From positions 1,798,001 to 1,862,000 of the forward strand of contig NZ_CP027732.1 of the NCBI RefSeq assembly GCF_003852235.1: DNA of 64,000 bases, read 5' to 3'. The notes under the pieces are model-generated. The model worked only from the letters and a program-made list of their open reading frames with translations. It was not told the DNA's origin and did no database searches. Shown piece by piece: positions 1-64,000 of the stretch; position 1 is the stretch's first letter, and every line of letters begins with the position of its first letter. The position numbers and the translations under genes are program-made. This DNA is from Pseudomonas sp. R4-35-07 (GTDB lineage: Bacteria; Pseudomonadota; Gammaproteobacteria; Pseudomonadales; Pseudomonadaceae).

Positions 1-1099
1 CGACCAGCCCGGTGCCGATCCCTGCAACGGCCGGTAGCATCCCGCCGGGTGGCACGTCTGCGGGCAACAGGTCGTGCAGGAAGTAGAACAGACCAAATTG
101 CGCGAGCCAACCGAGCAAGGCGCCGGCCAGGCTCGCCAACAGGCCCAGTACGCTCAGTTGCAGGCTGAACAGCAGCATGGTTTCGCGTCGTGACAACCCC
201 AGGCAGCGCAGCAGGGCGCTGGCGTCGAAGCGGCGGCTGGCAAAGCGGTTGGCCGACAGCGCCACGGCCACGCCGGCCAGCAACACCGCCACCAGGCTGG
301 CCATATTCAGGTAACGCTCGGCCTTGCCCAGGGCACCGCCGATCTGCTGGTTACCATCGCGCGAGTCCTGCAGGCGCTGGTTGGCCGCGAGGCCCGGCTT
401 GACCAGGTCGCGATAGGTTTGCAGCGCCGTGCTGCCCGGTGGTGCGCGCCACAGTTCGCGATAGCTCACGCGGCTGCCAGGCTGGACTATGCCGGTGGCG
501 TCCAGGTCCGCCAGGTTGATCATTACCCTGGGCGTGAGGCTGTAGAAATTGCCGGCGCGGTCGGGCTCGTACGTCAGTATGCGTGCCAGGCGCAGGGTCT
601 TCATGCCCACGTCGATGCTGTCGCCGACCTTCAGGTCCAGCGCTGTCAGCAGCCGCGCTTCCACCCAGGCTTCACCGGGTTTGGGGCCGCCGCCTGGGCT
701 TTCGGCGCCAAAGGGCTCAGCCGTGCTTTTGAGTTCGCCACGCAGCGGATACTGCTCGTTGACCGCCTTGATACTGGAGAGCTGGATGCCGTTGTCCGCA
801 GCGATAACGCTGGAAAATTCGACGATGCGCGCATGATCCAGGCCCAGCTCGGTGCCGGACCTGACTTGCTCGGGACGGGCCGGCGAGCTGCCTTCGAGTA
901 TCAGGTCCGCGCCCAGGAACTCGGTGGCGCGCAACAGCATGGCGCCGTTGAGGCGCGCGCCGAAATACCCGATAGCGGTGCTGGCGGACACGGCCACCAG
1001 CAGGGCGAAGAACAATACACGCAGTTCACCGGCGCGGGCATCGCGCAGTAATTGGCGCATGGCAAGGCTGAACAGACGTAACAACGGCAGGCGTGCCAT
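1..1099 (-). CDS. ABC transporter permease, FtsX/YbbP type (partial, C-terminus beyond left edge)
   Basis: This is the N-terminal 366 residues of an inner-membrane permease of the FtsX/MacB superfamily (YbbP group). A hydrophobic helix near residues 26-45 is followed by a long periplasmic domain. Further helices start near residue 270 ([16 protein letters not shown]) and near 315. The start ATG overlaps the TGA of the upstream ATPase gene by one base, so the two are translationally coupled. The family usually has about 800 residues, so more than half the gene lies outside the window. In E. coli the ybbAP pair also sits next to tesA. The substrate is unknown; lipid or lipoprotein handling is a family-level guess. 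Confidence 0.9.
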
Positions 1100-1782
1100 C
1101 AAGGCTCCAGGGGCGCGACCATCAGGCCGGCTTCAAGGCGGATCAGGCGTCGGCAACGATGGGCCAGGCGCTCGTCGTGGGTGACCAGTACCAAGGTCGT
1201 GCCGCTCTCTTTATTGAGTTCGAACAGCAGGTCGCTGATGCGCTCGCCGGTGTGGCTGTCGAGGTTGCCGGTGGGCTCGTCGGCAAATAGTACGTCCGGC
1301 TCGGCGGCAAACGCGCGGGCAATCGCCACACGTTGCTGCTCGCCGCCGGACAGCTGGCGCGGCGAATGGGTCAGGCGCTTGCCAAGGCCGACGCGCTCCA
1401 GTAAGTGCGTGGCGCGCTCGCGGGCATCTTTGCGGCCGTCGAGCTCCAGTGGCAGCATGACGTTTTCCAGCGCATTGAGGCTGTCGAGCAACTGAAAGGA
1501 CTGGAACACGAAGCCCACGTGTTCGGCACGGATGCGCGCGCGCTGGTCTTCGTCGAGGCTGCTCAACGCTTGACCCGCCAGGGTGACTTCACCGCTGCTG
1601 GGCAGGTCAAGGCCGGCCAGCAGGCCGAGCAGGGTGGATTTGCCGGAACCGGAGCTGCCGACGATAGCCAGGCTATCGCCCTTGTTCAGTTCCAGGCTCA
1701 GTTCGTGCAGGATAGTCAGTTCACCTTCCGCGCTGGGAACCACTTTGCTGAGGTTTCGCGCGGTGAGAATGCTTGCGCCCAT
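1099..1782 (-). CDS. ABC transporter ATP-binding protein, YbbA/LolD type
   Basis: This is a 227-residue cytoplasmic ATPase that should power the adjacent FtsX-type permease. It has a Walker A motif (GSSGSGKST, about residues 42-50), a Q-loop (FVFQSFQL), the signature LSGGEQQR, a Walker B motif ([10 protein letters not shown]) and a switch histidine (LVTHD). The start was placed at the ATG giving [10 protein letters not shown], because this matches the family N-terminus; in-frame codons further upstream run into the divergent tesA gene. Only 10 bases separate this start codon from that of tesA, so the promoter of each must lie within or across the other gene. Confidence 0.93.
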
Positions 1783-1792
1783 GGAGAATCCG

Positions 1793-2398
1793 ATGCGAAT
1801 GTGGTTTTTGAGTGCTGGCCTGGCCTTGATGTGCATGGCCCAGAACGCAGCGGCGGGTACAGTCCTGATCGTTGGCGATAGTATCAGTGCCGGTTTCGGC
1901 CTGGATACCCGCAAAGGGTGGGTTGCCCTGCTGGAGCAACGGCTCAAGCAGGAGGGTTTCGACGATAAAGTGGTGAATGCTTCGATCAGTGGCGACACCA
2001 GTGCCGGAGGCCTCGCGCGGTTGCCTGCGGCGCTTGCAGCGCATAAACCGGATGTGGTGGTGATCGAGTTGGGCGGCAACGATGGGCTGCGTGGTCAGCC
2101 GCCGGCGCAATTGAAACAAAATCTTGCTTCGATGATTCAGGCGTCTCAGGACAGCGGTGCCAAGGTGCTGCTGCTGGGCATGCAGATTCCTCCCAACTAT
2201 GGCAAGCGTTACGTCGAAGCGTTCGCCAAGGTATTCGGCGAGGTAGCAGAGGAAAAAAAGGTACCGCTGGTGCCGTTTTTCCTGGAGGGGGTGGGTGGAC
2301 ATCCCGACCTGATGCAAGCGGACGGCCTGCACCCGGCAGTCCCCGCCCAGAGCAAGTTGCTGGAAAATGTCTGGCCAACGCTAAAACCGCTGTTATGA
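1793..2398 (+). CDS. tesA: Arylesterase / multifunctional acyl-CoA thioesterase I
   Basis: This 201-residue secreted SGNH hydrolase cleaves thioesters and short esters in the periplasm. A signal peptide ends near AQNAAA (residue 21). Block I is GDSISAGFG with the nucleophile Ser30. Block III is GGNDGLRG, and the C-terminal catalytic pair lies in DGLHP. The ATG giving MRMWFLSAG was chosen because it starts directly at the signal peptide; an ATG four codons upstream would overlap the ybbA-like start. The gene is divergent from the ABC transporter pair, the same arrangement as in E. coli. Confidence 0.95.
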   Translation: MRMWFLSAGLALMCMAQNAAAGTVLIVGDSISAGFGLDTRKGWVALLEQRLKQEGFDDKVVNASISGDTSAGGLARLPAALAAHKPDVVVIELGGNDGLRGQPPAQLKQNLASMIQASQDSGAKVLLLGMQIPPNYGKRYVEAFAKVFGEVAEEKKVPLVPFFLEGVGGHPDLMQADGLHPAVPAQSKLLENVWPTLKPLL

Positions 2399-2456
2399 CG
2401 CTTTTCTACCGGCAGGCTTTCGGCTAAGGTGGCGCCCCCCCGATTTGGAGCCCCTG

Positions 2457-2750
2457 ATGTCGCGTCCTGCCTGGTCCCTGTTTAATTACCAACTGATCGA
2501 GCCGGACGAACAGCTGGATCTGTTCGCCTGCCAGGAAGTCCGGGTGCATCTGGTGGCGCGTCAACTGGAGTTGGGCGGCTCGATTGACCGCACGCTTTGC
2601 GGCACCTTATTGCCGGCGCAACCGCTCTGGTCCTCGGTGGATCGTTCGATCTTTCAGGACCAGCGGCTGTGCCCGTTGTGCAGGGCGATTCTCGAGTCGC
2701 AAAAGCGCGGTACACCGCCGATCTGGCCAGAGCTGCGCTTCGAACTCTAG
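2457..2750 (+). CDS. Conserved hypothetical protein, small and cysteine-containing
   Basis: This 97-residue protein is not recognised. It is soluble, with no signal peptide or membrane segment. Cysteines occur in DLFACQEV, RTLCGTL and LCPLCRAIL; the last is a CxxC pair that, with the others, could bind metal, although spacing to the first two is long. The ATG at the start given has GGAG ten bases upstream, so it is preferred over an in-frame TTG at 2445. It lies between tesA and the L,D-transpeptidase on the same strand. Confidence 0.75.
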   Translation: MSRPAWSLFNYQLIEPDEQLDLFACQEVRVHLVARQLELGGSIDRTLCGTLLPAQPLWSSVDRSIFQDQRLCPLCRAILESQKRGTPPIWPELRFEL

Positions 2751-2830
2751 CGCGGCCGGCTTGATGCCAGGCGCTCGCTTCACGTATACAATCAGTTTTT
2801 TCCTACCGTCGTCTGCGAAGGATTTTCCGG

Positions 2831-3796
2831 ATGTTGTCGCGCCTCTCCGTCGTTACCTGCTGCCTGTCTCTTGCTGCGCTTTGTGCGGCCGGCTCGGCGC
2901 AAGCCTTGCAGTTGCCGTTGCCGCACCCTGGTGAGGACATAGTCGGTCAGGTCCAGGTGATCAAGGCCAAATACGAAGATACGTTTGCCGACCTGGGCAC
3001 CACGTATGACCTGGGTTATTCGGAAATGGTCGCGGCCAACCCGGGCGTCGATGCCTGGCTGCCAGGTGCGGGGACGGACATCGTGCTGCCGACGCGTTTC
3101 ATTCTGCCGCCGGGCCCGCGTGAAGGCATTGTGATCAACCTTGCGGAATATCGGCTGTATTACTACCCCAAGGGCCAGAACGTGGTCTACACCTTTCCGT
3201 TGGGGATTGGTCGTGAAGGCTGGGGATCGCCCATTGCCCATACCAGCATCATCGCGAAGACGCCAAACCCCACCTGGACACCGCCTGCCTCGATCAAGGC
3301 CGAACACGCCGCCAACGGTGACCCGCTGCCCAACGTGGTGCCTGCCGGCCCCGACAACCCGCTGGGCCCGTTCAAGTTCACCCTGGGCACGCCGGGTTAC
3401 CTGATTCACGGCTCCAACATGAAATTTGGTATCGGCACGCGTACCAGCCACGGTTGCTTCCGTATGTTCAACAACAACGTGTTGGAAATGGCCAGCATGG
3501 TGCCGGTCGGCACCTCGGTACGCATCATCAACGACGCCTACAAGTTCGGCAGCGCTGGCGGCAAGGTCTACCTGGAAGCTCATACACCGTTGAACGATGA
3601 TGGCACGCCGTCGGTGGTCGACAAGCACACGGCGGTGATCAATGCCTTGCTCAAGCGTGAAGACCTGGCCAATAGCCTGCGGGTGAATTGGGATCAGGTG
3701 CGTGATGTGGTGGCGGCGGAGGATGGTTTGCCGACTGAAATCGGTGTGCCTGGCGTCGCGCCTGTAGCGTCCAGCGCGCCGGTGGACTTTCAATAA
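2831..3796 (+). CDS. L,D-transpeptidase, YkuD domain, periplasmic
   Basis: This 321-residue exported enzyme forms 3-3 peptidoglycan cross-links or links lipoprotein to peptidoglycan. A signal peptide ends near GSAQA (residue 25). A LysM-like segment (about 40-90, TYDLGYSEMVAANPGV) precedes the YkuD catalytic domain (about 97-235). The catalytic motif is SHGCFRM with Cys209 and Arg211, and His193 lies in YLIHG. The gene lies next to oprI, which encodes the Lpp-like lipoprotein. That fits a role in anchoring Lpp to peptidoglycan, as YbiS/ErfK/YcfS do in E. coli; this role is inferred. Confidence 0.93.
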   Translation: MLSRLSVVTCCLSLAALCAAGSAQALQLPLPHPGEDIVGQVQVIKAKYEDTFADLGTTYDLGYSEMVAANPGVDAWLPGAGTDIVLPTRFILPPGPREGIVINLAEYRLYYYPKGQNVVYTFPLGIGREGWGSPIAHTSIIAKTPNPTWTPPASIKAEHAANGDPLPNVVPAGPDNPLGPFKFTLGTPGYLIHGSNMKFGIGTRTSHGCFRMFNNNVLEMASMVPVGTSVRIINDAYKFGSAGGKVYLEAHTPLNDDGTPSVVDKHTAVINALLKREDLANSLRVNWDQVRDVVAAEDGLPTEIGVPGVAPVASSAPVDFQ

Positions 3797-3856
3797 AACC
3801 CTGAAGCCGGCGCTCGCTCAAGCCCGCGCCTGCCGTCAAGCGCAGCGGATTTCAGG

Positions 3857-3890
3857 TAAAAAAAAGCCGACCCATAAATGGATCGGCTTG
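3857..3890 (-). terminator. Rho-independent terminator of oprI
   Basis: On the minus strand a stem AAGCCGATCC / GGGTCGGCTT closes a short ATTTAT-type loop and is followed by a run of eight T residues. It lies 21 bases past the oprI stop codon, as expected for a very abundant short mRNA. Confidence 0.88.
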
Positions 3891-3910
3891 ATAACAACCC
3901 CGAGGGATTA

Positions 3911-4162
3911 TTACTTGCGGCTTGCTTTTTCAAGCATGCGCAGAGCGCGCTCGTTAGCTTCGTCAGCAGTCTGTTGTGCTTTTTGAGCAGCAGCCAGCGC
4001 TTCATCAGCTTTACGGTAGGCTTCGTCTGCACGAGCCTGGGAGCGAGCTGCTGCGTCTTCCGTTGCAGTCAGACGAGCTTCGGTTTCTTTGGAGACGCTG
4101 CTGCAACCGGTAGCCAGAACTGCGGCCAGAGCCAGAGCAGAGAATTTCAGAACGTTGTTCAT
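3911..4162 (-). CDS. oprI: Major outer membrane lipoprotein OprI (Lpp-like)
   Basis: This 83-residue lipoprotein coats the inner face of the outer membrane and can be attached to peptidoglycan. The signal peptide [17 protein letters not shown] is followed by the lipobox ATGC. The mature part is an alanine-rich coiled coil with heptads, and it ends in ASRK, where the terminal Lys is the peptidoglycan attachment residue. The start giving MNNVLKF was chosen over one five codons upstream, whose extra residues cover the ribosome-binding site (AAGGGGAAC). A strong terminator follows. The L,D-transpeptidase downstream faces it convergently. Confidence 0.97.
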
Positions 4163-4774
4163 CGTGTTCCCCTTCAAGGACTTTCTATTAGATGGCTACT
4201 GTCTCAGAGTGAGCTAATAGCCGGCGTACATACTACCCATTACTTGTAGTAAGTAAACTGACGTAGCGCAAGAAGCAAAAAAAATTCTTGCACCGAATCT
4301 ATTTTGGCTAATCTTTTGAAGGTTTGTATAAAAACCCGCCAGATTTTTCCATTCTGCCGAAGATTGGATCCAGGCTGAAAGGGCCGGCCCGCATGCGTCC
4401 AGCGGTGTATATAGATGAAATTTTATATATCCAAGCCGGCACTTCCGTTGCGGCGGGTTGTCTCGCACCGGGCATCTTTTGCTCATCTAGAGGTGACTTT
4501 AACGGCGCCAGTTCGTCTCACGCTTCAACTGCCGGCAATGTTCAGGCGTTCGGTCACCGGGTGATCGAGGCCCTTTCTAATATTCCACCTGTGGCAGGGG
4601 ATGACGAGTGTGCCTTGAGCAATTGCTGGATTGGTGCCTACTATTCCCTACGTGCAGGTGTGAGCGCTCAGGGTTTTCTCGTTGTCGAAACCGGCACGGG
4701 GTGGCGTAGATGTTCCTTCGCCGGAAAAACATCGGTAAGGTAGGGTCAATATTCAAGACCCGCGAGGAGTAGTG
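4163..4774. other. 612-base intergenic region between oprI and the GNAT gene
   Basis: The oprI-proximal half (4200-4340) is AT-rich and should hold the oprI promoter. On the minus strand TTTACT and TAGTAT stand 16 bases apart near 4225-4255, but this is a weak guess. A second AT-rich block (TATATAGATGAAATTTTATATAT, about 4408-4430) lies between the genes. An open frame of 139 codons runs from 4324 to 4743 on the plus strand. It lacks a good ribosome-binding site and its N-terminal part lies in the AT-rich promoter-like DNA, so I do not call it a gene. Nothing else was identified. Confidence 0.5.
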
Positions 4775-5056
4775 ATGAGCGAGGCGTTGTCCATCCACCA
4801 TGACCAGGCTGGTCATCAGTTCGAGACCAATGTGGACGGTCATCGTGCCTATCTGACCTACATGGACCTCGGGAAACAGACCCTGGATATCTATCGTACG
4901 TTCGTGCCCAACGCGTTGCGTGGGCGTGGCATTGCGGCCGCGTTGACTGAAGAAGCGTTGAAATTCGCCGAAGAGTCAGGCTACACGGTCATCCCGTCCT
5001 GCTCTTATGTGGAACGCTACATGGAGCGCCACCAGCGCCACGCCGCAAAGCTCTGA
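4775..5056 (+). CDS. GNAT family N-acetyltransferase, small YjdJ-like
   Basis: This 93-residue protein matches the short GNAT family typified by E. coli YjdJ (COG2388). The acetyl-CoA binding signature is visible as LRGRGIAAALTEEALKFA (about residues 48-65), preceded by the beta-strand segment DIYRTFVPN. The ATG at this start has a GAGGAG ribosome-binding site five bases upstream; an overlapping GTG one codon earlier is less likely. The substrate is unknown. A bidirectional terminator separates it from the DAHP synthase gene. Confidence 0.88.
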   Translation: MSEALSIHHDQAGHQFETNVDGHRAYLTYMDLGKQTLDIYRTFVPNALRGRGIAAALTEEALKFAEESGYTVIPSCSYVERYMERHQRHAAKL

Positions 5057-5068
5057 ACGAGCAGCCAT

Positions 5069-5099
5069 AAAAAAACGCCGGGTTTAGCCCGGCGTTTTT
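5069..5099. terminator. Bidirectional rho-independent terminator
   Basis: An 8-bp stem ACGCCGGG / CCCGGCGT with a TTTAG-type loop is flanked by seven A on the left and five T on the right. It can therefore stop transcripts of both the GNAT gene (plus strand) and the DAHP synthase gene (minus strand). Confidence 0.9.
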
Positions 5100-5118
5100 G
5101 TGTGTGCCTGATTCAGCT

Positions 5119-6195
5119 TCAGGTGCGTTTGCGATTGGGCAATACGTCCTTGAGCTTGGCGTGCATGCTGCGCAGGGTGTTCTCGGTAGCGGCCCAGTCG
5201 ATGCACGCATCGGTGATCGACACGCCGTACTGCAAGTCGGCCAGGTCTTTTGGAATGGCCTGGCAACCCCAGTTCAGGTGGCTCTCGACCATCAAGCCGA
5301 TGATCGACTGGTTGCCTTCGAGGATCTGGTTGGCGACGTTTTCCATCACCAGCGGCTGCAGGGCCGGGTCCTTGTTGGAGTTGGCGTGGCTGCAATCAAC
5401 CATGATGTTGGGCTTGATCCCGGCCTTGTTCAGCGCCTGTTCGCACAGTGCGACGCTGACCGAGTCATAGTTGGGCTTGCCGTTGCCGCCGCGCAGTACC
5501 ACGTGACCGTAGGCATTGCCCTTGGTCGTGACGATGGACACGCCGCCTTCCTGGTTGATGCCCAGGAAGCGGTGAGGGCTGGAAACCGATTGCAGCGCGT
5601 TGATCGCCACCGTCAGGCCGCCGTCGGTGCCATTCTTGAAGCCCACGGCCGAGGACAGGCCGGACGCCATTTCGCGGTGTGTCTGGGACTCGGTGGTGCG
5701 GGCGCCGATGGCCGACCAGCTGATCAGGTCCTGCAGGTACTGCGGGGAAATCGGGTCCAGCGCTTCGGTAGCGGTGGGCAGGCCCATTTCCGCCAGGTCC
5801 AGCAGCAGTTGACGACCGATGTGCAAGCCGTCCTGGATCTTGAACGAGTCGTCCAGGTACGGGTCGTTGATCAAGCCTTTCCAGCCGACCGTCGTGCGCG
5901 GCTTCTCGAAATACACGCGCATCACCAGGTACAAGGTGTCGGACACTTCCGCCGCCAGCACCTTGAGGCGTTCGGCGTATTCGTGGGCCGCCTTGAGATC
6001 GTGGATCGAGCAAGGCCCGATCACGACGAAGAGGCGGTGGTCGGTGCCGTCGAGAATGTCACGGATGACTTCGCGGCCCTTGGTGACGGTCTGCAGGGCA
6101 GCGTCGCTCAGGGGGATTTCGCGTTTGAGCTGATCGGGCGTGATCAGGGTCTCGTTGGATTCAACGTTAAGGTCATTGATCGGTAAATCAGCCAT
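5119..6195 (-). CDS. 3-deoxy-7-phosphoheptulonate (DAHP) synthase, class I
   Basis: This 358-residue cytoplasmic enzyme condenses phosphoenolpyruvate with erythrose 4-phosphate, the first step of the shikimate pathway. It belongs to the AroF/G/H (type I alpha) family. Characteristic segments are VVIGPCSIHD (about residue 60), MRVYFEKPRTTVGWKGLINDP, GARTTESQTHREMASGLS, GFKNGTDG and VDCSHANSNKDP. The N-terminal extension that carries the feedback-inhibitor site in this family is present. The start MADLPIND was selected because the 41 codons upstream have non-coding character. A second, class II DAHP synthase lies at 20085-21431. Confidence 0.96.
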   Translation of the reverse strand: MADLPINDLNVESNETLITPDQLKREIPLSDAALQTVTKGREVIRDILDGTDHRLFVVIGPCSIHDLKAAHEYAERLKVLAAEVSDTLYLVMRVYFEKPRTTVGWKGLINDPYLDDSFKIQDGLHIGRQLLLDLAEMGLPTATEALDPISPQYLQDLISWSAIGARTTESQTHREMASGLSSAVGFKNGTDGGLTVAINALQSVSSPHRFLGINQEGGVSIVTTKGNAYGHVVLRGGNGKPNYDSVSVALCEQALNKAGIKPNIMVDCSHANSNKDPALQPLVMENVANQILEGNQSIIGLMVESHLNWGCQAIPKDLADLQYGVSITDACIDWAATENTLRSMHAKLKDVLPNRKRT

Positions 6196-6326
6196 CGTGT
6201 TACTCGTCAGGGTCACGGGTGCCGGCCGCCAGCCATCCCCGTGCGGCGGAGCACAGCATGATTTGGATGCAGGGGGGAGGAACCTTAGCGCGTAACACGG
6301 GCCCGCGACAATGGGCAAAGCCCGCT

Positions 6327-6761
6327 TTAATCCAGCACTGGCTGCACAACCGTCTCATGGGAGAACTCATTGGCGTGGCGCGATACCCAGTCGCGAGCCA
6401 AGGCTTCGAGTTGCTCGGGCGTGGGCTCGGCGGCGTCGTGCAGGCGGCAGTAGCGTTCGATCTGGCACACTTGCTCACCCATTCGTGCGCCGAACAGTGC
6501 ATGTTCGTCGGCAAAACAGATGCCGATGCGATAGCCGGCCTCCACCCTGCGGCACCACGCGACATAGCCTGGATAGCGGGCGCTGGCGCCCAGGGAGGGG
6601 ATATGCAGGTCGACCGCGGTGCCAGGGCGCCAGGCACGCGGCCAGTTGCAGGCAATGCCACCACGGCCGATAGTGCGCAGGCGTTGGGAGGGCAGGGCAG
6701 GAGAGGGACGTTGGATCAACTCGACAGCGACATCATCAGGGTGAGGTAGAAAACGACCCAT
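6327..6761 (-). CDS. PilZ domain-like protein
   Basis: This 144-residue soluble protein has a beta-rich core (about residues 15-85) resembling PilZ, a c-di-GMP-binding domain. The segment QRLRTIGRGGIACNWP sits where PilZ proteins carry D/NxSxxG, but the motif is degenerate here (T-I-G-R-G-G), so nucleotide binding is doubtful. A charged helical tail follows (RYCRLHDAAEPTPEQ). The ATG has GGAG nine bases upstream. The start codon overlaps the possible first ATG of the divergent thioredoxin-like gene. Confidence 0.75.
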   Translation of the reverse strand: MGRFLPHPDDVAVELIQRPSPALPSQRLRTIGRGGIACNWPRAWRPGTAVDLHIPSLGASARYPGYVAWCRRVEAGYRIGICFADEHALFGARMGEQVCQIERYCRLHDAAEPTPEQLEALARDWVSRHANEFSHETVVQPVLD

Positions 6762-7146
6762 GTACACGGACTCCGAACACCGTCCAATGGACGGCAGTGG
6801 CAGCAGTATAGTGAAGCAACTGGAATTGACCGACCTGGATATCGACCAGCAATTGCTGGGGTTGCCAGGGTGTTCGCTGGTCGTGTTTACCAGTGTCGGT
6901 TGTTCCAGTTGCCGCTGGGCGCGCCAGCAGTTGCCGCGCTGGCGCTTGCCGGTGGACCGGCTGTGCTGGGTGGATGCCGGGCACAACGGCGGCGCGGTCG
7001 AACGTTACCAGATCTTTCATTTGCCCGCGTTGTTCCTCGTGTGCGAGGGTCAATTTCTTGGGCAATTACAGACGCGTCTTACACCGCCCGACCTTGTCGA
7101 CGCGATAAACCAGGCGCTCACCCGCACACCAGAGGATTTGCCATGA
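6760..7146 (+). CDS. Thioredoxin-fold protein with CSSC motif
   Basis: This protein of up to 128 residues has a thioredoxin-like core: VVFTSVGCSSCRWARQQLP contains the CxxC redox motif, and the cis-proline region appears as IFHLPALFLV. It has no signal peptide and should be cytoplasmic. The start is uncertain. The ATG at 6760 overlaps the divergent PilZ-like start and has GAGG 13 bases upstream, while an internal ATG at 6787 begins nearer the fold but lacks a ribosome-binding site. The stop overlaps the ATG of the PanE-like gene (ATGA), which suggests a shared transcript. Confidence 0.82.
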   Translation: MYTDSEHRPMDGSGSSIVKQLELTDLDIDQQLLGLPGCSLVVFTSVGCSSCRWARQQLPRWRLPVDRLCWVDAGHNGGAVERYQIFHLPALFLVCEGQFLGQLQTRLTPPDLVDAINQALTRTPEDLP

Positions 7147-8105
7147 CCGCACTTGCACACCCTTCGCCACGCATTGGCATCATTGGCACCGGTGCCATTG
7201 GCGGTTTCTACGGCCTGATGCTGGCGCGTGCCGGGTTCGATGTGCATTTCCTGCTGCGCAGCGAATACGCGGCGGTCCGCGAGCACGGCCTGCGCGTCAA
7301 CAGTAGCGTGCATGGCAACCTGCACTTGCAGCCGGTGCAAGCGTATGCCAGCCCTGCCGACATGCCGCCGTGTGATTGGCTGTTGGTGGGGACCAAATCC
7401 ACCGGCAACCCCGAGCTGGCCCCGACCATTGCCCAGGTCGCGGCGCCGGACGCCAAGGTGGTGCTGCTGCAAAACGGACTGGATGTGGAAGACAGCCTGC
7501 GCGAGCACCTGCCATCGTCGCTGCATTTGCTGGGTGGCCTGTGCTACATCGGCGTGCATCGCGCCGCGCCGGGCGTCGTCGAGCATCAAGCGCTGGGGCG
7601 GGTCAATCTTGGCTATCACAGTGGCATGGCGGCCAACGATCAAGCGCGCCAGCAAGCGATTGTCGAAGAAGGGGCCGCTCTGTTTCATCAAGCGGGCATC
7701 GAATCCCAGGCCATGGCCAGCGTGCATCAGGCGCGCTGGCATAAGTTGGTGTGGAACGTGCCGTTCAACGGCCTCTCCGTCTTGCTGGGCACGGGGACCC
7801 GCGCGCTGATGGCGGATGAGTCCAGCCGCGCGCTGATTCAAGCGCTGATGGCCGAAGTGGTTCAGGGCGCTGGCGCTTGCGGCCATGACATTGCGGCAAG
7901 TTATGCCGAGCAGATGTTCGCCATGACCGAAACCATGGATGACTACCTGCCCAGCATGTACCACGATCACGCGCACAAGCGCCCGTTGGAACTGGAGGCC
8001 ATCTACGCCCGACCGCTGGCTGCCGCCAAAGCAGCCGGCTGCGAATTACCGCGCATGCAGGCGCTTTACCAGGCCTTGAGTTTTATTGATCGGCACACTC
8101 GCTGA
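7143..8105 (+). CDS. 2-dehydropantoate 2-reductase family protein (PanE-like)
   Basis: This 320-residue NADPH-dependent ketopantoate reductase-type protein could act in pantothenate synthesis. The N-terminal Rossmann motif is GIIGTGAIGGFYG (about residues 12-24). The segment VLLQNGLDVED contains the family NG motif, and the catalytic lysine is probably in ARWHKLVWNVPFNGLS. C-terminal helices carry SMYHDHAHKRPLELEAIYA. Translation is coupled to the thioredoxin-like gene by an ATGA overlap. Pseudomonads carry several PanE paralogues, so the biosynthetic role is not certain. Confidence 0.9.
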   Translation: MTALAHPSPRIGIIGTGAIGGFYGLMLARAGFDVHFLLRSEYAAVREHGLRVNSSVHGNLHLQPVQAYASPADMPPCDWLLVGTKSTGNPELAPTIAQVAAPDAKVVLLQNGLDVEDSLREHLPSSLHLLGGLCYIGVHRAAPGVVEHQALGRVNLGYHSGMAANDQARQQAIVEEGAALFHQAGIESQAMASVHQARWHKLVWNVPFNGLSVLLGTGTRALMADESSRALIQALMAEVVQGAGACGHDIAASYAEQMFAMTETMDDYLPSMYHDHAHKRPLELEAIYARPLAAAKAAGCELPRMQALYQALSFIDRHTR

Positions 8106-8120
8106 TTCGGGGGCAAGCAC

Positions 8121-9038
8121 ATGGCGACAGGATTGAGCGACAAACTGGTGCTGGCGATTTCATCGCGGGCCTTGTTCGATTTGAGCGAGAGCCACACGGT
8201 GTACCTCGCCGAAGGGGTTGAGCCCTATCGCAAATACCAGATCGAGCACGAGGAGGAAATCCTCGAACCCGGCGATGCCTTTCCGCTGGTCAAGAAACTG
8301 CTGAGCCTCAACGCCAGCCTCGGGCGTGCCCGTGTCGAGGTGGTCTTGGTGTCACGCAACAGCGCCGATACCGGCTTGCGAGTGTTCAACTCGATCCAGC
8401 ATTACGGCCTGGATATTTCCCGCGCCGCTTTCGTCGGAGGGCGTAGTCCCTATCCGTATCTGGCCGCCTTTGGTTGTCATCTGTTTCTATCGACCCATGC
8501 CGAGGATGTGCGCAGTGCCCTCGACGCCGGTTTTGCGGCGGCGACTATTTTGTCCGGTGGTGCGCGTCGGGCGTCGAGCGAGGAATTGCGCATCGCCTTC
8601 GATGGTGATGCGGTGCTGTTTTCCGACGAGTCCGAGCGCGTCTACCAGGCTGGCGGGTTGGAAGCATTCCAGGCCAGCGAGCGCGAGTCGGCGCGCCAGC
8701 CCTTGCACGGTGGCCCGTTCAAGGGGTTCCTGGCGGCACTCAACCTGTTGCAGCGTGAGTTTGCTGATGAGGCCTGCCCGATTCGAACCGCACTGGTCAC
8801 CGCGCGCTCGGCGCCGTCCCACGAGCGGGTCATTCGTACGTTGCGCGAATGGGATATCCGCCTGGATGAATCGCTGTTCCTGGGTGGCCTGGATAAATCC
8901 GCGTTCCTGGAAGCATTCGCCGCCGATGTGTTCTTCGATGACCAGGCCGGCCATTGCGAAAAAGCCAGGCAGGTCGTGGCCACCGGGCATGTGCCGCACG
9001 GCATCAGTAATGAGTTGAAAATCCAGGGCGAGCGCTGA
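8121..9038 (+). CDS. 5'-nucleotidase, cytosolic type 1 family
   Basis: This 305-residue protein matches the 5'-nucleotidase family related to eukaryotic NT5C1, which dephosphorylates nucleoside monophosphates. It opens with KLVLAISSRALFDLSESH. Family segments include RVFNSIQHYGLDISRAAFVGG, FLSTHAEDVRSALDAG, and the acidic DAVLFSDESERVYQAGGLEAF. A later FFDDQAGHCEKA may carry the second metal-binding aspartates of the HAD-like fold. It lies 15 bases after the PanE-like gene and is probably co-transcribed. Confidence 0.88.
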   Translation: MATGLSDKLVLAISSRALFDLSESHTVYLAEGVEPYRKYQIEHEEEILEPGDAFPLVKKLLSLNASLGRARVEVVLVSRNSADTGLRVFNSIQHYGLDISRAAFVGGRSPYPYLAAFGCHLFLSTHAEDVRSALDAGFAAATILSGGARRASSEELRIAFDGDAVLFSDESERVYQAGGLEAFQASERESARQPLHGGPFKGFLAALNLLQREFADEACPIRTALVTARSAPSHERVIRTLREWDIRLDESLFLGGLDKSAFLEAFAADVFFDDQAGHCEKARQVVATGHVPHGISNELKIQGER

Positions 9039-9103
9039 GTCGTACCCCCTGGGCGCTGCTAAGCTGATTTAATCTCCGCCATCCTGGCAGTCCAGGGGGT
9101 TCT

Positions 9104-9610
9104 ATGATTCGTTCGATACTGTACGCCACGGATCTTGGCCTGTATGCGCCGTACGTCATGCAACATGCCCTGGCGTTGGCGCGAACGTTCAAGGCAGATT
9201 TGTATGTGATTCATGTGGTGGAGCCCATCGGGCTGTTCGCAGAGTCGGTGTTGCAGAGCTACCTTGATGAAAAGGCGCTCAGCGAATGGCAGAGCCAGGG
9301 GCTGAGCACGGTCATGGCAACGATCGAGCAGCGGGTGCTCGACAGCTTTCGCGAGGAGTTGGGGGACGGGGAGCAGGACTTGAAGTTTATTCGTTCGGTG
9401 CGGGTGATCCAGGGCGACCCTTGCGAGGTGATTCTCGACCAACTGCATAAACTTTCCGTGGACCTGTTGATCGTAGGGAGTCATAGCCAAGCCAGCGCGG
9501 CGGCGACACCGCTCGGGCGTACCGCCGCACGGTTGCTGCAGCTGGCGAGCGTGCCGGTTTACCTGGTGCCGTCGCTGCAACGTCGACGCAGCGATGATAT
9601 GGATCGGTAA
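9104..9610 (+). CDS. Universal stress protein, UspA family
   Basis: This 168-residue protein has one Usp domain. It begins IRSILYATDLGLYAPYV. The nucleotide-binding signature near the C-terminus is IVGSHSQASAAATPLGRTAARLLQLASVPVYLVP, here split by an AAAT insertion relative to the canonical GxxGxxGxxxGS pattern, so ATP binding may be weak. A helical segment (LQSYLDEKALSEWQSQG) separates the two halves. It sits just upstream of cysB, as in P. aeruginosa. A 97-base AT-rich gap follows. Confidence 0.9.
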   Translation: MIRSILYATDLGLYAPYVMQHALALARTFKADLYVIHVVEPIGLFAESVLQSYLDEKALSEWQSQGLSTVMATIEQRVLDSFREELGDGEQDLKFIRSVRVIQGDPCEVILDQLHKLSVDLLIVGSHSQASAAATPLGRTAARLLQLASVPVYLVPSLQRRRSDDMDR

Positions 9611-10682
<1,072 letters not shown>

Positions 10683-10687
10683 TCCCT

Positions 10688-10715
10688 GTGGCGAGGGAGC
10701 CAGCGCCCTCGCCAC
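10688..10715. terminator. Hairpin between convergent cysB and GreA/B-like genes
   Basis: A perfect 10-bp stem (GTGGCGAGGG / CCCTCGCCAC) with an 8-base loop lies between two converging stop codons. It has no T tract, so it is either a weak bidirectional terminator or a decayed REP hairpin. Its arm sequence matches the REPIN at 34521-34616. Confidence 0.6.
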
Positions 10716-10721
10716 CGCGCG

Positions 10722-11204
10722 TTATTTGGCCTCGGTAACCGTGAAATGTTGCCGGGCGGCCGCCACCAGAATCTCTACCTCATCCTCGACACGCTTGCCC
10801 AGCAGGCTTTTGCCCAAGGGCGAGCGCGGGGTGATGACGGTTACCGGCTGCCCGACCACTTCAACCTTCAACCCCGCAGCATCCGGCGCCAGGAACAGCC
10901 ATTGCTGGCGACCGTGCTCGTCTTCCAGGCCCAGCAGCGTACCCACTTCGATCCCGCGTTGGTCATCGTACGCACGCACCTGCAGGTTCTGGCACAGCGC
11001 CAGTGACTGCTTGATCTCTTCGACCCGCTTGGCCTGGCCGGCCGCCAGATACGAAGCCTCCAGCCCCAAGGTGTCGTACTTGTTTTCTGCGATGTTCTCC
11101 TCGTGTGTCGCCGTCTCGTAGGCGGTCTGCGCGGCGCGCTGGGCGATGTCGAGGTCGGCGGAGAGTTTTTCCAGGATCAGCTGGAGGACGGCGTGTTTAT
11201 TCAT
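10722..11204 (-). CDS. GreA/GreB family transcription elongation factor-like protein
   Basis: This 160-residue protein combines an N-terminal coiled coil (about residues 1-75, HAVLQLILEKLSADLDIAQR) with a C-terminal FKBP-like domain. The segment VTVITPRSPLGKSLLGKRVEDEVEI corresponds to the ISxxSPxGxALxGK motif of Gre factors. It should bind RNA polymerase near the secondary channel. The acidic tip residues that drive transcript cleavage in GreA/B are not clearly placed, so it may modulate rather than cleave. Confidence 0.85.
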   Translation of the reverse strand: MNKHAVLQLILEKLSADLDIAQRAAQTAYETATHEENIAENKYDTLGLEASYLAAGQAKRVEEIKQSLALCQNLQVRAYDDQRGIEVGTLLGLEDEHGRQQWLFLAPDAAGLKVEVVGQPVTVITPRSPLGKSLLGKRVEDEVEILVAAARQHFTVTEAK

Positions 11205-11209
11205 GATCT

Positions 11210-11578
11210 CTAATCGCAGAATTGCAGGACATTGGCTTTGGATTTTTCATTTGGAGCGTTCTGATCCTGTTGCAGCCAGAACTGGCATTTGGGGTTGGCC
11301 AGGTTGCGCGCATTGCTTCGGGCCTGGTCCAGGGCTTGTTGCTGCTCCTGCTTTTGCAGGTTCTGCTGGTACTGCTCGAACATACGGTTCGGCGGCTCCG
11401 GCGCGACCACGGTCGGCTTACCCAGTTGCTGCACCGCCTGGGCCACGGGTGCCAGGCTCTGCGGGAACAGGTAGCGCGATGCCAGCCAGCTGGTCAGTGC
11501 GATGGCGATAAACCCCAGCCACACGCCTGCGGCAATGGCGATAGACAGCTTGAACAGCGACAGCGGACGGTCAGACAT
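11210..11578 (-). CDS. Hypothetical membrane-anchored protein
   Basis: This 122-residue protein is not recognised. It has one transmembrane helix near residues 10-32 (LSIAIAAGVWLGFIAIALTS), then a probably periplasmic coiled-coil segment rich in Gln (QYQQNLQKQEQQQALDQARS). Two cysteines occur near the C-terminus, in NPKCQFW and VLQFCD. The start MSDRPL was chosen because the longer frame upstream lacks a ribosome-binding site. It lies five bases upstream of the Gre-like gene on the same strand, so the two are probably one operon. Confidence 0.75.
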   Translation of the reverse strand: MSDRPLSLFKLSIAIAAGVWLGFIAIALTSWLASRYLFPQSLAPVAQAVQQLGKPTVVAPEPPNRMFEQYQQNLQKQEQQQALDQARSNARNLANPKCQFWLQQDQNAPNEKSKANVLQFCD

Positions 11579-11710
11579 GGTGGCCTCCTGGCAGGCATTG
11601 ACGGCGTGGCAGCGATTGTCGCACAGCCACTGCGCAGAATAATCGCGATCAAGCCTTCTGCATCGGCGCATTTATGCGGACAATCGAGCCTTTGAGTCGT
11701 GGAGCCCGGA

Positions 11711-12844
11711 ATGAAAGCCCGCTGGGATATTTTTTGCAGCGTCGTCGATAACTACGGCGACATCGGCGTGACCTGGCGCCTGGCCCGGCAATTGGTCGCG
11801 GAGCACGCCTGCGATGTGCGCCTGTGGGTCGATGACCTGCGCGCCTTCGAGCGCATGTGCCCACAGATCGATGTAAACCTGGCGCAGCAATGGCAAGCGG
11901 GTGTCGATGTGCGCCACTGGCCGTTTGACTGGTCGACAACGCCTGCGGCCGATGTGGTGATTGCCGCGTTCGCTTGCCAGCTGCCGCCTGACTACATGGA
12001 AGCCATGGCCGCGCGTGAACGCACGCCGTTGTGGATGAACCTGGATTACCTCAGCGCCGAGGACTGGGTGGTGGGCTGTCACCGCCTGCCGTCGGTGAAG
12101 TTCAAGGGTGTGCAGAAGTACTTCTTTTTTCCGGGCTTTCGTCCAGGCACCGGCGGGCTGTTGCGTGAGGCGGGGTTGCTGCAACAGCGTCAGGTTTTTC
12201 AGCAAGATGCCGATGCGCAGCGACAATTCCTGCAAAGCCTGGGCGTATTTCCGCTTGCCGATGCGCGCCTGATCTCACTGTTCGCCTACGAAAACGCCGG
12301 GCTCGGCAGTTGGCTGGACGTGTTGTCGACAGACGGGCGTGCCACTCATCTGTTGGTGCCGGAAGGGCGCATCCTGGGTGACGTGCAGCGCTGGCTGGGC
12401 GAGGAGGGGTTGACGGCAGGGGCTGTTCACCAGCGCGGGGCCTTGACCGTGCAAGTGCTGCCGTTCGTGCGCCAGGCCCAGTACGACCTATTGCTGTGGT
12501 GCTGTGACATCAATGCCGTGCGTGGCGAAGATTCGTTCGTGCGCGCCCAGTGGGCCGGGCGCCCGTTGCTGTGGCACATCTATCGTCAGGACGAAGACAT
12601 CCATCTCGACAAGCTCGATGCGTTCCTCGAGCTATACACCGCCGCCTTGTCGCCGGCGGCCAAGGCGGCGCTGGTTGCACTCTGGCAAGCCTGGAATACC
12701 GAGGGCGATATGGCCCAACCCTGGAAAATGCTGCTGGAGCACTGGCCGGAACTCAGCCAGCATGCGCAAGACTGGTGTCTGGAACAGGGCTTGCAGGCCG
12801 ATCTTGCGACGGCGCTGGTACAGTTTTATGAAAGTTGGATATGA
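11711..12844 (+). CDS. earP: EF-P arginine rhamnosyltransferase
   Basis: This 377-residue cytoplasmic GT-B glycosyltransferase transfers rhamnose from TDP-rhamnose to Arg32 of EF-P, which activates EF-P for translation of polyproline stretches. The residues known to be essential in this family are present: Asp13 and Asp17 in VVDNYGDIG, and Glu273 in RGEDSFVRAQ. The ATG giving MKARWDIF has GGAG six bases upstream and gives exactly this numbering; a GTG four codons upstream is rejected. The substrate gene efp follows 49 bases downstream. Confidence 0.97.
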   Translation: MKARWDIFCSVVDNYGDIGVTWRLARQLVAEHACDVRLWVDDLRAFERMCPQIDVNLAQQWQAGVDVRHWPFDWSTTPAADVVIAAFACQLPPDYMEAMAARERTPLWMNLDYLSAEDWVVGCHRLPSVKFKGVQKYFFFPGFRPGTGGLLREAGLLQQRQVFQQDADAQRQFLQSLGVFPLADARLISLFAYENAGLGSWLDVLSTDGRATHLLVPEGRILGDVQRWLGEEGLTAGAVHQRGALTVQVLPFVRQAQYDLLLWCCDINAVRGEDSFVRAQWAGRPLLWHIYRQDEDIHLDKLDAFLELYTAALSPAAKAALVALWQAWNTEGDMAQPWKMLLEHWPELSQHAQDWCLEQGLQADLATALVQFYESWI

Positions 12845-12893
12845 TACGCCACCTTGATTTTTGTAAATCCCATCCAAATTTCGGATATATGCA

Positions 12894-13466
12894 ATGAAAA
12901 CTGGTAAAGAACTGAAACCCGGTACAGTGATCCGTCTCGAAAACGACCCTTGGCTGGTTCAGAAAGCTGAGTTCACCAAGTCTGGTCGTAACAGCGCCAT
13001 CATGAAGACCAAGCTGAAGAACCTGCTGACCGGTTACAAGACCGAGATCGTCTACAGCGCCGATGACAAACTGGACGACGTGATCCTCGACCGCAAGGAA
13101 GCGACCCTGTCCTTCATCAGCGGCGACACCTACACGTTCATGGATACCACCGACTACACCATGTACGAGCTGAACGCTGAAGATATCGAAGCCGTTCTGC
13201 CGTTCATCGAAGAAGGCATGGAAGACGTCTGCGAAGCGATTTTCTTCGAAGAGCGCCTGGTTTCCGTAGAACTGCCGACCACTATCGTGCGTAAAGTGGC
13301 CTACACCGAAGGCTCCGCTCGCGGTGACACTTCCGGCAAGGTGATGAAGCCTGCCAAACTGAGCAACGGTACCGAGCTGCAAGTAGCCGATTTCATCGAA
13401 ATCGACGACCTGATCGAGATCGACACCCGCGAAGGTGGTTCGTACAAAGGTCGCGCCAAGAAGTAA
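12894..13466 (+). CDS. efp: Translation elongation factor P
   Basis: This 190-residue protein stimulates peptide bond formation at polyproline motifs. The three-domain OB-like architecture is complete. The loop residue that is modified is Arg32 (KSGRNSA), not Lys, which defines the rhamnosylated subtype and matches the EarP gene immediately upstream. A terminator follows the stop codon. Its promoter probably lies in the AT-rich 49-base gap (GATATGATACGCCACC). Confidence 0.98.
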
Positions 13467-13488
13467 TTCTGGCCCTGCCTTACGAATG

Positions 13489-13518
13489 GAAAAGCCCGAC
13501 CATGCGTCGGGCTTTTTT
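13489..13518 (+). terminator. Rho-independent terminator of efp
   Basis: A stem AAAGCCCGAC / GTCGGGCTTT (approximate arms) closes a CATGC loop and ends in six T. It lies 25 bases past the efp stop. It also has an A tract on its left side, so it may serve the convergent esterase gene. Confidence 0.88.
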
Positions 13519-13531
13519 GTGCCTGCGGGGT

Positions 13532-14548
13532 TTACTTCAGGTGCTGCTTGAGTTCGTCCGACGCTTGCAGCAATGCCGAGCGCACCGCCGGTACCTGGCT
13601 GACCACGTTCAGCAAACCGTAGTCGTGGATCATGCCGTTGTAGCGTACGGCAGTCACCGGCACGCCGGCCTGATCGAGCTTGCGGGCGTAGGCTTCACCC
13701 TCGTCACGCAGTACATCGGCGCCAGCGGTTTGCACCATCGCAGGTGGCAACCCCTTGAGTTGATCAGGGGTGGCTCGCAGTGGCGAGGCGTAGATCTCAG
13801 CCCGCTGGTTGGCGTCGGTGGTGTAATTGTCCCAGAACCATTTCATCATGTTCCGGGTGAGGAAGTGCCCTTCGGCGTACTGGTTGTAGGAACCCGTGTC
13901 GAAGTTGGCATCGGTCACCGGCCACAGCAGCAGTTGGAACTTGATCGCCGGCGTACCCTTGTCCTTGGCCATCAGGCTGACCACCGCTGCCATGTTGCCG
14001 CCGACACTGTTGCCCGCGACCGCCAGGCGCTTGCCATCGACGTTGATCTCTTTTCCGTGCTCGGCCACCCATTTTGTTGCGCCATACGCTTGGTTGATCG
14101 CCACGGGGTAATGCGCTTCCGGTGACGGCGTGTAGTTGACGAACACCGCCACTGCCCCCGAACCCACCACCAGGTCCCGCACCAGGCGTTCATGGGTGGG
14201 GTAATCCCCCAGCACCCAGCCACCGCCGTGGAAGAACATGAACACCGGCAAAGCGCCCTTGGCCCCGGCTGGACGCACGATGGTCAGGTCCAGCGGCTGG
14301 CCATCGACCTGAATGGTCTTCTGGCTCACGTCTGCCCTGGGCAGGCTCAACTTCACCCCGGCCTGGGCACCTGTCAGCACCGCACGGGCCTGCTGGGGCG
14401 TCAATTGCTCGATCGGCTTGCCGGTGCCGGCGTTCAGCGCATCCAGGAAACCCTGGGTGCTGTGCTCCACATCACCGCTAGCGGCGAAGGCGGTGCTGAT
14501 GGACAGGGCAAGCAGGCTGCCGGTGAGTGCTTTAGCAAAGGTGTTCAT
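13532..14548 (-). CDS. Secreted alpha/beta hydrolase, hormone-sensitive lipase family esterase
   Basis: This 338-residue exported esterase has a signal peptide ending near STAFA (residue 22). The HSL-family oxyanion motif HGGGW (107-111) is followed by the nucleophile elbow GNSVGG with Ser181; most relatives have GDSAGG. The acid is probably in TAGADVLRDEG and the catalytic histidine in GMIHDYG. Natural substrates are unknown. It lies 25 bases upstream of ohr on the same strand, in the region where ohr would be read first, so it may be read through from the ohr promoter. Confidence 0.9.
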   Translation of the reverse strand: MNTFAKALTGSLLALSISTAFAASGDVEHSTQGFLDALNAGTGKPIEQLTPQQARAVLTGAQAGVKLSLPRADVSQKTIQVDGQPLDLTIVRPAGAKGALPVFMFFHGGGWVLGDYPTHERLVRDLVVGSGAVAVFVNYTPSPEAHYPVAINQAYGATKWVAEHGKEINVDGKRLAVAGNSVGGNMAAVVSLMAKDKGTPAIKFQLLLWPVTDANFDTGSYNQYAEGHFLTRNMMKWFWDNYTTDANQRAEIYASPLRATPDQLKGLPPAMVQTAGADVLRDEGEAYARKLDQAGVPVTAVRYNGMIHDYGLLNVVSQVPAVRSALLQASDELKQHLK

Positions 14549-14573
14549 GGTCTTCTCCGATCAGGGCGCGTGG

Positions 14574-14993
14574 TTAAACGGTTACGTGCAGGCGCACATC
14601 AACGTTGCCGCGAGTGGCGTTGGAGTACGGGCAGACCTGGTGAGCAGCGTCGACCAGGCTTTGCGCATCGTCTTGCGCCAGGCCTGGCAGGCTGATGTGC
14701 AGGTCGATGTCCAAGCCGAAGCCACCGGGGATCTGGCCAATGCCGACATGGGCGGTGATCGAAGCGTCATCCGGGATTTTGCGTTTGGTCTGGCTGGCGA
14801 CGAATTTCAGCGCGCCGATAAAGCAGGCCGAGTAGCCGGCAGCGAACAGCTGTTCAGGGTTGGTGGCCTGGCCGCCAGTGCCGCCCAATTCCTTGGGAGT
14901 GGAGAGTTTGACGTCGAGGATGTTGTCGCTGGAGATAGCGCGACCATCACGGCCGCCGGTGGCGGTGGCTACTGCGGTATAGAGCGTTTGCAT
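14574..14993 (-). CDS. ohr: Organic hydroperoxide resistance protein
   Basis: This 139-residue OsmC-family peroxidase reduces organic and fatty-acid hydroperoxides with two cysteines. Cys57 (GYSACFIGAL) and Cys121 (VCPYSNATRGN) are both present. The start MQTLYTAVATATGGRDG is the typical Ohr N-terminus. The regulator gene ohrR lies upstream on the same strand across a 230-base gap that holds operator-like repeats and a REPIN. Dihydrolipoamide-linked recycling is known for the family. Confidence 0.96.
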   Translation of the reverse strand: MQTLYTAVATATGGRDGRAISSDNILDVKLSTPKELGGTGGQATNPEQLFAAGYSACFIGALKFVASQTKRKIPDDASITAHVGIGQIPGGFGLDIDLHISLPGLAQDDAQSLVDAAHQVCPYSNATRGNVDVRLHVTV

Positions 14994-15017
14994 GGTGTCG
15001 TCCTCTGGTTTGTTAGT

Positions 15018-15076
15018 GCTAAATATTTGCGCGCTAAATAGTTGATGAGGTGAATGTATAGCGCTAATGTTTAGTG
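15018..15076 (-). promoter_or_regulatory. Candidate OhrR operator/promoter of ohr
   Basis: On the ohr coding strand the sequence contains TATTTAGC twice (direct repeats about 16 bases apart) and a perfect palindrome TAGCGCTA at 15059-15066, next to TTGCAC and TATACA promoter-like hexamers. Such AT-rich inverted repeats ahead of ohr are typical of OhrR operators. The exact site is inferred. Confidence 0.55.
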
Positions 15077-15119
15077 TGCAAGATAAATTTATAAATATTT
15101 TTTTGCGATGGGAAAACAA

Positions 15120-15208
15120 TGTGGGAGGGGGCTTGCTCCCGATGACGGTGGGCCAGCCACTCAATGCGTATATGGCTCATCGCTATCGGGAGCAAGCCCC
15201 CTCCCACA
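15120..15208. repeat. REPIN (paired REP hairpins), type GTGGGAGGGGGC
   Basis: The left arm TGTGGGAGGGGGCTTGCTCC and the right arm GGAGCAAGCCCCCTCCCACA are inverted copies separated by about 45 bases. This is the common P. fluorescens REP doublet. It lies between ohr and ohrR. Confidence 0.9.
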
Positions 15209-15223
15209 TGTTCAGTTGCGTCT

Positions 15224-15676
15224 TTAGATTGCGTTCTGCAGGTTGCTGCGCAAAGCAACCAAATCCGCCTGCAGCTTGCGTAGCTGCTCCAGTTCCAGTC
15301 CGCTGGCACCCAGGATGCACTGGGGAATACCCATCGCCCGGTCCTGCAGCGCCCGCCCGGCGTCGGTCAACTCCACCACCACCACACGCTCATCTTCGCG
15401 GCTGCGGGTGCGGCTCAACAGGCCTTCGGCTTCAAGGCGCTTGAGCAGCGGGGTCAGGGAGCCGGGGTCGGTGAGCAGGCGATTGCTGATTTCACCGACG
15501 GTCAAACCATCCTCTTCCCACAGCACCATCATGGCCAGGTACTGCGGATAGGTCAGGCCGAGCGCCTGGAGGAGAGGTTTATAGACCTTGGTCATCAGCA
15601 GCGAGGTGGAATGCAACGCGAAACATAGCTGGTTATCCAGCATCAAGGATTCGCAGGGTGTGGGATTCTTGCTCAT
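15224..15676 (-). CDS. ohrR: MarR-type organic peroxide sensor OhrR
   Basis: This 150-residue repressor senses organic peroxide through a reactive cysteine and then releases ohr. The sensing residue is Cys18 in DNQLCFALHSTS, the canonical OhrR position. The winged helix spans about residues 45-110, with DPGSLTPLLKRLEAEGLL as recognition helix and SREDERVVVVELT as wing. Cys8 and Cys120 are additional cysteines; Cys120 (IPQCILGASG) could be the resolving partner of a two-cysteine OhrR. Confidence 0.94.
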   Translation of the reverse strand: MSKNPTPCESLMLDNQLCFALHSTSLLMTKVYKPLLQALGLTYPQYLAMMVLWEEDGLTVGEISNRLLTDPGSLTPLLKRLEAEGLLSRTRSREDERVVVVELTDAGRALQDRAMGIPQCILGASGLELEQLRKLQADLVALRSNLQNAI

Positions 15677-15757
15677 GGCGGTGCCTCGAAAAAAGCCTGT
15701 ATGGACTGGAATCTAGCGGGCAAATCTTTAATGCACCAGATAATTCTAGCCGGACGG

Positions 15758-16708
15758 TCAGGCCATCGTGCCTTGCAGGGCCAGATCCCAGGGCGGCACC
15801 GGGCTGAAACGGGACTTCAGGTATTCCAGCAGCAATCGGCTGCGCGCATTGGGTCGTTGTTCCAGGCGTAGCGCGTAAATGCCGGTGGTTTCCGGGCTGG
15901 GCAAGCCGTTTTCACAAAACAGGGGCAAGAGTTCACCGCGCACCAGGTATTCGCTGGCCAGCCATGTCGGCAGGTGCGCAATACCCAACCCCGCCAGGGC
16001 GCCGCTGAGCAGGGCTTCGGCGTTGTTGGCACTCATGCGGATACGGCGAGGGCGGTAGATGGCACGGCGCCCGTCCAGTTCGAAGCGCCAGGCGAACATC
16101 GGCGCCAGACCGTCCCAATCCAGGCCGTCATGTTCGCTCAGCTCCCGCGGGTGCGTCGGCGTACCGCGGCTTTTCAGGTAGCCCGGACTGGCGCAGGCGA
16201 TGCGCACAATACTGGCGAGCGGCGTGGCGATCAGCCGGGTGTCGGCAATATGCCCGGCGCGCAGCACCAGGTCGACCTTGCCCAAATGCGCGCCCTGCAT
16301 ATCAACAAAGCTGTCGATCAAATGCAGGTGCACATCCAGCCCAGGGTACAGCTTCAGGAAATCTGCAATCACCGGCGCCAGGTGCCGTCGCCCGAAAGCC
16401 GCCGGTGCATCCATGCGGATCAGGCCTTCCGGCGCATGGCTCAACGACACTGCTTCGGCGCGCGCCAGTTGCAATTCACTCACAATCCGTCGCGCCCGCT
16501 CGGCAAACGCCAGGCCAGCCGGGGTGGGCACCACGGCATGGGTGCTGCGCTGGAACAGGCGGCTGCCGACTGAGTTTTCCAGGCTGTCGATACGCCGTGC
16601 CACGGCCGAGGGGGTCAGCGGATGGCGGCGTGCAGCGGCGGAAAAGCTGCCGGTTTCGAGTACATCGAGAAACAGGCCCAGTTGGTCGGTGAGGGTATTG
16701 GGATTCAT
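15758..16708 (-). CDS. LysR family transcriptional regulator
   Basis: This 316-residue LysR protein has an N-terminal winged helix (about residues 8-66, GSFSAAARRHPLTPSAVARRIDSLE) and a LysR substrate-binding domain of the CrgA/DmlR-like kind (about 90-290). The start MNPNTLTDQ was chosen; 26 further codons upstream are non-conserved. It is divergent from the TauE/SafE-like permease gene at 16817, and regulators of this class often control such neighbours. The inducer is unknown. Confidence 0.92.
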   Translation of the reverse strand: MNPNTLTDQLGLFLDVLETGSFSAAARRHPLTPSAVARRIDSLENSVGSRLFQRSTHAVVPTPAGLAFAERARRIVSELQLARAEAVSLSHAPEGLIRMDAPAAFGRRHLAPVIADFLKLYPGLDVHLHLIDSFVDMQGAHLGKVDLVLRAGHIADTRLIATPLASIVRIACASPGYLKSRGTPTHPRELSEHDGLDWDGLAPMFAWRFELDGRRAIYRPRRIRMSANNAEALLSGALAGLGIAHLPTWLASEYLVRGELLPLFCENGLPSPETTGIYALRLEQRPNARSRLLLEYLKSRFSPVPPWDLALQGTMA

Positions 16709-16816
16709 CGGCTCATGCTTATGCGAGGTTGGCACAACCATTGTGCGTTGCTGTGCGTTTCCGTGCCAGGGCCGACTGCGTAGCATGCAAGGCTTGGGAT
16801 GACGGAGTAGCGAGCG

Positions 16817-17566
16817 GTGTTGGATTTAGCGATGTACCTGGTATTGGGCGCGGCCCTTGGCACAGTGGGCGGCTTGTTTGGCATTGGAGGCGGGCTGATT
16901 GCCATCCCCGTGCTGGGGGTGCTGTTCGGCCTGGACCAGCAGATCGCCCAAGGCACTGCGCTGGTCATGGTAGTACCCAACGTGATGCTGGCCCTGTGGC
17001 GCTATCACCAGCGCAACCGCATCGAGCTGCGCCACGCCTTGCCGCTGGGTGTGATGGGCTTCAGCTTTGCCTGGCTGGGATCGATCTGGGCGGTAGGCCT
17101 GGATGCCGGGGCGATGCGGATTGGGTTTATCGTGTTTTTGGTGGTGCTGGCGGCCTATAACCTGTTGCGCATGTTCACCCGTAACGCACCGCCGACCGCG
17201 CAAATGCGTTATTCCTGGCCCTGGTTGGGCGTACTCGGCGCTGCGTCGGGCGCCATGGGCGGATTGTTTGGTGTGGGTGGCGCGGTGGTGGCCACGCCGG
17301 TGCTGACCAGCGTTTTCGGCACCACCCAAGTCGTCGCCCAAGGCTTATCCCTTGCGTTGGCGCTGCCCAGCACCGGAGTAACCCTGGTCACCTACGCCTG
17401 GCACCACCAGGTGGACTGGCTGATCGGCGTGCCGTTGGCGGTGGGAGGCCTGCTCAGTATCAGCTGGGGCGTGAAAGTCGCTCATGCGCTGCCCGAGCGC
17501 GTATTGCGTGGCCTGTTCTGCGGCTTCCTGGTGGTGTGCGCGATGATGCTGACGTTTAAAGTCTGA
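16817..17566 (+). CDS. TauE/SafE family membrane permease
   Basis: This 249-residue inner-membrane protein has seven or eight hydrophobic helices and the duplicated family motif GGLFGIGGG (about residues 18-26) and GGLFGVGGA (about 152-160). Relatives export sulfite or sulfonates or act as general anion permeases. The GTG start has GGAG nine bases upstream; an internal ATG at 16832 is the alternative. Its end overlaps the converging LysR gene by 11 bases. Confidence 0.9.
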   Translation: MLDLAMYLVLGAALGTVGGLFGIGGGLIAIPVLGVLFGLDQQIAQGTALVMVVPNVMLALWRYHQRNRIELRHALPLGVMGFSFAWLGSIWAVGLDAGAMRIGFIVFLVVLAAYNLLRMFTRNAPPTAQMRYSWPWLGVLGAASGAMGGLFGVGGAVVATPVLTSVFGTTQVVAQGLSLALALPSTGVTLVTYAWHHQVDWLIGVPLAVGGLLSISWGVKVAHALPERVLRGLFCGFLVVCAMMLTFKV

Positions 17567-18446
17567 AGCCTTCGAGGATGTAGTCGGCCAGGCATTCGGT
17601 GATGGGCGACGTCATCTGCGGATTGCGCAACAAGCGCAGGTGCATCGACGGCAAGGGTGGGAAGCCTTCGTCGCTGCCGAGTACGCGCAGGTCCTGGGGC
17701 ACCAGGCTTTCCATGCTGATCATCGCCGCCAGGCCGGCACTGACGACTGCCAGGATCGCCGCGCCGTTGGAGCTGTGATAGGCCAGGCGATAATCCCGCC
17801 CGGCCGCATCCAGTGCCGCCCGCGCCCACTGCGTGTAAACGCAGTCGTCGCCGGAAACCGCCAGCGGCATGGCGTCATGCTCGTCCACGCAGAAACACGG
17901 CGAGGCGGCCCACACCATACGCTCAGTGCGCAAGAATTCACCGAGATCATTGCCGGGCTCGCGGCTGATCACGGTCAATGCCAGGTCCCGACGCTGCACC
18001 AGCACCGTTGACGACTCGCAGTGCAGTTCGATCTGGATCAGCGGGTAAGCCTTGGAAAACTGCTTGAGGATGCCCGGCAGGAAGCGCATCACGTAGTCGT
18101 CCGGCGTGCCGATGCGCACCAGGCCCACCATATGCGGCTCGCGCAGGGTGTTGAACACTTCGCTGTGCAATTTCAGGATGCGCCGCGCATAACCCAGCAA
18201 CACTTGGCCCTCGGGGGTCAGCCGCACCTGACGGCCGTCGCGTTCGAACAGCTTGCGCTGCAGCACATCCTCTTCCAGGCGTTTCATCTGCATGCTCACC
18301 GCCGACTGGGTGCGGTTGACCAGCTCGCCGGCCCGGGTAAAACCGCCCTGATCGGCGATGGCGACGAAGGTGCGCAGCACTTCGGTGTCGATGCTGGGGT
18401 ACGTGGACAATTGATCAATCTCCGAGATGTATTTCATAAGAAACAT
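17556..18446 (-). CDS. LysR family transcriptional regulator
   Basis: This 296-residue LysR regulator has its winged helix at about residues 19-78 (LRTFVAIADQGGFTRAGELV, then RTQSAVSMQMKRLEEDVLQRKLF). The effector domain shows typical segments VRIGTPDDYVMRFLPGIL and HSSNGAAILAVVSAGLA. Two ATGs three codons apart can start it, and neither has a clear ribosome-binding site. It is convergent with the TauE-like gene and divergent from the DUF1127 gene at 18508, which is a possible target. Confidence 0.92.
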   Translation of the reverse strand: MFLMKYISEIDQLSTYPSIDTEVLRTFVAIADQGGFTRAGELVNRTQSAVSMQMKRLEEDVLQRKLFERDGRQVRLTPEGQVLLGYARRILKLHSEVFNTLREPHMVGLVRIGTPDDYVMRFLPGILKQFSKAYPLIQIELHCESSTVLVQRRDLALTVISREPGNDLGEFLRTERMVWAASPCFCVDEHDAMPLAVSGDDCVYTQWARAALDAAGRDYRLAYHSSNGAAILAVVSAGLAAMISMESLVPQDLRVLGSDEGFPPLPSMHLRLLRNPQMTSPITECLADYILEGFRL

Positions 18447-18507
18447 TCGTTGGATTGATCATAAGCCCAGGCACACACTGGCGTCATCCCCACTGGAGGG
18501 CGAGAAG

Positions 18508-18714
18508 ATGAAAGGTCAAACAGATGTTGTATTGATGGCAAAGTGGCCGCTTTCTGGGCTTCTTCATACGATTTCGCGTTGGCAGGCGCTGCATCGTGAA
18601 CGCCAGATGCTGGCGGCCATGAGCGACGACGCGCTCAAGGATATCGGTCTTAACCGTATCGATGTGGAGCAGGAAATCCATCGGCATTTCTGGGAAGACC
18701 CGCTGCGAAAGTAA
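18508..18714 (+). CDS. DUF1127 (YjiS-like) small protein
   Basis: This 68-residue protein carries the DUF1127 motif in its second half: RERQMLAAMSDDALKDIGLNRIDVEQEI, the helical core of YjiS-like proteins. Some small DUF1127 proteins in alphaproteobacteria act in RNA turnover and phosphate or carbon metabolism; no function is shown here. The ATG is preceded by GGAGGGCGAGA. It is divergent from a LysR gene. Confidence 0.88.
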   Translation: MKGQTDVVLMAKWPLSGLLHTISRWQALHRERQMLAAMSDDALKDIGLNRIDVEQEIHRHFWEDPLRK

Positions 18715-18759
18715 CCGGGAATGCAGTAGGGTAGGACGCGCGTATTCAAGGAGCTACCC

Positions 18760-19989
18760 ATGCCCGCCGTCCTGTCCTTTTCCCTCAAGCAAGCACGACG
18801 CATGGCGCTGGCAGCCCAGGGGTTTTCCGGGCGCCAGCCGCCGGCACAGATAAAAGCCGCGCACCTCAACCGTGTGATCGAGCGCCTCGGTGTGCTGCAG
18901 ATCGATTCGGTCAATGCCGTGGTGCGCTCCCATTACCTGCCGCTGTTTTCCCGGTTGGGCCGTTATTCTCCCTTGATGCTCGAACAGGCCGCCTGGAGCC
19001 AGGGGCGGCAGCGCTCGCTGTTCGAATATTGGGGGCACGAAGCCTCGTTGCTGCCCATGGCGCTGTACCCAATGATGCGCTGGCGCATGGAGCGGGCCAA
19101 ACAAGGGCAGGGGATCTACGCGCAAATGGCGCGATTCGGGCGTGAGCAGCAGAGCACTGTCCAGCGCGTACTGCGCGCCGTTGAAGAGCAGGGCGCCTTG
19201 GGCGCGGGCAGTTTGTCGACCCGCGAGGTGCGTGCCGGGCCCTGGTGGGATTGGAGCGACGAGAAGCACGCGTTGGAATGGCTGTTCGCGGCCGGTCTGG
19301 TCACCGTTGCCGGGCGGCGTGGCTTTGAACGCCTCTATGATTTGCCCGAACGGGTGCTCCCCGCCGAAGTCCTTCAAGTCAACCTGAGCGAAACCCAGGC
19401 CCAGCGGAGTTTGTTGTTGCACAGCGCAACCGCCCTGGGAGTGGCCACTGAAAAAGACCTGCGCGATTACTTTCGCCTCGACCCCGTCGACAGCCGCCAG
19501 CGCCTGGCCGAGCTGATCGAGGATGGACAGTTGCTGAACTGCCAGGTGCAAGGCTGGAAGCAGCCGGCGTATTGCTTGCCGGCACCCAAAGTGCCACGCA
19601 ACGTGCCGGCCAGCGCCTTGCTGTCGCCCTTTGATTCGTTGGTCTGGGAGCGTGCCCGCACCGAGCGCCTGTTTGATTTCCGTTACCGGCTGGAAATTTA
19701 CACCCCGCAACACAAACGGGTGTACGGCTACTACGTGCTGCCGTTTTTGCACAACGAGCGAATCGCTGCGCGCGTCGATTTGCGCGCCGAACGAGCCAAC
19801 GGTTGCCTGGCGGTGCATGCGCTGCACGAGGAAGAGCCGGGCCTGGATGAGCGGGGGATGTCGGCGTTGGCGCTGAACCTGCGGCAGATGGCCGATTGGT
19901 TGGGGCTGCAACAGGTCGTGCTCAATTGCCAGCGGCCGAGCGCCGCGCGGTTACGGGTGGCAATGCTCGGTCTGGAGGCTGGTCTTTAG
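18760..19989 (+). CDS. YcaQ-type winged-helix DNA glycosylase
   Basis: This 409-residue protein of the HTH_42 family is related to AlkZ/AlkX, glycosylases that unhook interstrand DNA cross-links. The catalytic Q-phi-D motif of the YcaQ branch is visible as Gln47-Ile48-Asp49 in VLQIDSVNAVVRSHY. Other family segments are FEYWGHEASLLP, WSDEKHALEWLFAAGLV and SPFDSLVWERARTERLFDF. The length is normal. A REP doublet follows the gene. Confidence 0.9.
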   Translation: MPAVLSFSLKQARRMALAAQGFSGRQPPAQIKAAHLNRVIERLGVLQIDSVNAVVRSHYLPLFSRLGRYSPLMLEQAAWSQGRQRSLFEYWGHEASLLPMALYPMMRWRMERAKQGQGIYAQMARFGREQQSTVQRVLRAVEEQGALGAGSLSTREVRAGPWWDWSDEKHALEWLFAAGLVTVAGRRGFERLYDLPERVLPAEVLQVNLSETQAQRSLLLHSATALGVATEKDLRDYFRLDPVDSRQRLAELIEDGQLLNCQVQGWKQPAYCLPAPKVPRNVPASALLSPFDSLVWERARTERLFDFRYRLEIYTPQHKRVYGYYVLPFLHNERIAARVDLRAERANGCLAVHALHEEEPGLDERGMSALALNLRQMADWLGLQQVVLNCQRPSAARLRVAMLGLEAGL

Positions 19990-19992
19990 GGC

Positions 19993-20066
19993 GCCATCGG
20001 GGGCAAGCCCCCTTCCACATGTGAAATGCATTCCCTGTGGGAGGGGGCTTGCCCCCGATTGGCGTC
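19993..20066. repeat. REP doublet between converging genes
   Basis: GCCATCGGGGGCAAGCCCCC and its inverted copy GGGGGCTTGCCCCCGATTGG flank a 25-base core. The left copy carries one substitution in its outer arm (CCTTCCACA instead of CCTCCCACA). It separates the converging glycosylase and DAHP synthase genes. Confidence 0.88.
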
Positions 20067-20084
20067 AGTCCAGTCGACAACAAT

Positions 20085-21431
20085 CTAACGCTTGACCTGT
20101 TTCAAGGTTTCGGCAATCAAAAACGCCAGTTCCAGCGACTGATCAGCATTCATCCGCGGGTCGCAGTGGGTGTGATAGCGGTCCGACAAGCCGTCCTCGG
20201 TGATCGGCCGTGCGCCGCCGATGCATTCGGTGACGTTCTGCCCGGTCATTTCGATATGAATGCCGCCGGCATAGCTGCCCTCAGCCTGATGTACCTGGAA
20301 GAACTCCTTCACTTCGCCGAGGATCTGCGCAAAGTCGCGGGTTTTGTAGCCGCTGCTGGCCTTGATGGTGTTGCCATGCATCGGGTCGCAGCTCCACAGC
20401 ACGTGCTTGCCTTCGCGCTGCACGGCGCGAATCAGGTCTGGCAGGTGGTCGCCGACCTTATTGGCGCCCATGCGTGCAATCAGGTTCAAGCGGCCAGGGT
20501 CGTTGTCCGGGTTAAGGATGTCGATCAGGCGGATCAGGTCGTCCGGGTTCATGCTCGGGCCGACCTTGACCCCGATCGGGTTGTTCACCCCGCGCAGGAA
20601 TTCGACGTGGGCGCCATCCAGCTGACGGGTACGGTCGCCGATCCAGAGCATATGGGCCGAGCAGTCGTAGTAGTCGTTGGTCAGGCTGTCACGGCGCACG
20701 AAGGCTTCTTCATAGTTGAGCAGCAACGCTTCGTGAGCGGTGAAGAAGCTGGTCTCGCGCAGTTGCGGCGAATCGTCCATGCCGCAGGCGCGCATGAAGG
20801 CCAGGGTCTCATCGATGCGGTCGGCCAGTTGGCTGTACTTTTCGGCCAGCGCGGAGTTGGCAATGAAGTCCAGGTTCCACTTGTGTACCTGGTGCAGGTC
20901 AGCGAAGCCACCCTGGGCAAACGCGCGCAGCAGGTTGAGGGTGGCGGTGGACTGGTGGTAGCTCTGCAGCAGGCGGTCCGGGTCCGGGACGCGGCTCTTT
21001 TCGTCGAAGCCGATGCCATTGACGATATCGCCGCGGTAGGCGGGCAGGGTGACACCGTCGATGGTTTCATCGTTGGACGAGCGCGGCTTGGCGAACTGGC
21101 CGGCCATGCGCCCGACTTTCACCACCGGGCAGCCGGCGGCGAACGTCATGACGATCGCCATCTGCAGCAGCACCTTGAAGGTGTCGCGGATTTTCGCGGC
21201 GGAAAACTCGGCAAAGCTCTCGGCGCAGTCGCCGCCTTGCAGCAGGAAGGCGCGACCCTGGGTGACTTCGGCAAACTGACGACGCAATTCGCGGGCTTCC
21301 CCGGCAAACACCAGCGGCGGGTAACTGGCCAGGCTCTGCTCCACTTGCAGCAGGTGCGCAGCATCCGGGTACCGGGGTTGTTGCTGGATCGGCAGGGCAC
21401 GCCAGCTGTCGGGGCTCCAGGGTTGGCTCAT
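20085..21431 (-). CDS. 3-deoxy-7-phosphoheptulonate (DAHP) synthase, class II
   Basis: This 448-residue enzyme catalyses the same reaction as the class I enzyme at 5119 but belongs to the plant/Mycobacterium-like class II. Diagnostic segments are [11 protein letters not shown] (about residue 65), [61 protein letters not shown] and [24 protein letters not shown]. It is full length. The start could be either of two adjacent ATGs. Class II enzymes may escape the feedback control that acts on class I. Confidence 0.95.
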
Positions 21432-21556
21432 CATGCACTCGTTGGGTAGGTTGACGTTCGGGCGTCAATGTTAGCAGCAATTAGTGCGTGACCTGCTGCC
21501 GTCGCTTGGCCGACAATCGCGCACTTTGCCCCGCAGCCAACCCGTTAGGAGTAGTG

Positions 21557-22312
21557 ATGAGCGAGGAGCGTGTCGAGCGCCTGCTGGCCGAAGTCCATGA
21601 TGATTTCGGCATGATCCGTGTGTTGGAAGTGGCCGATTACCGTTTTCTCGAATTTGGTGATGCCATCGAGCAAAGCTGTGTGTTCACTGCCGACCCAAGC
21701 TGGCTGGAGTACGACTACACCCGCGCCATGTTGGTCGGTGCGTTGTGCCATGAACAGCCGGAGAGCGCGCTGTTCCTTGGCCTTGGCGCCGGCACGTTGA
21801 CCCAGGCCTGTCTCAAGTTCCTGGCGCTTGAGGACGTCGAAGCCATCGAGCTGCGCCCCGACGTACCGCGCCTGGCGATTGAATATCTGGGCCTGGACGA
21901 TGATCCACGCCTGTATATCCGTATCGGCGATGCCCTGGAGTTGCTCGACAGCGCCGAATCGGCCGACCTGATCTTCGTCGACCTGTACACCGACGTGGGG
22001 CCTGGCGTCGGTCACCTGGCCTGGACGTTCCTGGAGAATTGCCAGAAAAAGCTCAATCCCGGCGGTTGGCTGGTGATCAACCAGTGGGCCACCGATGATG
22101 GCAAGCCGCTGGGTGCGGCGCTGTTGCGCGGGTTGTATCACCGGCATTACTGGGAACTGCCGGTGAAGGAGGGCAACGTGATCCTGCTGGTGCCTTCGGA
22201 GCTGGATCAGGAGCTGGACCTGGAGGCGCTGTCCTTACGGGCTGAAGTGCTGGCGCCGCGACTGGGGTATTCGTTGCAGGCGTTGATCAAGGTGATTCGG
22301 CCGGCGACCTAG
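21557..22312 (+). CDS. Spermidine synthase-like SAM-dependent methyltransferase fold protein
   Basis: This 251-residue protein has a Rossmann methyltransferase core like that of spermidine synthases: ALFLGLGAGTLTQACLKFL (motif I, about residues 73-91), AIELRPDVPRLA (motif II), YIRIGDALELL and DLIFVDLYTDVG. The polyamine-binding residues of true SpeE are not evident, so the reaction is open. The ATG has a TTAGGAG ribosome-binding site seven bases upstream. A REP doublet follows. Confidence 0.85.
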   Translation: MSEERVERLLAEVHDDFGMIRVLEVADYRFLEFGDAIEQSCVFTADPSWLEYDYTRAMLVGALCHEQPESALFLGLGAGTLTQACLKFLALEDVEAIELRPDVPRLAIEYLGLDDDPRLYIRIGDALELLDSAESADLIFVDLYTDVGPGVGHLAWTFLENCQKKLNPGGWLVINQWATDDGKPLGAALLRGLYHRHYWELPVKEGNVILLVPSELDQELDLEALSLRAEVLAPRLGYSLQALIKVIRPAT

Positions 22313-22327
22313 GCGTCTGTTCGTACG

Positions 22328-22397
22328 CCATCGGGGGCAAGCCCCCTCCCACATTTGGAACGCATTTCAACTGTGGGAGGGGGCTTGCTCCCGGTGA
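22328..22397. repeat. REP doublet
   Basis: GCCATCGGGGGCAAGCCCCC and, inverted, GTGGGAGGGGGCTTGCTCCC enclose about 20 bases. It lies between the converging spermidine-synthase-like and enoyl-CoA hydratase genes. Confidence 0.88.
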
Positions 22398-22413
22398 GGC
22401 CGGCACTGCCCAC

Positions 22414-23205
22414 TCAAATACCCTTGAACACCCCAGGCCGCTTCTCGATCATCGCCCGCACGCCCTCCTTGGCGTCTTCGCTGTTCAGCAACTTGTTCAC
22501 CATCGGCGGCAACGCGGCGGCCGCCACGGTCTCGCCTTCCTTGTGCGCCAATCGCGCCGACATCAACGTTGCCTGCACCCCAAGCGGCGCCTGGCGTGCG
22601 ATGCGATTGGCCAGCTCGATGGCGCGCGGCAGCAGGTCTTCGCTGGCCATCACTTCCTGCACTAAGCCCAAGCGCAGGGCTTCATGGGCGTCGAACTCGT
22701 CGCCGGTCAGCAGCCAGCGCATCGCATTGCCCCAGCCAGCGATCTGATGAAAGCGTAATGTCGCGCCGCCAAACGGAAAGATCCCACGCTGCACTTCCAT
22801 CTGCGCAAAGCGCGTGTTGCTCGCGCAAAGATTGATGTCCGCCGCCAGCATCAGCTCGATGCCGATGGTCAGGCAGTAGCCATGGGCGGCCACGATTACC
22901 GGTTTATTGACCCTGGGACCGGCGAACACGCCCCAGGGGTCGCAGCCGCCCAGGGGCGGTTGCCAACCTCCCGCCATGACGCCGCTGACATTGGCCAGGT
23001 CGAGCCCGGCGGTGAAGTGGTCGCCATGGGCAAACACCACGGCAACCCGCGCGTCATCGTTTCGATCAAAATCGCCATAGGCCATGCTCAGTTCGTTAAG
23101 CAGGTCGAGGTCGAAAGCATTGCGCTTTGCCACTCGGTCCAGCCCCAGCAGCAGGACATGGCCCTGGAGTTCACGGGTGACGCGGCTGGTGCTGGCTTGA
23201 TTCAT
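22414..23205 (-). CDS. Enoyl-CoA hydratase/isomerase family protein
   Basis: This 263-residue crotonase-fold protein acts on CoA thioesters. Family landmarks are KRNAFDLDLLNELSMAY, the CoA-binding/oxyanion segment FTAGLDLANV, and AAHGYCLTIGIELMLAADINLCA with the second oxyanion loop. The segment FAQMEVQRGIFPFGGATLRF occupies the active-site region. The canonical catalytic glutamates of hydratases are at most partly conserved, so hydratase versus isomerase cannot be decided here. Confidence 0.9.
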   Translation of the reverse strand: MNQASTSRVTRELQGHVLLLGLDRVAKRNAFDLDLLNELSMAYGDFDRNDDARVAVVFAHGDHFTAGLDLANVSGVMAGGWQPPLGGCDPWGVFAGPRVNKPVIVAAHGYCLTIGIELMLAADINLCASNTRFAQMEVQRGIFPFGGATLRFHQIAGWGNAMRWLLTGDEFDAHEALRLGLVQEVMASEDLLPRAIELANRIARQAPLGVQATLMSARLAHKEGETVAAAALPPMVNKLLNSEDAKEGVRAMIEKRPGVFKGI

Positions 23206-23629
23206 CTGGGGTGCCCTCGGGGCGCGGATTAAGGTTTCAGACCAAGGGGCAGGCCTGGACAGGTGAACCGTTTAAGCGTGATGACCAACAGGGCCGGGCC
23301 TTTGCAAAATAGACCCTGGCGCAGTTATCTGCAAAGGCTGTGACGCAGCACGGTTTATCGGTGCTTTGCGATAAAAAAAGCTCCCTTTTTCAGCTATTTC
23401 CGGTATAGTGCGCGCCGGCCTTTAACCGGGCCGCGTTTAGGTAGCGCAATTCCCCGAAGTCAGCTTCGGCTGCACGTCCGCACAGCGGACTCTTCCTTGA
23501 CGAATCTTTTTCATTCATTCGTTTTCGCAAATCCCCGCCGACAAAGCAGCCAGGGCGACTCTTGAGTCTCAACACGGCATGCGCAGCTTTGGAGCATGGG
23601 TCTTTGCGGATGCACTTAGAGGCAGACCC
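23206..23629 (+). promoter_or_regulatory. Long structured leader and promoter region of deaD
   Basis: The 424 bases between the enoyl-CoA hydratase start and deaD contain no gene. A -10-like TATAGT at 23403-23408 would give a leader of roughly 220 bases. The leader holds a CCGAAG/CTTCGG hairpin around 23453-23468 and a perfect GTCCGC-ACA-GCGGAC hairpin at 23476-23490. Long structured leaders are common on cold-shock helicase mRNAs. The ribosome-binding site AGAGG lies seven bases before the ATG. Confidence 0.55.
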
Positions 23630-25303
23630 ATGACCCAGGAAACCGGCGGCTTCGCCGCTTTTAATCTTAATCCGAACATTCTCGCCGCCGTCATCGCGAC
23701 TGGCTACGAAGAACCTTCGGCTATTCAGCAGCAATCGATCCCGATCATCATGGCCGGCCAGGACATGATTGGCCAGGCGCAGACCGGTACCGGTAAAACC
23801 GCCGCGTTCGCCCTGCCTATCCTGCACTGCATCGATCCTGCCAAGCGCGAGCCGCAAGCCCTGATCCTGGCGCCAACCCGTGAGTTGGCGCTGCAAGTAG
23901 CAACCGCTTTCGAAACCTACGCCAAGCAAATGCCAGGTGTAACCGTTGTGGCCGTTTACGGCGGCGCGCCTATGGGCCCACAACTGAAAGCCATCCGTAA
24001 CGGCGCACAGATCGTTGTCGCCACCCCGGGCCGTCTGTGCGACCACCTGCGTCGCGACGAGAAAGTCCTGTCGACCGTGAACCACCTGGTTCTCGACGAA
24101 GCCGACGAAATGTTGAAGCTGGGCTTCATGGATGACCTGGAAGTCATCTTCAAGGCACTGCCACCAACCCGTCAGACCGTACTGTTCTCGGCCACCCTGC
24201 CGCAGTCGATCCGTGCCATTGCCGAACGCCACCTGCGCGATCCGCAACACGTGAAGATCCAGACCAAGACCCAGACCGTTACCGCGATCGAACAGGCTCA
24301 CCTGTTGGTTCACGCTGACCAGAAGACCTCGGCTGTATTGAGCCTGCTGGAAGTCGAAGACTTCGACGCGCTGATCATGTTCGTGCGCACCAAGCAAGCG
24401 ACCCTGGACCTGGCCAGTGCCCTGGAAGCCAAAGGCTACAAGGCTGCTGCGCTGAACGGTGACATCGCCCAGAACCAGCGTGAGCGCGTGATCGACTCCC
24501 TCAAGGATGGCCGCCTGGACATCGTTGTAGCGACCGACGTTGCTGCTCGTGGCCTCGACGTTCCACGTATCACCCACGTGTTCAACGTTGACATGCCTTA
24601 CGACCCAGAGTCCTACGTTCACCGTATCGGCCGTACCGGCCGTGCGGGCCGCGAAGGTCGTGCACTGCTGCTGGTGACTCCACGTGAGCGCCGCATGCTG
24701 CAAGTGATCGAGCGTGTCACCGGTCAGAAAGTGGCCGAAGTCCGCCTTCCGGATGCCCAGGCCGTTCTCGATGCCCGCATCAAGAAACTGACCAACAGCC
24801 TGGCGCCACTGGTGGCTGACGCTGAATCGACCCACGGCGAACTGCTGGACCGCCTGACCGCCGATATCGGTTGCACCCCGCGTGCCCTGGCTGCAGCGTT
24901 GCTGCGCAAAGCCACCAACGGTCAGGCCCTGACCCTGGCAGCGATCGAGAAAGAACGCCCACTGGTACCGAACAACGCGCCACGCGGTGATCGTCCAGAG
25001 CGTACCGGCGACCGTCCGGACCGTGGTGATCGCGAGCGTCGTGCTCCGGTTCCATTGGCTGAAGGTCGTGCTCGTTGCCGTACTGCGCTGGGCGCGCGTG
25101 ACGGTATCGCTGCCAAGAACCTGCTGGGCGCTATCCTCAACGAAGGTGGCCTGGCACGTGAAGCCATCGGTCGCATCCAGGTCCGTGACAGCTTCTCCCT
25201 GGTGGAGCTGCCGGAAGACGGTCTGGAAAAACTGCTGGCCAAGCTCAAAGATACACGCGTTGCCGGCAAGCAGCTGAAGCTGCGTCGCTACCGCGAAGAT
25301 TGA
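23630..25303 (+). CDS. deaD: ATP-dependent DEAD-box RNA helicase DeaD/CsdA
   Basis: This 557-residue RNA helicase unwinds structured RNA, in the family mostly for ribosome assembly and mRNA decay in the cold. Motif Q precedes AQTGTGKT (motif I), PTRELA (Ia), DEAD (II), SAT (III), then VATDVAARGLDVP (V) and HRIGRTGR (VI). An Arg/Asp-rich linker (about residues 445-475) leads to a DbpA-type RNA-binding domain (DGIAAKNLLGAILNEGG). The ATG giving MTQETGGF matches the motif Q distance; an upstream frame extension is rejected. Confidence 0.95.
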   Translation: MTQETGGFAAFNLNPNILAAVIATGYEEPSAIQQQSIPIIMAGQDMIGQAQTGTGKTAAFALPILHCIDPAKREPQALILAPTRELALQVATAFETYAKQMPGVTVVAVYGGAPMGPQLKAIRNGAQIVVATPGRLCDHLRRDEKVLSTVNHLVLDEADEMLKLGFMDDLEVIFKALPPTRQTVLFSATLPQSIRAIAERHLRDPQHVKIQTKTQTVTAIEQAHLLVHADQKTSAVLSLLEVEDFDALIMFVRTKQATLDLASALEAKGYKAAALNGDIAQNQRERVIDSLKDGRLDIVVATDVAARGLDVPRITHVFNVDMPYDPESYVHRIGRTGRAGREGRALLLVTPRERRMLQVIERVTGQKVAEVRLPDAQAVLDARIKKLTNSLAPLVADAESTHGELLDRLTADIGCTPRALAAALLRKATNGQALTLAAIEKERPLVPNNAPRGDRPERTGDRPDRGDRERRAPVPLAEGRARCRTALGARDGIAAKNLLGAILNEGGLAREAIGRIQVRDSFSLVELPEDGLEKLLAKLKDTRVAGKQLKLRRYRED

Positions 25304-25330
25304 TCCGCCCTTGGGCTGATTGATCGCACA

Positions 25331-25365
25331 TAAAAAATCCCCGACTGGTTCGGGGATTTTTTTGC
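25331..25365 (+). terminator. Rho-independent terminator of deaD
   Basis: An 8- to 9-bp stem AAATCCCC / GGGGATTT with GACTGGTTC in the loop is flanked by A and T tracts, so it can also stop the convergent dioxygenase transcript. Confidence 0.9.
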
Positions 25366-25391
25366 CTGGGATTTCAGGCAGTGCACCTGTG

Positions 25392-26159
25392 TTAGCCAAA
25401 GCGATAGATGTCCATGCCCAAGGCGCCGAGGGTGAAGCCCTGATGCGCCACGCTGAAATCACCGCCGGCACCTCGCGCAAAGTAAAGCGGCAACAAATGC
25501 TCGTCGCTGGGGTGGCTGCGCACTGCATGGGGCGCCAGGAGGCGATAGTCATGCAAGGCTGTTTCGTCACCGGCAGCGAGTTTTTCGACTACCCAGTCGC
25601 GAAAGGCTTGCGCCCATGGCGTGATGGTTTCCGGCCCGGCGCGCCAGTCCAGCTCACCGAGATTATGGGTGATGCTGCCGGAGCCGATCAGTAGCACACC
25701 TTGATCGCGCAGACTGCAGAGGGCATGTCCAACCCGGGTTTGAAAAGCCGGACCCATGCGGCTTGGCAGGGAGACTTGCACCACCGGAATATCCGCCGCC
25801 GGGTACATCAGCGACAGGGGCACCCAGGTGCCATGGTCGAAGGGCCGTCGGTTGTCGACCTGTGCAGTCAGGCCGTCAGCCTGCAATAACTCGGCAATTT
25901 CATTCGCCAGCCGTGGATCACCCGGCGCAGGGTATTGCACCGCAAACAGTTCGCGAGGGAAGCCGCCGAAGTCGTGCCAGGTTTCGGGCGCGGCGCTGCC
26001 ACTGACCAGCAGTCCTTGGCTTTCCCAATGCGCCGATACCACCACAATCGCCTTGGGCCGTGGCAGCGCGGCTGCCAGAGCCTGCAGCGCCGGGCCGCTG
26101 GCACCGGGTTGCAGAGCCAGCATCGGGGAGCCATGGGAGATAAACAGGCTGGGGAACAT
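25392..26159 (-). CDS. DODA-type extradiol aromatic ring-opening dioxygenase
   Basis: This 255-residue protein belongs to the LigB/4,5-DOPA dioxygenase family (YgiD-like), which uses one non-haem metal ion. Candidate metal ligands are in LFISHGSP (His9), VVVSAHWES, DHGTWVPL and SGSITHNLGEL; SHPSDEHLLPLYFA also carries conserved histidines. The substrate is unknown. It is divergent from tpm, and a near-palindromic element lies in the shared gap. Confidence 0.88.
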   Translation of the reverse strand: MFPSLFISHGSPMLALQPGASGPALQALAAALPRPKAIVVVSAHWESQGLLVSGSAAPETWHDFGGFPRELFAVQYPAPGDPRLANEIAELLQADGLTAQVDNRRPFDHGTWVPLSLMYPAADIPVVQVSLPSRMGPAFQTRVGHALCSLRDQGVLLIGSGSITHNLGELDWRAGPETITPWAQAFRDWVVEKLAAGDETALHDYRLLAPHAVRSHPSDEHLLPLYFARGAGGDFSVAHQGFTLGALGMDIYRFG

Positions 26160-26212
26160 AAGAAGAGTCCTGAAGATTAATATCGGGCTATCTTCATTCA
26201 GATCATTAATCG

Positions 26213-26230
26213 AGATCTAATATAAGATCT
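26213..26230. promoter_or_regulatory. Near-palindrome AGATCTAATATAAGATCT between dioxygenase and tpm genes
   Basis: The 18-base element is symmetric at 16 of 18 positions and contains TATAAG. It lies about 35 bases before tpm and 55 before the dioxygenase start. It looks like a repressor or activator operator overlapping a promoter; the regulator is not identified. Confidence 0.5.
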
Positions 26231-26263
26231 AGTGTCTTTTGATCGATTTTTTCAGGGTGATGC

Positions 26264-26920
26264 ATGGACGCAAAAATTTGGCAGGAACGCTGGGCAACCA
26301 ATCAGATCGGTTTTCATCAGACCGACGTTAATCCTTACTTGCAGCGGCATTGGTCAACGTTGGCCCTGGTCGATGGTGCCAGGGTTTTCGTGCCTTTGTG
26401 TGGCAAGAGCCTGGACATGAAGTGGTTGGCGGATCGCGGGCATCGCGTGATGGGTGTGGAGGTGTCGGATAAAGCCGTTGAGGCATTCTTCAGCGAACAG
26501 GGATTTACACCGCAGATCGATCACAGAGGCGTGTTCAAGGTGTATCAGGCGGGCCTGATCGAAGTGTGGTGCGGTGACTTCTTCGCCCTTGACGCAAGTG
26601 CTGTGGCTGATTGCGTGGCGTTGTATGACCGTGCGGCACTGATCGCCTTGCCGCAGCCAATGCGCTCGCGATACACCGAGCATCTCGATACCCTGCTGAC
26701 CCCCGTCTGTGAGGGGCTGTTGATCACTGTCGACTACGACCAGGCGCAAAGGGCTGGCCCGCCCTTCGCTGTCCCGGATGAGGAAGTGCAGGCGCTGCTG
26801 GGCCCGCACTGGAATGTGGTCACGCTGCAAGAGCGGGACATTTTGAGTGAAAGCAGCAAATTCAAGGCGGATGGCGTTACTCGGCTTGATGAGCGTGTTT
26901 ATCGGCTGACCAGGCGGTAA
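26264..26920 (+). CDS. tpm: Thiopurine S-methyltransferase
   Basis: This 218-residue SAM-dependent methyltransferase methylates thiopurines and, in pseudomonads, selenium and tellurium species, which gives tellurite tolerance. Features are IWQERWATNQIGFHQTDVNP at the N-terminus and the SAM-binding segment FVPLCGKSLDMKWLADRGH. VMGVEVSDKAVEAFF and CGDFFALDA complete the SAM-binding fold. Length and sequence match bacterial TPMT. A terminator follows. Confidence 0.95.
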   Translation: MDAKIWQERWATNQIGFHQTDVNPYLQRHWSTLALVDGARVFVPLCGKSLDMKWLADRGHRVMGVEVSDKAVEAFFSEQGFTPQIDHRGVFKVYQAGLIEVWCGDFFALDASAVADCVALYDRAALIALPQPMRSRYTEHLDTLLTPVCEGLLITVDYDQAQRAGPPFAVPDEEVQALLGPHWNVVTLQERDILSESSKFKADGVTRLDERVYRLTRR

Positions 26921-26931
26921 ATCACGCCCAC

Positions 26932-26963
26932 GAAAAAGGGGCGATCCAATCGCCCCTTTTTGT
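26932..26963. terminator. Bidirectional rho-independent terminator
   Basis: AAAAAGGGGCGAT and ATCGCCCCTTTTT form a long perfect stem around a four-base CCAA loop. It lies between the converging tpm and htpX genes. Confidence 0.92.
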
Positions 26964-26977
26964 GTTGCCCTGCGCTA

Positions 26978-27865
26978 TCAGCCGCGACGACGCAATGCGT
27001 CAATCCGCTCTTCCAGCGGTGGGTGGCTCATGAACAGGCGAGCCAGGCCCTGCTTGACGCCACCGTTGATGCCGAAGGCGGTCAGGCTGTCCGGCATGTG
27101 CACCGGCAGGCCTTGTTCGGAGCGCAGGCGTTGCAGTGCGCCGATCATCGCGCTGGTACCCGCCAAGCGTGCGCCGGCTTCGTCTGCGCGGAACTCACGT
27201 TTACGCGAGAACCACATCACGATGGCGCTGGCCAGGAAGCCCAGGACCAGCTCGGCGAAGATGGTTGCCACGAAGTAGGCGATACCGCGGCCTTCTTCGT
27301 TCTTGAAGATTACCTTGTCGACGAAGTTGCCGATGATTCGCGCAAAGAACATCACGAAGGTGTTCACCACGCCCTGGACCAACGCCAGGGTGACCATGTC
27401 GCCATTGGCCACGTGGCCGATCTCGTGGGCCAGCACCGCCTTGACTTCGTCGGGCGAAAAACGCTCCAGAAGCCCCTGGCTGACAGCGACCAGCGCGTCG
27501 TTCTTGTTCCAGCCGGTGGCGAAGGCGTTGGCCTCATAAGCAGGGAAAATCCCCACCTCGGGCATTTTGATGCCTGCTTCTTGAGACAACTGCTCCACGG
27601 TTTGCATCAGCCATTGTTCATGGCGAGTGCGTGGTTGAGTGATGATCTGGGTGCTGGTGCTCATTTTCGCCATCCACTTGGAGATGAACAGCGAGAACAG
27701 CGAACCGGCAAAACCGAAGACCGCACAGAAAATCAGCAGCTGATTGAGGTTCAGATCAACCCCGTTGGCCGCCATGAACCCGTCGAAGCCAAAAAGGCTC
27801 AGGGTGACGCTGGCAATCAATACGACCGCCAGGTTAGTGGCCAAGAACAGCAGGATGCGCATCAT
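26978..27865 (-). CDS. htpX: Inner-membrane zinc metalloprotease HtpX
   Basis: This 295-residue M48-family protease degrades misfolded membrane proteins. Two N-terminal helices (residues 5-24 and about 36-56) precede the catalytic motif HEIGH (in [13 protein letters not shown]). Two more hydrophobic stretches follow, and [12 protein letters not shown] carries the third zinc ligand. The C-terminus [15 protein letters not shown] is typical. It is often induced by envelope or heat stress. Confidence 0.97.
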
Positions 27866-28169
27866 GGTTGTAGAGTTCTCCTCATGCTTAATATGTCGCT
27901 TACTGCGGGGTATATAAGGTGCGGCATGGGGTGATTCAACCGAGCGACTATTTCAAACTGTGTCCTACAGCGAAAATGTAGCGCCTTGAAGGGTTTTTCC
28001 CACAACAATTACCCTTGTCGGTTAGCCGTCAAGCGTGTCGCACCCCCGTTAACACTAGGGGCAGAGCGGCTGGCGTGGTGCTATCACCCGTTCAAGGCCG
28101 CCCGTGCCAGAGAAGTGTTGCCAGATAATCGCCGTACGACCAAATGCAGGCCGTACGGGATCATTTGCG
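27866..28169. other. 304-base intergenic region between htpX and alaA
   Basis: Both flanking genes are read on the minus strand. The htpX-proximal part is AT-rich (TTAATATGTCGCTTACTG, 27888-27905) and could hold the htpX promoter. The rest holds GC-rich unstructured DNA with the inverted pieces CCGTACG and CGTACGG around 28131 and 28152. No RNA gene or coding frame was recognised, and no T-tract terminator for alaA was seen. Confidence 0.4.
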
Positions 28170-29381
28170 TTACTGGCGATAGGACTTCAGGAAGTTGCCG
28201 ATGCGACCGATCGCCATATCCAGCTCATCCACGCGTGGCAACGTCACCACGCGGAAGTGATCCGGCCACGGCCAGTTGAAGGCGGTGCCTTGCACCACCA
28301 GCAGCTTTTCCGACAGCAGCAGGTCGAGCACGAACTTTTCGTCGTTGAGGATGGGGCAGACTTTCGGATCGATCCGCGGGAACGCGTACAACGCACCCAT
28401 GGGCTTCACGCAACTGACGCCCGGGATCGCGTTGAGCAACTCCCAGGTGCGGTTACGTTGCTCCAGCAAACGACCTTGGGGCAGTACCAGGTCGTTGATG
28501 CTCTGGTAGCCGCCGAGGGCGGTCTGGATCGCGTGCTGGCTCGGCACGTTGGCGCACAGGCGCATGTTGGCCAGCATGTCGATGCCCTCGATATAGCTCT
28601 GGGCGTTGTGCTTGGGCCCGGAAATGGCGATCCAGCCGGAGCGGAACCCCGCCACCCGGTAGGACTTGGACAGGCCGTTGAAGGTCAGGCACAGCAGGTC
28701 TGGCGCTAGGGAGCCGGTGCACACGTGGACGGCGTCATCGTAGAGGATCTTGTCGTAGATCTCGTCGGAGAACACCACGAGGTTGTGTTGGCGCGCCAGT
28801 TCGAGCATGCCCAGCAGCACTTCCCTGGAGTACACGGCGCCGGTGGGGTTGTTCGGGTTGATGATCACCAGAGCCTTGGTGTTCGGGGTGATCTTGGCCT
28901 TGATATCGGCCAGGTCCGGGAACCAGTCGGCCCCTTCGTCGCACAGATAGTGCATCGGGTGGCCACCGGCCAGGGTCACGGCGGCGGTCCACAACGGATA
29001 ATCCGGCGCCGGCACCAGCACTTCGTCGCCGTTGTTGAGCAAGGCCTGCAGCGACATCACAATCAGCTCGGACACGCCATTGCCCAGGTAGATGTCTTCA
29101 ATCCCGACACCTTCGACCTGTTTTTGCTGGTAATACTGCATCACCGCCTTGCGCGCGCTGAACAGGCCCTTGGAGTCACTGTAGCCTTGGGCCGTGGGCA
29201 GGTTGCGGATCACGTCCTGGAGGATTTCGTCTGGCGCTTCGAAACCAAAGGGCGCCGGGTTGCCGATGTTCAGCTTGAGGATGCGATGGCCTTCCTCTTC
29301 CAGGCGTTTGGCGTGCTTGAGCACCGGGCCGCGAATGTCGTAGCAGACGTTGGCGAGCTTGTTCGATTTGCTGACCTGCAT
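28170..29381 (-). CDS. alaA: Alanine transaminase AlaA-type, PLP-dependent class I aminotransferase
   Basis: This 403-residue enzyme makes alanine from pyruvate and glutamate. It starts MQVSKSNKLANVCYDIRGPV, the AlaA N-terminus. Visible class I motifs are LNIGNPAPFGFEAP, INPNNPTGAVYS, VVFSDEIYDKILYD and the PLP-lysine segment FNGLSKSYRVAGFRSGW. A very long upstream frame exists but is not conserved in character. The gene is divergent from msrB across a 202-base gap. Confidence 0.94.
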   Translation of the reverse strand: MQVSKSNKLANVCYDIRGPVLKHAKRLEEEGHRILKLNIGNPAPFGFEAPDEILQDVIRNLPTAQGYSDSKGLFSARKAVMQYYQQKQVEGVGIEDIYLGNGVSELIVMSLQALLNNGDEVLVPAPDYPLWTAAVTLAGGHPMHYLCDEGADWFPDLADIKAKITPNTKALVIINPNNPTGAVYSREVLLGMLELARQHNLVVFSDEIYDKILYDDAVHVCTGSLAPDLLCLTFNGLSKSYRVAGFRSGWIAISGPKHNAQSYIEGIDMLANMRLCANVPSQHAIQTALGGYQSINDLVLPQGRLLEQRNRTWELLNAIPGVSCVKPMGALYAFPRIDPKVCPILNDEKFVLDLLLSEKLLVVQGTAFNWPWPDHFRVVTLPRVDELDMAIGRIGNFLKSYRQ

Positions 29382-29583
29382 GGTGATGTGATCCTGAAAA
29401 TGAACGATCCAGACGGCACAGGCACTACCGTACTGTGAATCCCGTGCGGCGCGCACCCATAAATAGGTTTGAATGGTGATGGCGCGGGTGCCAGACTGGC
29501 GTTTTGAAGAGGCGCAATCATACGTGCCGCCTGATCCACGGAAAAGACACAGATCAGAGTTTTTCAGTTGCCGAGGTGTACCG

Positions 29584-29976
29584 ATGGAAAAGCTGCAGAA
29601 ACCCATTGAAGAATGGAAAGCGATGCTCGACCCGGAGCAATACAACGTGTGTTGGCTCAAAGGCACCGAGCGGCCGTTCTCCGGCAAGTACAACGAGACC
29701 AAGACCGACGGCGTGTACCACTGCATTTGCTGCAATGAACCGTTGTTCGATTCCAGGGCCAAGTTTGACTCGGGCTGCGGCTGGCCCAGCTTCTACGAGC
29801 CGATTGCCGATAACGCGATGGTCGAGATCCGTGACGTCAGCCACGGCATGATCCGCACCGAAGTCACCTGCGCCAAGTGCGACGCGCACCTGGGGCATGT
29901 ATTCCCGGACGGTCCGCCACCGACCGGCCTGCGCTACTGCATCAATTCGGTATGCCTGGACCTGGTGCCGCGCTAG
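29584..29976 (+). CDS. msrB: Peptide methionine (R)-S-oxide reductase
   Basis: This 130-residue enzyme repairs methionine-R-sulfoxide in proteins. The zinc cysteines are Cys47, Cys50, Cys96 and Cys99 (CICC and CAKC), the active-site loop is GCGWPSF, and the catalytic residue is Cys119 in LRYCINS. The ATG giving [11 protein letters not shown] has a weak GAGGTG site upstream. It is followed after a REP-like hairpin by a glutathione peroxidase gene, so two peroxide-linked functions lie together. Confidence 0.97.
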
Positions 29977-29997
29977 GCGAGTACCCGCGCGGTCAAA

Positions 29998-30026
29998 ATG
30001 TGGGTGGGGCTTGCTCCCCCACGTTA
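29998..30026. repeat. Single REP-like hairpin
   Basis: ATGTGGGTGGGGCTTGCTCCCCCACGTT resembles one REP unit (variant with GTGGGGCTTGCTCCCC) without a partner. It lies between msrB and the glutathione peroxidase gene and may act as a terminator-like barrier. Confidence 0.75.
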
Positions 30027-30126
30027 GGCCCTGGGTTGATTGCACATCATCATTGCCGTCAATTGAGTTGACGCTATTGAATGGCAAGCTACCTTTCTGC
30101 TTCTTCTCTTAATCAAAGGCACTGCC

Positions 30127-30612
30127 ATGAGCGACAACTTGCTGAGCATCCCTTGCACCACCATCAAGGGTGAGCAAAAGACCTTGGCCGATTTCGCCGG
30201 CAAGGCCATTCTGGTGGTCAACACCGCCAGCAAGTGTGGTTTCACCCCGCAGTACAAGGGCCTGGAGCAACTCTGGCAGCAATACAAGGACCAGGGCCTG
30301 GTGGTGCTGGGCTTTCCGTGCAATCAGTTCGGCAGGCAGGAGCCGGGCAACGAAGGCGCGATCGCCGAGTTCTGCGAGTTGAACTTCGGCGTCAGTTTTC
30401 CCTTGTTCAAAAAGATCGACGTCAATGGCAGCGATGCCCACCCGCTGTTCGTGCAGCTCAAAAAGGCGGCGCCAGGGCTGCTGGGCTCGAAGAACATCAA
30501 GTGGAATTTCACCAAATTCCTCATCGGGCGTGACGGCAAAGAGGTCAAGCGTTTCGCCCCAACCACCAAGCCCCAGGACCTGAGCCAAGAGATCGAAGCC
30601 CTGCTCAAATGA
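30127..30612 (+). CDS. Glutathione peroxidase (thiol type)
   Basis: This 161-residue peroxidase has the tetrad of its family: Cys37 in NTASKCGFTPQYKGLE in place of selenocysteine, Gln in GFPCNQFGRQEPG, and Trp/Asn in KWNFTKFLI. The second cysteine in FPCNQ suggests thioredoxin rather than glutathione as the electron donor, as in many bacterial members. Its stop overlaps the converging sagS stop by eight bases. Confidence 0.95.
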   Translation: MSDNLLSIPCTTIKGEQKTLADFAGKAILVVNTASKCGFTPQYKGLEQLWQQYKDQGLVVLGFPCNQFGRQEPGNEGAIAEFCELNFGVSFPLFKKIDVNGSDAHPLFVQLKKAAPGLLGSKNIKWNFTKFLIGRDGKEVKRFAPTTKPQDLSQEIEALLK

Positions 30613-32917
30613 GACTCGTCGTCTCAGGCACCCACAGGTCCAGCAGGGCCTTGAGTTCTTCGCGGCGAAACGGCTTGGCCAGGTAATCATTCATCCCCGC
30701 TGCACGGCAACGCTCACGCTCTTCGGACAGGGCGTTGGCGGTCAAGGCGACGATCGGCAAGTCCGGCCAGCGACCGCTCTGGCGAATCTGCCGGCTGGCC
30801 TCATAGCCGTCCATCACCGGCATGTTGCAGTCCATCAAGACCAGATCGAAACGCTGGTCCTCGAGGAACTTGAGGGCTTCGCCACCATGGGCGGCCACGA
30901 TGACCTCGCAGCCGAGCTTGCCGAGCATGCCCTTGGCCACCAGTTGGTTGACCGGGTTGTCCTCCACCAGCAGGATGCGCGCGCGATGGCTGAGGGGCGC
31001 GGCGTCGATTTGGACCGGGTCCAGAATCGGTTGCGTGTCGCTGCGCAAATTACGCTGCAGGATTTGGTACAGCGCGTTACGGCTCAGCGGGCGGGCTTGT
31101 TGCTGCAGCGGTGCCAGGGCGACGACTTCTTCGCTGGGCATGAAATTGCCATAGGCGGTCACGACCAGAATCGGCGCGCTGATGCCCGGCCTCAGGCGGA
31201 ACAGGCACTCCGGGCAGTCGGTGATCAACAGGTCGGGAGACTGTCCGCTCAGGTCGTCTTCCATGGAGTAGCAACGCGGCGCCAACCCCCAATGGGGCAG
31301 CAGGGTCGTGAGCAACTCCCCCAGGCCACTGCTGTGGTGGGTGATGACGATCACATCCCCCGCCAATGGAATTCGGGCTGCCGCCGGCAGGTGGGTGGGC
31401 AACGGCAGGTCGGCGCAGAACTGGCTGCCGAAGCCGACCTCCGAACTGATGCTCAAGCGGCCCTGCATGGCTTCGCAGAGGTTATGGGTCAATGCGAGCC
31501 CCAAGCCGGTGCCGCCGAATTGGCGCGTAATACCAGCGCCGGCCTGGGTGAACGGCTGGAAAATCTTGACCTGTGCATCCTGGGCAATCCCGATACCGGT
31601 ATCACAGACTTCAATGCGCACTCCGTCGCCGTGGTGGCGCAGGCGCACATCCACCCGGCCGAAGCGGGTGAACTTCAAGGCATTGGACAGCAGGTTACTG
31701 ACGATTTGCCGTACCCGCGTCGGGTCGCCAATGACTTGGGCAGCAAATAGCGGGTCGATCAGGCAGGTCAGTTCCACGCTGGGCGCGGCGTTCTGTGACA
31801 ACAGGTTGGCGGTGTCTTCCACCAGTGAGCCGAGGTCGAACGGGATTCGTTCAAGCTCCAGTTGGCCCGCGTCGAACTTGGACAGGTCGAGGATATCGTT
31901 GAGCAACTCCACCAGTACCTTGCCGGAGTCATGGGCAATGGACAGTTGCTGGCGCTGCTCGGCGTTGAGCGGGCTGTCCAGCGACAGGGCAATCATGCCC
32001 AGCAGGCCATTGAGCGGGGTGCGGATTTCATGGCTCATATTGGCCAGGAACGCCGCCCTAGCCTGGGCCATGCCCAGGGCGGTCATCCGCGCTGCTTCCA
32101 GCTCATCATTGATCTGGCTCAAGCGTTGGTTGCTGGTCTTGAGCTCAAGGGTGCGGGCAGAAACGATGTCTTCCAGTTGGCCCAGGTATTCGGTGAGACG
32201 ATCTTCGGCATGGCGGCGCTGCTGGATCTCGGTTTCCATGTTTTCGAATTGCTGGTTGGCAACGTTGACCAGCACGCCGATTTCGTCGTGCTCATGCCCT
32301 GGCGGGCAGTCCAAGCGCGCCTGTTTGCGCGTGCTCAACGCGCGAATAATGCGCACCAGCGGCTGGGTGAGCATGATGTAGAACAAGCCCAGCAAGATCC
32401 CGGTCAGCAGCAGGCTGCGCACAAAACCATTGAGCAACGTGACCTCGGCGCGGCGCAGGAAACGGCTGCCAAACGCGTAGGTATCGACATCAAGGCGCAG
32501 CACTCCCAGGGATTCGTTGGGCATATGGCTGAGGTACAGACGGTCTTCGAATTGACGGTTGGCACCGAACAGAAAATCGCTGACAGGCCGATAATGGCTT
32601 TCCTTGCGCGGCCGGTCGACGTCGGCCAGCACCATGCCGTTGTTGTCGACCAGCTGTGCGTGGGCAATGGCAGGAGAGTGCAGCAGGCCCAGGGTCAGTT
32701 CCTGGGCAAGTTCGGCATCGATGTTGTAGGCAATACGCGAGGCAGGGTTATGGCTGATTTCGATCAGCGAGCGTATTTCGCGGTTGATGGATGCGTCTTC
32801 ACTGGCATAATCAATGCCGATTTGGATAAAACTGAGCAAGGTTCCCAAGACGAAACCGACCAGCACAGTCAATCTGGCTTGTTTATAAGACAAGCGGTGG
32901 GCGAACTTGATATCCAT
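30605..32917 (-). CDS. sagS: Hybrid sensor histidine kinase, SagS-like
   Basis: This 770-residue inner-membrane hybrid kinase is flanked by gpx and msrB, as sagS is in P. aeruginosa, where it controls the switch to biofilm growth and signals through HptB and BfiS. It has helix 1 (about 17-36), a periplasmic sensor (38-165), helix 2 (167-188), a HAMP and coiled coil (190-285) and HisKA with His296 (NMSHEIRTPLNG). An HATPase follows (DPTRVRQIVSNLLSNALKF, TGIGI, GGTGLGLAL), then a degenerate receiver (about 525-625) and an intact receiver with Asp696. There is no HPt domain, so a separate phosphotransfer protein is required. Confidence 0.92.
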   Translation of the reverse strand: MDIKFAHRLSYKQARLTVLVGFVLGTLLSFIQIGIDYASEDASINREIRSLIEISHNPASRIAYNIDAELAQELTLGLLHSPAIAHAQLVDNNGMVLADVDRPRKESHYRPVSDFLFGANRQFEDRLYLSHMPNESLGVLRLDVDTYAFGSRFLRRAEVTLLNGFVRSLLLTGILLGLFYIMLTQPLVRIIRALSTRKQARLDCPPGHEHDEIGVLVNVANQQFENMETEIQQRRHAEDRLTEYLGQLEDIVSARTLELKTSNQRLSQINDELEAARMTALGMAQARAAFLANMSHEIRTPLNGLLGMIALSLDSPLNAEQRQQLSIAHDSGKVLVELLNDILDLSKFDAGQLELERIPFDLGSLVEDTANLLSQNAAPSVELTCLIDPLFAAQVIGDPTRVRQIVSNLLSNALKFTRFGRVDVRLRHHGDGVRIEVCDTGIGIAQDAQVKIFQPFTQAGAGITRQFGGTGLGLALTHNLCEAMQGRLSISSEVGFGSQFCADLPLPTHLPAAARIPLAGDVIVITHHSSGLGELLTTLLPHWGLAPRCYSMEDDLSGQSPDLLITDCPECLFRLRPGISAPILVVTAYGNFMPSEEVVALAPLQQQARPLSRNALYQILQRNLRSDTQPILDPVQIDAAPLSHRARILLVEDNPVNQLVAKGMLGKLGCEVIVAAHGGEALKFLEDQRFDLVLMDCNMPVMDGYEASRQIRQSGRWPDLPIVALTANALSEERERCRAAGMNDYLAKPFRREELKALLDLWVPETTSLI

Positions 32918-33084
32918 CGAGTGTTGAACCACTTCACGTTTCCCTTCGCCCGGCAAGCATAGCTGAACATCCCACCAGCGCTGACTTGCCCGGCATAAAT
33001 CGATTTTCTTGACGCAGCCTTGTGCGGTCTGCCACAGGGTTGCCAATACGCCATCTTTTACAAGAACTTGCCAGAGGAATAGAT

Positions 33085-33975
33085 GTGGATTCTCGATTGA
33101 ATGCCTTTCTTGAGCGGGCTGACGCCGTGCTGGCGCGCCTGGAGCCCCTGTTACCCGCACCACGCCAAGCCATCGACTGGAACCAGTGCCTGGCCGCCCG
33201 CTGGCAGCGCGAAGGCCGTACAGGCTTCCTGTTGCCGCTGGAAGTCAGCCTGGACATGCGCCTGTCGGACCTGATTGGCGTCGACAAGCAGCGTGAACAG
33301 CTGGCGCGTAACACCCAACAGTTTCTTGACGGCTTGCCTGCCAATCATGCGCTGCTGTGGGGTTCGCGTGGCACTGGGAAATCATCCATGGTACGCGCCT
33401 TGCTCGCCCAGCACGCCAAGGCCGGCCTGCGCTTGATCGAAATCGAGCGTGACCACCTGGCCGACCTGCCGCGCGTGGTCGAGCAACTGCTCAAGCTGCC
33501 GCAGCGTTTCATCCTGTTCTGCGATGACCTGTCGTTCGATGCCGGGGAAGGCGACTATCGCGTGCTCAAGAGCGTGCTGGATGGCTCCCTGGAGCAGGCG
33601 CCGGAAAACGTGTTGCTGTATGCCACCTCCAATCGTCGTCACCTGGTGCCGGAGAACCAGAGCGACAACGACAATTGGAAGCGCGTGGATGGCGAACTGC
33701 ACCCGAGCGAGGCGGTAGAAGACAAGATTGCCTTGTCCGACCGTTTTGGCTTGTGGCTGTCGTTCTACCCGTTTACCCAGGAGCACTTCCTGAATGTGGT
33801 GGAGCACTGGATCGGCGAATTGGCCGGCAAGACCGGCCTGCAGTGGCAGCGTGATGAACAACTCGACATTCTCGCCGTGCGCTGGGCGACCGGGCGCGGC
33901 AACCGCAATGGCCGCTGCGCCTATCAGTTCGCCCGTTACTGGGTGGGTCTCAAATTGCTGGAGCGTCAACCATGA
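33085..33975 (+). CDS. DUF815 family AAA-type ATP-binding protein
   Basis: This 296-residue cytoplasmic protein has a Walker A motif GSRGTGKSS (about residues 97-105) and a Walker B-like FILFCDDLSFD. Conserved downstream segments are LYATSNRRHLVPE and LSDRFGLWLSFYPF. The DUF815 family is widespread but its role is unknown. The GTG start has GAGG eight bases upstream and is preferred to an ATG 21 codons upstream. The stop overlaps the next gene (ATGA), linking it to the methionine sulfoxide reductase. Confidence 0.88.
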   Translation: MDSRLNAFLERADAVLARLEPLLPAPRQAIDWNQCLAARWQREGRTGFLLPLEVSLDMRLSDLIGVDKQREQLARNTQQFLDGLPANHALLWGSRGTGKSSMVRALLAQHAKAGLRLIEIERDHLADLPRVVEQLLKLPQRFILFCDDLSFDAGEGDYRVLKSVLDGSLEQAPENVLLYATSNRRHLVPENQSDNDNWKRVDGELHPSEAVEDKIALSDRFGLWLSFYPFTQEHFLNVVEHWIGELAGKTGLQWQRDEQLDILAVRWATGRGNRNGRCAYQFARYWVGLKLLERQP

Positions 33976-34454
33976 TCAATTTACAACAGGCCGGCACCGG
34001 CCTCGAGGGCTATGCGCTGCTGTGTGCGCAACTGGAGTCGCTGCTGGCGGATGAGCGGGATTTCATCGCCAACAGCGCGCAATTCTCCGCGTTCCTGTTC
34101 AATCAGTTGGACGACCTGAACTGGGCGGGTTTCTACCTCAATCGCAATGATGAGCTGGTTCTTGGCCCCTTCCAGGGCCAGATCGCCTGCGTGCGCATCC
34201 CTTTTGGTCGTGGCGTGTGTGGTGCCGCCGCAGCGTCCCGGCAAACCCAGCGAGTGGAAGACGTGCATGCGTTTGCCGGGCACATTGCCTGTGACAGCGC
34301 CTCGAACAGTGAGTTGGTGGTGCCGCTGGTCAAGAACGGCCAATTGATTGGCGTGCTTGACCTCGACAGCCCGTCGCTGGCGCGTTTTACGCCTCAGGAC
34401 CAGGCGGGTATCGAACAACTCGCGGCTATTTTCCTGCGCTTGACCGATTGCTGA
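33972..34454 (+). CDS. Free methionine-(R)-sulfoxide reductase, GAF domain
   Basis: This 160-residue single-GAF protein reduces free Met-R-sulfoxide. The three catalytic cysteines keep the spacing of E. coli YebR/fRMsr: Cys73 (QIACVRIPFG), Cys83 (GRGVCGAAA) and Cys107 (HIACDSASNSE). Family segments LNWAGFYL and VLDLDSPSLARF are present. It is translationally coupled to the DUF815 ATPase. Together with msrB (29584) it covers both bound and free Met-R-sulfoxide. Confidence 0.95.
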   Translation: MINLQQAGTGLEGYALLCAQLESLLADERDFIANSAQFSAFLFNQLDDLNWAGFYLNRNDELVLGPFQGQIACVRIPFGRGVCGAAAASRQTQRVEDVHAFAGHIACDSASNSELVVPLVKNGQLIGVLDLDSPSLARFTPQDQAGIEQLAAIFLRLTDC

Positions 34455-34478
34455 GCGAGCGAGGCGGGCAGGGCAAAC

Positions 34479-34649
34479 CCTAATGCCAGTGAGTTAAGAA
34501 GTAGAAAGGGTAAAAAGTAACCTGTGGCGAGGGAGCTTGCTCCCGCTGGACTGCGCAGCAGTCCCATCTTTGGGGCCGCTTCGCGGCCCGGCGGGAGCAA
34601 GCTCCCTCGCCACAGGTACAGTGTTCGCCCTTAACTGACTGGCATTAGG
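34479..34649. repeat. REPIN nested inside an outer 20-bp inverted repeat
   Basis: The inner REPIN (34521-34616) has perfect 26-bp arms beginning CCTGTGGCGAGGGAGCTTGC, and its core carries two small hairpins (CTGGACTGC/GCAGCAGTCC and GGGCCGC-TTC-GCGGCCC). Outside it, CCTAATGCCAGTGAGTTAAG (34479-34498) and CTTAACTGACTGGCATTAGG (34630-34649) are inverted copies with one mismatch. The whole block lies between the converging fRMsr and rocS2 genes. Confidence 0.88.
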
Positions 34650-34665
34650 GCGAACCCCCTGCCTC

Positions 34666-37600
34666 CTATTGGCCGTCCAGGTCATGCAGTTGAACCTGCA
34701 GTGCCCGTTCCAGCTCCAGCATGAGCTTTTCCAGGGATTTGACCCCCGTTTCGATCACTCGCCGATCATCGTTGCGCGAGCAGGCCTGCTCCAGTGTTTC
34801 GCACTGCCCGGCCAAGGCATTGGCTTGGACGATGCGTGCGGCCCCCTTGATCTTGTGGGCCTGTTCGATTATGTCGGTGGATGAAGCCTTGCGATCCAGC
34901 AGCGCAATGAGTGCCTGACGATCATCAACGCTGCTGGTCAGCAGTTCTTCGAGCAGGCGTCGACTCAATTGCGAATCCCCTCCGGTCAGCGCGTCCAGGC
35001 ATCCCAGGTCCAGTTGCGGGCTCGTGGGTTGGGGAATGATCTGTGCCAATTGCCGCTCCAGCACGGTGAGGCTGATAGGTTTGAACAGACAGTCGTCCAT
35101 GCCCGCTTCCATGCAGCGTTGTCTTTCCTCCGGTTGTGCATTGGCGGTAAACCCCAGTACCACGCAGTGCGCCAACTGTTCGCGTTGCTCGTACTCACGG
35201 ATGGAACGGCTCAACTCGTAGCCATTCATGATGGGCATGTTGCAGTCGGCGATCACCAGGTCGAACTGTTCCTGGCGCCAGGCCTGGAACCCGGCGGCAC
35301 CATGCTCGGCGGCAGTGAATTGATGGCCCAGGTAGCCCAGTTGCTGGCACATCAGCAAGCGGTTCGCCGGATGGTCGTCTACCACCAGCACATTGAGCAC
35401 CGGGGTGGAGGCCGGCTTCGCAGGCGTGTGCTCGCCCTGGGTGGTGATCGGATGCAGGCGCGGCATTTTCAGGCTGATGTGCACCTGGGTTCCGACCATG
35501 GGCACGCTGCTCAGGCTCAGTTGGCCGCCCATCATTGCGCAAAGGCTGCGGCAGATCACCAGGCCCAGGCCGGCACCGCTTCTGGCCAGGTGCCCGGAAT
35601 TATCGGCCTGGGCGAACGGCTCGAACAGACCCAGTTGGTCGTCCCGGTTGATGCCGATACCGGTGTCTTCCACGACCAGCTTCACGTCGACCTGTTCCTG
35701 GGTCTGGCTCGGTTGCACCTCCACCTTGATTTTCACCTGGCCGTGTTCGGTGAACTTGATGGCGTTGCTCACAAGATTGGACAACACTTGCTTGAAGCGC
35801 AGCGGGTCTATGAGGACTTCGATGTCGTTCAGGTCCGGCTTGAACTCCAGTAGCAGGCTGAGGGTTTTCTGGCGCGCAAGACCGTCAAACACGCGTACCA
35901 CGGACTCGATCACCTCGCGCAGATTGACGCGTTCCGGCGCCAGGCTCAGACGGCCGGACTCAATGCGCGCGATGTCGAGAATGTCGCCTATCAGCTCCAG
36001 GAGATCCTTGGCCGAGTTGTAGGCCACTTCTATCGCCGGACGGTCGAGATGCCCTTGGTCGGCCCGCTTGAGCGTCAGTTCGAGCATGCCGATCACGGCG
36101 TTCATGGGGGTGCGGATCTCGTGGCTCATGGTGGCAAGGAACGTGCTTTTGGCGCGGTTGGCCTCGTCGGCGCGCTCTTTGGCGGCGCGCAGTTCATCGA
36201 ACAACTGACGCCGTTCACTGATGTCGATCCAGCCGCCGATGATGCCCTGGACTTCGCCAGTGGAATCGCGGTAGGGCAGGATCCAGTGGTAGATCGTCAG
36301 CTTCCTCTCCTCGATATGCAGGGTGCGGTCCAGAATCAATGGATTGCCCTCAGCCACCACCCGCAGGTAGTCGGCATGGTACTGCGCTGCTTCGGGCGCC
36401 AGGGCCATGCTCATCTGGGTCACGCTTTTGCCGATCACGTCCTCCCGCTTGACGTCGAAGGTCTGCAGATAACTGTCGTTGCAGGTTTGCAGCAAACCAT
36501 TACGGTCGCGTACATAGATGGGGTGTGGTGTTTCGTTGACCAGCGCGCGCATGAACTCGAACTGATCGTTGAGGGCGCGCTCGGTCATTTTTCGTTGCCT
36601 GATCTGGCGCCGCATGTAGGCATTCCAGGCCAGGGAAATCAGGAGCAGCAAACCGGTACCGATGACGATCCTGGCAATCAGTTGGTTGTAATTGCGCCAG
36701 TAGCTATCGGATTCGACCGTGTAGCCACGCCAGCGACTGTTGATCACGCTCATTTCATCCGGGGCGATACTGAGCAGCGCTTTGTCGAGGATCGAACCCA
36801 ACTCGGTGGCATGGCGCGAGGTGGCCAGCGCGAACGTCGCCGGCGTTGTGCCGATACTGGTGGTGATCTGCAGCTTGCCCTGGAAAACCTTCGAAGACAG
36901 GAAATAGTTAGCGATCAACAGTGTGTTCACAGCGCCGTCCACTTGCCCTTGTGCAAGCAACTCGGCTGCCCTGAAGGCATCGCCGGTTTCCACCAGTTGA
37001 ATCTGGGGAAAGTCCTTGCGCAGGGCCTCGGCCAGCGGAGTGCCCAGGGTTATCGCCAGGCGCTTGCCCGCCATCTGCTCCAGGTTCAGCGGTGCTCCGG
37101 GCTCTTTGCGGGTCAACAGCACATACGAATTTTCCAGGTAGGGACGGCTGAAATTCAGCTGCGCCTCGCGTTGGTTACTCGGCACAATGGCCCCGATCAT
37201 ATCGACTTTTTGCGTGGCAACCTGCGCGATCATATCGTCGATTTCACGGCCGCGCTGCACCGCAAAACGCAAGCCGGTCCGCAAGCGAATGAGTTCAAGA
37301 AGGTCGGCGGTGATGCCGCGAAAGTTGCCTTCCGCATCGAAAAAGGTGAGCGGGGCAAAGGTTTCATTGACGATGACCGTTACCACCGGGTGCGCCTTCA
37401 ACCAGCGTTCTTCGCGCGGGGTCAGTTGCAGTTTCTTGTCGGTCAGCAAGATATCGCTGCCGGCGCTCCAACGCTTGGCGATGCTGTCCCGTTCGTTGAT
37501 GGGCACAGCCGCCAGCACCGTGTCGACAATGCTCAGGAGAACGGGGTTGTCGTGGCGCAATGCAAAGCTGAAACCATAGGCTTCATGCTTGCCGAAATTG

Positions 37601-38313
37601 GCCATGCGGATGTTTTTGAGGTAGCCCTTGTTAATCATGAAATGCGTGGAAATCGTGTCGCCAAGAAAAACATCCGCCTGGTCGAATGCCACTGCATTCA
37701 GCGCATTTTGATAAGAGGGGTAGGTGTGGATATCTGCCTTGGGGTACAGCTTCTCCACTTCATCGAGCGGCAGGTAATGATAGACGAGGCTCAAGCGCAG
37801 CCCTTCAAGGCCATCGCTGAGACTACGGGTTTCCCCCTCGCGAGTGACCAGTACCGGCTGGTCCACGGCGTAAGGTGCCGACAATCTGAGATTGGGGTTC
37901 GCGGCCTCAAAGCCATTGGAGGAGCCCAGAAAATCGATGTCGCCAGCCTCGAGGGCTTGAATGGCGGCCACCCGGGTAGGGTAGCGCAGGACCCTCACCG
38001 GTATGGCCAGTGCCTTGGCCAGCAGGCCTGCATAATCTGCGGTAAGGCCTTCGTAATCGCGACCACTGGAGGTGAGGTCGAACGGCGGGTAGTCAGGCGC
38101 GGCAGTACCCAGGACCAGTTCGCGCTTGTATTGCAGCCACTGGCGCTGGGTCCTGTCCAGTTGAGTGTCCAGTTGAACGATTCCGGCGCGGCTCAGTAAG
38201 GTGAGGTGTTGCGGGTTGGTGGAGTCGTCCGCAAGCACGGTAGTGCTGAAGTACAAACCGGCACTCAATATGATCAAATAGTCCTTGATACGGCTGGGCA
38301 TCCGTTTTCTCAC
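34666..38313 (-). CDS. rocS2: Hybrid sensor kinase, RocS2-like (BvgS/EvgS type)
   Basis: This 1215-residue kinase resembles RocS2, which in P. aeruginosa lies next to rocA2 and a dGTPase gene, as here. Order: signal peptide (to about 28), two periplasmic venus-flytrap domains (about 60-285 and 300-530), a membrane helix (about 545-565) and PAS (about 585-700). HisKA has His731 (MSHEIRTPMNAV), then come HATPase, a receiver with Asp1023 (VIADCNMPIMNG) and HPt with His1153 (QAHKIKGAAR). The full phosphorelay is therefore intact. A GTG start overlaps the rocA2 stop (GTGA); an ATG four codons later is the alternative. Confidence 0.93.
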   Translation of the reverse strand: MRKRMPSRIKDYLIILSAGLYFSTTVLADDSTNPQHLTLLSRAGIVQLDTQLDRTQRQWLQYKRELVLGTAAPDYPPFDLTSSGRDYEGLTADYAGLLAKALAIPVRVLRYPTRVAAIQALEAGDIDFLGSSNGFEAANPNLRLSAPYAVDQPVLVTREGETRSLSDGLEGLRLSLVYHYLPLDEVEKLYPKADIHTYPSYQNALNAVAFDQADVFLGDTISTHFMINKGYLKNIRMANFGKHEAYGFSFALRHDNPVLLSIVDTVLAAVPINERDSIAKRWSAGSDILLTDKKLQLTPREERWLKAHPVVTVIVNETFAPLTFFDAEGNFRGITADLLELIRLRTGLRFAVQRGREIDDMIAQVATQKVDMIGAIVPSNQREAQLNFSRPYLENSYVLLTRKEPGAPLNLEQMAGKRLAITLGTPLAEALRKDFPQIQLVETGDAFRAAELLAQGQVDGAVNTLLIANYFLSSKVFQGKLQITTSIGTTPATFALATSRHATELGSILDKALLSIAPDEMSVINSRWRGYTVESDSYWRNYNQLIARIVIGTGLLLLISLAWNAYMRRQIRQRKMTERALNDQFEFMRALVNETPHPIYVRDRNGLLQTCNDSYLQTFDVKREDVIGKSVTQMSMALAPEAAQYHADYLRVVAEGNPLILDRTLHIEERKLTIYHWILPYRDSTGEVQGIIGGWIDISERRQLFDELRAAKERADEANRAKSTFLATMSHEIRTPMNAVIGMLELTLKRADQGHLDRPAIEVAYNSAKDLLELIGDILDIARIESGRLSLAPERVNLREVIESVVRVFDGLARQKTLSLLLEFKPDLNDIEVLIDPLRFKQVLSNLVSNAIKFTEHGQVKIKVEVQPSQTQEQVDVKLVVEDTGIGINRDDQLGLFEPFAQADNSGHLARSGAGLGLVICRSLCAMMGGQLSLSSVPMVGTQVHISLKMPRLHPITTQGEHTPAKPASTPVLNVLVVDDHPANRLLMCQQLGYLGHQFTAAEHGAAGFQAWRQEQFDLVIADCNMPIMNGYELSRSIREYEQREQLAHCVVLGFTANAQPEERQRCMEAGMDDCLFKPISLTVLERQLAQIIPQPTSPQLDLGCLDALTGGDSQLSRRLLEELLTSSVDDRQALIALLDRKASSTDIIEQAHKIKGAARIVQANALAGQCETLEQACSRNDDRRVIETGVKSLEKLMLELERALQVQLHDLDGQ

Positions 38314-38936
38314 ACTAGCGCGTTTCGTTTTGCCATCTCGATGAGCTCGACTAAAGACTGAGCTTTTAGTTTTTGCATTAGTCGCTTTTTATAAGTGCTG
38401 ACTGTTTTGTTACTCAGGAACATGCCCTTGGCTATTTCTTTGTTGGTGCGGCCTTGTGCAAAAAGTTGCAAGACCATGAGTTCTCGGTCGTTAACTGCCT
38501 TGAACAAGTCCAGCTCCTGCGTTTCCATACCTTCCGCTCCATTTGCATTCAATGCCTGGCTGGGGAAGTAGTTGTATCCGGATAGTACGGCGCGGATAGC
38601 ACTTAGTAGTTCACTCAGGTCGCCTTCCTTGCAGACGTAACCGTCCGCACCCGAACGCATGCAGCGCGTGGCAAACAGCGTCGGGCATTGGGCGGTAAGC
38701 ACCAGAGTTTTCATCGAAGTGTTCATGGCATTGAATCGGCAGAGAACTTCGAGGCCGTCAAGTTTCGGAATGCTGATATCCAGGATTACCAAGTCCGGCA
38801 GGCATTCGCGGACCATTTGTATGGCGTCGCATCCGTTATCCGTTTCTCCAACGACTTTGTAACCTTCGTGTTCCAGTAACATTCTGATGGCGAGCCGTAT
38901 GACGGGGTGGTCGTCGATAATAAAAACGGTGTTCAT
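38310..38936 (-). CDS. rocA2: NarL/LuxR-type response regulator, RocA2-like
   Basis: This 208-residue regulator of the BvgA/EvgA type should receive phosphate from the RocS2 HPt domain. The receiver domain (about 3-120) has Asp53 (LVILDISIPKLDG), the acidic pair FIIDDHP, and Lys in GYVCKEGDLSELL. The C-terminal LuxR helix-turn-helix (about 145-205) reads RELMVLQLFAQGRTNKEIAK and SNKTVSTYKKRLMQKL. In P. aeruginosa, RocA2 affects the MexAB-OprM pump and fimbriae. BvgA-like heptads lie upstream. Confidence 0.93.
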   Translation of the reverse strand: MNTVFIIDDHPVIRLAIRMLLEHEGYKVVGETDNGCDAIQMVRECLPDLVILDISIPKLDGLEVLCRFNAMNTSMKTLVLTAQCPTLFATRCMRSGADGYVCKEGDLSELLSAIRAVLSGYNYFPSQALNANGAEGMETQELDLFKAVNDRELMVLQLFAQGRTNKEIAKGMFLSNKTVSTYKKRLMQKLKAQSLVELIEMAKRNALV

Positions 38937-39026
38937 AATCACATTCCATGCAGGTGCAAATAAAGCGTTCACATTAGCGCAGAAGAAGAGGCAGCAGCAT
39001 GAAGCGTGGGGGGGACAAGCGCAAAA

Positions 39027-39042
39027 CAGGAAGTTTCCTACA
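39027..39042. promoter_or_regulatory. Inverted BvgA-like heptads upstream of rocA2
   Basis: Read on the rocA2 strand, TGTAGGAAACTTCCTG contains TAGGAAA facing CTTCCTG. It matches the TTTCCTA-type heptad known for BvgA and lies about 98 bases before rocA2. A further ATTCCTA lies at 39182-39188. Autoregulation by RocA2 is inferred. Confidence 0.45.
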
Positions 39043-39200
39043 TAAAGAAAGGTATAGGCCTACGAGTAGCTAGGTAATTGTGACACTAAGTGTGTGTGTT
39101 TTCAGGGCAGTTGGCGTAGCCAACGGTCACGGGTATTTTGCGACAGCTCTCACCTTGTTTTTCGCGATTGCTAAGGTTTAAATTCCTACACTTATAACGA

Positions 39201-39587
39201 TTAATTTGAATTCATTAAACTCGCAAGTTCATCTTTGTTTAACGGCTTTGATAAACAACCCAGGAGTGGCAGATTGCGCTGCGCAGCTTGTGCGGTCAGT
39301 TTGAGCAATTCCGTGGTTGGTAGCCCGCTCAATAGAATCGCTCGCATAATGAACTGACCACGGCTGGCGATTTCTACCAACTCAAGTCCGGGCAGATCGG
39401 GCAGGCATTGGTCGCATAACATCAAGTCGAAGGGGAATTCAGACTGGGTCATGGTGCGTATGGCCTGTTCGGCATTTTCGACGGGAGTGAGTTGGTGGAA
39501 ACCGAAGCTTCTAAGCAAGCATTGGGTGGCGAGGAGTTGAAAAGGGTGATCCTCCACCAAGAGAATACGAAGGGGATAGTTGGGCAT
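39201..39587 (-). CDS. Receiver-only protein beside RocS2/RocA2
   Basis: This 128-residue protein is a receiver domain with no output domain. It has the acid pair Glu12-Asp13 (LLVEDHPFQ), phosphoacceptor Asp59 (LMLCDQCLPDLPG), a switch Ser (ILLSGLP) and Lys114 (CLSKPLNKDEL). VEDHPFQLLATQCL and LGCLSKPL resemble the receiver of the EAL-type regulator RocR, an antagonist in the RocS1 system; here no EAL domain follows. It could be a phosphate sink or a shuttle. The start ATG lacks a strong ribosome-binding site; an in-frame TTG seven codons upstream is possible. Confidence 0.85.
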   Translation of the reverse strand: MPNYPLRILLVEDHPFQLLATQCLLRSFGFHQLTPVENAEQAIRTMTQSEFPFDLMLCDQCLPDLPGLELVEIASRGQFIMRAILLSGLPTTELLKLTAQAAQRNLPLLGCLSKPLNKDELASLMNSN

Positions 39588-39754
39588 AGAGAGTACACAG
39601 TGAGTCAAGCGTCGATGGGAGCGTAGGAATTGCTCGTCTTGTCTGCGATGGCGCGCGTGATTATTCCTCGGGAATATGTACGAATTCGATCAGGCCGCTC
39701 TGTTCCCATCGTAGGGCAATTCGTTTCAGGCAACAGAGCGACTCGATCGAGTCG
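39588..39754 (-). promoter_or_regulatory. Upstream region of the receiver-only gene
   Basis: The gap contains TAGGAAT at 39624-39630 and a near-palindrome TATTCCTCGGGAATA at 39662-39676. Both carry GGAAT/ATTCC half-sites similar to the heptads ahead of rocA2. A hairpin-like ACTCGATCGAGT lies at 39741-39752, near the dGTPase stop. Binding by RocA2 is a guess. Confidence 0.35.
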
Positions 39755-41086
39755 TTATTGAGGGCTGGAGCGCCCGGTCATCTCTCGCGCCATCTCGGTG
39801 GCATAGCTGTCGGTCATGCCGGCGATGAAATCGATCATGCGCAGGAACGAGGCGTGCAATGGCCAGGCAGGGTCCGGCGCGCTGTTGCCCAGCAAGTCGA
39901 GAATGCGCCGGTGCTTGAACGACGGCGTACGCCCGCCGTGCTGCTCCAACGCCGCACCGCAAAAAGCGTTCAGCAGAATTTCCAGGGTGGTGTAGGCGCC
40001 GATTTCATGCAGGGTCTTGCGTTTGTCCTGGAAGATTTTCTTGCGCGCCATGTCCTTGGCATCCAGTACGCAACGCTTCGCCGGACCGTGCATATGCTCA
40101 ACCAGGTCGCCAGGCAGGGTGCCGGCAAGCAGGGCGTCCTGTTGTTCGACGAATGCGCGCGCCGCTGCGTTGGTCAGGTGCTCGATGGCCTTGCCGCGCA
40201 GGATCGCCAGCTTGCGCCGACGGGAATCCTGCGGGCCCAATTGCCGATACGTCTGCGGCAGGTCATCACCCACCAGGTCGAGCAGCAGTGACTCGACTTC
40301 GGCGTACTCCAGCAAGTCCATCTCCAGGCCATCTTCCAGGTCAATCAGCGCATAGCAGATGTCGTCGGCGGCTTCCATCAAGTACACCAACGGGTGGCGG
40401 GCCCAGCGTTGCTCCTCCAGTTGAGGCAGGCCGAGTTTATGCGCGATCTGTTCCAGAATCGGCAACTCGCTCTGGTAGCAGCCGAACTTGTGTTTCTTGT
40501 AGCCCAGCGAGTCCGCGTGGCGGGCAGTCCAGGGGTACTTGAGGTAAGTGCCCAAGGTGGCATAGGTCAGCCGCGTGCCGCCGTCGAATTGATGATATTC
40601 AAGCTGGGTCAATACGCGGAAACCCTGGGCGTTGCCTTCAAAGTTGAGGAAGTCATTGCGCTCGGCGTTGCTCATGTCATCCAGCCAGCCGCGCCCGGCG
40701 GCCTGCTGGAACCAGTGGCGAATGGCGTCTTCGCCGGAGTGCCCGAATGGCGGATTGCCGATGTCATGGGCCAGGCAGGCCGATTGCACCACCATGCCCA
40801 AATCGCTTGGATCGCACCAGTCGGGCAGGGCGCCGCGCAACGTTTCACCGACGCGCATGCCAAGGGAGCGGCCCACACAGCTGACTTCCAGCGAGTGGGT
40901 CAGGCGCGTGTGGATATGGTCATTGCTCGAAACCGGATGCACTTGGGTCTTGCGGCCCAGGCGACGGAAAGCGCCGGAAAAAATAATGCGATCATGGTCT
41001 TTGTGAAAAGGGCTGCGGCCCAGCTCTTCAGGGCTGTGCAGGGGCTTGCCAAGACGTTCGCGGGTCAGCAGGGTAGGCCAATCCAA
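39755..41086 (-). CDS. dGTP triphosphohydrolase (dGTPase-like, HD domain)
   Basis: This 443-residue HD-domain enzyme hydrolyses dNTPs to nucleoside and triphosphate. Landmarks are [30 protein letters not shown] with the first histidines, [15 protein letters not shown] with the HD pair, and [19 protein letters not shown]. No ATG or GTG fits the N-terminus. The TTG giving [13 protein letters not shown] has GGAG ten bases upstream and yields the usual family length, so it is taken as the start. Confidence 0.9.
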
Positions 41087-41248
41087 GGCAGGTACTCTCC
41101 GTACGGTGAATGACACCTGCAGCTTCCCGTTTCCGCGCGGGCGGGGCAAGCGGAAATCTTCAGGTCGACAGCGGCTGATAACAGGCGCTGACCGCCGTTG
41201 CGCAGTTGCCCGGCGGTCAGGTTGTAGCGTGGGACCAGCGAGCGGGGC

Positions 41249-41590
41249 TTATTTTCTGCGAGAAGCGCCTTGCATGGCCAGTTTGATCAGCGGGATCAAC
41301 CCTGCCCCCAGCCGCACCAGGCGCGTCACGCTGCTGATGCTGCCGCCCTTGGCGCCCTTGCCGGTAAAGAACCCCATCAGTGTCACCGCCGCCACGCCCC
41401 ACAGTGGTGCGTGCTTGATGCCCAGGCTGTCTTGCCAGTTGTGACGCAGGTCGCGCACTTTGTGCAGCGGCGCCATCAGTTGCTGGGACTCGTGACGGAT
41501 TTCCTGACGGTGCATTTCCATGCGCAGGCGGATCAACGCCTTGCGCATCTCCCGACGGGACGAGTTTTGCGGGATTTCAGGCAGGCTCAT
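41249..41590 (-). CDS. Hypothetical protein of a YqjD/YqjE/YqjK-like operon
   Basis: This 113-residue protein is basic and helical in its N-terminal half (RREMRKALIRLRMEMHRQEIRHES) and has hydrophobic segments at about residues 62-76 and 92-104. It occupies the position of YqjK in the enterobacterial yqjDEK operon, but similarity is weak. Its start overlaps the stop of the holin-like gene by four bases, so the genes are coupled. Confidence 0.8.
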   Translation of the reverse strand: MSLPEIPQNSSRREMRKALIRLRMEMHRQEIRHESQQLMAPLHKVRDLRHNWQDSLGIKHAPLWGVAAVTLMGFFTGKGAKGGSISSVTRLVRLGAGLIPLIKLAMQGASRRK

Positions 41591-41976
41591 GGCAGCAGGC
41601 GCTCCCGGTCATTGGCCAATTCTTCGAGGGTGGCGTGGAAGGGTGTGGACTCATCGAACACGGCCGCCTTCAAGCGTACCCCGCAGAATGCTGCGGCCAG
41701 GCTGTAAAACACGCACAGACAGATGATCCCGGTCAGGCGGTAGCCGGTGTCCCATACCAGGATCATCACCAACGTCGATAGGCCTACCAATAACAGCAGG
41801 GCAAACACTAACGCCAAGCCGGCAAACAGCAGCAAGCTGACCGTACGTGCCTTCTGTTCCTGTAACTCGATGCCAAACAGTTCAACATGGCTGTGCAGTA
41901 AGCCGAGCACGGCAGCGCCCAGGCGGCGGGAAGTGGTACCTGCGCCCTTTGACGAGCTGAATTCGTCGATAGCCAT
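41587..41976 (-). CDS. Phage holin family / YqjE-like membrane protein
   Basis: This 129-residue inner-membrane protein has two long helices at about residues 45-70 (TVSLLLFAGLALVFALLLLV) and 78-102. It belongs to the DUF1469/holin-superfamily-III type represented by YqjE. Despite the family name it is a chromosomal envelope protein, not evidence of a prophage. It lies four bases after the DUF883 gene. Confidence 0.85.
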   Translation of the reverse strand: MAIDEFSSSKGAGTTSRRLGAAVLGLLHSHVELFGIELQEQKARTVSLLLFAGLALVFALLLLVGLSTLVMILVWDTGYRLTGIICLCVFYSLAAAFCGVRLKAAVFDESTPFHATLEELANDRERLLP

Positions 41977-41980
41977 GATA

Positions 41981-42295
41981 TTAGCGCCTGGTAGCCAGCA
42001 GACCGATCAAAAAGCCCACGCCCGCCGCAATGCCGACAGACTGCCATGGGTTGGCCTGCACGTAATCTTCGGTTGCGGTAATGGCCGCCTGCCCGCGCTC
42101 GCGCAGGGAGTCTTCGGTCAATTGCAGGGTTTCGCGGGCCTTGAGCAGACTTTCGTGGATCTTGGTGCGCAGCTCATCGGCCTGGTCACCGGCCAGGATG
42201 GCAGTGTCGTCCAGCAACCTTTCGGTATCGCTGACGAGGGTCTGAAAATCCGCCATCAGTATTTCTTGAGCAGTCTTTGCTGTTTTGCCGGCCAT
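41981..42295 (-). CDS. DUF883 family protein (ElaB/YqjD-like)
   Basis: This 104-residue protein has a long amphipathic helix followed by a C-terminal membrane helix (NPWQSVGIAAGVGFLIGLLATRR). This is the ElaB/YqjD architecture, which tethers ribosomes to the membrane in stationary phase in E. coli. The conserved VQANPWQSVGIAAG motif is intact. It is the first gene of a three-gene minus-strand operon. Confidence 0.92.
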   Translation of the reverse strand: MAGKTAKTAQEILMADFQTLVSDTERLLDDTAILAGDQADELRTKIHESLLKARETLQLTEDSLRERGQAAITATEDYVQANPWQSVGIAAGVGFLIGLLATRR

Positions 42296-42640
42296 GGTTA
42301 TCTCCGTGTGTGGCTGTTCTGTACGTGTGGTTTCGAGTCGCCGGGTTCGCCGAAGGTTCACTGCGATTGTGTGGTACAGCTTTTGCTTTGCCTTGGTGCG
42401 CATGCCCTGGGGCCTGCGCTGAATCCGGGCGGTCTAGGTGAAAACCTTGAAAAACCTTACCCTAATTAACTGAAACTCGCGCAAATACCCCGTCGGGGAG
42501 CGCCGGTTGTGTTGATCGCTGCGCTAAAGCAGTTCACGTCCTCTGAAGAAGGACGGCGGCTTTGGTGCCAATTTGGTGCGGGCAACCCCGGCTTGAACCG
42601 CTTTGGTGCTGTTTGCCTTACCGCAGGCCTGCCAACCTCC
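42296..42640. other. 345-base divergent intergenic region before the ammonium transporter
   Basis: It should contain promoters for the DUF883 operon (minus) and for the transporter (plus). AACCTTGAAAAACCTTA near 42442-42458 contains a short direct repeat, and CCCCGTCGGGG (42488-42498) forms a small hairpin. I looked for a sigma-54 site (GG-N10-GC) because ammonium transporters are often NtrC-controlled, and found none with correct spacing. Otherwise nothing is recognised. Confidence 0.4.
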
Positions 42641-43849
42641 ATGGAAAATCTGCAAAGTGCGGTGGACACCCTTGTCCATAGCTCCAATACCCTGTTCATC
42701 CTGATTGGCGCGGTCATGGTCCTGGCCATGCACGCCGGTTTCGCCTTTCTGGAAGTCGGTACGGTGCGCCAGAAGAATCAGGTCAACGCGTTGTCGAAAA
42801 TCCTCAGCGACTTCGCGATCTCTACCCTGGCTTATTTCTTTATAGGCTATTGGATCTCCTATGGGGTCAGCTTCATGCAGCCGGCGGCGGTGATCAGCGC
42901 GGATCATGGCTACGGCCTGGTGAAGTTTTTCTTCCTGCTGACCTTTGCCGCCGCGATCCCGGCGATCATTTCCGGGGGGATCGCCGAGCGCGCGAAGTTC
43001 GCGCCGCAGTTGTGCGCGACGGCATTGATTGTGGCGTTCATCTACCCGTTCTTCGAAGGCATGGTGTGGAATGGCAACTTCGGTGTGCAAGCCTGGCTGC
43101 TTGCGACCTTTGGCGCCAGCTTCCATGACTTCGCCGGATCCGTGGTGGTCCATGCCATGGGCGGCTGGCTGGCGTTGGCAGCGGTGCTGCTGCTCGGCCC
43201 GCGCAACGGACGTTACCGCGAAGGACGCCTGGTGGCGTTTGCTCCTTCGAGCATTCCGTTCCTGGCGCTGGGCTCGTGGATCCTGATCGTGGGCTGGTTT
43301 GGTTTCAACGTGATGAGCGCGCAAACCCTCAATGGCGTAAGCGGTCTGGTGGCGGTCAACTCGTTGATGGCAATGGTCGGCGGCACCGTCGCCGCGCTGG
43401 TGATCGGCCGCAATGACCCCGGCTTTCTGCACAACGGCCCGCTGGCCGGGCTGGTGGCGATCTGTGCCGGTTCCGACCTGATGCATCCGGTGGGCGCGTT
43501 GGTCACCGGCGTGGTCGCGGGGGGCTTGTTCGTCTGGTGCTTCATGGCGGCCCAGGACCGTTGGAAAATCGATGACGTGCTGGGCGTATGGCCACTGCAT
43601 GGCCTGTGTGGGGTATGGGGCGGCATTGCCTGCGGCATCTTCGGGCAGACGGCGCTGGGTGGGCTGGGCGGTGTGAGCCTGGTCAGTCAGTTGATCGGCA
43701 CCGCCCTCGGCGTCGCCGTGGCGCTGGGTGGCGGCCTGCTGGTGTACGGTGTGATCAAGCGCGTGTGCGGGCTGCGCCTGAGCCAGGAAGAGGAGTATTA
43801 CGGGGCGGACTTGTCGATCCACAGGATCGGCGCGGTCAGCCAGGATTGA
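42641..43849 (+). CDS. Ammonium transporter, Amt/MEP family
   Basis: This 402-residue inner-membrane channel conducts ammonium or ammonia. Eleven hydrophobic helices can be drawn. The twin pore histidines are present, in DFAGSVVVHAMGG and VWPLHGLCGVWGG. No GlnK-type gene is next to it, unlike the usual glnK-amtB pair, so it is probably a second Amt paralogue. The start ATG has no obvious ribosome-binding site; a longer frame from 42509 adds a hydrophilic stretch and is rejected. Confidence 0.93.
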   Translation: MENLQSAVDTLVHSSNTLFILIGAVMVLAMHAGFAFLEVGTVRQKNQVNALSKILSDFAISTLAYFFIGYWISYGVSFMQPAAVISADHGYGLVKFFFLLTFAAAIPAIISGGIAERAKFAPQLCATALIVAFIYPFFEGMVWNGNFGVQAWLLATFGASFHDFAGSVVVHAMGGWLALAAVLLLGPRNGRYREGRLVAFAPSSIPFLALGSWILIVGWFGFNVMSAQTLNGVSGLVAVNSLMAMVGGTVAALVIGRNDPGFLHNGPLAGLVAICAGSDLMHPVGALVTGVVAGGLFVWCFMAAQDRWKIDDVLGVWPLHGLCGVWGGIACGIFGQTALGGLGGVSLVSQLIGTALGVAVALGGGLLVYGVIKRVCGLRLSQEEEYYGADLSIHRIGAVSQD

Positions 43850-43916
43850 TCGGCGCGCCGGTTGCCCAATGTTGGGTTTAGAATGGTGGCGTGTTTTCCA
43901 TTCGAGTTGATTTGCC

Positions 43917-44153
43917 ATGCTTCCTGAATGCCAGCTGTTCGGCACCCTGGGTTGCCATTTGTGTGAAATTGCCGAAGCCGAAATCATGCCGCTCGTCGAA
44001 CACGGGTTGCTCGTGGAGCTGGTGGATATCACTGATCCCGACGACTTGACCGAGGTCTACGGCCTGCGGATTCCGGTGCTTAGACGGGTGGACACCGGGG
44101 CTGAACTGGATTGGCCGTTCGACGCCGAGCAGGTGGTCGCTTTCCTGCGCTGA
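43917..44153 (+). CDS. Glutaredoxin family protein
   Basis: This 78-residue protein has a compact thioredoxin fold of the DUF836 kind. The redox motif is LGCHLCEIAEAE (CxxC at about residues 13-16), with the cis-proline segment YGLRIPVL. It is soluble and cytoplasmic. A partner is not evident from the neighbourhood. Confidence 0.9.
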   Translation: MLPECQLFGTLGCHLCEIAEAEIMPLVEHGLLVELVDITDPDDLTEVYGLRIPVLRRVDTGAELDWPFDAEQVVAFLR

Positions 44154-44226
44154 TGTTTAGGCCATGGCGGGGTTTCCAATATTACGTTACTGTATGTTTG
44201 TACAGCGATGAATAGAGGGAACGCCC

Positions 44227-44562
44227 GTGGTGAATGTCGAACAACTGAAAAGCAGCGTCAATCGCATGTCCGCCGACGTCGTGCGCGATGCGGTGAGCGA
44301 GCTGCGCCTCGATGGCCTGGTCACGGAAGGCAAGACGCCCTTCAACAAAGTGCATTTCAATACCTGCTTTGCGGAAATCGAGGCGCTGTTCCAGCGTGCC
44401 GGTTATCACAAGCAGTTGGACGTGGTGGGTTACCAGGGCTTGCTCTACGCCCTGTACGATCCGGGCCGTTGGGAGGCCGTCGACGTGCTGCGCTGGCTCA
44501 AGGAGTTTACCGAGGCGGCGAGCGCTTCGAAGGTTTTGCGCGCGCAATTGGTCAAGGCCTGA
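44227..44562 (+). CDS. Conserved hypothetical protein
   Basis: This 111-residue soluble protein is not recognised. It is rich in charged helices, for example LKSSVNRMSADVVRDAVSEL and WEAVDVLRWLKEFTEAASAS, with a central GYHKQLDVVGYQGLLYALYD. The start is one of two adjacent GTG codons after GAGGGA. It stands alone between the glutaredoxin-like and pseudouridine synthase genes. Confidence 0.75.
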   Translation: MVNVEQLKSSVNRMSADVVRDAVSELRLDGLVTEGKTPFNKVHFNTCFAEIEALFQRAGYHKQLDVVGYQGLLYALYDPGRWEAVDVLRWLKEFTEAASASKVLRAQLVKA

Positions 44563-44637
44563 GATCTCTCCTAGGCTCCATCCCGCGCCATGCGGGATAA
44601 TGCCCGCCTGTTTTTATTCCAGGCTTTGAGCATCTGC

Positions 44638-45528
44638 ATGTCCACTTCCGGTTTTTCCCCGTCCCAGCACCAAGCCAGCACCTTGTACCTGCCGCCTGGC
44701 CCGTGGGCAACGGTGTTCGATTGCCTGTGCGATCATTTCCCGGCAATCGCCCGTCAACACTGGCTGGACCGCATTGCCCGTGGCCGGGTGCTGGATATCA
44801 ACGGTCACCCCATCCGCCTGGATCTGGCGTACAAGGAAGGTCTGTGCATTTATTACTTTCGCGAAGTGCCTAACGAGAAAGTGATCCCGGTACAGGAAAC
44901 CATCCTGTACGCCGATGAACACTTGGTGGTGGCCGACAAACCGCATTTTCTGCCGGTGACCCCCGCCGGCGAGTACGTCGAACAGACGCTGTTGCGCCGT
45001 TTGATCCGGCGTCTGGACAATCCCGCCCTGGTGCCCCTGCATCGCATCGACCGGCATACCGCAGGGCTGGTGCTGTTCTCGGCCAATCCCGACAGCCGCG
45101 CGGCCTATCAGCAGCTGTTTCCCACGCGGCGTATTGATAAATTCTACGAAGCCATTGCTCCGGCGTTACCTGGCCTGACCTTCCCGCTGGTGCACAAGAG
45201 CCGGCTGGTGGATGGCGAACCGTTCTTCCGCATGCAGCAAGGCCCCGGTGCCAGCAATACCGAAACGGCGGTGGAAGTGCGCGAGAAACACGGCGATTTA
45301 TGGCGCTATGGCCTGTTCCCGGTCACCGGCAAGAAGCACCAGTTGCGCGTCCACATGACTGCGCTCGGGGCGAGCATCTGCAATGACCCGTTCTATCCCA
45401 ACGTAATCAAGGACGCGGTGGACGACTACGCCAACCCGCTCAAGTTGCTGGCCCAGGGCGTACGTTTCATCGACCCGGTCAGCGGCCAGCAACGCACCTT
45501 TCGCAGCGAAATCACCCTGGACTGGTAA
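44638..45528 (+). CDS. RluA-family RNA pseudouridine synthase
   Basis: This 296-residue enzyme converts uridine to pseudouridine in RNA. The catalytic aspartate lies in the motif LHRIDRHTAGLVLF, and the family segments LVVADKPHFLPVTP and GKKHQLRVHMTALG are present. The N-terminal region (about 1-90) may hold a partial S4-like fold. The target (rRNA or tRNA) cannot be told from sequence. The ATG giving MSTSGFSP was chosen over one 16 codons upstream. Confidence 0.92.
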   Translation: MSTSGFSPSQHQASTLYLPPGPWATVFDCLCDHFPAIARQHWLDRIARGRVLDINGHPIRLDLAYKEGLCIYYFREVPNEKVIPVQETILYADEHLVVADKPHFLPVTPAGEYVEQTLLRRLIRRLDNPALVPLHRIDRHTAGLVLFSANPDSRAAYQQLFPTRRIDKFYEAIAPALPGLTFPLVHKSRLVDGEPFFRMQQGPGASNTETAVEVREKHGDLWRYGLFPVTGKKHQLRVHMTALGASICNDPFYPNVIKDAVDDYANPLKLLAQGVRFIDPVSGQQRTFRSEITLDW

Positions 45529-45538
45529 ACGCCAGAAA

Positions 45539-45569
45539 CAACAAGGCCCGCGCGAGGCGGGCCTTGTGT
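45539..45569. terminator. Hairpin terminator between converging genes
   Basis: CAAGGCCCGC and GCGGGCCTTG form a perfect 10-bp stem around GCGAG. There is little T run (TTGTGTG), so it may be a weak bidirectional terminator for the pseudouridine synthase and lipoprotein genes. Confidence 0.75.
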
Positions 45570-45581
45570 GCAAGCGATGGC

Positions 45582-45803
45582 TTACAGGTCTTTAACGGTA
45601 CGAACCTGATCTTTGTTGATACGGGTGTGTTTGCCGTCCAACTGTTCGAATTCGTAGAAGCCCGAATCTTCATCGAATTTCGGGGTGTCGACGGCCTGGA
45701 TTTCGCGACCGTCATTCAGGGTGATCACTGTTGGCGAAGCGCAACCGGCGAGGGTGGCGAGGCCCAGTGCAAGCATGAGAGCGGCGATGGTCCGTTGAGT
45801 CAT
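45582..45803 (-). CDS. YgdI/YgdR family small lipoprotein
   Basis: This 73-residue lipoprotein has a signal peptide and the lipobox LAGC (Cys at about 21). The mature part is the DUF903 SH3-like domain: SPTVITLNDGREIQAVDTPKFDEDSGFYEFEQLDGK. Members sit in the envelope and have unknown function. It is downstream of mobA on the same strand. Confidence 0.92.
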   Translation of the reverse strand: MTQRTIAALMLALGLATLAGCASPTVITLNDGREIQAVDTPKFDEDSGFYEFEQLDGKHTRINKDQVRTVKDL

Positions 45804-45882
45804 GAGTGTGTCTCCGAGAGAATACTTTTGAAATGCTGACCTTGTGACGTGTGCAACGCCGGCAAAGTTCCTGATGCAAGGC

Positions 45883-46485
45883 TCATTCTGACACGCCAGC
45901 CTGTGGGTGCAACAGCTCGGGGGTATTAAGATTGGCCAGGCGCGGGTCATCGGTGGCGCATTCGAGCGCCACGCCACCCAGTTGCAGAAAAATTTTCCGC
46001 GGGCTGCGTTCGCCCGCTTGCCAGGCTCGTTCCACTTGTTCTTTCAGGGCGGTGGGGAGGATGCAGAGCAAGGGTTCCCAGAACTCGCCGTGGCGAATCA
46101 TCACCGGAACCTGCTGGTTGCAGTGCGCTGTGGCGCGCAAGTCGGCCAGCAGTCGCGCATCGATGTGCGGCACATCGCAGGGCAGGATCAGCAGATGCCC
46201 ATGGCGTGCGGCGAACAGTCCCGCGCGGATGCCGGCAAGTGGCCCGGGAAAGTCCGGGCTATCGTCGCTCACCAGTTGGTCGGCATAGGGCGCATACCGC
46301 GCGTGGTTGCGATTGCACGAGATGATCAGGTCGTCCGTCAGCGGCCGCGCCAGGCGTTGCAGGTGCGCAATCAGGGGCTCGCCGCGCCATTCCAGCAGCC
46401 CCTTGTCCTGGCCGCCCATGCGTTGGCCACGCCCACCGGCCAACAATAAAATCGAGCAAGGCAGGGGTGAAGATTCAACAGACAT
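45883..46485 (-). CDS. mobA: Molybdenum cofactor guanylyltransferase
   Basis: This 200-residue enzyme transfers GMP to molybdopterin to form the guanine dinucleotide cofactor. The nucleotide-binding loop is [21 protein letters not shown] (about residues 13-33), and further motifs are [13 protein letters not shown] and [11 protein letters not shown] with the metal-binding Asp. It is divergent from moaB across 76 bases, so three Mo-cofactor genes cluster here. Confidence 0.95.
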
Positions 46486-46561
46486 GGCGGTTCCGCTGCG
46501 GCATGGAAATAGGGGCCTGTGATATAACATCGGGCTGTTCCTTCGACAACCGGACCGTGCC

Positions 46562-47101
46562 ATGAACGCCAAGGCCGATGCGCCCTTCGTACCCCTGAAT
46601 ATCGCTGTATTGACCGTCAGCGACACCCGTACCCTGGACACCGACACGTCGGGCCAGGTCTTCGTCGACCGCCTGACCGCCGCCGGCCACACCCTGGCCG
46701 AACGGGTGCTGCTCAAGGACGACCTCTACAAAATTCGCGCCCAGGTTGCCCATTGGATCGCTGAGGACGTGGTGCAGGTCGTGCTGATCACCGGCGGCAC
46801 CGGCTTCACTGGCCGCGACAGCACGCCCGAAGCGGTGAGCTGCCTGTTGGACAAGCAGGTCGATGGTTTCGGCGAGCTGTTTCGCCAGATATCTGTAGCC
46901 GACATCGGCACGTCCACGGTTCAGTCCCGCGCCTTGGCCGGCCTGGCCAATGGCACCCTGGTGTGCTGCCTGCCGGGTTCCACCAATGCGGTGCGCACCG
47001 GTTGGGACGGCATCCTGGCGGAACAGCTGGATAACCGTCATCGGCCGTGCAACTTCGTCCCCCATCTGAAACAGGCCGAGCCTTGTGAATCGCGTGGATA
47101 A
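46562..47101 (+). CDS. moaB: Molybdenum cofactor biosynthesis protein B
   Basis: This 179-residue MogA/MoaB-fold protein adenylylates molybdopterin or acts in that step. Motifs: [16 protein letters not shown] at the N-terminus, [20 protein letters not shown] (the GGTG loop), and [16 protein letters not shown]. The stop overlaps the proposed moeA GTG start by 17 bases, which suggests a moaB-moeA operon. Confidence 0.95.
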
Positions 47102-48311
47102 GCCCGGCAAGTCCGGTGCCTTGATGCCGGTGGAAGTGGCCTTGCAGCGTTTATTAGACATGGCCGACGCGTCGCCGATCCGCGAGCACGAAAGCATGCG
47201 CCTGGCCGAGTGCGATGGCCGCGTATTAGCGCAAGACCTGGTCTCCACCCTCGACCTGCCGCCCTGGCCCAACAGCGCCATGGACGGCTACGCGCTGCGA
47301 GTGGCGGATTGGGCCGGCGAACCCTTGCCGGTCAGCCAGCGCATTTTCGCCGGCAATGCGCCAGAGCCTCTGGCGGCCGGCACCTGCGCGCGCATCTTTA
47401 CCGGCGCGCCGGTGCCCCAGGGTGCGGACTGCGTGGAAATGCAGGAAAACGCGACCCTTCACAGCGATGAGCGCGTGAGCTTCAGCGAGCCACTGCAAGC
47501 GGGCCAGAACATCCGCCCACAAGGCCAGGAAACCACGGTCGGCGAGTTGGTGTTGCCCGCGGGCACGCGCCTGGGCCCGATCGAGTTGGGCCTGGCCGCT
47601 TCGCTTGGGCGCGATCGCCTGGACGTGGTGCGCCGGGTGCGGGTGGCCGTGCTGTCGACCGGCGATGAGCTGATCGAGCCCGGTTTGCCGCTGGGGCCAG
47701 GCCAGATCTACAACAGTAACCGCCGCGTGCTGTGCAGTTGGCTGACGCGAATGGGCTGTGAAGTGATCGATGCCGGCATCTTGCCGGACGACCTGGAACA
47801 GACGCGCACGCGATTGGCTGGCGTGGGCGGCGTCGACTTGATCCTGTCCACTGGCGGTGTGTCGGTGGGTGAGGCGGATTTCCTCGGCATTGCCCTGCGT
47901 GAAGAGGGCGAGCTGGCGCTATGGAAATTGGCGATCAAACCGGGCAAGCCGCTGACCTTCGGGCATTTTCGTGGCGTGCCGGTGATCGGCCTGCCGGGTA
48001 ACCCCGCGTCGACCCTGGTGACGTTCGCCCTGTTGGCGCGGCCTTACCTGCTGCGCCGCCAAGGTGTGCAAGACGTTGCACCGCTACGTTTCAATGTGCC
48101 GGTGGGGTTCGTATGGCCCAAGCCAGGCAACCGCCGTGAGTATCTGCGCGGGCGTATCGAGCAGGGCCAAGCGGTCATCTACGGCAACCAGAGTTCCGGC
48201 GTATTGCGCAGTGCAGCGTGGGCGCAAGGGTTGGTGGAGGTGCTGGAAGGGACGACCTTGGCGGTTGGCGATCAGGTCAACTTCATTCCGCTGAGTGACG
48301 TCCTGAATTGA
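47085..48311 (+). CDS. moeA: Molybdopterin molybdenumtransferase MoeA
   Basis: This protein of up to 408 residues inserts molybdenum into adenylylated molybdopterin. Motifs: LPPWPNSAMDGYAL, RIFTGAPVPQGADCVEMQE, VLSTGDEL, the MPT-binding LILSTGGVSVGEADFL and IGLPGNPASTLVTF. A C-terminal MoeA domain IV follows. The start is either the GTG used here or an ATG at 47124 (MPVEVALQ), which also fits the family. Confidence 0.95.
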   Translation: MNRVDKPGKSGALMPVEVALQRLLDMADASPIREHESMRLAECDGRVLAQDLVSTLDLPPWPNSAMDGYALRVADWAGEPLPVSQRIFAGNAPEPLAAGTCARIFTGAPVPQGADCVEMQENATLHSDERVSFSEPLQAGQNIRPQGQETTVGELVLPAGTRLGPIELGLAASLGRDRLDVVRRVRVAVLSTGDELIEPGLPLGPGQIYNSNRRVLCSWLTRMGCEVIDAGILPDDLEQTRTRLAGVGGVDLILSTGGVSVGEADFLGIALREEGELALWKLAIKPGKPLTFGHFRGVPVIGLPGNPASTLVTFALLARPYLLRRQGVQDVAPLRFNVPVGFVWPKPGNRREYLRGRIEQGQAVIYGNQSSGVLRSAAWAQGLVEVLEGTTLAVGDQVNFIPLSDVLN

Positions 48312-48450
48312 GACCCGAGCTGAAAATCGCTCACCCTGTTTCGACGCAGCAAAAATTTGAACCGCCCGTGAATGCGCTTACCTAATGATTAGCTTGTGAC
48401 GAATCGCACAGGCAATTTGCCAATATCGGCATATCCGAGAGGTGGGCAAC

Positions 48451-48711
48451 GTGGCTAAAGACGAGAAGAAAAGCAAAGGTGAAGGTTCGAAAGCCAGCAA
48501 GGAATTGAAAGACAAAAAGTCTTCACCGGCAAAAAAATCCGCGGCGGCATCGACTCTTTCAAAATCTTCGGAAAAGAAAGACAAGAAAAAAGATGCCGAA
48601 CCCAAGAAGCCCGTAAAAAAAGCTGATAGCAAGCCAGAAAAGGCGAAGAAGCCGGAGAAGGCAGAGAAGAAGTCAGAGAAAGCAGAAAAGCCGGCGAAAA
48701 AGAAAAAATGA
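48451..48711 (+). CDS. Lysine-rich H1-like protein
   Basis: This roughly 86-residue protein is almost entirely Lys, Ala, Ser, Glu and Pro, with KPEKAKKPEKAEKKSEKAEK-type repeats, and resembles the tails of histone-H1-like proteins such as AlgP. It has no fold-forming hydrophobic core and is probably disordered and nucleic-acid binding. The GTG has GAGAGG nine bases upstream; another GTG three codons earlier is possible. A-rich codon choice (AAA, GAA) makes its GC clearly lower than its neighbours. Confidence 0.8.
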   Translation: MAKDEKKSKGEGSKASKELKDKKSSPAKKSAAASTLSKSSEKKDKKKDAEPKKPVKKADSKPEKAKKPEKAEKKSEKAEKPAKKKK

Positions 48712-48717
48712 TACCTG

Positions 48718-48736
48718 CTAGGGCCTTGCGCCCTAG
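48718..48736 (+). terminator. Hairpin after the lysine-rich gene
   Basis: CTAGGGC and GCCCTAG form a 7-bp stem around CTTGC six bases past the stop codon. It is followed by TTCTCC, not a T run, so termination is uncertain. Confidence 0.55.
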
Positions 48737-48877
48737 CTTCTCCACGCTCAGGGCCTTCGATTCCGGAGGCTCATCAACTTTGAACTAATCATAATGCCCG
48801 TCCCCCTAACGCTGTGCAGATAATCCCTGGCTTGGGTCGATCCTGAGCTGATCAATGACACGCAAAGGTGGTGAATC

Positions 48878-49126
48878 ATGAAGAGTGAACAAGTAGAAGG
48901 TGTGGCTGAAAAACTCGCCGGCAAGGCACAAAGTGCGGTCGGAAAGTTGTTGGGTGATTCGAAGATCGAAGCAGAAGGTGCTGGACGACAAGCTGCCGGT
49001 CAGCTGACCCAGACCTATGGCGACGCACTGGACAGCGTATCTACATTCGTTAAAGAAAAACCAGTCGCCGCACTCGCGATTGGGGCGGTGGCCCTGCTGG
49101 TGCTCGACCGTCTGCTGCGCCGCTGA
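48878..49126 (+). CDS. CsbD-like stress protein with C-terminal membrane helix
   Basis: This 82-residue protein begins MKSEQVEGVAEKLAGKAQSAVGKLLGDS, the CsbD repeat, and continues with an amphipathic helix. It ends with KPVAALAIGAVALLVLDRLLRR, a membrane anchor like that of YqjD proteins. The combination suggests a membrane-associated stress protein, similar in plan to the DUF883 protein at 41981. The ribosome-binding site AGGTGG lies upstream. Confidence 0.85.
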   Translation: MKSEQVEGVAEKLAGKAQSAVGKLLGDSKIEAEGAGRQAAGQLTQTYGDALDSVSTFVKEKPVAALAIGAVALLVLDRLLRR

Positions 49127-49222
49127 GGTTTATCGGCTGGGTCCGATAGCGGAGGTTCAGGTGACTGATACACCGCTATCGGGGCAAGCCTCAACGCCGA
49201 TCAGTTAAGCGAAAGGGACTCA

Positions 49223-49322
49223 TTGTAGGAGCGAGCTTGCTCGCGAAAAACGTCCAGGCAACGTGTTTATTCTGGATAAACGCGGGGGCTCTGAGTCTTT
49301 CGCGAGCAAGCTCGCTCCTACA
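49223..49322. repeat. REPIN, type GTAGGAGCGAGC
   Basis: TGTAGGAGCGAGCTTGCTCG and CGAGCAAGCTCGCTCCTACA are inverted arms about 55 bases apart. This is a second REP subtype. A decayed unit of the first subtype (AGCAAGCCCCCTCACACA) follows directly at about 49325-49342. Confidence 0.9.
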
Positions 49323-49368
49323 TAGCAAGCCCCCTCACACATTTGAATCGGTGTTGGCCTGGCTTTAT

Positions 49369-49698
49369 TCAGTAGTCGTCGCCGCGCTCCGTCACATCCC
49401 GCTCCACCGGCCCCGCGTTGGGGTCATAGCCCACCGGAAACTTGCCCTTCAGGGTCCAGGCAAACGCGATGATTTCGGCGATCGTGCGGTACAACTCTTC
49501 CGGAATACTGTCCCCCAGTTCCATGCGCGCCAGCAGCTTCACCAATTCGGCGTTTTCATAGATGGGCACTTCATTTTCCCGCGCCAGCTTGAGGATCGCT
49601 TCAGCCAGGGCCTCATCGCCCTTGGCGGTCAGGGTGGGGGCTTGCTGGCCGTCGTACTTGAGGGCGATCGCCTGGCGGGGCGGTGAGGGGTTCTTCAT
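49369..49698 (-). CDS. FlhB C-terminal-domain-like protein (FlhB2/FhlX type)
   Basis: This 109-residue protein corresponds to the cytoplasmic C-terminal domain of the flagellar export gate protein FlhB, without its membrane part. It starts KNPSPPRQAIALKYDGQQAPTLTAKG, aligned with the NPTHYAVALKYD...AP..VAKG segment that follows the FlhB autocleavage site. Here NPTH is replaced by NPSP. The rest (ENEVPIYENAELVKLLARMELGDSIPEELYRTIAEI) is well conserved. It overlaps the FliK-like gene end by four bases. Confidence 0.9.
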   Translation of the reverse strand: MKNPSPPRQAIALKYDGQQAPTLTAKGDEALAEAILKLARENEVPIYENAELVKLLARMELGDSIPEELYRTIAEIIAFAWTLKGKFPVGYDPNAGPVERDVTERGDDY

Positions 49699-51272
49699 GC
49701 GGTCTCATCCACCCAGCGTTGTTCCAGTCCGGTTTTAGGCCCGCGCGGCGGGGTGCCGAGGTGGCAATCCAGGTCGCCAACGTTAAGCCCGGACGCCACC
49801 AGGCGTTCGCGCAGGCTGCCCAGGTGGTTTTCGATCAGGCTGGCGGTAAAGGGCCGGGTCGCCCATAACTGGCTGGAGAGTTTGCCCTGAGTCAGCTGCG
49901 CTTGCACTTGCAACGGCCCCAACGGCTCCATATCGAACGCCAGTTCCACGCGCCAGAGCATCTGCTTGGGGTCTTTGCGCTCTTTGCGGTCGGGCTGCTC
50001 TTTATCCGCGGGCGGCTCCTCGCGCTGGAATTTCACCTGCAGCGGCACGATGTCCTGCAGGTTGCGCATGGGGATTTCCAGTTGCCAGGTGGTTTGCAGG
50101 CGGCCATCGGCGGTGGTGCCGGTCTGTTCCAGGCTCGACAGTTGGTGGCTCTGTAAGCGAGCGATCGCCCCGGCGGCCAGGCGCAGCAGGTTTTCCAGGT
50201 CGCCTTCGCCTTCCAGTTTGGCCATCAGCCGCTCGGGCAGTGGGAAACTCGCGGGCGTCTGACGCGCACTGACCTGACCGAGGGTGCCCAACGGGCTGCG
50301 CACAAAATTGGGCAATACCTGGGCCAACGTATTGGCGGCGAGGATGGCATTCAGATTGGTGCTGGCGGGCAGGGCAGGCAGTAGATCCGCGACCAGGCGC
50401 AGCAGCGCGCCCTTCATGTCCAGCGGTGGTATTTGCGGGTTCTGCCCGGCAAGCAGCTTCGCCTCCAGAAAGGCCCCGCTATTCTGCACCAGTTGCGCCA
50501 GCACCTTGGGATTGCTGACTTGTGCCAGGTCGGGGAGGGCCGCCAGTAAACGCTCGGCCGCCCCACGCAGGTCGGCGGAGGTGCTGTCGCCACGGGGCAG
50601 GTTTTGCAGGGCGGTAAACACCGCATCCAGCGAGCCTTGGCGACTTTGCTGGGTCGAGAGCTGCTGCGCCACAGCCAGTTGGTCCTTCAGCCCGCTCAGC
50701 GGCACAAAGCTCAGGGTCTGCGCGTCCTGCACCACCGCGCTGAGCAAGCTGCCAACCCTCAACGGCTGCGGGCTTTCCACGGTGAGGGTGGCAGTGGTCA
50801 TGGCGCTATTGAGCACGCTCACCAGCGAGCGATAGACCGCCGGCTGCGCGGTGCCCTGGGGCAGCATCTGGGTGGTCAGCACCTTGGCTTGCAGCAGCGT
50901 GCCCACCGGCATTTGGGTAGTGTCGATGCGGGTGAGGGCGGCGACATTGGCGCTCAACGCCTGCTGCAGCGAGAGGGTAAGGTTGCCCGCTGGCGTCTGG
51001 CCCACAGCCACGTTACTGCCCAACGGCAGCGGCTGGGTGCTGCTGGCCTGCACCAGGGTCTGGCGACCACCCTCAAGCGTCAACTTCAACAGTAACTGAA
51101 AAGCTTCGCCGCCTTGTTTAAGCGCGATGACCTCGGCGTTGACGGTTTTTCCAGGCGCGATCAAGCCGGTCTGCGGCTCCAGCAGCTTGAGCAACTCGCC
51201 GGCCGCAGGCAGCGGGGCGGGGCCTGAAGTCGCGGTTGGCGGCAGGGTAGGAAGGTTGATCTCACCGGTCAT
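49695..51272 (-). CDS. Flagellar hook-length control protein-like (FliK family)
   Basis: This 525-residue protein is low in complexity and rich in Gln, Leu and Ala in its first 350 residues. It ends in a FliK C-terminal (Flg_hook) domain: WQLEIPMRNLQDIVPLQVKF, LWRVELAFDMEPLGPLQVQAQL and LRERLVASGLNVGDLDCHLG. FliK measures hook length and interacts with FlhB-C; here it is coupled to an FlhB-C-like gene, away from any flagellar cluster. Two ATGs three codons apart can start it. Confidence 0.88.
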   Translation of the reverse strand: MTGEINLPTLPPTATSGPAPLPAAGELLKLLEPQTGLIAPGKTVNAEVIALKQGGEAFQLLLKLTLEGGRQTLVQASSTQPLPLGSNVAVGQTPAGNLTLSLQQALSANVAALTRIDTTQMPVGTLLQAKVLTTQMLPQGTAQPAVYRSLVSVLNSAMTTATLTVESPQPLRVGSLLSAVVQDAQTLSFVPLSGLKDQLAVAQQLSTQQSRQGSLDAVFTALQNLPRGDSTSADLRGAAERLLAALPDLAQVSNPKVLAQLVQNSGAFLEAKLLAGQNPQIPPLDMKGALLRLVADLLPALPASTNLNAILAANTLAQVLPNFVRSPLGTLGQVSARQTPASFPLPERLMAKLEGEGDLENLLRLAAGAIARLQSHQLSSLEQTGTTADGRLQTTWQLEIPMRNLQDIVPLQVKFQREEPPADKEQPDRKERKDPKQMLWRVELAFDMEPLGPLQVQAQLTQGKLSSQLWATRPFTASLIENHLGSLRERLVASGLNVGDLDCHLGTPPRGPKTGLEQRWVDETA

Positions 51273-51472
51273 CGTGCGCATCGTCTCTGGGGAAATTGCC
51301 CTCTTTAGAGTAGGGCATCGCATGTATAATGCCGCCCGTCTGCAACGAGAGCGGTAAAAACCTCACAACTATTTGATCCAGCTCTCTAAAATCGGTCGCC
51401 AAAGCCGTTATTGTGCATTTCTCTATAACGGCCGCTGCACCGCCGACTTGAACCGTAAAGGCCCGCGATCTC
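51273..51472 (+). promoter_or_regulatory. Divergent region with candidate ccm promoter
   Basis: A consensus TATAAT lies at 51325-51330 on the plus strand, with only a poor -35 (TCTTTA) at 17 bases. The remaining leader to ccmA is about 135 bases and contains a second AT-rich stretch (TTATTGTGCATTTCTCTATAAC, split around 51420). Which of the two drives ccmABCDEFGHI cannot be decided by eye. Confidence 0.45.
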
Positions 51473-52108
51473 TTGACCAGCCCTCTTCTTGAAGCCGTAG
51501 CGCTTGCCTGTGAACGCGACCTGCGCCTGCTGTTCGAACACCTCCAATTGCGCCTGGCGGGCGGCGACATGGTGCAAGTCAGTGGCCCCAACGGCAGTGG
51601 CAAGACCAGCCTGCTGCGCTTGCTGGCAGGGTTGATGCAACCGACGGCGGGTGAGGTTCGGCTTAACGACAAGCCCCTGCATGAACAGCGCACCGAGTTG
51701 GCCCGCAACCTGATCTGGATCGGCCACGCCGCCGGGATCAAGGACGTACTCACCGCAGAAGAAAACCTCAGTTGGCTCAGCGCCCTGCATCATCCCGCTG
51801 GCCGCGATGCAATCTGGCAGGCGCTGGCCGCTGTCGGTCTCAAGGGCTTCGAAGACGTGCCCTGTCACACCCTCTCCGCCGGCCAGCAGCGTCGTGTCGC
51901 GCTGGCGCGCCTGTACTTGCCGGGCCCGCCGCTGTGGATTCTCGACGAACCATTCACCGCCCTCGACAAACAAGGCGTGGCCCAATTGGAAGAACACCTG
52001 GCCCGGCATTGCGAGCAGGGCGGGTTGGTGGTGCTCACCACCCACCACACCCTGGCGCGCAGGCCCGCCGGTTACCGTGAACTGGATCTGGGGCGGTGGT
52101 CGGCATGA
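51473..52108 (+). CDS. ccmA: Haem exporter ATP-binding protein CcmA
   Basis: This 211-residue ATPase works with CcmB, CcmC and CcmD to release haem-loaded CcmE for cytochrome c maturation. Motifs: Walker [10 protein letters not shown] (about residues 39-47), signature [14 protein letters not shown], and Walker [17 protein letters not shown] codon is the most plausible start; no ATG or GTG precedes the conserved N-terminus. The end overlaps ccmB by four bases (ATGA). Confidence 0.95.
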
Positions 52109-52773
52109 GCGTCTTTGCGCTGCTGGTCGCCCGCGAAGCACGCCTGTTGTGCCGTCGCCCGGCAGAGCTGGCCAACCCGCTGGTGTTCTTCGCCATCGTG
52201 GTTGCCTTGTTCCCCCTGGCGGTCGGTCCCGAGACTAAACTGTTGCAAACCTTGTCCCCGGGACTCGTGTGGGTAGCGGCGCTTTTATCCGTGCTGCTCT
52301 CGCTGGACGGGCTGTTTCGCAGTGATTTCGAAGACGGCTCCTTGGAGCAATGGGTCCTTTCGTCGCACCCTTTGCCCCTTCTGGTATTGGCCAAGGTACT
52401 GGCACACTGGGCCTTTTCCGGCCTCGCGCTGGTCTTGCTTTCGCCGCTGCTGGCGCTGATGCTGGGTTTGCCGGTTGAATGCTTGCCGGTGTTGCTCCTG
52501 TCCTTGTTACTCGGTACGCCAGTGCTCAGCCTGTTGGGGGCGGTGGGCGCAGCGTTGACCGTCGGGTTGAAGCGCGGTGGCCTGTTACTGGCCCTGCTGA
52601 TTCTGCCGTTGTACATCCCGGTTCTGATCCTCGGCAGCGGTGCTTTGCAGGCTGCGCTGATGGGCATGCCGGCGACCGGTTACCTCCTGTGGCTTGGCAG
52701 CCTGGCCGCCCTGGCGGTAACCCTGACACCCTTTGCCATAGCGGCCGGCCTGAAGATCAGCGTCGGCGAATAA
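52105..52773 (+). CDS. ccmB: Haem exporter permease CcmB
   Basis: This 222-residue inner-membrane protein has six helices. The family pattern [16 protein letters not shown] after the second helix and [13 protein letters not shown] in the fifth are visible. It partners CcmA. An 84-base gap with two hairpins separates it from ccmC, the only substantial gap in the operon. Confidence 0.95.
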
Positions 52774-52857
52774 TGAGGTCTGGTCAGGCTTTACACGCTT
52801 GGCCAGTAAAGACCCTAAGCTGCTTGCCACGACAAGCAGCAACCGTGAGAAACAGCA
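52774..52857 (+). promoter_or_regulatory. Two hairpins between ccmB and ccmC
   Basis: GGTCTGGTCA pairs imperfectly with TGGCCAGTAAAGACC (about 52777-52814). A second hairpin, GCTGCTTG-CCACGA-CAAGCAGC (52819-52840), has a perfect 8-bp stem and ends 17 bases before the ccmC start. Neither has a T tract, so mRNA processing or translation control is more likely than termination. Confidence 0.5.
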
Positions 52858-53613
52858 ATGAACTGGACCTGGTTTCACAAGCTCGGCTCGCCCAAATGGT
52901 TTTATGGCATCAGCGGCAAGCTGCTGCCGTGGTTGAGCGTCGCCGCCGTGCTGCTGATCGGCACCGGCCTGGTTTGGGGCCTGGCCTTCGCACCGCCGGA
53001 CTACCAGCAAGGCAACAGCTTTCGCATCATCTATATCCATGTGCCCGCCGCCATGCTGGCGCAGTCCTGCTACGTGATGCTGGCGGTATGCGGCATCGTC
53101 GGTCTGGTCTGGAAGATGAAGCTTGCCGACGTCGCCCTGCAATGTGCCGCGCCGATAGGTGCGTGGATGACCGCCGTGGCGCTGGTCACCGGCGCGATCT
53201 GGGGCAAACCCACCTGGGGTTCGTGGTGGGTGTGGGATGCGCGGCTCACGTCCATGTTGATCCTGCTGTTCCTGTACTTCGGCCTGATTGCCCTGGGCAG
53301 CGCGATCAGCAACCGTGACAGCGCCGCCAAGGCCTGCGCGGTGCTGGCGATTGTCGGCGTGATCAACATCCCGATCATCAAATACTCGGTAGAGTGGTGG
53401 AACACCTTGCACCAGGGCGCCACCTTCACCCTCACCGAAAAACCGGCAATGCCGGTGCAAATGTGGGCGCCGTTGCTGTTGATGGTGCTGGGTTTCTACT
53501 GCTTCTTCGGCGCGGTGCTGCTGCTGCGCATGCGCCTGGAAGTGCTCAAGCGTGAAGCCCGCACCAGCTGGGTCAAGGCCGAAGTTCAAGCCAGCCTGGG
53601 AGCGCCTGCATGA
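52858..53613 (+). CDS. ccmC: Haem lyase component CcmC (haem delivery to CcmE)
   Basis: This 251-residue inner-membrane protein loads haem onto CcmE. The tryptophan-rich motif of the haem-handling family appears as [21 protein letters not shown] (about residues 117-137), and histidine ligands lie in IIYIHVPAA and [11 protein letters not shown]. Six helices are predicted. It overlaps ccmD by four bases. Confidence 0.97.
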
Positions 53614-53786
53614 GTTTTGCTTCATTCAGCGATTTTCTCGCCATGGGCCATCACGGCCTGTATGTCTGGACCGCCTACGGCATCTGCCTGGCGGTGCTGG
53701 CCCTCAACGTCGCCGCGCCGCTGCTGGCGCGCAAGCGTTACCTGCAACAAGAGGCGCGTCGTCTGCGCCGGGAGACCGATAAGTGA
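53610..53786 (+). CDS. ccmD: Haem exporter protein CcmD
   Basis: This 58-residue membrane protein has one helix (about residues 17-36, [20 protein letters not shown]) and a basic C-terminus (RRLRRETDK). It is required to release haem-CcmE from CcmC. It starts in an ATGA overlap with ccmC, and its stop overlaps the GTG start of ccmE (GTGA). The small size is normal for the family. Confidence 0.95.
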
Positions 53787-54250
53787 ATCCGTTGCGCCGA
53801 AAGCGTCTGTTGATCATCCTTGCCATCCTCGCCGGCGTCGCCATTGCCGTGGGCCTGGCCCTGAGTGCCTTGCAGCAGAACATCAACCTGTTCTACACCC
53901 CGACCCAGATCGCCAATGGCGAAGCGCCGGCGGACACGCGCATCCGCGCCGGCGGCATGGTGGAGAAGGGTTCGCTGAAACGCTCCGGCGATTCCCTGGA
54001 CGTGACCTTCGTCGTCACCGACTTCAATAAAGCCGTGACCATCACCTATCGCGGCATCCTCCCGGACCTGTTCCGCGAAGGCCAGGGCATCGTCGCGCTG
54101 GGCAAGCTCAACGCCAACGGCGTGGTGGTGGCCGATGAAGTGCTGGCCAAGCACGATGAAAAATACATGCCGCCGGAAGTCACCAAAGCGCTGAAAGACA
54201 GCGGCCAATCCGCGCCTGGCTCAATGCCGGCACCTGCCAAGGAGGGCTAA
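53783..54250 (+). CDS. ccmE: Cytochrome c maturation haem chaperone CcmE
   Basis: This 155-residue periplasmic haem chaperone is anchored by one N-terminal helix (about 9-29). Haem is bound covalently to His124 in [11 protein letters not shown], and Tyr128 is also present. The OB-fold core spans about residues 50-120. The GTG start is coupled to ccmD. Three bases separate it from ccmF. Confidence 0.97.
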
Positions 54251-54253
54251 GCG

Positions 54254-56239
54254 ATGACGTCCGCACTGTTTATTCCTGAGCTGGGCCAGTTGGCGATGAT
54301 CCTCGCCCTGTGCTTCGCCGTCGTCCAGGCCGTGGTGCCGCTGCTCGGTGCCTGGCGCGGCGACCGCCTGTGGATGAGCCTGGCGCAGCCGGCCGCCTGG
54401 GGCCAGTTCGCGTTCCTGCTGTTCGCCTTCGGCTGCCTGACCTATGCCTTCATGACCGACGATTTTTCCGTCGCCTATGTGGCCAATAACTCCAACAGCG
54501 CGCTGCCCTGGTACTACAAGTTCAGCGCCGTGTGGGGCGCCCACGAAGGGTCGCTGCTGCTGTGGGCGTTGATCCTTGGCGGCTGGACCTTTGCCGTGTC
54601 GGTGTTCTCGCGCCAATTGCCGCAAGTGATGCTGGCGCGGGTGCTGGCGGTGATGGGCATGATCAGCATCGGGTTCCTGCTGTTCCTGATCATGACGTCC
54701 AACCCGTTCAGCCGCATCCTGCCGCAGGTTCCGGTGGACGGGCATGACCTCAACCCACTGCTGCAAGACATCGGCCTGATCGTGCACCCACCGATGCTTT
54801 ACATGGGGTATGTCGGCTTTTCGGTGGCCTTTGCCTTCGCCATCGCCGCGTTGCTCGGCGGGCGCCTGGATGCGGCCTGGGCGCGCTGGTCGCGTCCCTG
54901 GACCATCGTCGCCTGGGCCTTCCTGGGTATCGGCATCACCCTGGGGTCTTGGTGGGCTTACTACGAACTCGGCTGGGGCGGCTGGTGGTTCTGGGACCCG
55001 GTGGAAAATGCGTCCTTCATGCCCTGGCTGGTCGGCACCGCGCTGATTCACTCCCTGGCTGTCACCGAAAAACGTGGCGTGTTCAAGAGCTGGACCGTGT
55101 TACTGGCCATCGCGGCATTTTCCCTCAGCCTGCTCGGCACCTTCCTTGTGCGTTCGGGCGTGCTGACGTCAGTGCACGCGTTTGCGTCGGACCCTGCGCG
55201 CGGCGTGTTCATCCTGATCTTCCTGCTGTTTGTGGTCGGTGGTTCGCTGACGCTGTTTGCCCTGCGCGCGCCTGTGGTCAAGAGCCAGGTCGGCTTTAAC
55301 CTGTGGTCGCGGGAAACCTTGCTGCTCGGTAACAACCTGGTACTGGTGGTGGCCGCGTCGATGATCCTGCTCGGCACGCTGTACCCGTTGGCGCTGGATG
55401 CCTTGAGCGGTGCCAAGCTGTCTGTCGGCCCGCCGTACTTCAACGCCTTGTTCATTCCGTTGATGGGCCTGTTGATGGTGGTGATGGCGGTCGGCATGCT
55501 GGTGCGCTGGAAAGACACCCCGGTGAAATGGCTGGCCGGCATGCTGATGCCGGTGCTGCTGGGCAGTGTGGCCTTGGCCGTGATCGCCGGGGTGGCCTAC
55601 GGCGATTTCAACTGGGCGGTGCTCGCCACGTTCCTGCTCGCGGCCTGGGTACTGCTGGCCGGTGTGCGCGACATTGCCGACAAGACCCGTCACAAGGGCT
55701 TGATCAAAGGCTTGCCGACGTTGACCCGCAGCTACTGGGGCATGCAGATCGCCCACCTCGGCATCGCGGTGTGTGCCTTGGGTGTGGTGCTGTCGAGCCA
55801 GAACAGCGCCGAGCGCGACCTGCGCCTGGCACCGGGTGAGTCCATGGACCTGGCCGGTTATCACTTTATCTTTGAAGGCGCCAAGCATTTCGAAGGGCCG
55901 AACTTCACGTCAGACAAAGGCACTGTGCGCGTCGTGCGCAACGGCAAGGAAATCGCCGTGCTGCATCCGGAAAAACGCCTGTACACGGTGCAGAGCTCAA
56001 TGATGACCGAAGCCGGCATCGACGCGGGTTTCACTCGTGATCTGTATGTGGCGCTCGGTGAACCGCTGGGCGACGGCGCCTGGGCGGTGCGCGTGCATGT
56101 GAAACCGTTCGTGCGCTGGATCTGGTTTGGCGGTTTGTTGACCGGTTTCGGTGGTTTGCTTGCCGCGCTGGACCGGCGCTATCGGGTCAAGGTCAAGAGT
56201 CGGGTGCGTGAAGCCCTCGGTATGGGAGCGGCGGTATGA
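54254..56239 (+). CDS. ccmF: Haem lyase subunit CcmF
   Basis: This 661-residue inner-membrane protein ligates haem from CcmE to apocytochrome c. Many helices are present. The haem-handling motif is WGGWWFWDPVENASFMPW (about residue 238 onward), and histidines near AVWGAHEGSLLLW and IGLIVHPPMLYMG are the expected haem ligands. Length is normal. Its stop overlaps dsbE/ccmG by four bases. Confidence 0.97.
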   Translation: MTSALFIPELGQLAMILALCFAVVQAVVPLLGAWRGDRLWMSLAQPAAWGQFAFLLFAFGCLTYAFMTDDFSVAYVANNSNSALPWYYKFSAVWGAHEGSLLLWALILGGWTFAVSVFSRQLPQVMLARVLAVMGMISIGFLLFLIMTSNPFSRILPQVPVDGHDLNPLLQDIGLIVHPPMLYMGYVGFSVAFAFAIAALLGGRLDAAWARWSRPWTIVAWAFLGIGITLGSWWAYYELGWGGWWFWDPVENASFMPWLVGTALIHSLAVTEKRGVFKSWTVLLAIAAFSLSLLGTFLVRSGVLTSVHAFASDPARGVFILIFLLFVVGGSLTLFALRAPVVKSQVGFNLWSRETLLLGNNLVLVVAASMILLGTLYPLALDALSGAKLSVGPPYFNALFIPLMGLLMVVMAVGMLVRWKDTPVKWLAGMLMPVLLGSVALAVIAGVAYGDFNWAVLATFLLAAWVLLAGVRDIADKTRHKGLIKGLPTLTRSYWGMQIAHLGIAVCALGVVLSSQNSAERDLRLAPGESMDLAGYHFIFEGAKHFEGPNFTSDKGTVRVVRNGKEIAVLHPEKRLYTVQSSMMTEAGIDAGFTRDLYVALGEPLGDGAWAVRVHVKPFVRWIWFGGLLTGFGGLLAALDRRYRVKVKSRVREALGMGAAV

Positions 56240-56772
56240 AGCGTTGGTTGATGGTGTTGCCGCTGGCAGCGTTCCTGGTGGTGGCGGTGTTCCTCTATCG
56301 TGGCCTGTACCTGGACCCGGCCGAGTTGCCGTCGGCAATGATCGGCAAGCCGTTCCCGGAGTTTTCACTGCCGAATGTGCAGGGCGACAAGCAGCTGTCC
56401 CGCGCCGACCTGTTGGGCAAACCGGCGCTGGTCAACGTGTGGGGCACCTGGTGCATCTCCTGCCGCGTCGAACACCCGGTGCTGAATAAACTGGCCGAGA
56501 ACGGTGTGGTGATCTACGGCATCAACTACAAGGACGACAATGCCGCGGCCTTGAAGTGGTTGGCCGAATTCCACAACCCCTACCAGCTGGATATTCGCGA
56601 TGAGGACGGCAACCTCGGCCTGAACCTGGGCGTGTACGGCGCGCCGGAAACCTTCTTTATCGATGCCAAGGGCGTGATCCGCGACAAGTATGTCGGCGTG
56701 ATCGACGAAGTGGTCTGGCGCGAACAACTGGCCGCCAAATACCAGGCCCTGGTTGATGAGGCCAAACCATGA
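56236..56772 (+). CDS. ccmG: Thiol:disulfide interchange protein CcmG/DsbE
   Basis: This 178-residue membrane-anchored periplasmic thioredoxin keeps apocytochrome cysteines reduced. One N-terminal helix (about 4-22) precedes the active site WCISC with Cys73 and Cys76 in NVWGTWCISCRVEHP. The family signature GVYGAPETFFID with the cis-proline is present. It overlaps both neighbours by four bases. Confidence 0.96.
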   Translation: MKRWLMVLPLAAFLVVAVFLYRGLYLDPAELPSAMIGKPFPEFSLPNVQGDKQLSRADLLGKPALVNVWGTWCISCRVEHPVLNKLAENGVVIYGINYKDDNAAALKWLAEFHNPYQLDIRDEDGNLGLNLGVYGAPETFFIDAKGVIRDKYVGVIDEVVWREQLAAKYQALVDEAKP

Positions 56773-57242
56773 AGCGCCTGTTAGCTGCCGCCGTCCTGGC
56801 GCTGGGGCTGGCCGGTGTGGCCCACGCCGCCATCGACACCTATGAATTTGCCAACGACGCCGAGCGTGAGCGTTTTCGCGAGCTGACCAAGGAACTGCGC
56901 TGCCCCAAATGCCAGAACCAGGACATCGCTGACTCCAACGCGCCCATCGCTGCCGACCTGCGCAAAGAGATCTTCCGCATGCTGGGGGAGGGCAAGGACA
57001 ACCAGCAGATCATCGACTTCATGGTCGACCGCTACGGTGATTTCGTGCGCTATAAACCGGCCCTGACCGGCAAGACCGCGCTGCTCTGGTTCGGCCCTGC
57101 CGGGCTGTTGCTGGCCGGCGTGGTGGTGATGGCCGTGATCGTGCGCCGCCGCCGTGCCGCGCCTGCCGATGGCTGCGATGCGCTGTCCCCTGAAGAGCGT
57201 AAACGTCTCGACCACTTGCTGGACACCAAGACTGATGATTGA
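56769..57242 (+). CDS. ccmH: Cytochrome c maturation protein CcmH
   Basis: This 157-residue protein has a signal peptide, then the active-site motif [17 protein letters not shown] with Cys45 and Cys48, and one C-terminal helix (about 101-120). It reduces apocytochrome c for haem ligation together with CcmG. Its end overlaps ccmI by eight bases (ATGATTGA). Confidence 0.96.
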
Positions 57243-58419
57243 TTTCTGGCTCGCAGCCGGCCTGCTGCTGTTGATTGCCCTGAGTTTCCTGTTGATCCCT
57301 GTTTTGCGCGGCCGCCGCGCCCAGCGTGAAGAGGACCGCACCGCGCTGAACGTGGCGCTGTATCAGGAACGCGTCGCCGAGCTGCAAGTGCAGCAGGACG
57401 AAGGCGTGTTGAATGCCGCGCAACTCGATACCGGCCGCGCAGAAGCGGCGCGTGAGTTGCTGGCCGACACCGAGGGCCTGGAAAAGCCTCGCGAATCCCG
57501 CCTGGGCAAACCGCTGCCATTACTGGCGGCGGTGTTGGTACCGGTGCTGGGCTTGGGCATGTATCTGCATTTTGGCGCGAGTGACAAAGTCGAACTGGCC
57601 CGTGAGTTCTCTCAACCGCCAGTGTCCATGGCCGACATGACCCGACGCCTGGAGCGCGCCGCCGCCGCGCAACCGGATTCAGCAGAAGGGTTGTACTTTC
57701 TGGGGCGCGCCTACATGGCCCAGGACCGTGCGGCCGATGCCGCCAACGTCTTCGAGCGCACCGTGGCCCTGGCCGGGCGCCAGCCCGAGCTGCTCGGGCA
57801 GTGGGCTCAGGCACAGTATTTTGCTGACAACAAACAGTGGTCGCCCAAGGTTCAGGCGCTGACCGACGAAGCCTTGAAGCTCGATCCAAAGGAAGTCACC
57901 AGCCTTGGCCTGCTCGGTATCGCCGCCTTCGAAGGCCAGCGCTACCAGGAGGCTATCGATTACTGGAATCGTCTGCTGGCGCAACTGCCCCCCGAAGACA
58001 ATTCCCGTGTTGCGCTGCAAGGCGGTATCGACCGCGCGGCGCAAAAGCTCAGGGAGAGTGGCGGCACTGTCGCGCAAAAGGCCGTGCTGAAAGTGCGCGT
58101 GGACCTGTCCGCCGAAGTGAAAGCCAAGGCCCTGCCCGGCGACAGCGTGTTCATCTTTGCCCGCGCCGTCAGCGGCCCGCCGGCGCCATTGGCGGCCAAG
58201 CGTGTCAGCGTTGCCGAGCTGCCCGTCACCGTGGAACTGGGCGATGCCGACGCGATGATGCCGCAGTTGAAACTGTCCAACTTCCCTGAAGTCCAACTGG
58301 TTGCGCGCATATCCCGGGCAGGTGTTCCAACCGCTGGCGAGTGGATCGGCCGCAGCCAACCCCTGGCCAGCAACACCACTGCACTGCAGCAGCTGACCAT
58401 CGACAGTCCGGATAAGTAA
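57235..58419 (+). CDS. ccmI: Cytochrome c maturation chaperone CcmI
   Basis: This 394-residue protein presents apocytochrome c to the ligation complex. Two helices (about 5-22 and 93-112) enclose a cytoplasmic coiled coil ([18 protein letters not shown]). The periplasmic part has TPR repeats, such as [30 protein letters not shown]-terminal beta domain (about 285-394) follows. It is the last ccm gene; a small lipoprotein gene follows after 15 bases. Confidence 0.95.
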
Positions 58420-58434
58420 TTCGAGGAAACGCCC

Positions 58435-58830
58435 ATGACCGCATTTGCACGTATCACCCTGCTCAGCCTGGTAGTGGGCCTGAGCGCCTGTGCGGTCCAC
58501 CGGCCACCTCCCGGGCCCACTGGGCCGACCATTCCACCGTCCGGCCCGTCGACGCAACCGACGACCAAACCCTCCGGCCCGGTCACCCCGCCGCCGAAAC
58601 CACTGCCAACCAAATCGCCAACCTTCGCCCCACCTCCCGGCGCCGCCAGCCACTGGGACGGCAAGATGCAGGTCTACGTACTCGACGACCAGCCCGACAC
58701 CTTCTATCGCCAGCGCACCTACTACCGCTGGAGCAACGGCTGGAGCCGCTCCATCAGCCCGAACGGGCCGTGGGAAGAAACCAACGTGCAAGGCGTGCCG
58801 CCGGGGTTGAGCAAGCAGTACGCGCAATGA
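58435..58830 (+). CDS. Proline-rich lipoprotein, hypothetical
   Basis: This 131-residue exported protein has a signal peptide with lipobox LSAC (Cys at about 19). A proline/threonine linker (about 23-70, HRPPPGPTGPTIPPSGPSTQ) leads to a compact aromatic domain (about 75-131, YRQRTYYRWSNGWSRS). The latter resembles small envelope domains of unknown function. It may be co-transcribed with ccmI. A terminator follows. Confidence 0.82.
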   Translation: MTAFARITLLSLVVGLSACAVHRPPPGPTGPTIPPSGPSTQPTTKPSGPVTPPPKPLPTKSPTFAPPPGAASHWDGKMQVYVLDDQPDTFYRQRTYYRWSNGWSRSISPNGPWEETNVQGVPPGLSKQYAQ

Positions 58831-58832
58831 CA

Positions 58833-58862
58833 ACAGGCGACCTTTATAGGTCGCCTTTTTCA
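58833..58862 (+). terminator. Rho-independent terminator
   Basis: AGGCGACC and GGTCGCCT flank a TTTATA loop and are followed by TTTTT. It ends the ccm-lipoprotein transcript. Confidence 0.9.
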
Positions 58863-58873
58863 TGACTGTAAAA

Positions 58874-58991
58874 TGATCGTTCCCTCGCTCCGCGTGGGAA
58901 TGCATCCCGTGACGCTCCGCGTCACCAGTGCGCAAAAAGCAGGACGCGGAGCGTCCAGGGTGGCATTCCCACGCAGAGCGTGGGAACGATC
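58874..58991. repeat. Hairpin repeat, GATCGTTCC...GGAACGATC type
   Basis: The outer arms ATCGTTCCCTCGCTCCGCGT and GCAGAGCGTGGGAACGAT are imperfect inverted copies, and GTGGGAATGC pairs with GCATTCCCAC. Inside, GACGCTCCGCGTC and GACGCGGAGCGTC form another inverted pair. The whole 118-base block could fold into one long hairpin. It is a dispersed P. fluorescens repeat type that differs from the REP units in the window. Confidence 0.8.
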
Positions 58992-58997
58992 CTATTA

Positions 58998-59273
58998 TCA
59001 AGCGACAGGACACTCCCGGTTCAACGCTTCATCCACCAATAACTGCGCAATTTCCATCATCTGCACGACCGCCAGCACCTGCTTGCGGCCTGAGCCATCC
59101 AGATGCTCGGCGCAGTCGTACGCACATACAGTCGCCGACCCCAGCATCTCGCTGGCATTGCTTAACGCCGCTTCGGTGCTAAGGCCGGGTCGTACGGTGA
59201 AGATGAGGTTGGGCGGGGTTTGTGGGATGTCATCCGGACGGGATGGTGGGGGATTTGGCGTAACCTTTTTCAT
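58998..59273 (-). CDS. DUF6124/DUF3077-type small protein
   Basis: This 91-residue protein starts MKKVTPNPPPSRPDD and has the family core of two helices: LSTEAALSNASEMLGSATVC and KQVLAVVQMMEIAQLLVDEA. Related proteins occur in several copies in fluorescent pseudomonads; their function is unknown. The ATG has GGAGA nine bases upstream, and an ATG five codons earlier would include that site. A long conserved-looking, highly structured leader precedes it. Confidence 0.85.
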   Translation of the reverse strand: MKKVTPNPPPSRPDDIPQTPPNLIFTVRPGLSTEAALSNASEMLGSATVCAYDCAEHLDGSGRKQVLAVVQMMEIAQLLVDEALNRECPVA

Positions 59274-59520
59274 GCAGTCAGTCTCCATTCAGTTGGAGCT
59301 CACCACATCCGCGACCAAGCAGAAGGGTGGCGAGCTGTACGCAGGTTGGTCGACCAGGGAATGGAAACCCGGCAGGGCCCTAAGCCCTCCCGCGCACAGC
59401 TCGCCATAACGCGAGCACAAGAATGCCGCTTGCGCGGCACTGTGCGCCATTCTAACCCAGGCGACCAAGCCTGATCGCTGATGAGCAGCGATTGCGAGAG
59501 GCTAACGGCGCCTTATAGCA
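59274..59520 (-). promoter_or_regulatory. Structured leader with alternative stems upstream of the DUF6124-type gene
   Basis: Read on the minus strand, the segments in order are as follows. First comes a 7-bp hairpin, ATCGCTG/CAGCGAT (59492-59474). Next is a TGCCGC-GCAA-GCGGCA hairpin with a GNRA-type tetraloop (59439-59424). A stem GCTCGC/GCGAGC (59416-59399) follows. Last is a 10-bp stem GGCGAGCTGT (59405-59396) with ACAGCTCGCC (59338-59329). The last two stems share GCGAGC, so they exclude each other. This is riboswitch- or antisense-RNA-like architecture; the promoter could be TATAAG at 59517-59512. Confidence 0.6.
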
Positions 59521-59538
59521 ACTGCAAGCCACGCAGAT

Positions 59539-59554
59539 CGTAGGAAAATTCCTG
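59539..59554. promoter_or_regulatory. CGTAGGAAAATTCCTG box
   Basis: An inverted pair TAGGAAA/ATTCCTG lies here. Its centre is about 32 bases upstream of the centre of the TATAAG element, that is near -41.5 of the presumed transcript, which is the usual place for an activator replacing the -35 element. The same arrangement is found ahead of rocA2 at 39027-39042. Confidence 0.45.
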
Positions 59555-59687
59555 TCTGGATCAAGCGTTGCGCCGTCTGAGTTGTGCCCAGTAAGCACCG
59601 CAGCTATCACAGCTGTCATGGCTCACCCTTTCCCGGTAAGGTGACCACCGCTGGCCTGGCTGCCTAGCAACCGCTGGATATACTCTG

Positions 59688-59710
59688 CTGTACCGGGCAA
59701 ACCGGTACAG
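59688..59710. promoter_or_regulatory. Palindrome CTGTACCGG-N5-CCGGTACAG upstream of phnN
   Basis: Two perfect 9-bp arms flank GCAAA. The element ends 40 bases before the phnN start and follows TATACT (59679-59684), a -10 candidate. It may be an operator of a dimeric regulator (GntR/PhnF-like is one thought) or an mRNA hairpin. Confidence 0.5.
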
Positions 59711-59750
59711 TGGGCCAATGAGTGGGAAAACAAGCAAAGAGGGTGTGGTG

Positions 59751-60317
59751 ATGGCAGGCAGGTTGATCTATCTCATCGGGCCTTCCGGTTCGGGCAAGGA
59801 CAGCCTGCTCGAGGCCGCACGCCCAGGGTTGGCCGAGCACGGTTGCCGCATTGTGCGCCGCGTCATCACCCGGTCTGCGGAAGCGGTGGGTGAAGCGGCG
59901 CTGGGAGTGAGCCCGGCGCAGTTTGCGGCGATGCAGGCGCAAGGCGAATTTGCCCTCAGTTGGCAGGCCAATGGGTTGTCCTACGGCATTCCCAAGCAGA
60001 TCGATGAGTGGCTGGCGGCTGGGGAGGACGTGCTGGTCAACGGCTCGCGCGCGCACCTGGCGCAAACCCGTGAGCGTTATCCGACGTTGCTGGTGTTGTT
60101 GCTGACGGTCGATCAGGTGGTGTTGCGCCAGCGTTTGATCGCACGCGCACGTGAGTCATTGGCCGATATTGAGGAACGCCTGGCACGCAACGTGCGGTTC
60201 ACCGAGGAACTGATCACCGCCAATGGCGAAGGGTTATTCGTGTTGGATAATTCCGGCCCGTTGGAACATACGGTCGAGCGCTTGCTCTGCTGCCTGGCCC
60301 ACGGGCACTCGGCCTGA
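59751..60317 (+). CDS. phnN: Ribose 1,5-bisphosphate phosphokinase PhnN
   Basis: This 188-residue P-loop kinase makes phosphoribosyl pyrophosphate from ribose 1,5-bisphosphate, the last step that links carbon-phosphorus lyase products to PRPP. It is related to guanylate kinase: P-loop LIGPSGSGKDSLL (about residues 8-20), RRVITRSA, and the lid-side ERLARNVRF. The ATG has AGAGGG nine bases upstream. No other phn gene lies next to it in this window, so it is an orphan here. Confidence 0.9.
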   Translation: MAGRLIYLIGPSGSGKDSLLEAARPGLAEHGCRIVRRVITRSAEAVGEAALGVSPAQFAAMQAQGEFALSWQANGLSYGIPKQIDEWLAAGEDVLVNGSRAHLAQTRERYPTLLVLLLTVDQVVLRQRLIARARESLADIEERLARNVRFTEELITANGEGLFVLDNSGPLEHTVERLLCCLAHGHSA

Positions 60318-60441
60318 GCCCGATACTGCGTCGAAACGCCTACCCCAGATCTCTTTGATATCACCCACCGCGCCACCAGGCGCGCCTTCCGTTGTGCATA
60401 TTCAGTAAAACAACCGCCAGTCAGACCAGTCAATTCTGTGC

Positions 60442-60470
60442 TTGAGTAAAGATAACTCTAGGGTTATTTT
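60442..60470 (+). promoter_or_regulatory. hicAB promoter with overlapping operator
   Basis: TTGAGT (60442-60447) and TATTTT (60465-60470) are 17 bases apart. Between them ATAACTCTAGGGTTAT (60452-60467) is symmetric at 14 of 16 positions and would place a HicB-type repressor on the promoter core. Confidence 0.55.
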
Positions 60471-60512
60471 TATTCAGTCCAAGCCAAGGAGGCAGGGGGG
60501 CAAAGCAGGCTA

Positions 60513-60686
60513 TTGATCAAAGAGCTGCAAGAGGCGGGTTGGGTGCTGGATCGTGTCACCGGCAGCCATCACATTTTTACCCACCGCTATAACCCGTACA
60601 CGATCCCGGTGCCTCATCCGAAGAAAGATCTTCCCTTGGGCACCGTCAGAAGCATCAGGAAACGCGCCGGGCTGTTTCAGTTTTAA
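60513..60686 (+). CDS. hicA: HicA-type mRNA interferase toxin, start codon abnormal
   Basis: The frame encodes the HicA fold almost completely: LIKELQEAGWVLDRVTGSHH with the catalytic His in GSHH, then YTIPVPHPKKDLPLGTVRSI and a short C-terminus KRAGLFQF. A perfect AAGGAGG site lies at 60486-60492, but at the expected start (60498-60500, before CAA AGC AGG) the codon is GGG. No ATG, GTG or TTG occurs in frame from the preceding stop (60459) to the TTG at 60513. Initiation at that TTG is 20 bases from the ribosome-binding site, so the toxin may be poorly made or dead. Confidence 0.75.
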   Translation: MIKELQEAGWVLDRVTGSHHIFTHRYNPYTIPVPHPKKDLPLGTVRSIRKRAGLFQF

Positions 60687-60697
60687 GGAGAGCATGC

Positions 60698-61102
60698 ATG
60701 CAATACCCAATCTGTATCGAATGGGGCGATGACTTTACCGCCACCGGTATCCAGATCCCCGATATTCCGGGCGCTGTCACCGCTGGGGACAGTTTTGAAG
60801 AGGCGTATAACGCGGCCGTGGAGGTTGCGCACATCATGCTGCAGGAGATCGCCGCCGAGGGCGGAGTGATTCCGATGCCAACCTCGGTCGCCAATCATCA
60901 CGCCCATGAAGACTACGCCGGCATGGGCTGGGGCATGTTGGAGCTGGATATCTCGCCCTATCTGGGCAAGACCGAGAAGGTCAACGTGACCTTGCCCGGC
61001 TATGTGATCCAACGCATCGACCGTTACGTGCGCGAGCATAAAGTCAAAAGCCGCTCGTCATTTCTGGCGGACGCGGCTTTGGAGAAGTTGGTGCGTTCTT
61101 AA
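60698..61102 (+). CDS. hicB: HicB-type antitoxin
   Basis: This 134-residue antitoxin neutralises HicA and represses the operon. The N-terminal HicB fold reads YPICIEWGDDFTATGIQIPDIPG and GDSFEEAYNAAVEVAHIML. The C-terminal ribbon-helix-helix (about 92-134) is KVNVTLPGYVIQRIDRYVRE and SRSSFLADAALEKL. AAGGAG eight bases upstream overlaps the hicA stop. Its end overlaps the converging MFS gene by four bases. Confidence 0.93.
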   Translation: MQYPICIEWGDDFTATGIQIPDIPGAVTAGDSFEEAYNAAVEVAHIMLQEIAAEGGVIPMPTSVANHHAHEDYAGMGWGMLELDISPYLGKTEKVNVTLPGYVIQRIDRYVREHKVKSRSSFLADAALEKLVRS

Positions 61103-62295
61103 GCGGTTGCCGCCGCCACCTGGCGCGACGCACTGAGAAACCGCAACAACGCCACCAGCGGGAACGCACTGCCCACCAGCATCACCCCCAGCCAACCGCC
61201 GTGTTCATACACGCTGCTGGCAATCGCCGAGCCGAAGGCGCCGCCAATGAAGATGCTGGTCATGTACAGCGCGTTCAGGCGGCTGCGGCTTTGAGCGTCG
61301 AGGGCGTAAACGGCGCGCTGGCCGAGGACCATGTTCATCTGCACGCAGAAGTCCAGCACCACGCCGGTCACCGCCAGGCCGATCACACTGTACAGCGGGT
61401 GCACGAAGGCCGGCAGGAAGCTCAACGCGGCAAACAGCATCGCCAGCAGCGACGCACGGTGGGTGTGGCCGGCATCGGCCAGGCGCCCGGCGATGGGCGC
61501 CGCGATGGCACCCAGGGCACCGACCAGGGCGAACAGCGCGATTTCGCTCTGGGTCAGGCCATGATTACGTGCCAGCTCCAGTGGGGCAGCGGTCCAGAAC
61601 AGGCTGAAGGTGGCGAACATGCAACCCTGATAAAACGCGCGCTGGCGCAAAACCGACTGGTGGCGCAACAGGCTGCCCAGCGAGCCCAGCAGTTGACCGT
61701 AGCTGGCGCTATGATCCGGCTGGCGCTTGGGAATGGTCAGCATCAACACCACGCTGATGAACACCATCAACGCCGCCGCCGCCATGAACATCGCACGCCA
61801 GCCGAAGTGGTCCGCCACCACGCTGGACACCGGTCGCGCCAGCAGAATGCCAAGCAGCAGGCCACCCATGATGCTGCCGACCACCCGGCCACGGGACTCG
61901 GCAGGCGCCAGGTGCGCGGCCAACGGGATCAGGATCTGCACCGACACCGAGCTGAAGCCGATCAGCAGCGACACCAGCAGGAACAGGTTGGGCTGCTCGG
62001 TGAACGCGGCGCCCAGCAGGCTGGCGATGGCCACCACGGTGGTGAAGATCATCAACCTGCGATTTTCCAGCAGGTCGCCAAGCGGCACCAGGAAGAACAG
62101 GCCCAGGGCATAGCCGATCTGCGTCAGCGACACAATCAGGCTGGCCATGGCCGGCGTGAGCCCGATGTCCGGGGCAATCAGTTCGATGATCGGCTGCGCG
62201 TAATAGATGTTGGCGACGATGGCACCGCAGCAAAACGCAAACAGCATGACCATGCCTCGGGTCATGGTGCCTGTCGCCTGGGAGGTAGCGTTCAT
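61099..62295 (-). CDS. MFS transporter
   Basis: This 398-residue inner-membrane protein has 12 predicted helices in two halves of six. MFS loop motifs are visible as PLGDLLENRRLMIFTTVV (helix 2-3) and APIAGRLADAGHTHRASLL (helix 8-9). The N-terminal segment IVANIYYAQPIIELIAPDIG is typical of the YgaY/YnfM-like drug and amino-acid exporter group. The substrate is unknown. The ATG giving MNATSQATG was chosen as start. Confidence 0.92.
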   Translation of the reverse strand: MNATSQATGTMTRGMVMLFAFCCGAIVANIYYAQPIIELIAPDIGLTPAMASLIVSLTQIGYALGLFFLVPLGDLLENRRLMIFTTVVAIASLLGAAFTEQPNLFLLVSLLIGFSSVSVQILIPLAAHLAPAESRGRVVGSIMGGLLLGILLARPVSSVVADHFGWRAMFMAAAALMVFISVVLMLTIPKRQPDHSASYGQLLGSLGSLLRHQSVLRQRAFYQGCMFATFSLFWTAAPLELARNHGLTQSEIALFALVGALGAIAAPIAGRLADAGHTHRASLLAMLFAALSFLPAFVHPLYSVIGLAVTGVVLDFCVQMNMVLGQRAVYALDAQSRSRLNALYMTSIFIGGAFGSAIASSVYEHGGWLGVMLVGSAFPLVALLRFLSASRQVAAATA

Positions 62296-62415
62296 GGTGT
62301 TCTCATAAAAGCGAAGGAAGATGGCGTGAGAGGGTAAAGACAATGGCCGGCAGTGAGTAGGCCGCTCGTAGTGATAACGGTCATGCCGCGAAATAATGAC
62401 ACTACACAAAACCAA

Positions 62416-62505
62416 TGTGGGAGGGGGCTTGCTCCCGAAGGCGGTGGATCAGTCAATGCCTGTGCTGGCTGACCCACTGCTATCGGGGGCAAGCCCCCTC
62501 CCACA
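62416..62505. repeat. REPIN, type GTGGGAGGGGGC
   Basis: TGTGGGAGGGGGCTTGCTCC and GGCAAGCCCCCTCCCACA are inverted arms about 45 bases apart, close in plan to the copy at 15120-15208. It lies between two minus-strand genes. Confidence 0.9.
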
Positions 62506-62535
62506 GTTTTTAGCGCGTATATCCGACCGGAACGC

Positions 62536-63540
62536 TTACTGGCCGGAGTAAATCTGGTCAAACACGCCGCCATCATTGAAGTGGGTTTTCTGCACTGTAC
62601 GCCAGTCACCAAAGGTTTTCTCTACCGACAGGAAGTCGACTTTCGGGAAACGGTCGGTGTACTTGGCCAGCACTGTCGGGTCACGCGGGCGCAGGTAGTT
62701 GTTGGCGGCGATTTCCTGGCCTTCGGCCGACCACAGGTACTTAAGGTAGTCTTCAGCGGCCTGGCGGGTGCCTTTCTTCTCGACCACTTTGTCCACCACC
62801 GACACCGGCGGCTCAGCTTCGGCGGAGACGCTTGGGTAGATCACTTCGAACTGATCGCGGCCGAATTCGCGGGCGATCATTTCCGCTTCGTTTTCAAAGG
62901 TGACCAGCACGTCGCCGATCTGATTGGTCATGAAGGTGGTGGTGGCGGCACGGCCACCGGTGTCGAGTACCGGCGCCTGTTTGAACAGCTTGCCGACGAA
63001 GGTCTTGGCTTTTTCTTCATCGCCGCCGTTCTTCAGCACATAGCCCCAGGCCGACAGGTAAGTGTAGCGGCCGTTACCCGAGGTTTTCGGGTTGGGCACG
63101 ATCACCTGTACGCCATCCTTGAGCAGGTCCGGCCAGTCTTTCAGGGCTTTGGGGTTGCCCTTGCGCACGATGAACACCGTGGCCGAGGTGAACGGCGCGC
63201 TGTTGTTCGGCAGGCGGGTGACCCAGTTGTCCGGTACCAGTTTGCCGTTGTCGGCCAGGGCGTTGATGTCGGTGGCCATGTTCATGGTGATCACGTCCGC
63301 CGGCAGGCCGTCGATCACCGAGCGCGCTTGTTTGCTGGAGCCGCCGAAGGACATCTGCAGGGTCAGCTTGTCATTCGGGTGTTCGGCATCCCAATGCTTC
63401 TGGAAGGCGGCGTTGTAGTCCTTGTAGAAATCACGCATCACGTCGTAGGAGACGTTGAGCAGGGTAACCGGTGCCGCCTGGACGGCGCCGGCCAGGGCCA
63501 GGCCGGCGGCCAGGAGAGAGGCGCTGAGGATGTTTTTCAC
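62536..63540 (-). CDS. sbp: Periplasmic sulfate-binding protein
   Basis: This 334-residue solute-binding protein delivers sulfate (or thiosulfate) to an ABC importer. The signal peptide ends near AVQAA (about 23). Prosite-type family segments are LLNVSYDVMRDFYKDYN, FGGSSKQARSVIDGLPADVI and PNPKTSGNGRYTYLSAWGY. The GTG start follows GGAATGAGCA. The permease and ATPase genes are not in the window on its downstream side; it may be a stand-alone copy under CysB control. Confidence 0.95.
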   Translation of the reverse strand: MKNILSASLLAAGLALAGAVQAAPVTLLNVSYDVMRDFYKDYNAAFQKHWDAEHPNDKLTLQMSFGGSSKQARSVIDGLPADVITMNMATDINALADNGKLVPDNWVTRLPNNSAPFTSATVFIVRKGNPKALKDWPDLLKDGVQVIVPNPKTSGNGRYTYLSAWGYVLKNGGDEEKAKTFVGKLFKQAPVLDTGGRAATTTFMTNQIGDVLVTFENEAEMIAREFGRDQFEVIYPSVSAEAEPPVSVVDKVVEKKGTRQAAEDYLKYLWSAEGQEIAANNYLRPRDPTVLAKYTDRFPKVDFLSVEKTFGDWRTVQKTHFNDGGVFDQIYSGQ

Positions 63541-63636
63541 TGCTCATTCCTTGTTGTTCGAGAGAAGGTGGGAGGCACAATGCCAGCGACTATAGCCGGG
63601 GCCGCATAGTCGCTTAAAGATTAAAAAGAACTTTGC

Positions 63637-64000
63637 TTATTCCACTTTCTTAAAGAGATTGCTGCCACAGCGTGAGCAAAACGCTGCATTCGGCTCGTGG
63701 CTGTTCTTCTGGCACACCGGGCAGTCGGTTTGCAGCTGCTCACCGCGCATGGCGCTCGCCAGCTCTGCGGTGAATATCCCGGTGGGCACGGCAATGATCG
63801 AGTAACCGGTGATCATCACCAGCGAGGAAATCACCTGGCCCAGGGGAGTCTTGGGCACGATGTCGCCAAAGCCCACGGTGGTGAGCGTCACGATCGCCCA
63901 ATAGATGCCCTTGGGAATGCTGGTAAACCCGTGTTCCGGGCCCTCGATCACGTACATCAAGGTGCCGAACACCGTCACCAGGGTGCACACGCTCACCAGG
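63637..64000 (-). CDS. Voltage-gated-type potassium channel / ion transporter (partial, N-terminus beyond right edge)
   Basis: The C-terminal 120 residues of a VIC-family channel are in the window. The pore helix and filter read IPKGIYWAIVTLTTVGFGDIVP, with the K+ selectivity motif TVGFGD. The last membrane helix (ISSLVMITGYSIIAVPTGIFTA) follows. The C-terminus has a zinc-ribbon-like pair CPVC and CSRC, found in a subset of bacterial channels. The frame is open through the window edge, so internal methionines are not starts. Confidence 0.92.
   Translation of the reverse strand, partial: LVSVCTLVTVFGTLMYVIEGPEHGFTSIPKGIYWAIVTLTTVGFGDIVPKTPLGQVISSLVMITGYSIIAVPTGIFTAELASAMRGEQLQTDCPVCQKNSHEPNAAFCSRCGSNLFKKVE

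Follow-up and report, generated by a model that had tools for sequence, protein, structure and literature searches.

C4 antisense RNAs belong to the phages P1 and P7 (PMC5320573, PMC12197685, in their available sections). As far as the accessible parts of the literature describe them, these RNAs (Rfam family RF01695) share a characteristic fold and lie between two sets of target sites in the order a1b1-C4-a2b2, the upstream copy of the sites being collected in the family c4-a1b1 (RF03163; Weinberg et al. 2010, PMC2864571). Their b' loop covers the ribosome-binding site, and the loops set the specificity, as in the heteroimmunity of P1 and P7. According to the available sections, the C4 motif has already been listed for Proteobacteria and phages (PMC2864571), with the Pseudomonadales included (PMC5320573). 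In Acinetobacter baumannii, the Group 1 C4-like sRNAs have the C4 fold and occur in multiple copies in one genome; the group has 21 members with signs of processing in RNA-seq, the a' loop is its sole variable region, and no target is identified in the section cited (PMC5320573). At the isrK locus of Salmonella Gifsy-1, a terminated short RNA is followed by a read-through RNA, and the downstream gene is expressed only once the short RNA has acted in trans, as the accessible text has it (PMC4825925).

Here we analysed a window of 64,000 nt from Pseudomonas sp. R4-35-07 (contig NZ_CP027732.1, positions 1,798,001 to 1,862,000), in which the leader of a DUF6124 gene resembles the P1/P7 locus in fold, in the order of its elements and in a b' loop that matches the ribosome-binding site. 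Unlike P1 and P7, Pseudomonas has up to at least 54 C4s per genome, many of them in one-contig genomes, the first gene of the modules mostly belongs to the DUF6124/DUF3077 group instead of icd-ant, and nearly every copy within a genome has its own b' loop. In A. baumannii Group 1 only a' varies, whereas in Pseudomonas the variation extends to both a' and b', and it is the adjoining downstream gene that b' matches. The window locus adds a member to RF01695; what is new is the array of self-addressed C4 modules over a DUF6124-type protein family. Among the literature matches listed, from a search that covered few subscription journals, no paper links C4 with DUF6124 or DUF3077.

Results

The leader of the DUF6124 gene has the sequence and fold of a C4 RNA

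All elements of the locus lie on the minus strand, in a putative transcription unit of about 530 nt (59527-58998) that adjoins phnN on the other strand (59718-60317). It begins with a -35-like TTGCAG (59522..59527) and, after a spacer of 17 nt, a -10-like TAGCCT (59499..59504), from which the RNA would start near 59493. A c4-a1b1 element, that is, the upstream copy of the C4 target sites, was placed at 59454..59505 by the covariance model, with a hairpin at 59492-59474; its score (41.8 bits, E 4e-9) is just under the gathering score of 46.7, and its place and order are right. The a1 site GCTTGGTCGC (59461..59470) complements the a' segment of C4 with -15.8 kcal/mol including flanks, and the b1 site AGAATGG (59447..59453) is a partial complement of the b' loop (-7.6 kcal/mol). 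A terminator-like hairpin follows at 59419..59440, with the perfect 6-bp stem and GCAA loop already pointed out in an earlier note on this DNA, and then TTCTT. Its position matches the isrK terminator; the Rfam model of isrK (RF01394) scores 36.2 bits over 59489-59419 where its cut-off asks for 50, and in this the window differs from isrK proper.

The C4 RNA itself spans 59323..59411 and matches RF01695 over model positions 1-87 of 87 with 65 bits, above the gathering cut-off of 45. The core of the 5' arm of its P1 stem, GGCGAGCTGT (59396..59405), and that of the 3' arm, ACAGCTCGCC (59329..59338), are supported by model fold, covariation and sequence alike; this P1 is the long stem of the earlier note, and the hairpin AGGGC-TTAGG-GCCCT nested in it (AGGGCTTAGGGCCCT, 59374..59388) is P2. 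The b' loop GGTTTCCATTCCC (59357..59369) forms a duplex of -15.3 kcal/mol with the b2 site GAATGGAGA (59282..59290), which contains the Shine-Dalgarno sequence and lies 9-17 nt upstream of the start codon. The a' segment GGTCGACCAACC (59344..59355) complements a1 as well as a2, the latter being the identical 10-mer directly 3' of C4 (59311..59320; -11.2 kcal/mol). The DUF6124 gene of 91 aa closes the unit (58998..59273; PF19619, 74.9 bits). The order of promoter-like site, a1b1, hairpin, C4 with a' and b', a2 and b2 is that of phage P1, and, judged by its sequence, the leader is a C4 antisense RNA of the P1/P7 type.

Every sequence that the earlier note had placed here (GCTCGC at 59416-59411, GCGAGC at 59404-59399, the two P1 arm cores and the P2 hairpin) is found on the minus strand where it was said to be. 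Two features had been overlooked, the complementarity of the b' loop to the Shine-Dalgarno sequence and the a'-complementary 10-mer on both sides of C4. The note had also suggested an immunity-type antisense RNA like those of P4-type phages, and the antisense RNA of C4 type was borne out while the P4 origin was not, as C4 is of the P1/P7 type. The CI RNA of P4 likewise confers phage immunity by a small structured RNA, but it is of a different family and acts by transcription termination; the Rfam scan, whose library may not include the CI family, listed no such match, and this candidate was dropped.

A 230-nt piece of the leader (59493-59264) folds with -113.6 kcal/mol, while its 200 dinucleotide shuffles lie at -88.7 kcal/mol (sd 4.8), giving a z of -5.2. 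When the 247-nt stretch was shuffled by mononucleotides 2000 times, 46 of the shuffles contained a perfect inverted repeat of 10 bp within 100 nt. Covariation was assessed on 58 diverse C4s aligned by sequence alone, with L161 excluded from the source set. The earlier note had staked its stems on covariation among homologous leaders, and for the C4 structure this covariation is strong: the three stems of the Rfam structure are paired in 95.3% of the cells, 20 of the 27 pairs changed on both sides, and none of 500 shuffles was as good on any measure. Changes on both sides occurred in 14 of 17 pairs of the long stem and in all 5 pairs of P2; the weakest stem is P3, with 86.9% pairing and two-sided changes in a single pair out of 5. 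When the partner columns were slid by 1-3 positions, pairing fell to 29-42%. At its 5' base, P1 begins with a GG whose two positions are conserved in 58 and 57 of the 58 C4s, respectively.

The b' loops match the start regions of their own genes

For a comparison across modules, the C4 at a contig end (L050) was removed from a set of 168 rows; of the 167 that stayed in, 5 lacked a 45-aa frame with its start 15-170 nt downstream, which left 162 modules. Gene starts were assigned by rule and are wrong in some modules with a short first frame (e.g. L098, L100, L038), and the pairing counts are therefore conservative. Duplex energies of b' against the start region (-24 to +6) were computed for all pairs within each of four genomes, namely the source genome (G000, n = 14), G049 (n = 51), G010 (n = 32) and G036 (n = 40), and compared to 2000 permutations, which treat the modules as independent and ignore kinship. 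In each genome the summed energy of own pairs was below all 2000 permutations, with -187.5 compared to a permuted -118.8 (sd 9.4) in G000, -615.2 to -344.4 (sd 15.6) in G049, -454.7 to -233.0 (sd 13.7) in G010 and -556.9 to -287.4 (sd 15.1) in G036. The own start region was the best partner for 11/14, 19/51, 25/32 and 27/40 loops in the same order of genomes. The window loop ranks its own start region first of 14; three of the 14 source-genome modules (L003, L005, L006) have a better partner than their own, which speaks against the pairing model.

The centre of the pairing site lies at a median of -12 from the start codon and within -25..+3 in 146 of the 162 modules. A run of at least 7 pairs is formed with the own loop in 140 of 162 modules, compared to 1161 of 5284 non-own pairs. 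As own pairing persists in start regions that have no Shine-Dalgarno core (30/38 own compared to 237/1415 non-own pairs with such a run), the b' match is more than an anti-Shine-Dalgarno sequence. The upstream sites behave alike: both loop segments, b' with b1 and a' with a1, pair with the upstream region better than in all permutations in all four genomes. For a' against the downstream leader (a2) this holds in G049 and G036, whereas in G000 and G010 the match is weakly above chance, with 66 and 34 of 2000 permutations as good, which counts against this part of the model.

Seen from the targets, the own C4 outbinds every other C4 of the genome for 8/14, 19/51, 21/32 and 22/40 of them (G000, G049, G010, G036), while by this crude energy another C4 of the same genome binds at least equally well to 6/14, 32/51, 11/32 and 18/40. 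Cross-talk between C4s is thus possible. At 18 loci of other genera, taken from 26 fetched and in part sharing a genome, the best b' duplex within 110 nt fell between +31 and +44, where the next gene starts, as scored without a shuffle control.

Near-identical proteins stand behind different loops

Distinct b' loops made up 14/14, 51/51, 31/32 and 39/40 of the loops in G000, G049, G010 and G036. Among 97 pairs of DUF6124-group proteins from the same genome with at least 80% identity, the b' loop is common to 2 pairs and the a' segment to 18; at 90% identity or more, 1 of 35 pairs has the b' loop in common. In 8 pairs of equal length with dS below 0.35, the DNA of the frames is 90-98% identical and that of the C4s 65-82%, and none of the 8 pairs has a common loop. 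Either the RNA part evolves faster or it is swapped by recombination. The target proteins of P1 and P7 are near-identical, too. The immunity difference between these phages comes down to changes of a few bases in C4, according to the available sections of PMC5320573 and PMC12197685.

Upstream elements resemble a promoter, a terminator and isrK

The generic promoter scan of the window (threshold 9/12) found no promoter at the locus, and the generic terminator scan did not list the GCAA hairpin; a family-wise scan, run on those 132 of the 162 modules whose a1b1 hairpin is clear, found both a promoter-like and a terminator-like site. In the 45 nt upstream of this hairpin, the best -35/-10 pair scored 6.6/12 on average compared to 2.3 in mononucleotide shuffles. 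A terminator-like site between a1b1 and C4 is present in 41 of the 132 modules, the window copy included, compared to 12.9 in mononucleotide shuffles; that this is only about a third of the modules counts against a general terminator.

At E <= 0.1, c4-a1b1 matches accompany all 14 modules of the source genome (3 over the cut-off), and isrK matches, 3 of which exceed the cut-off, lie upstream of C4 at 16 of the 18 loci from other genera. Wherever both are listed, the isrK and a1b1 matches overlap. In Gifsy-1, short IsrK in trans switches on translation of the longer read-through RNA, as described in the accessible text of PMC4825925; that text does not mention C4 antisense, C4 RNA, immC or phage P1. 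By analogy, the simplest reading would be that isrK is a1b1 plus terminator and acts by occupying C4, a link that we infer here and that would join the Rfam families isrK, c4-a1b1 and C4 as one device.

C4 modules are abundant in Pseudomonas

The genome of Pseudomonas sp. R4-35-07 has 14 C4s over the cut-off. Across 59 genomes of the genus Pseudomonas there are at least 1000 C4 matches at E <= 0.001, with a median of at least 14 and a maximum of at least 54 per genome and none in 5 genomes; as at most 61 candidates per genome were scored here and at most 15 in the class-wide survey, both under stricter filters, the counts are lower bounds. The numbers of DUF6124 and C4 per genome are correlated (Spearman 0.88). 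In the four one-contig genomes, a DUF6124 hit follows within 450 nt, on the same strand, for 106 of the 142 C4s that exceed the cut-off. Conversely, a C4 precedes 106 of 123 DUF6124 rows in this way, where the chance rate is about 0.0014 per gene. The other 17 rows include 2 second genes of a tandem behind C4 and the 2 halves of one frameshifted gene (DUF6124 counts are rows, and L025 contributes two).

Among 274 genomes of the class, about one per genus, 18 have C4, with 14 copies in the source genome and 1 to 6 in each of the other 17; DUF6124 is present in the source genome alone. As the other genomes with C4 have few copies and no DUF6124, the expansion of C4 modules looks like a Pseudomonas matter. 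Within a 1.5-Mb genome of another family, which has six C4s in total, four C4s stand in tandem within 1.4 kb (L289:194-1586).

The genes behind C4 encode small proteins or antirepressors

Single-linkage clustering placed 122 of the 162 module proteins in one group, which holds the DUF6124/DUF3077 proteins. A second group of small proteins has 17 members and a group of about 52 aa has 11, while 7 and 2 proteins are in groups whose representatives have a Bro-N (antirepressor) and a QslA domain, respectively, the domain scan being based on one representative for each of the five largest groups; 3 proteins are single and partly resemble broken frames. In other genera, 3 of 7 first genes behind C4 encode AntA, Rha or Bro-N proteins, where the 7 were picked from the 18 loci and three of them for their antirepressor look. 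The slot behind C4 therefore holds either antirepressors or small proteins. In one source-genome module (L005:838-1365, minus), a second frame with a QslA domain overlaps a first frame of about 28 aa by eye, resembling the coupling of icd-ant or orf45-anrP; a radC RNA (RF01754) lies near the same module (L005:313-456, minus).

The median dN/dS of the window DUF6124 gene is 0.09 against 17 relatives, hand-picked from 39 loci with orthologues and paralogues mixed and aligned without gaps; on this measure the protein is under purifying selection. In the predicted structure, two helices form a hairpin and the N-terminus, which is rich in Pro, is loose (pLDDT 87.9, pTM 0.63). A structure search with this model gave 174 PDB matches at E <= 10, none of the best 50 of these 174 with E <= 0.001, and therefore no function follows from the fold; PADLOC gave no match for the window protein.

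In four genomes, a DUF6124 gene that has no C4 stands head to head with a regulator gene (L348:6396-7511, L349, L350, L351), in surroundings that look alike by eye and contain leucine-degradation-like genes. The three regulators scanned have HTH_3 and Peptidase S24 domains and the fourth is similar by eye, and a fifth such DUF6124 gene (L352) is near an HTH protein. DUF6124 genes seem to be controlled by either C4 or a CI/LexA-like repressor, as is the case with phage antirepressor genes. On account of these repressor neighbours and of the antirepressors behind other C4s, our best guess, held with low confidence, is that DUF6124 may be an antirepressor-like regulator. The only paper found to name DUF6124 or DUF3077, again from a search with few subscription journals, is PMC9630843, whose available part reports on a strain of P. 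putida KT2440 that was evolved for furfural tolerance and in which the frame of a DUF3077 pseudogene was restored.

Discussion

Family membership, structure, layout and the specific pairing of loops with their own genes recur across many modules. We consider it highly probable that the window locus works as a unit of the P1 immC type, with one promoter, a C4 that pairs with a2 and b2 and blocks DUF6124, and a1b1 as a decoy. One promoter would give rise to an RNA carrying a1b1, the terminator-like hairpin, C4, a2, b2 with its Shine-Dalgarno sequence and the DUF6124 frame, in this order. C4 would then be excised from the leader, by RNase P if the analogy holds, and its b' loop and a' segment would pair in trans with b2 and a2 of like mRNAs, so that no ribosome could start on DUF6124. 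A short a1b1 RNA with the same sites would probably titrate C4, on the model of IsrK in the Gifsy-1 prophage. The likeliest mechanism is that translation of DUF6124 is blocked by C4 after its excision from the leader, with the a1b1 RNA titrating C4. Weighing against the unit as a whole are the scores of a1b1 and isrK in the window, both under their cut-offs, the 17 of 123 DUF6124 rows that no C4 precedes, and a relative of the window gene (L243, see below) that is intact and has no C4. The product, a small helical protein kept by selection, would probably, though we say so with little conviction, be an antirepressor-like regulator.

Across the 162 modules, the likely target of a C4 in bacterial genomes becomes readable from the sequence as the gene directly behind it, through a loop that tracks the ribosome-binding site, and the DUF6124/DUF3077 family gains a regulatory logic. 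With dozens of antisense pairs per cell, such genomes offer a natural set in which to follow divergence and cross-talk of RNA immunity specificities.

This pairing mechanism is compatible with more than one purpose of the modules. They may be mobile genes for immunity or superinfection control, a possibility to be taken seriously although we do not favour it: a resident C4 would silence the genes of an incoming phage where these have the same sites, and DUF6124 would be a regulator on the phage side, for which P1 and P7 are a precedent. Some modules do sit in prophages. IMG/VR holds 55 loci with DUF6124, and all 17 that were scanned have C4, directly upstream of the gene in 16 of them and about 550 nt from it in L320. 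In L300, the module lies between tail fibre assembly and tail sheath genes, an interval that we take to be a known cargo place in P2-like phages, and in L293:7-4360 it lies beside Mu-like prophage genes, with an Mrr-type nuclease and a protein matching part of Dsr2 on the other side.

The window copy, on the other hand, does not fit this picture well. By eye, no phage genes are among the frames of its surroundings (56.5-62.5 kb), its putative target is a DUF6124 gene and not a phage antirepressor operon, and a tblastn search of 50,697 phage records gave no match to its DUF6124 protein. A phage origin of this copy was therefore dropped. The DUF6124 target and the absence of flanking phage genes limit any claim of a phage immunity locus here, while membership in RF01695 is unaffected. 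The window protein has a weak match (1.9e-6) to a PHROG that has no assigned function. A Bro-N query gave no match in the viral contigs.

A wider picture can be drawn, which, taken as a whole, we regard as less likely than not. Many Pseudomonas chromosomes would carry dozens of copies of DUF6124/DUF3077 and kin, each under its own C4, with loop and ribosome-binding site co-changing so fast that even 99%-identical proteins of one genome answer to different RNAs. Modules would spread as prophage cargo, and a newcomer with a known address would be silenced at once, in an immunity-like manner. The proteins would be antirepressor-like regulators that act in trans on CI/LexA-like repressors and link the cell's state to the prophages or pyocins that reside in it.

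It is unlikely that the modules are type I toxin-antitoxin systems, in which C4 would be the RNA antitoxin, DUF6124 the toxin and the copies would persist by addiction. This idea is likewise compatible with the pairing mechanism and differs on the purpose of the gene. The combination of a small gene with an antisense RNA directed at it, the many copies that a genome has and the diversification of loops from copy to copy all suit it, as do the five C4s that have no downstream frame and the C4-less copy L025, whose gene is frameshifted into two DUF6124 rows in different frames. A strong toxin, however, should forbid intact genes that have lost their C4. L243, a close relative at apparently the same phnN-flanked place, has an intact gene and no C4 in the stretch read, with a1b1 and terminator retained upstream (by eye), and several further C4-less DUF6124 genes are also intact by eye; an addictive toxin is therefore disfavoured. 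Purifying selection on DUF6124 points in the same direction. Type I toxins are typically small membrane peptides, unlike the helical hairpin predicted for DUF6124. The leaders of four C4-less DUF6124 genes (L221, L223, L225, L227) seem by eye to keep an a1b1-like stretch, and these genes could be trans targets of other C4s.

Very improbable, finally, is a cis-acting switch of the kind proposed in the earlier note, by which the leader would flip between a stem with 59416-59411 and the long stem and thereby control DUF6124 within the same RNA; we take a ligand or temperature as its signal. Both stems can form in the window sequence and the leader folds strongly, but of these two exclusive stems the long one, which covaries, belongs to a known antisense family as its P1. 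A stem switch would also have no need of a variable loop that follows the start region of the gene behind it. The alternative stem is not conserved, being 52% paired compared to 51% in shuffles over the 58 C4s, and because it pairs at shuffle level the two-stem switch is not supported and was dropped. The covariation score of the alternative stem was matched by 3 of 500 shuffles, and slid versions come close to it (0.155 compared to 0.168).

Elsewhere in the window, the Pseudomonas sRNA P14 (RF01669) matches at 4200-4342 on the minus strand with 93.6 bits. A HicA toxin and HicB-like antitoxin pair lies at 60513-61099 on the plus strand, near phnN. Immediately 3' of the DUF6124 gene, at 58900-58990, there are inverted repeats that we call REP-like by eye, with 83% over 24 nt and a perfect 9-bp hairpin.
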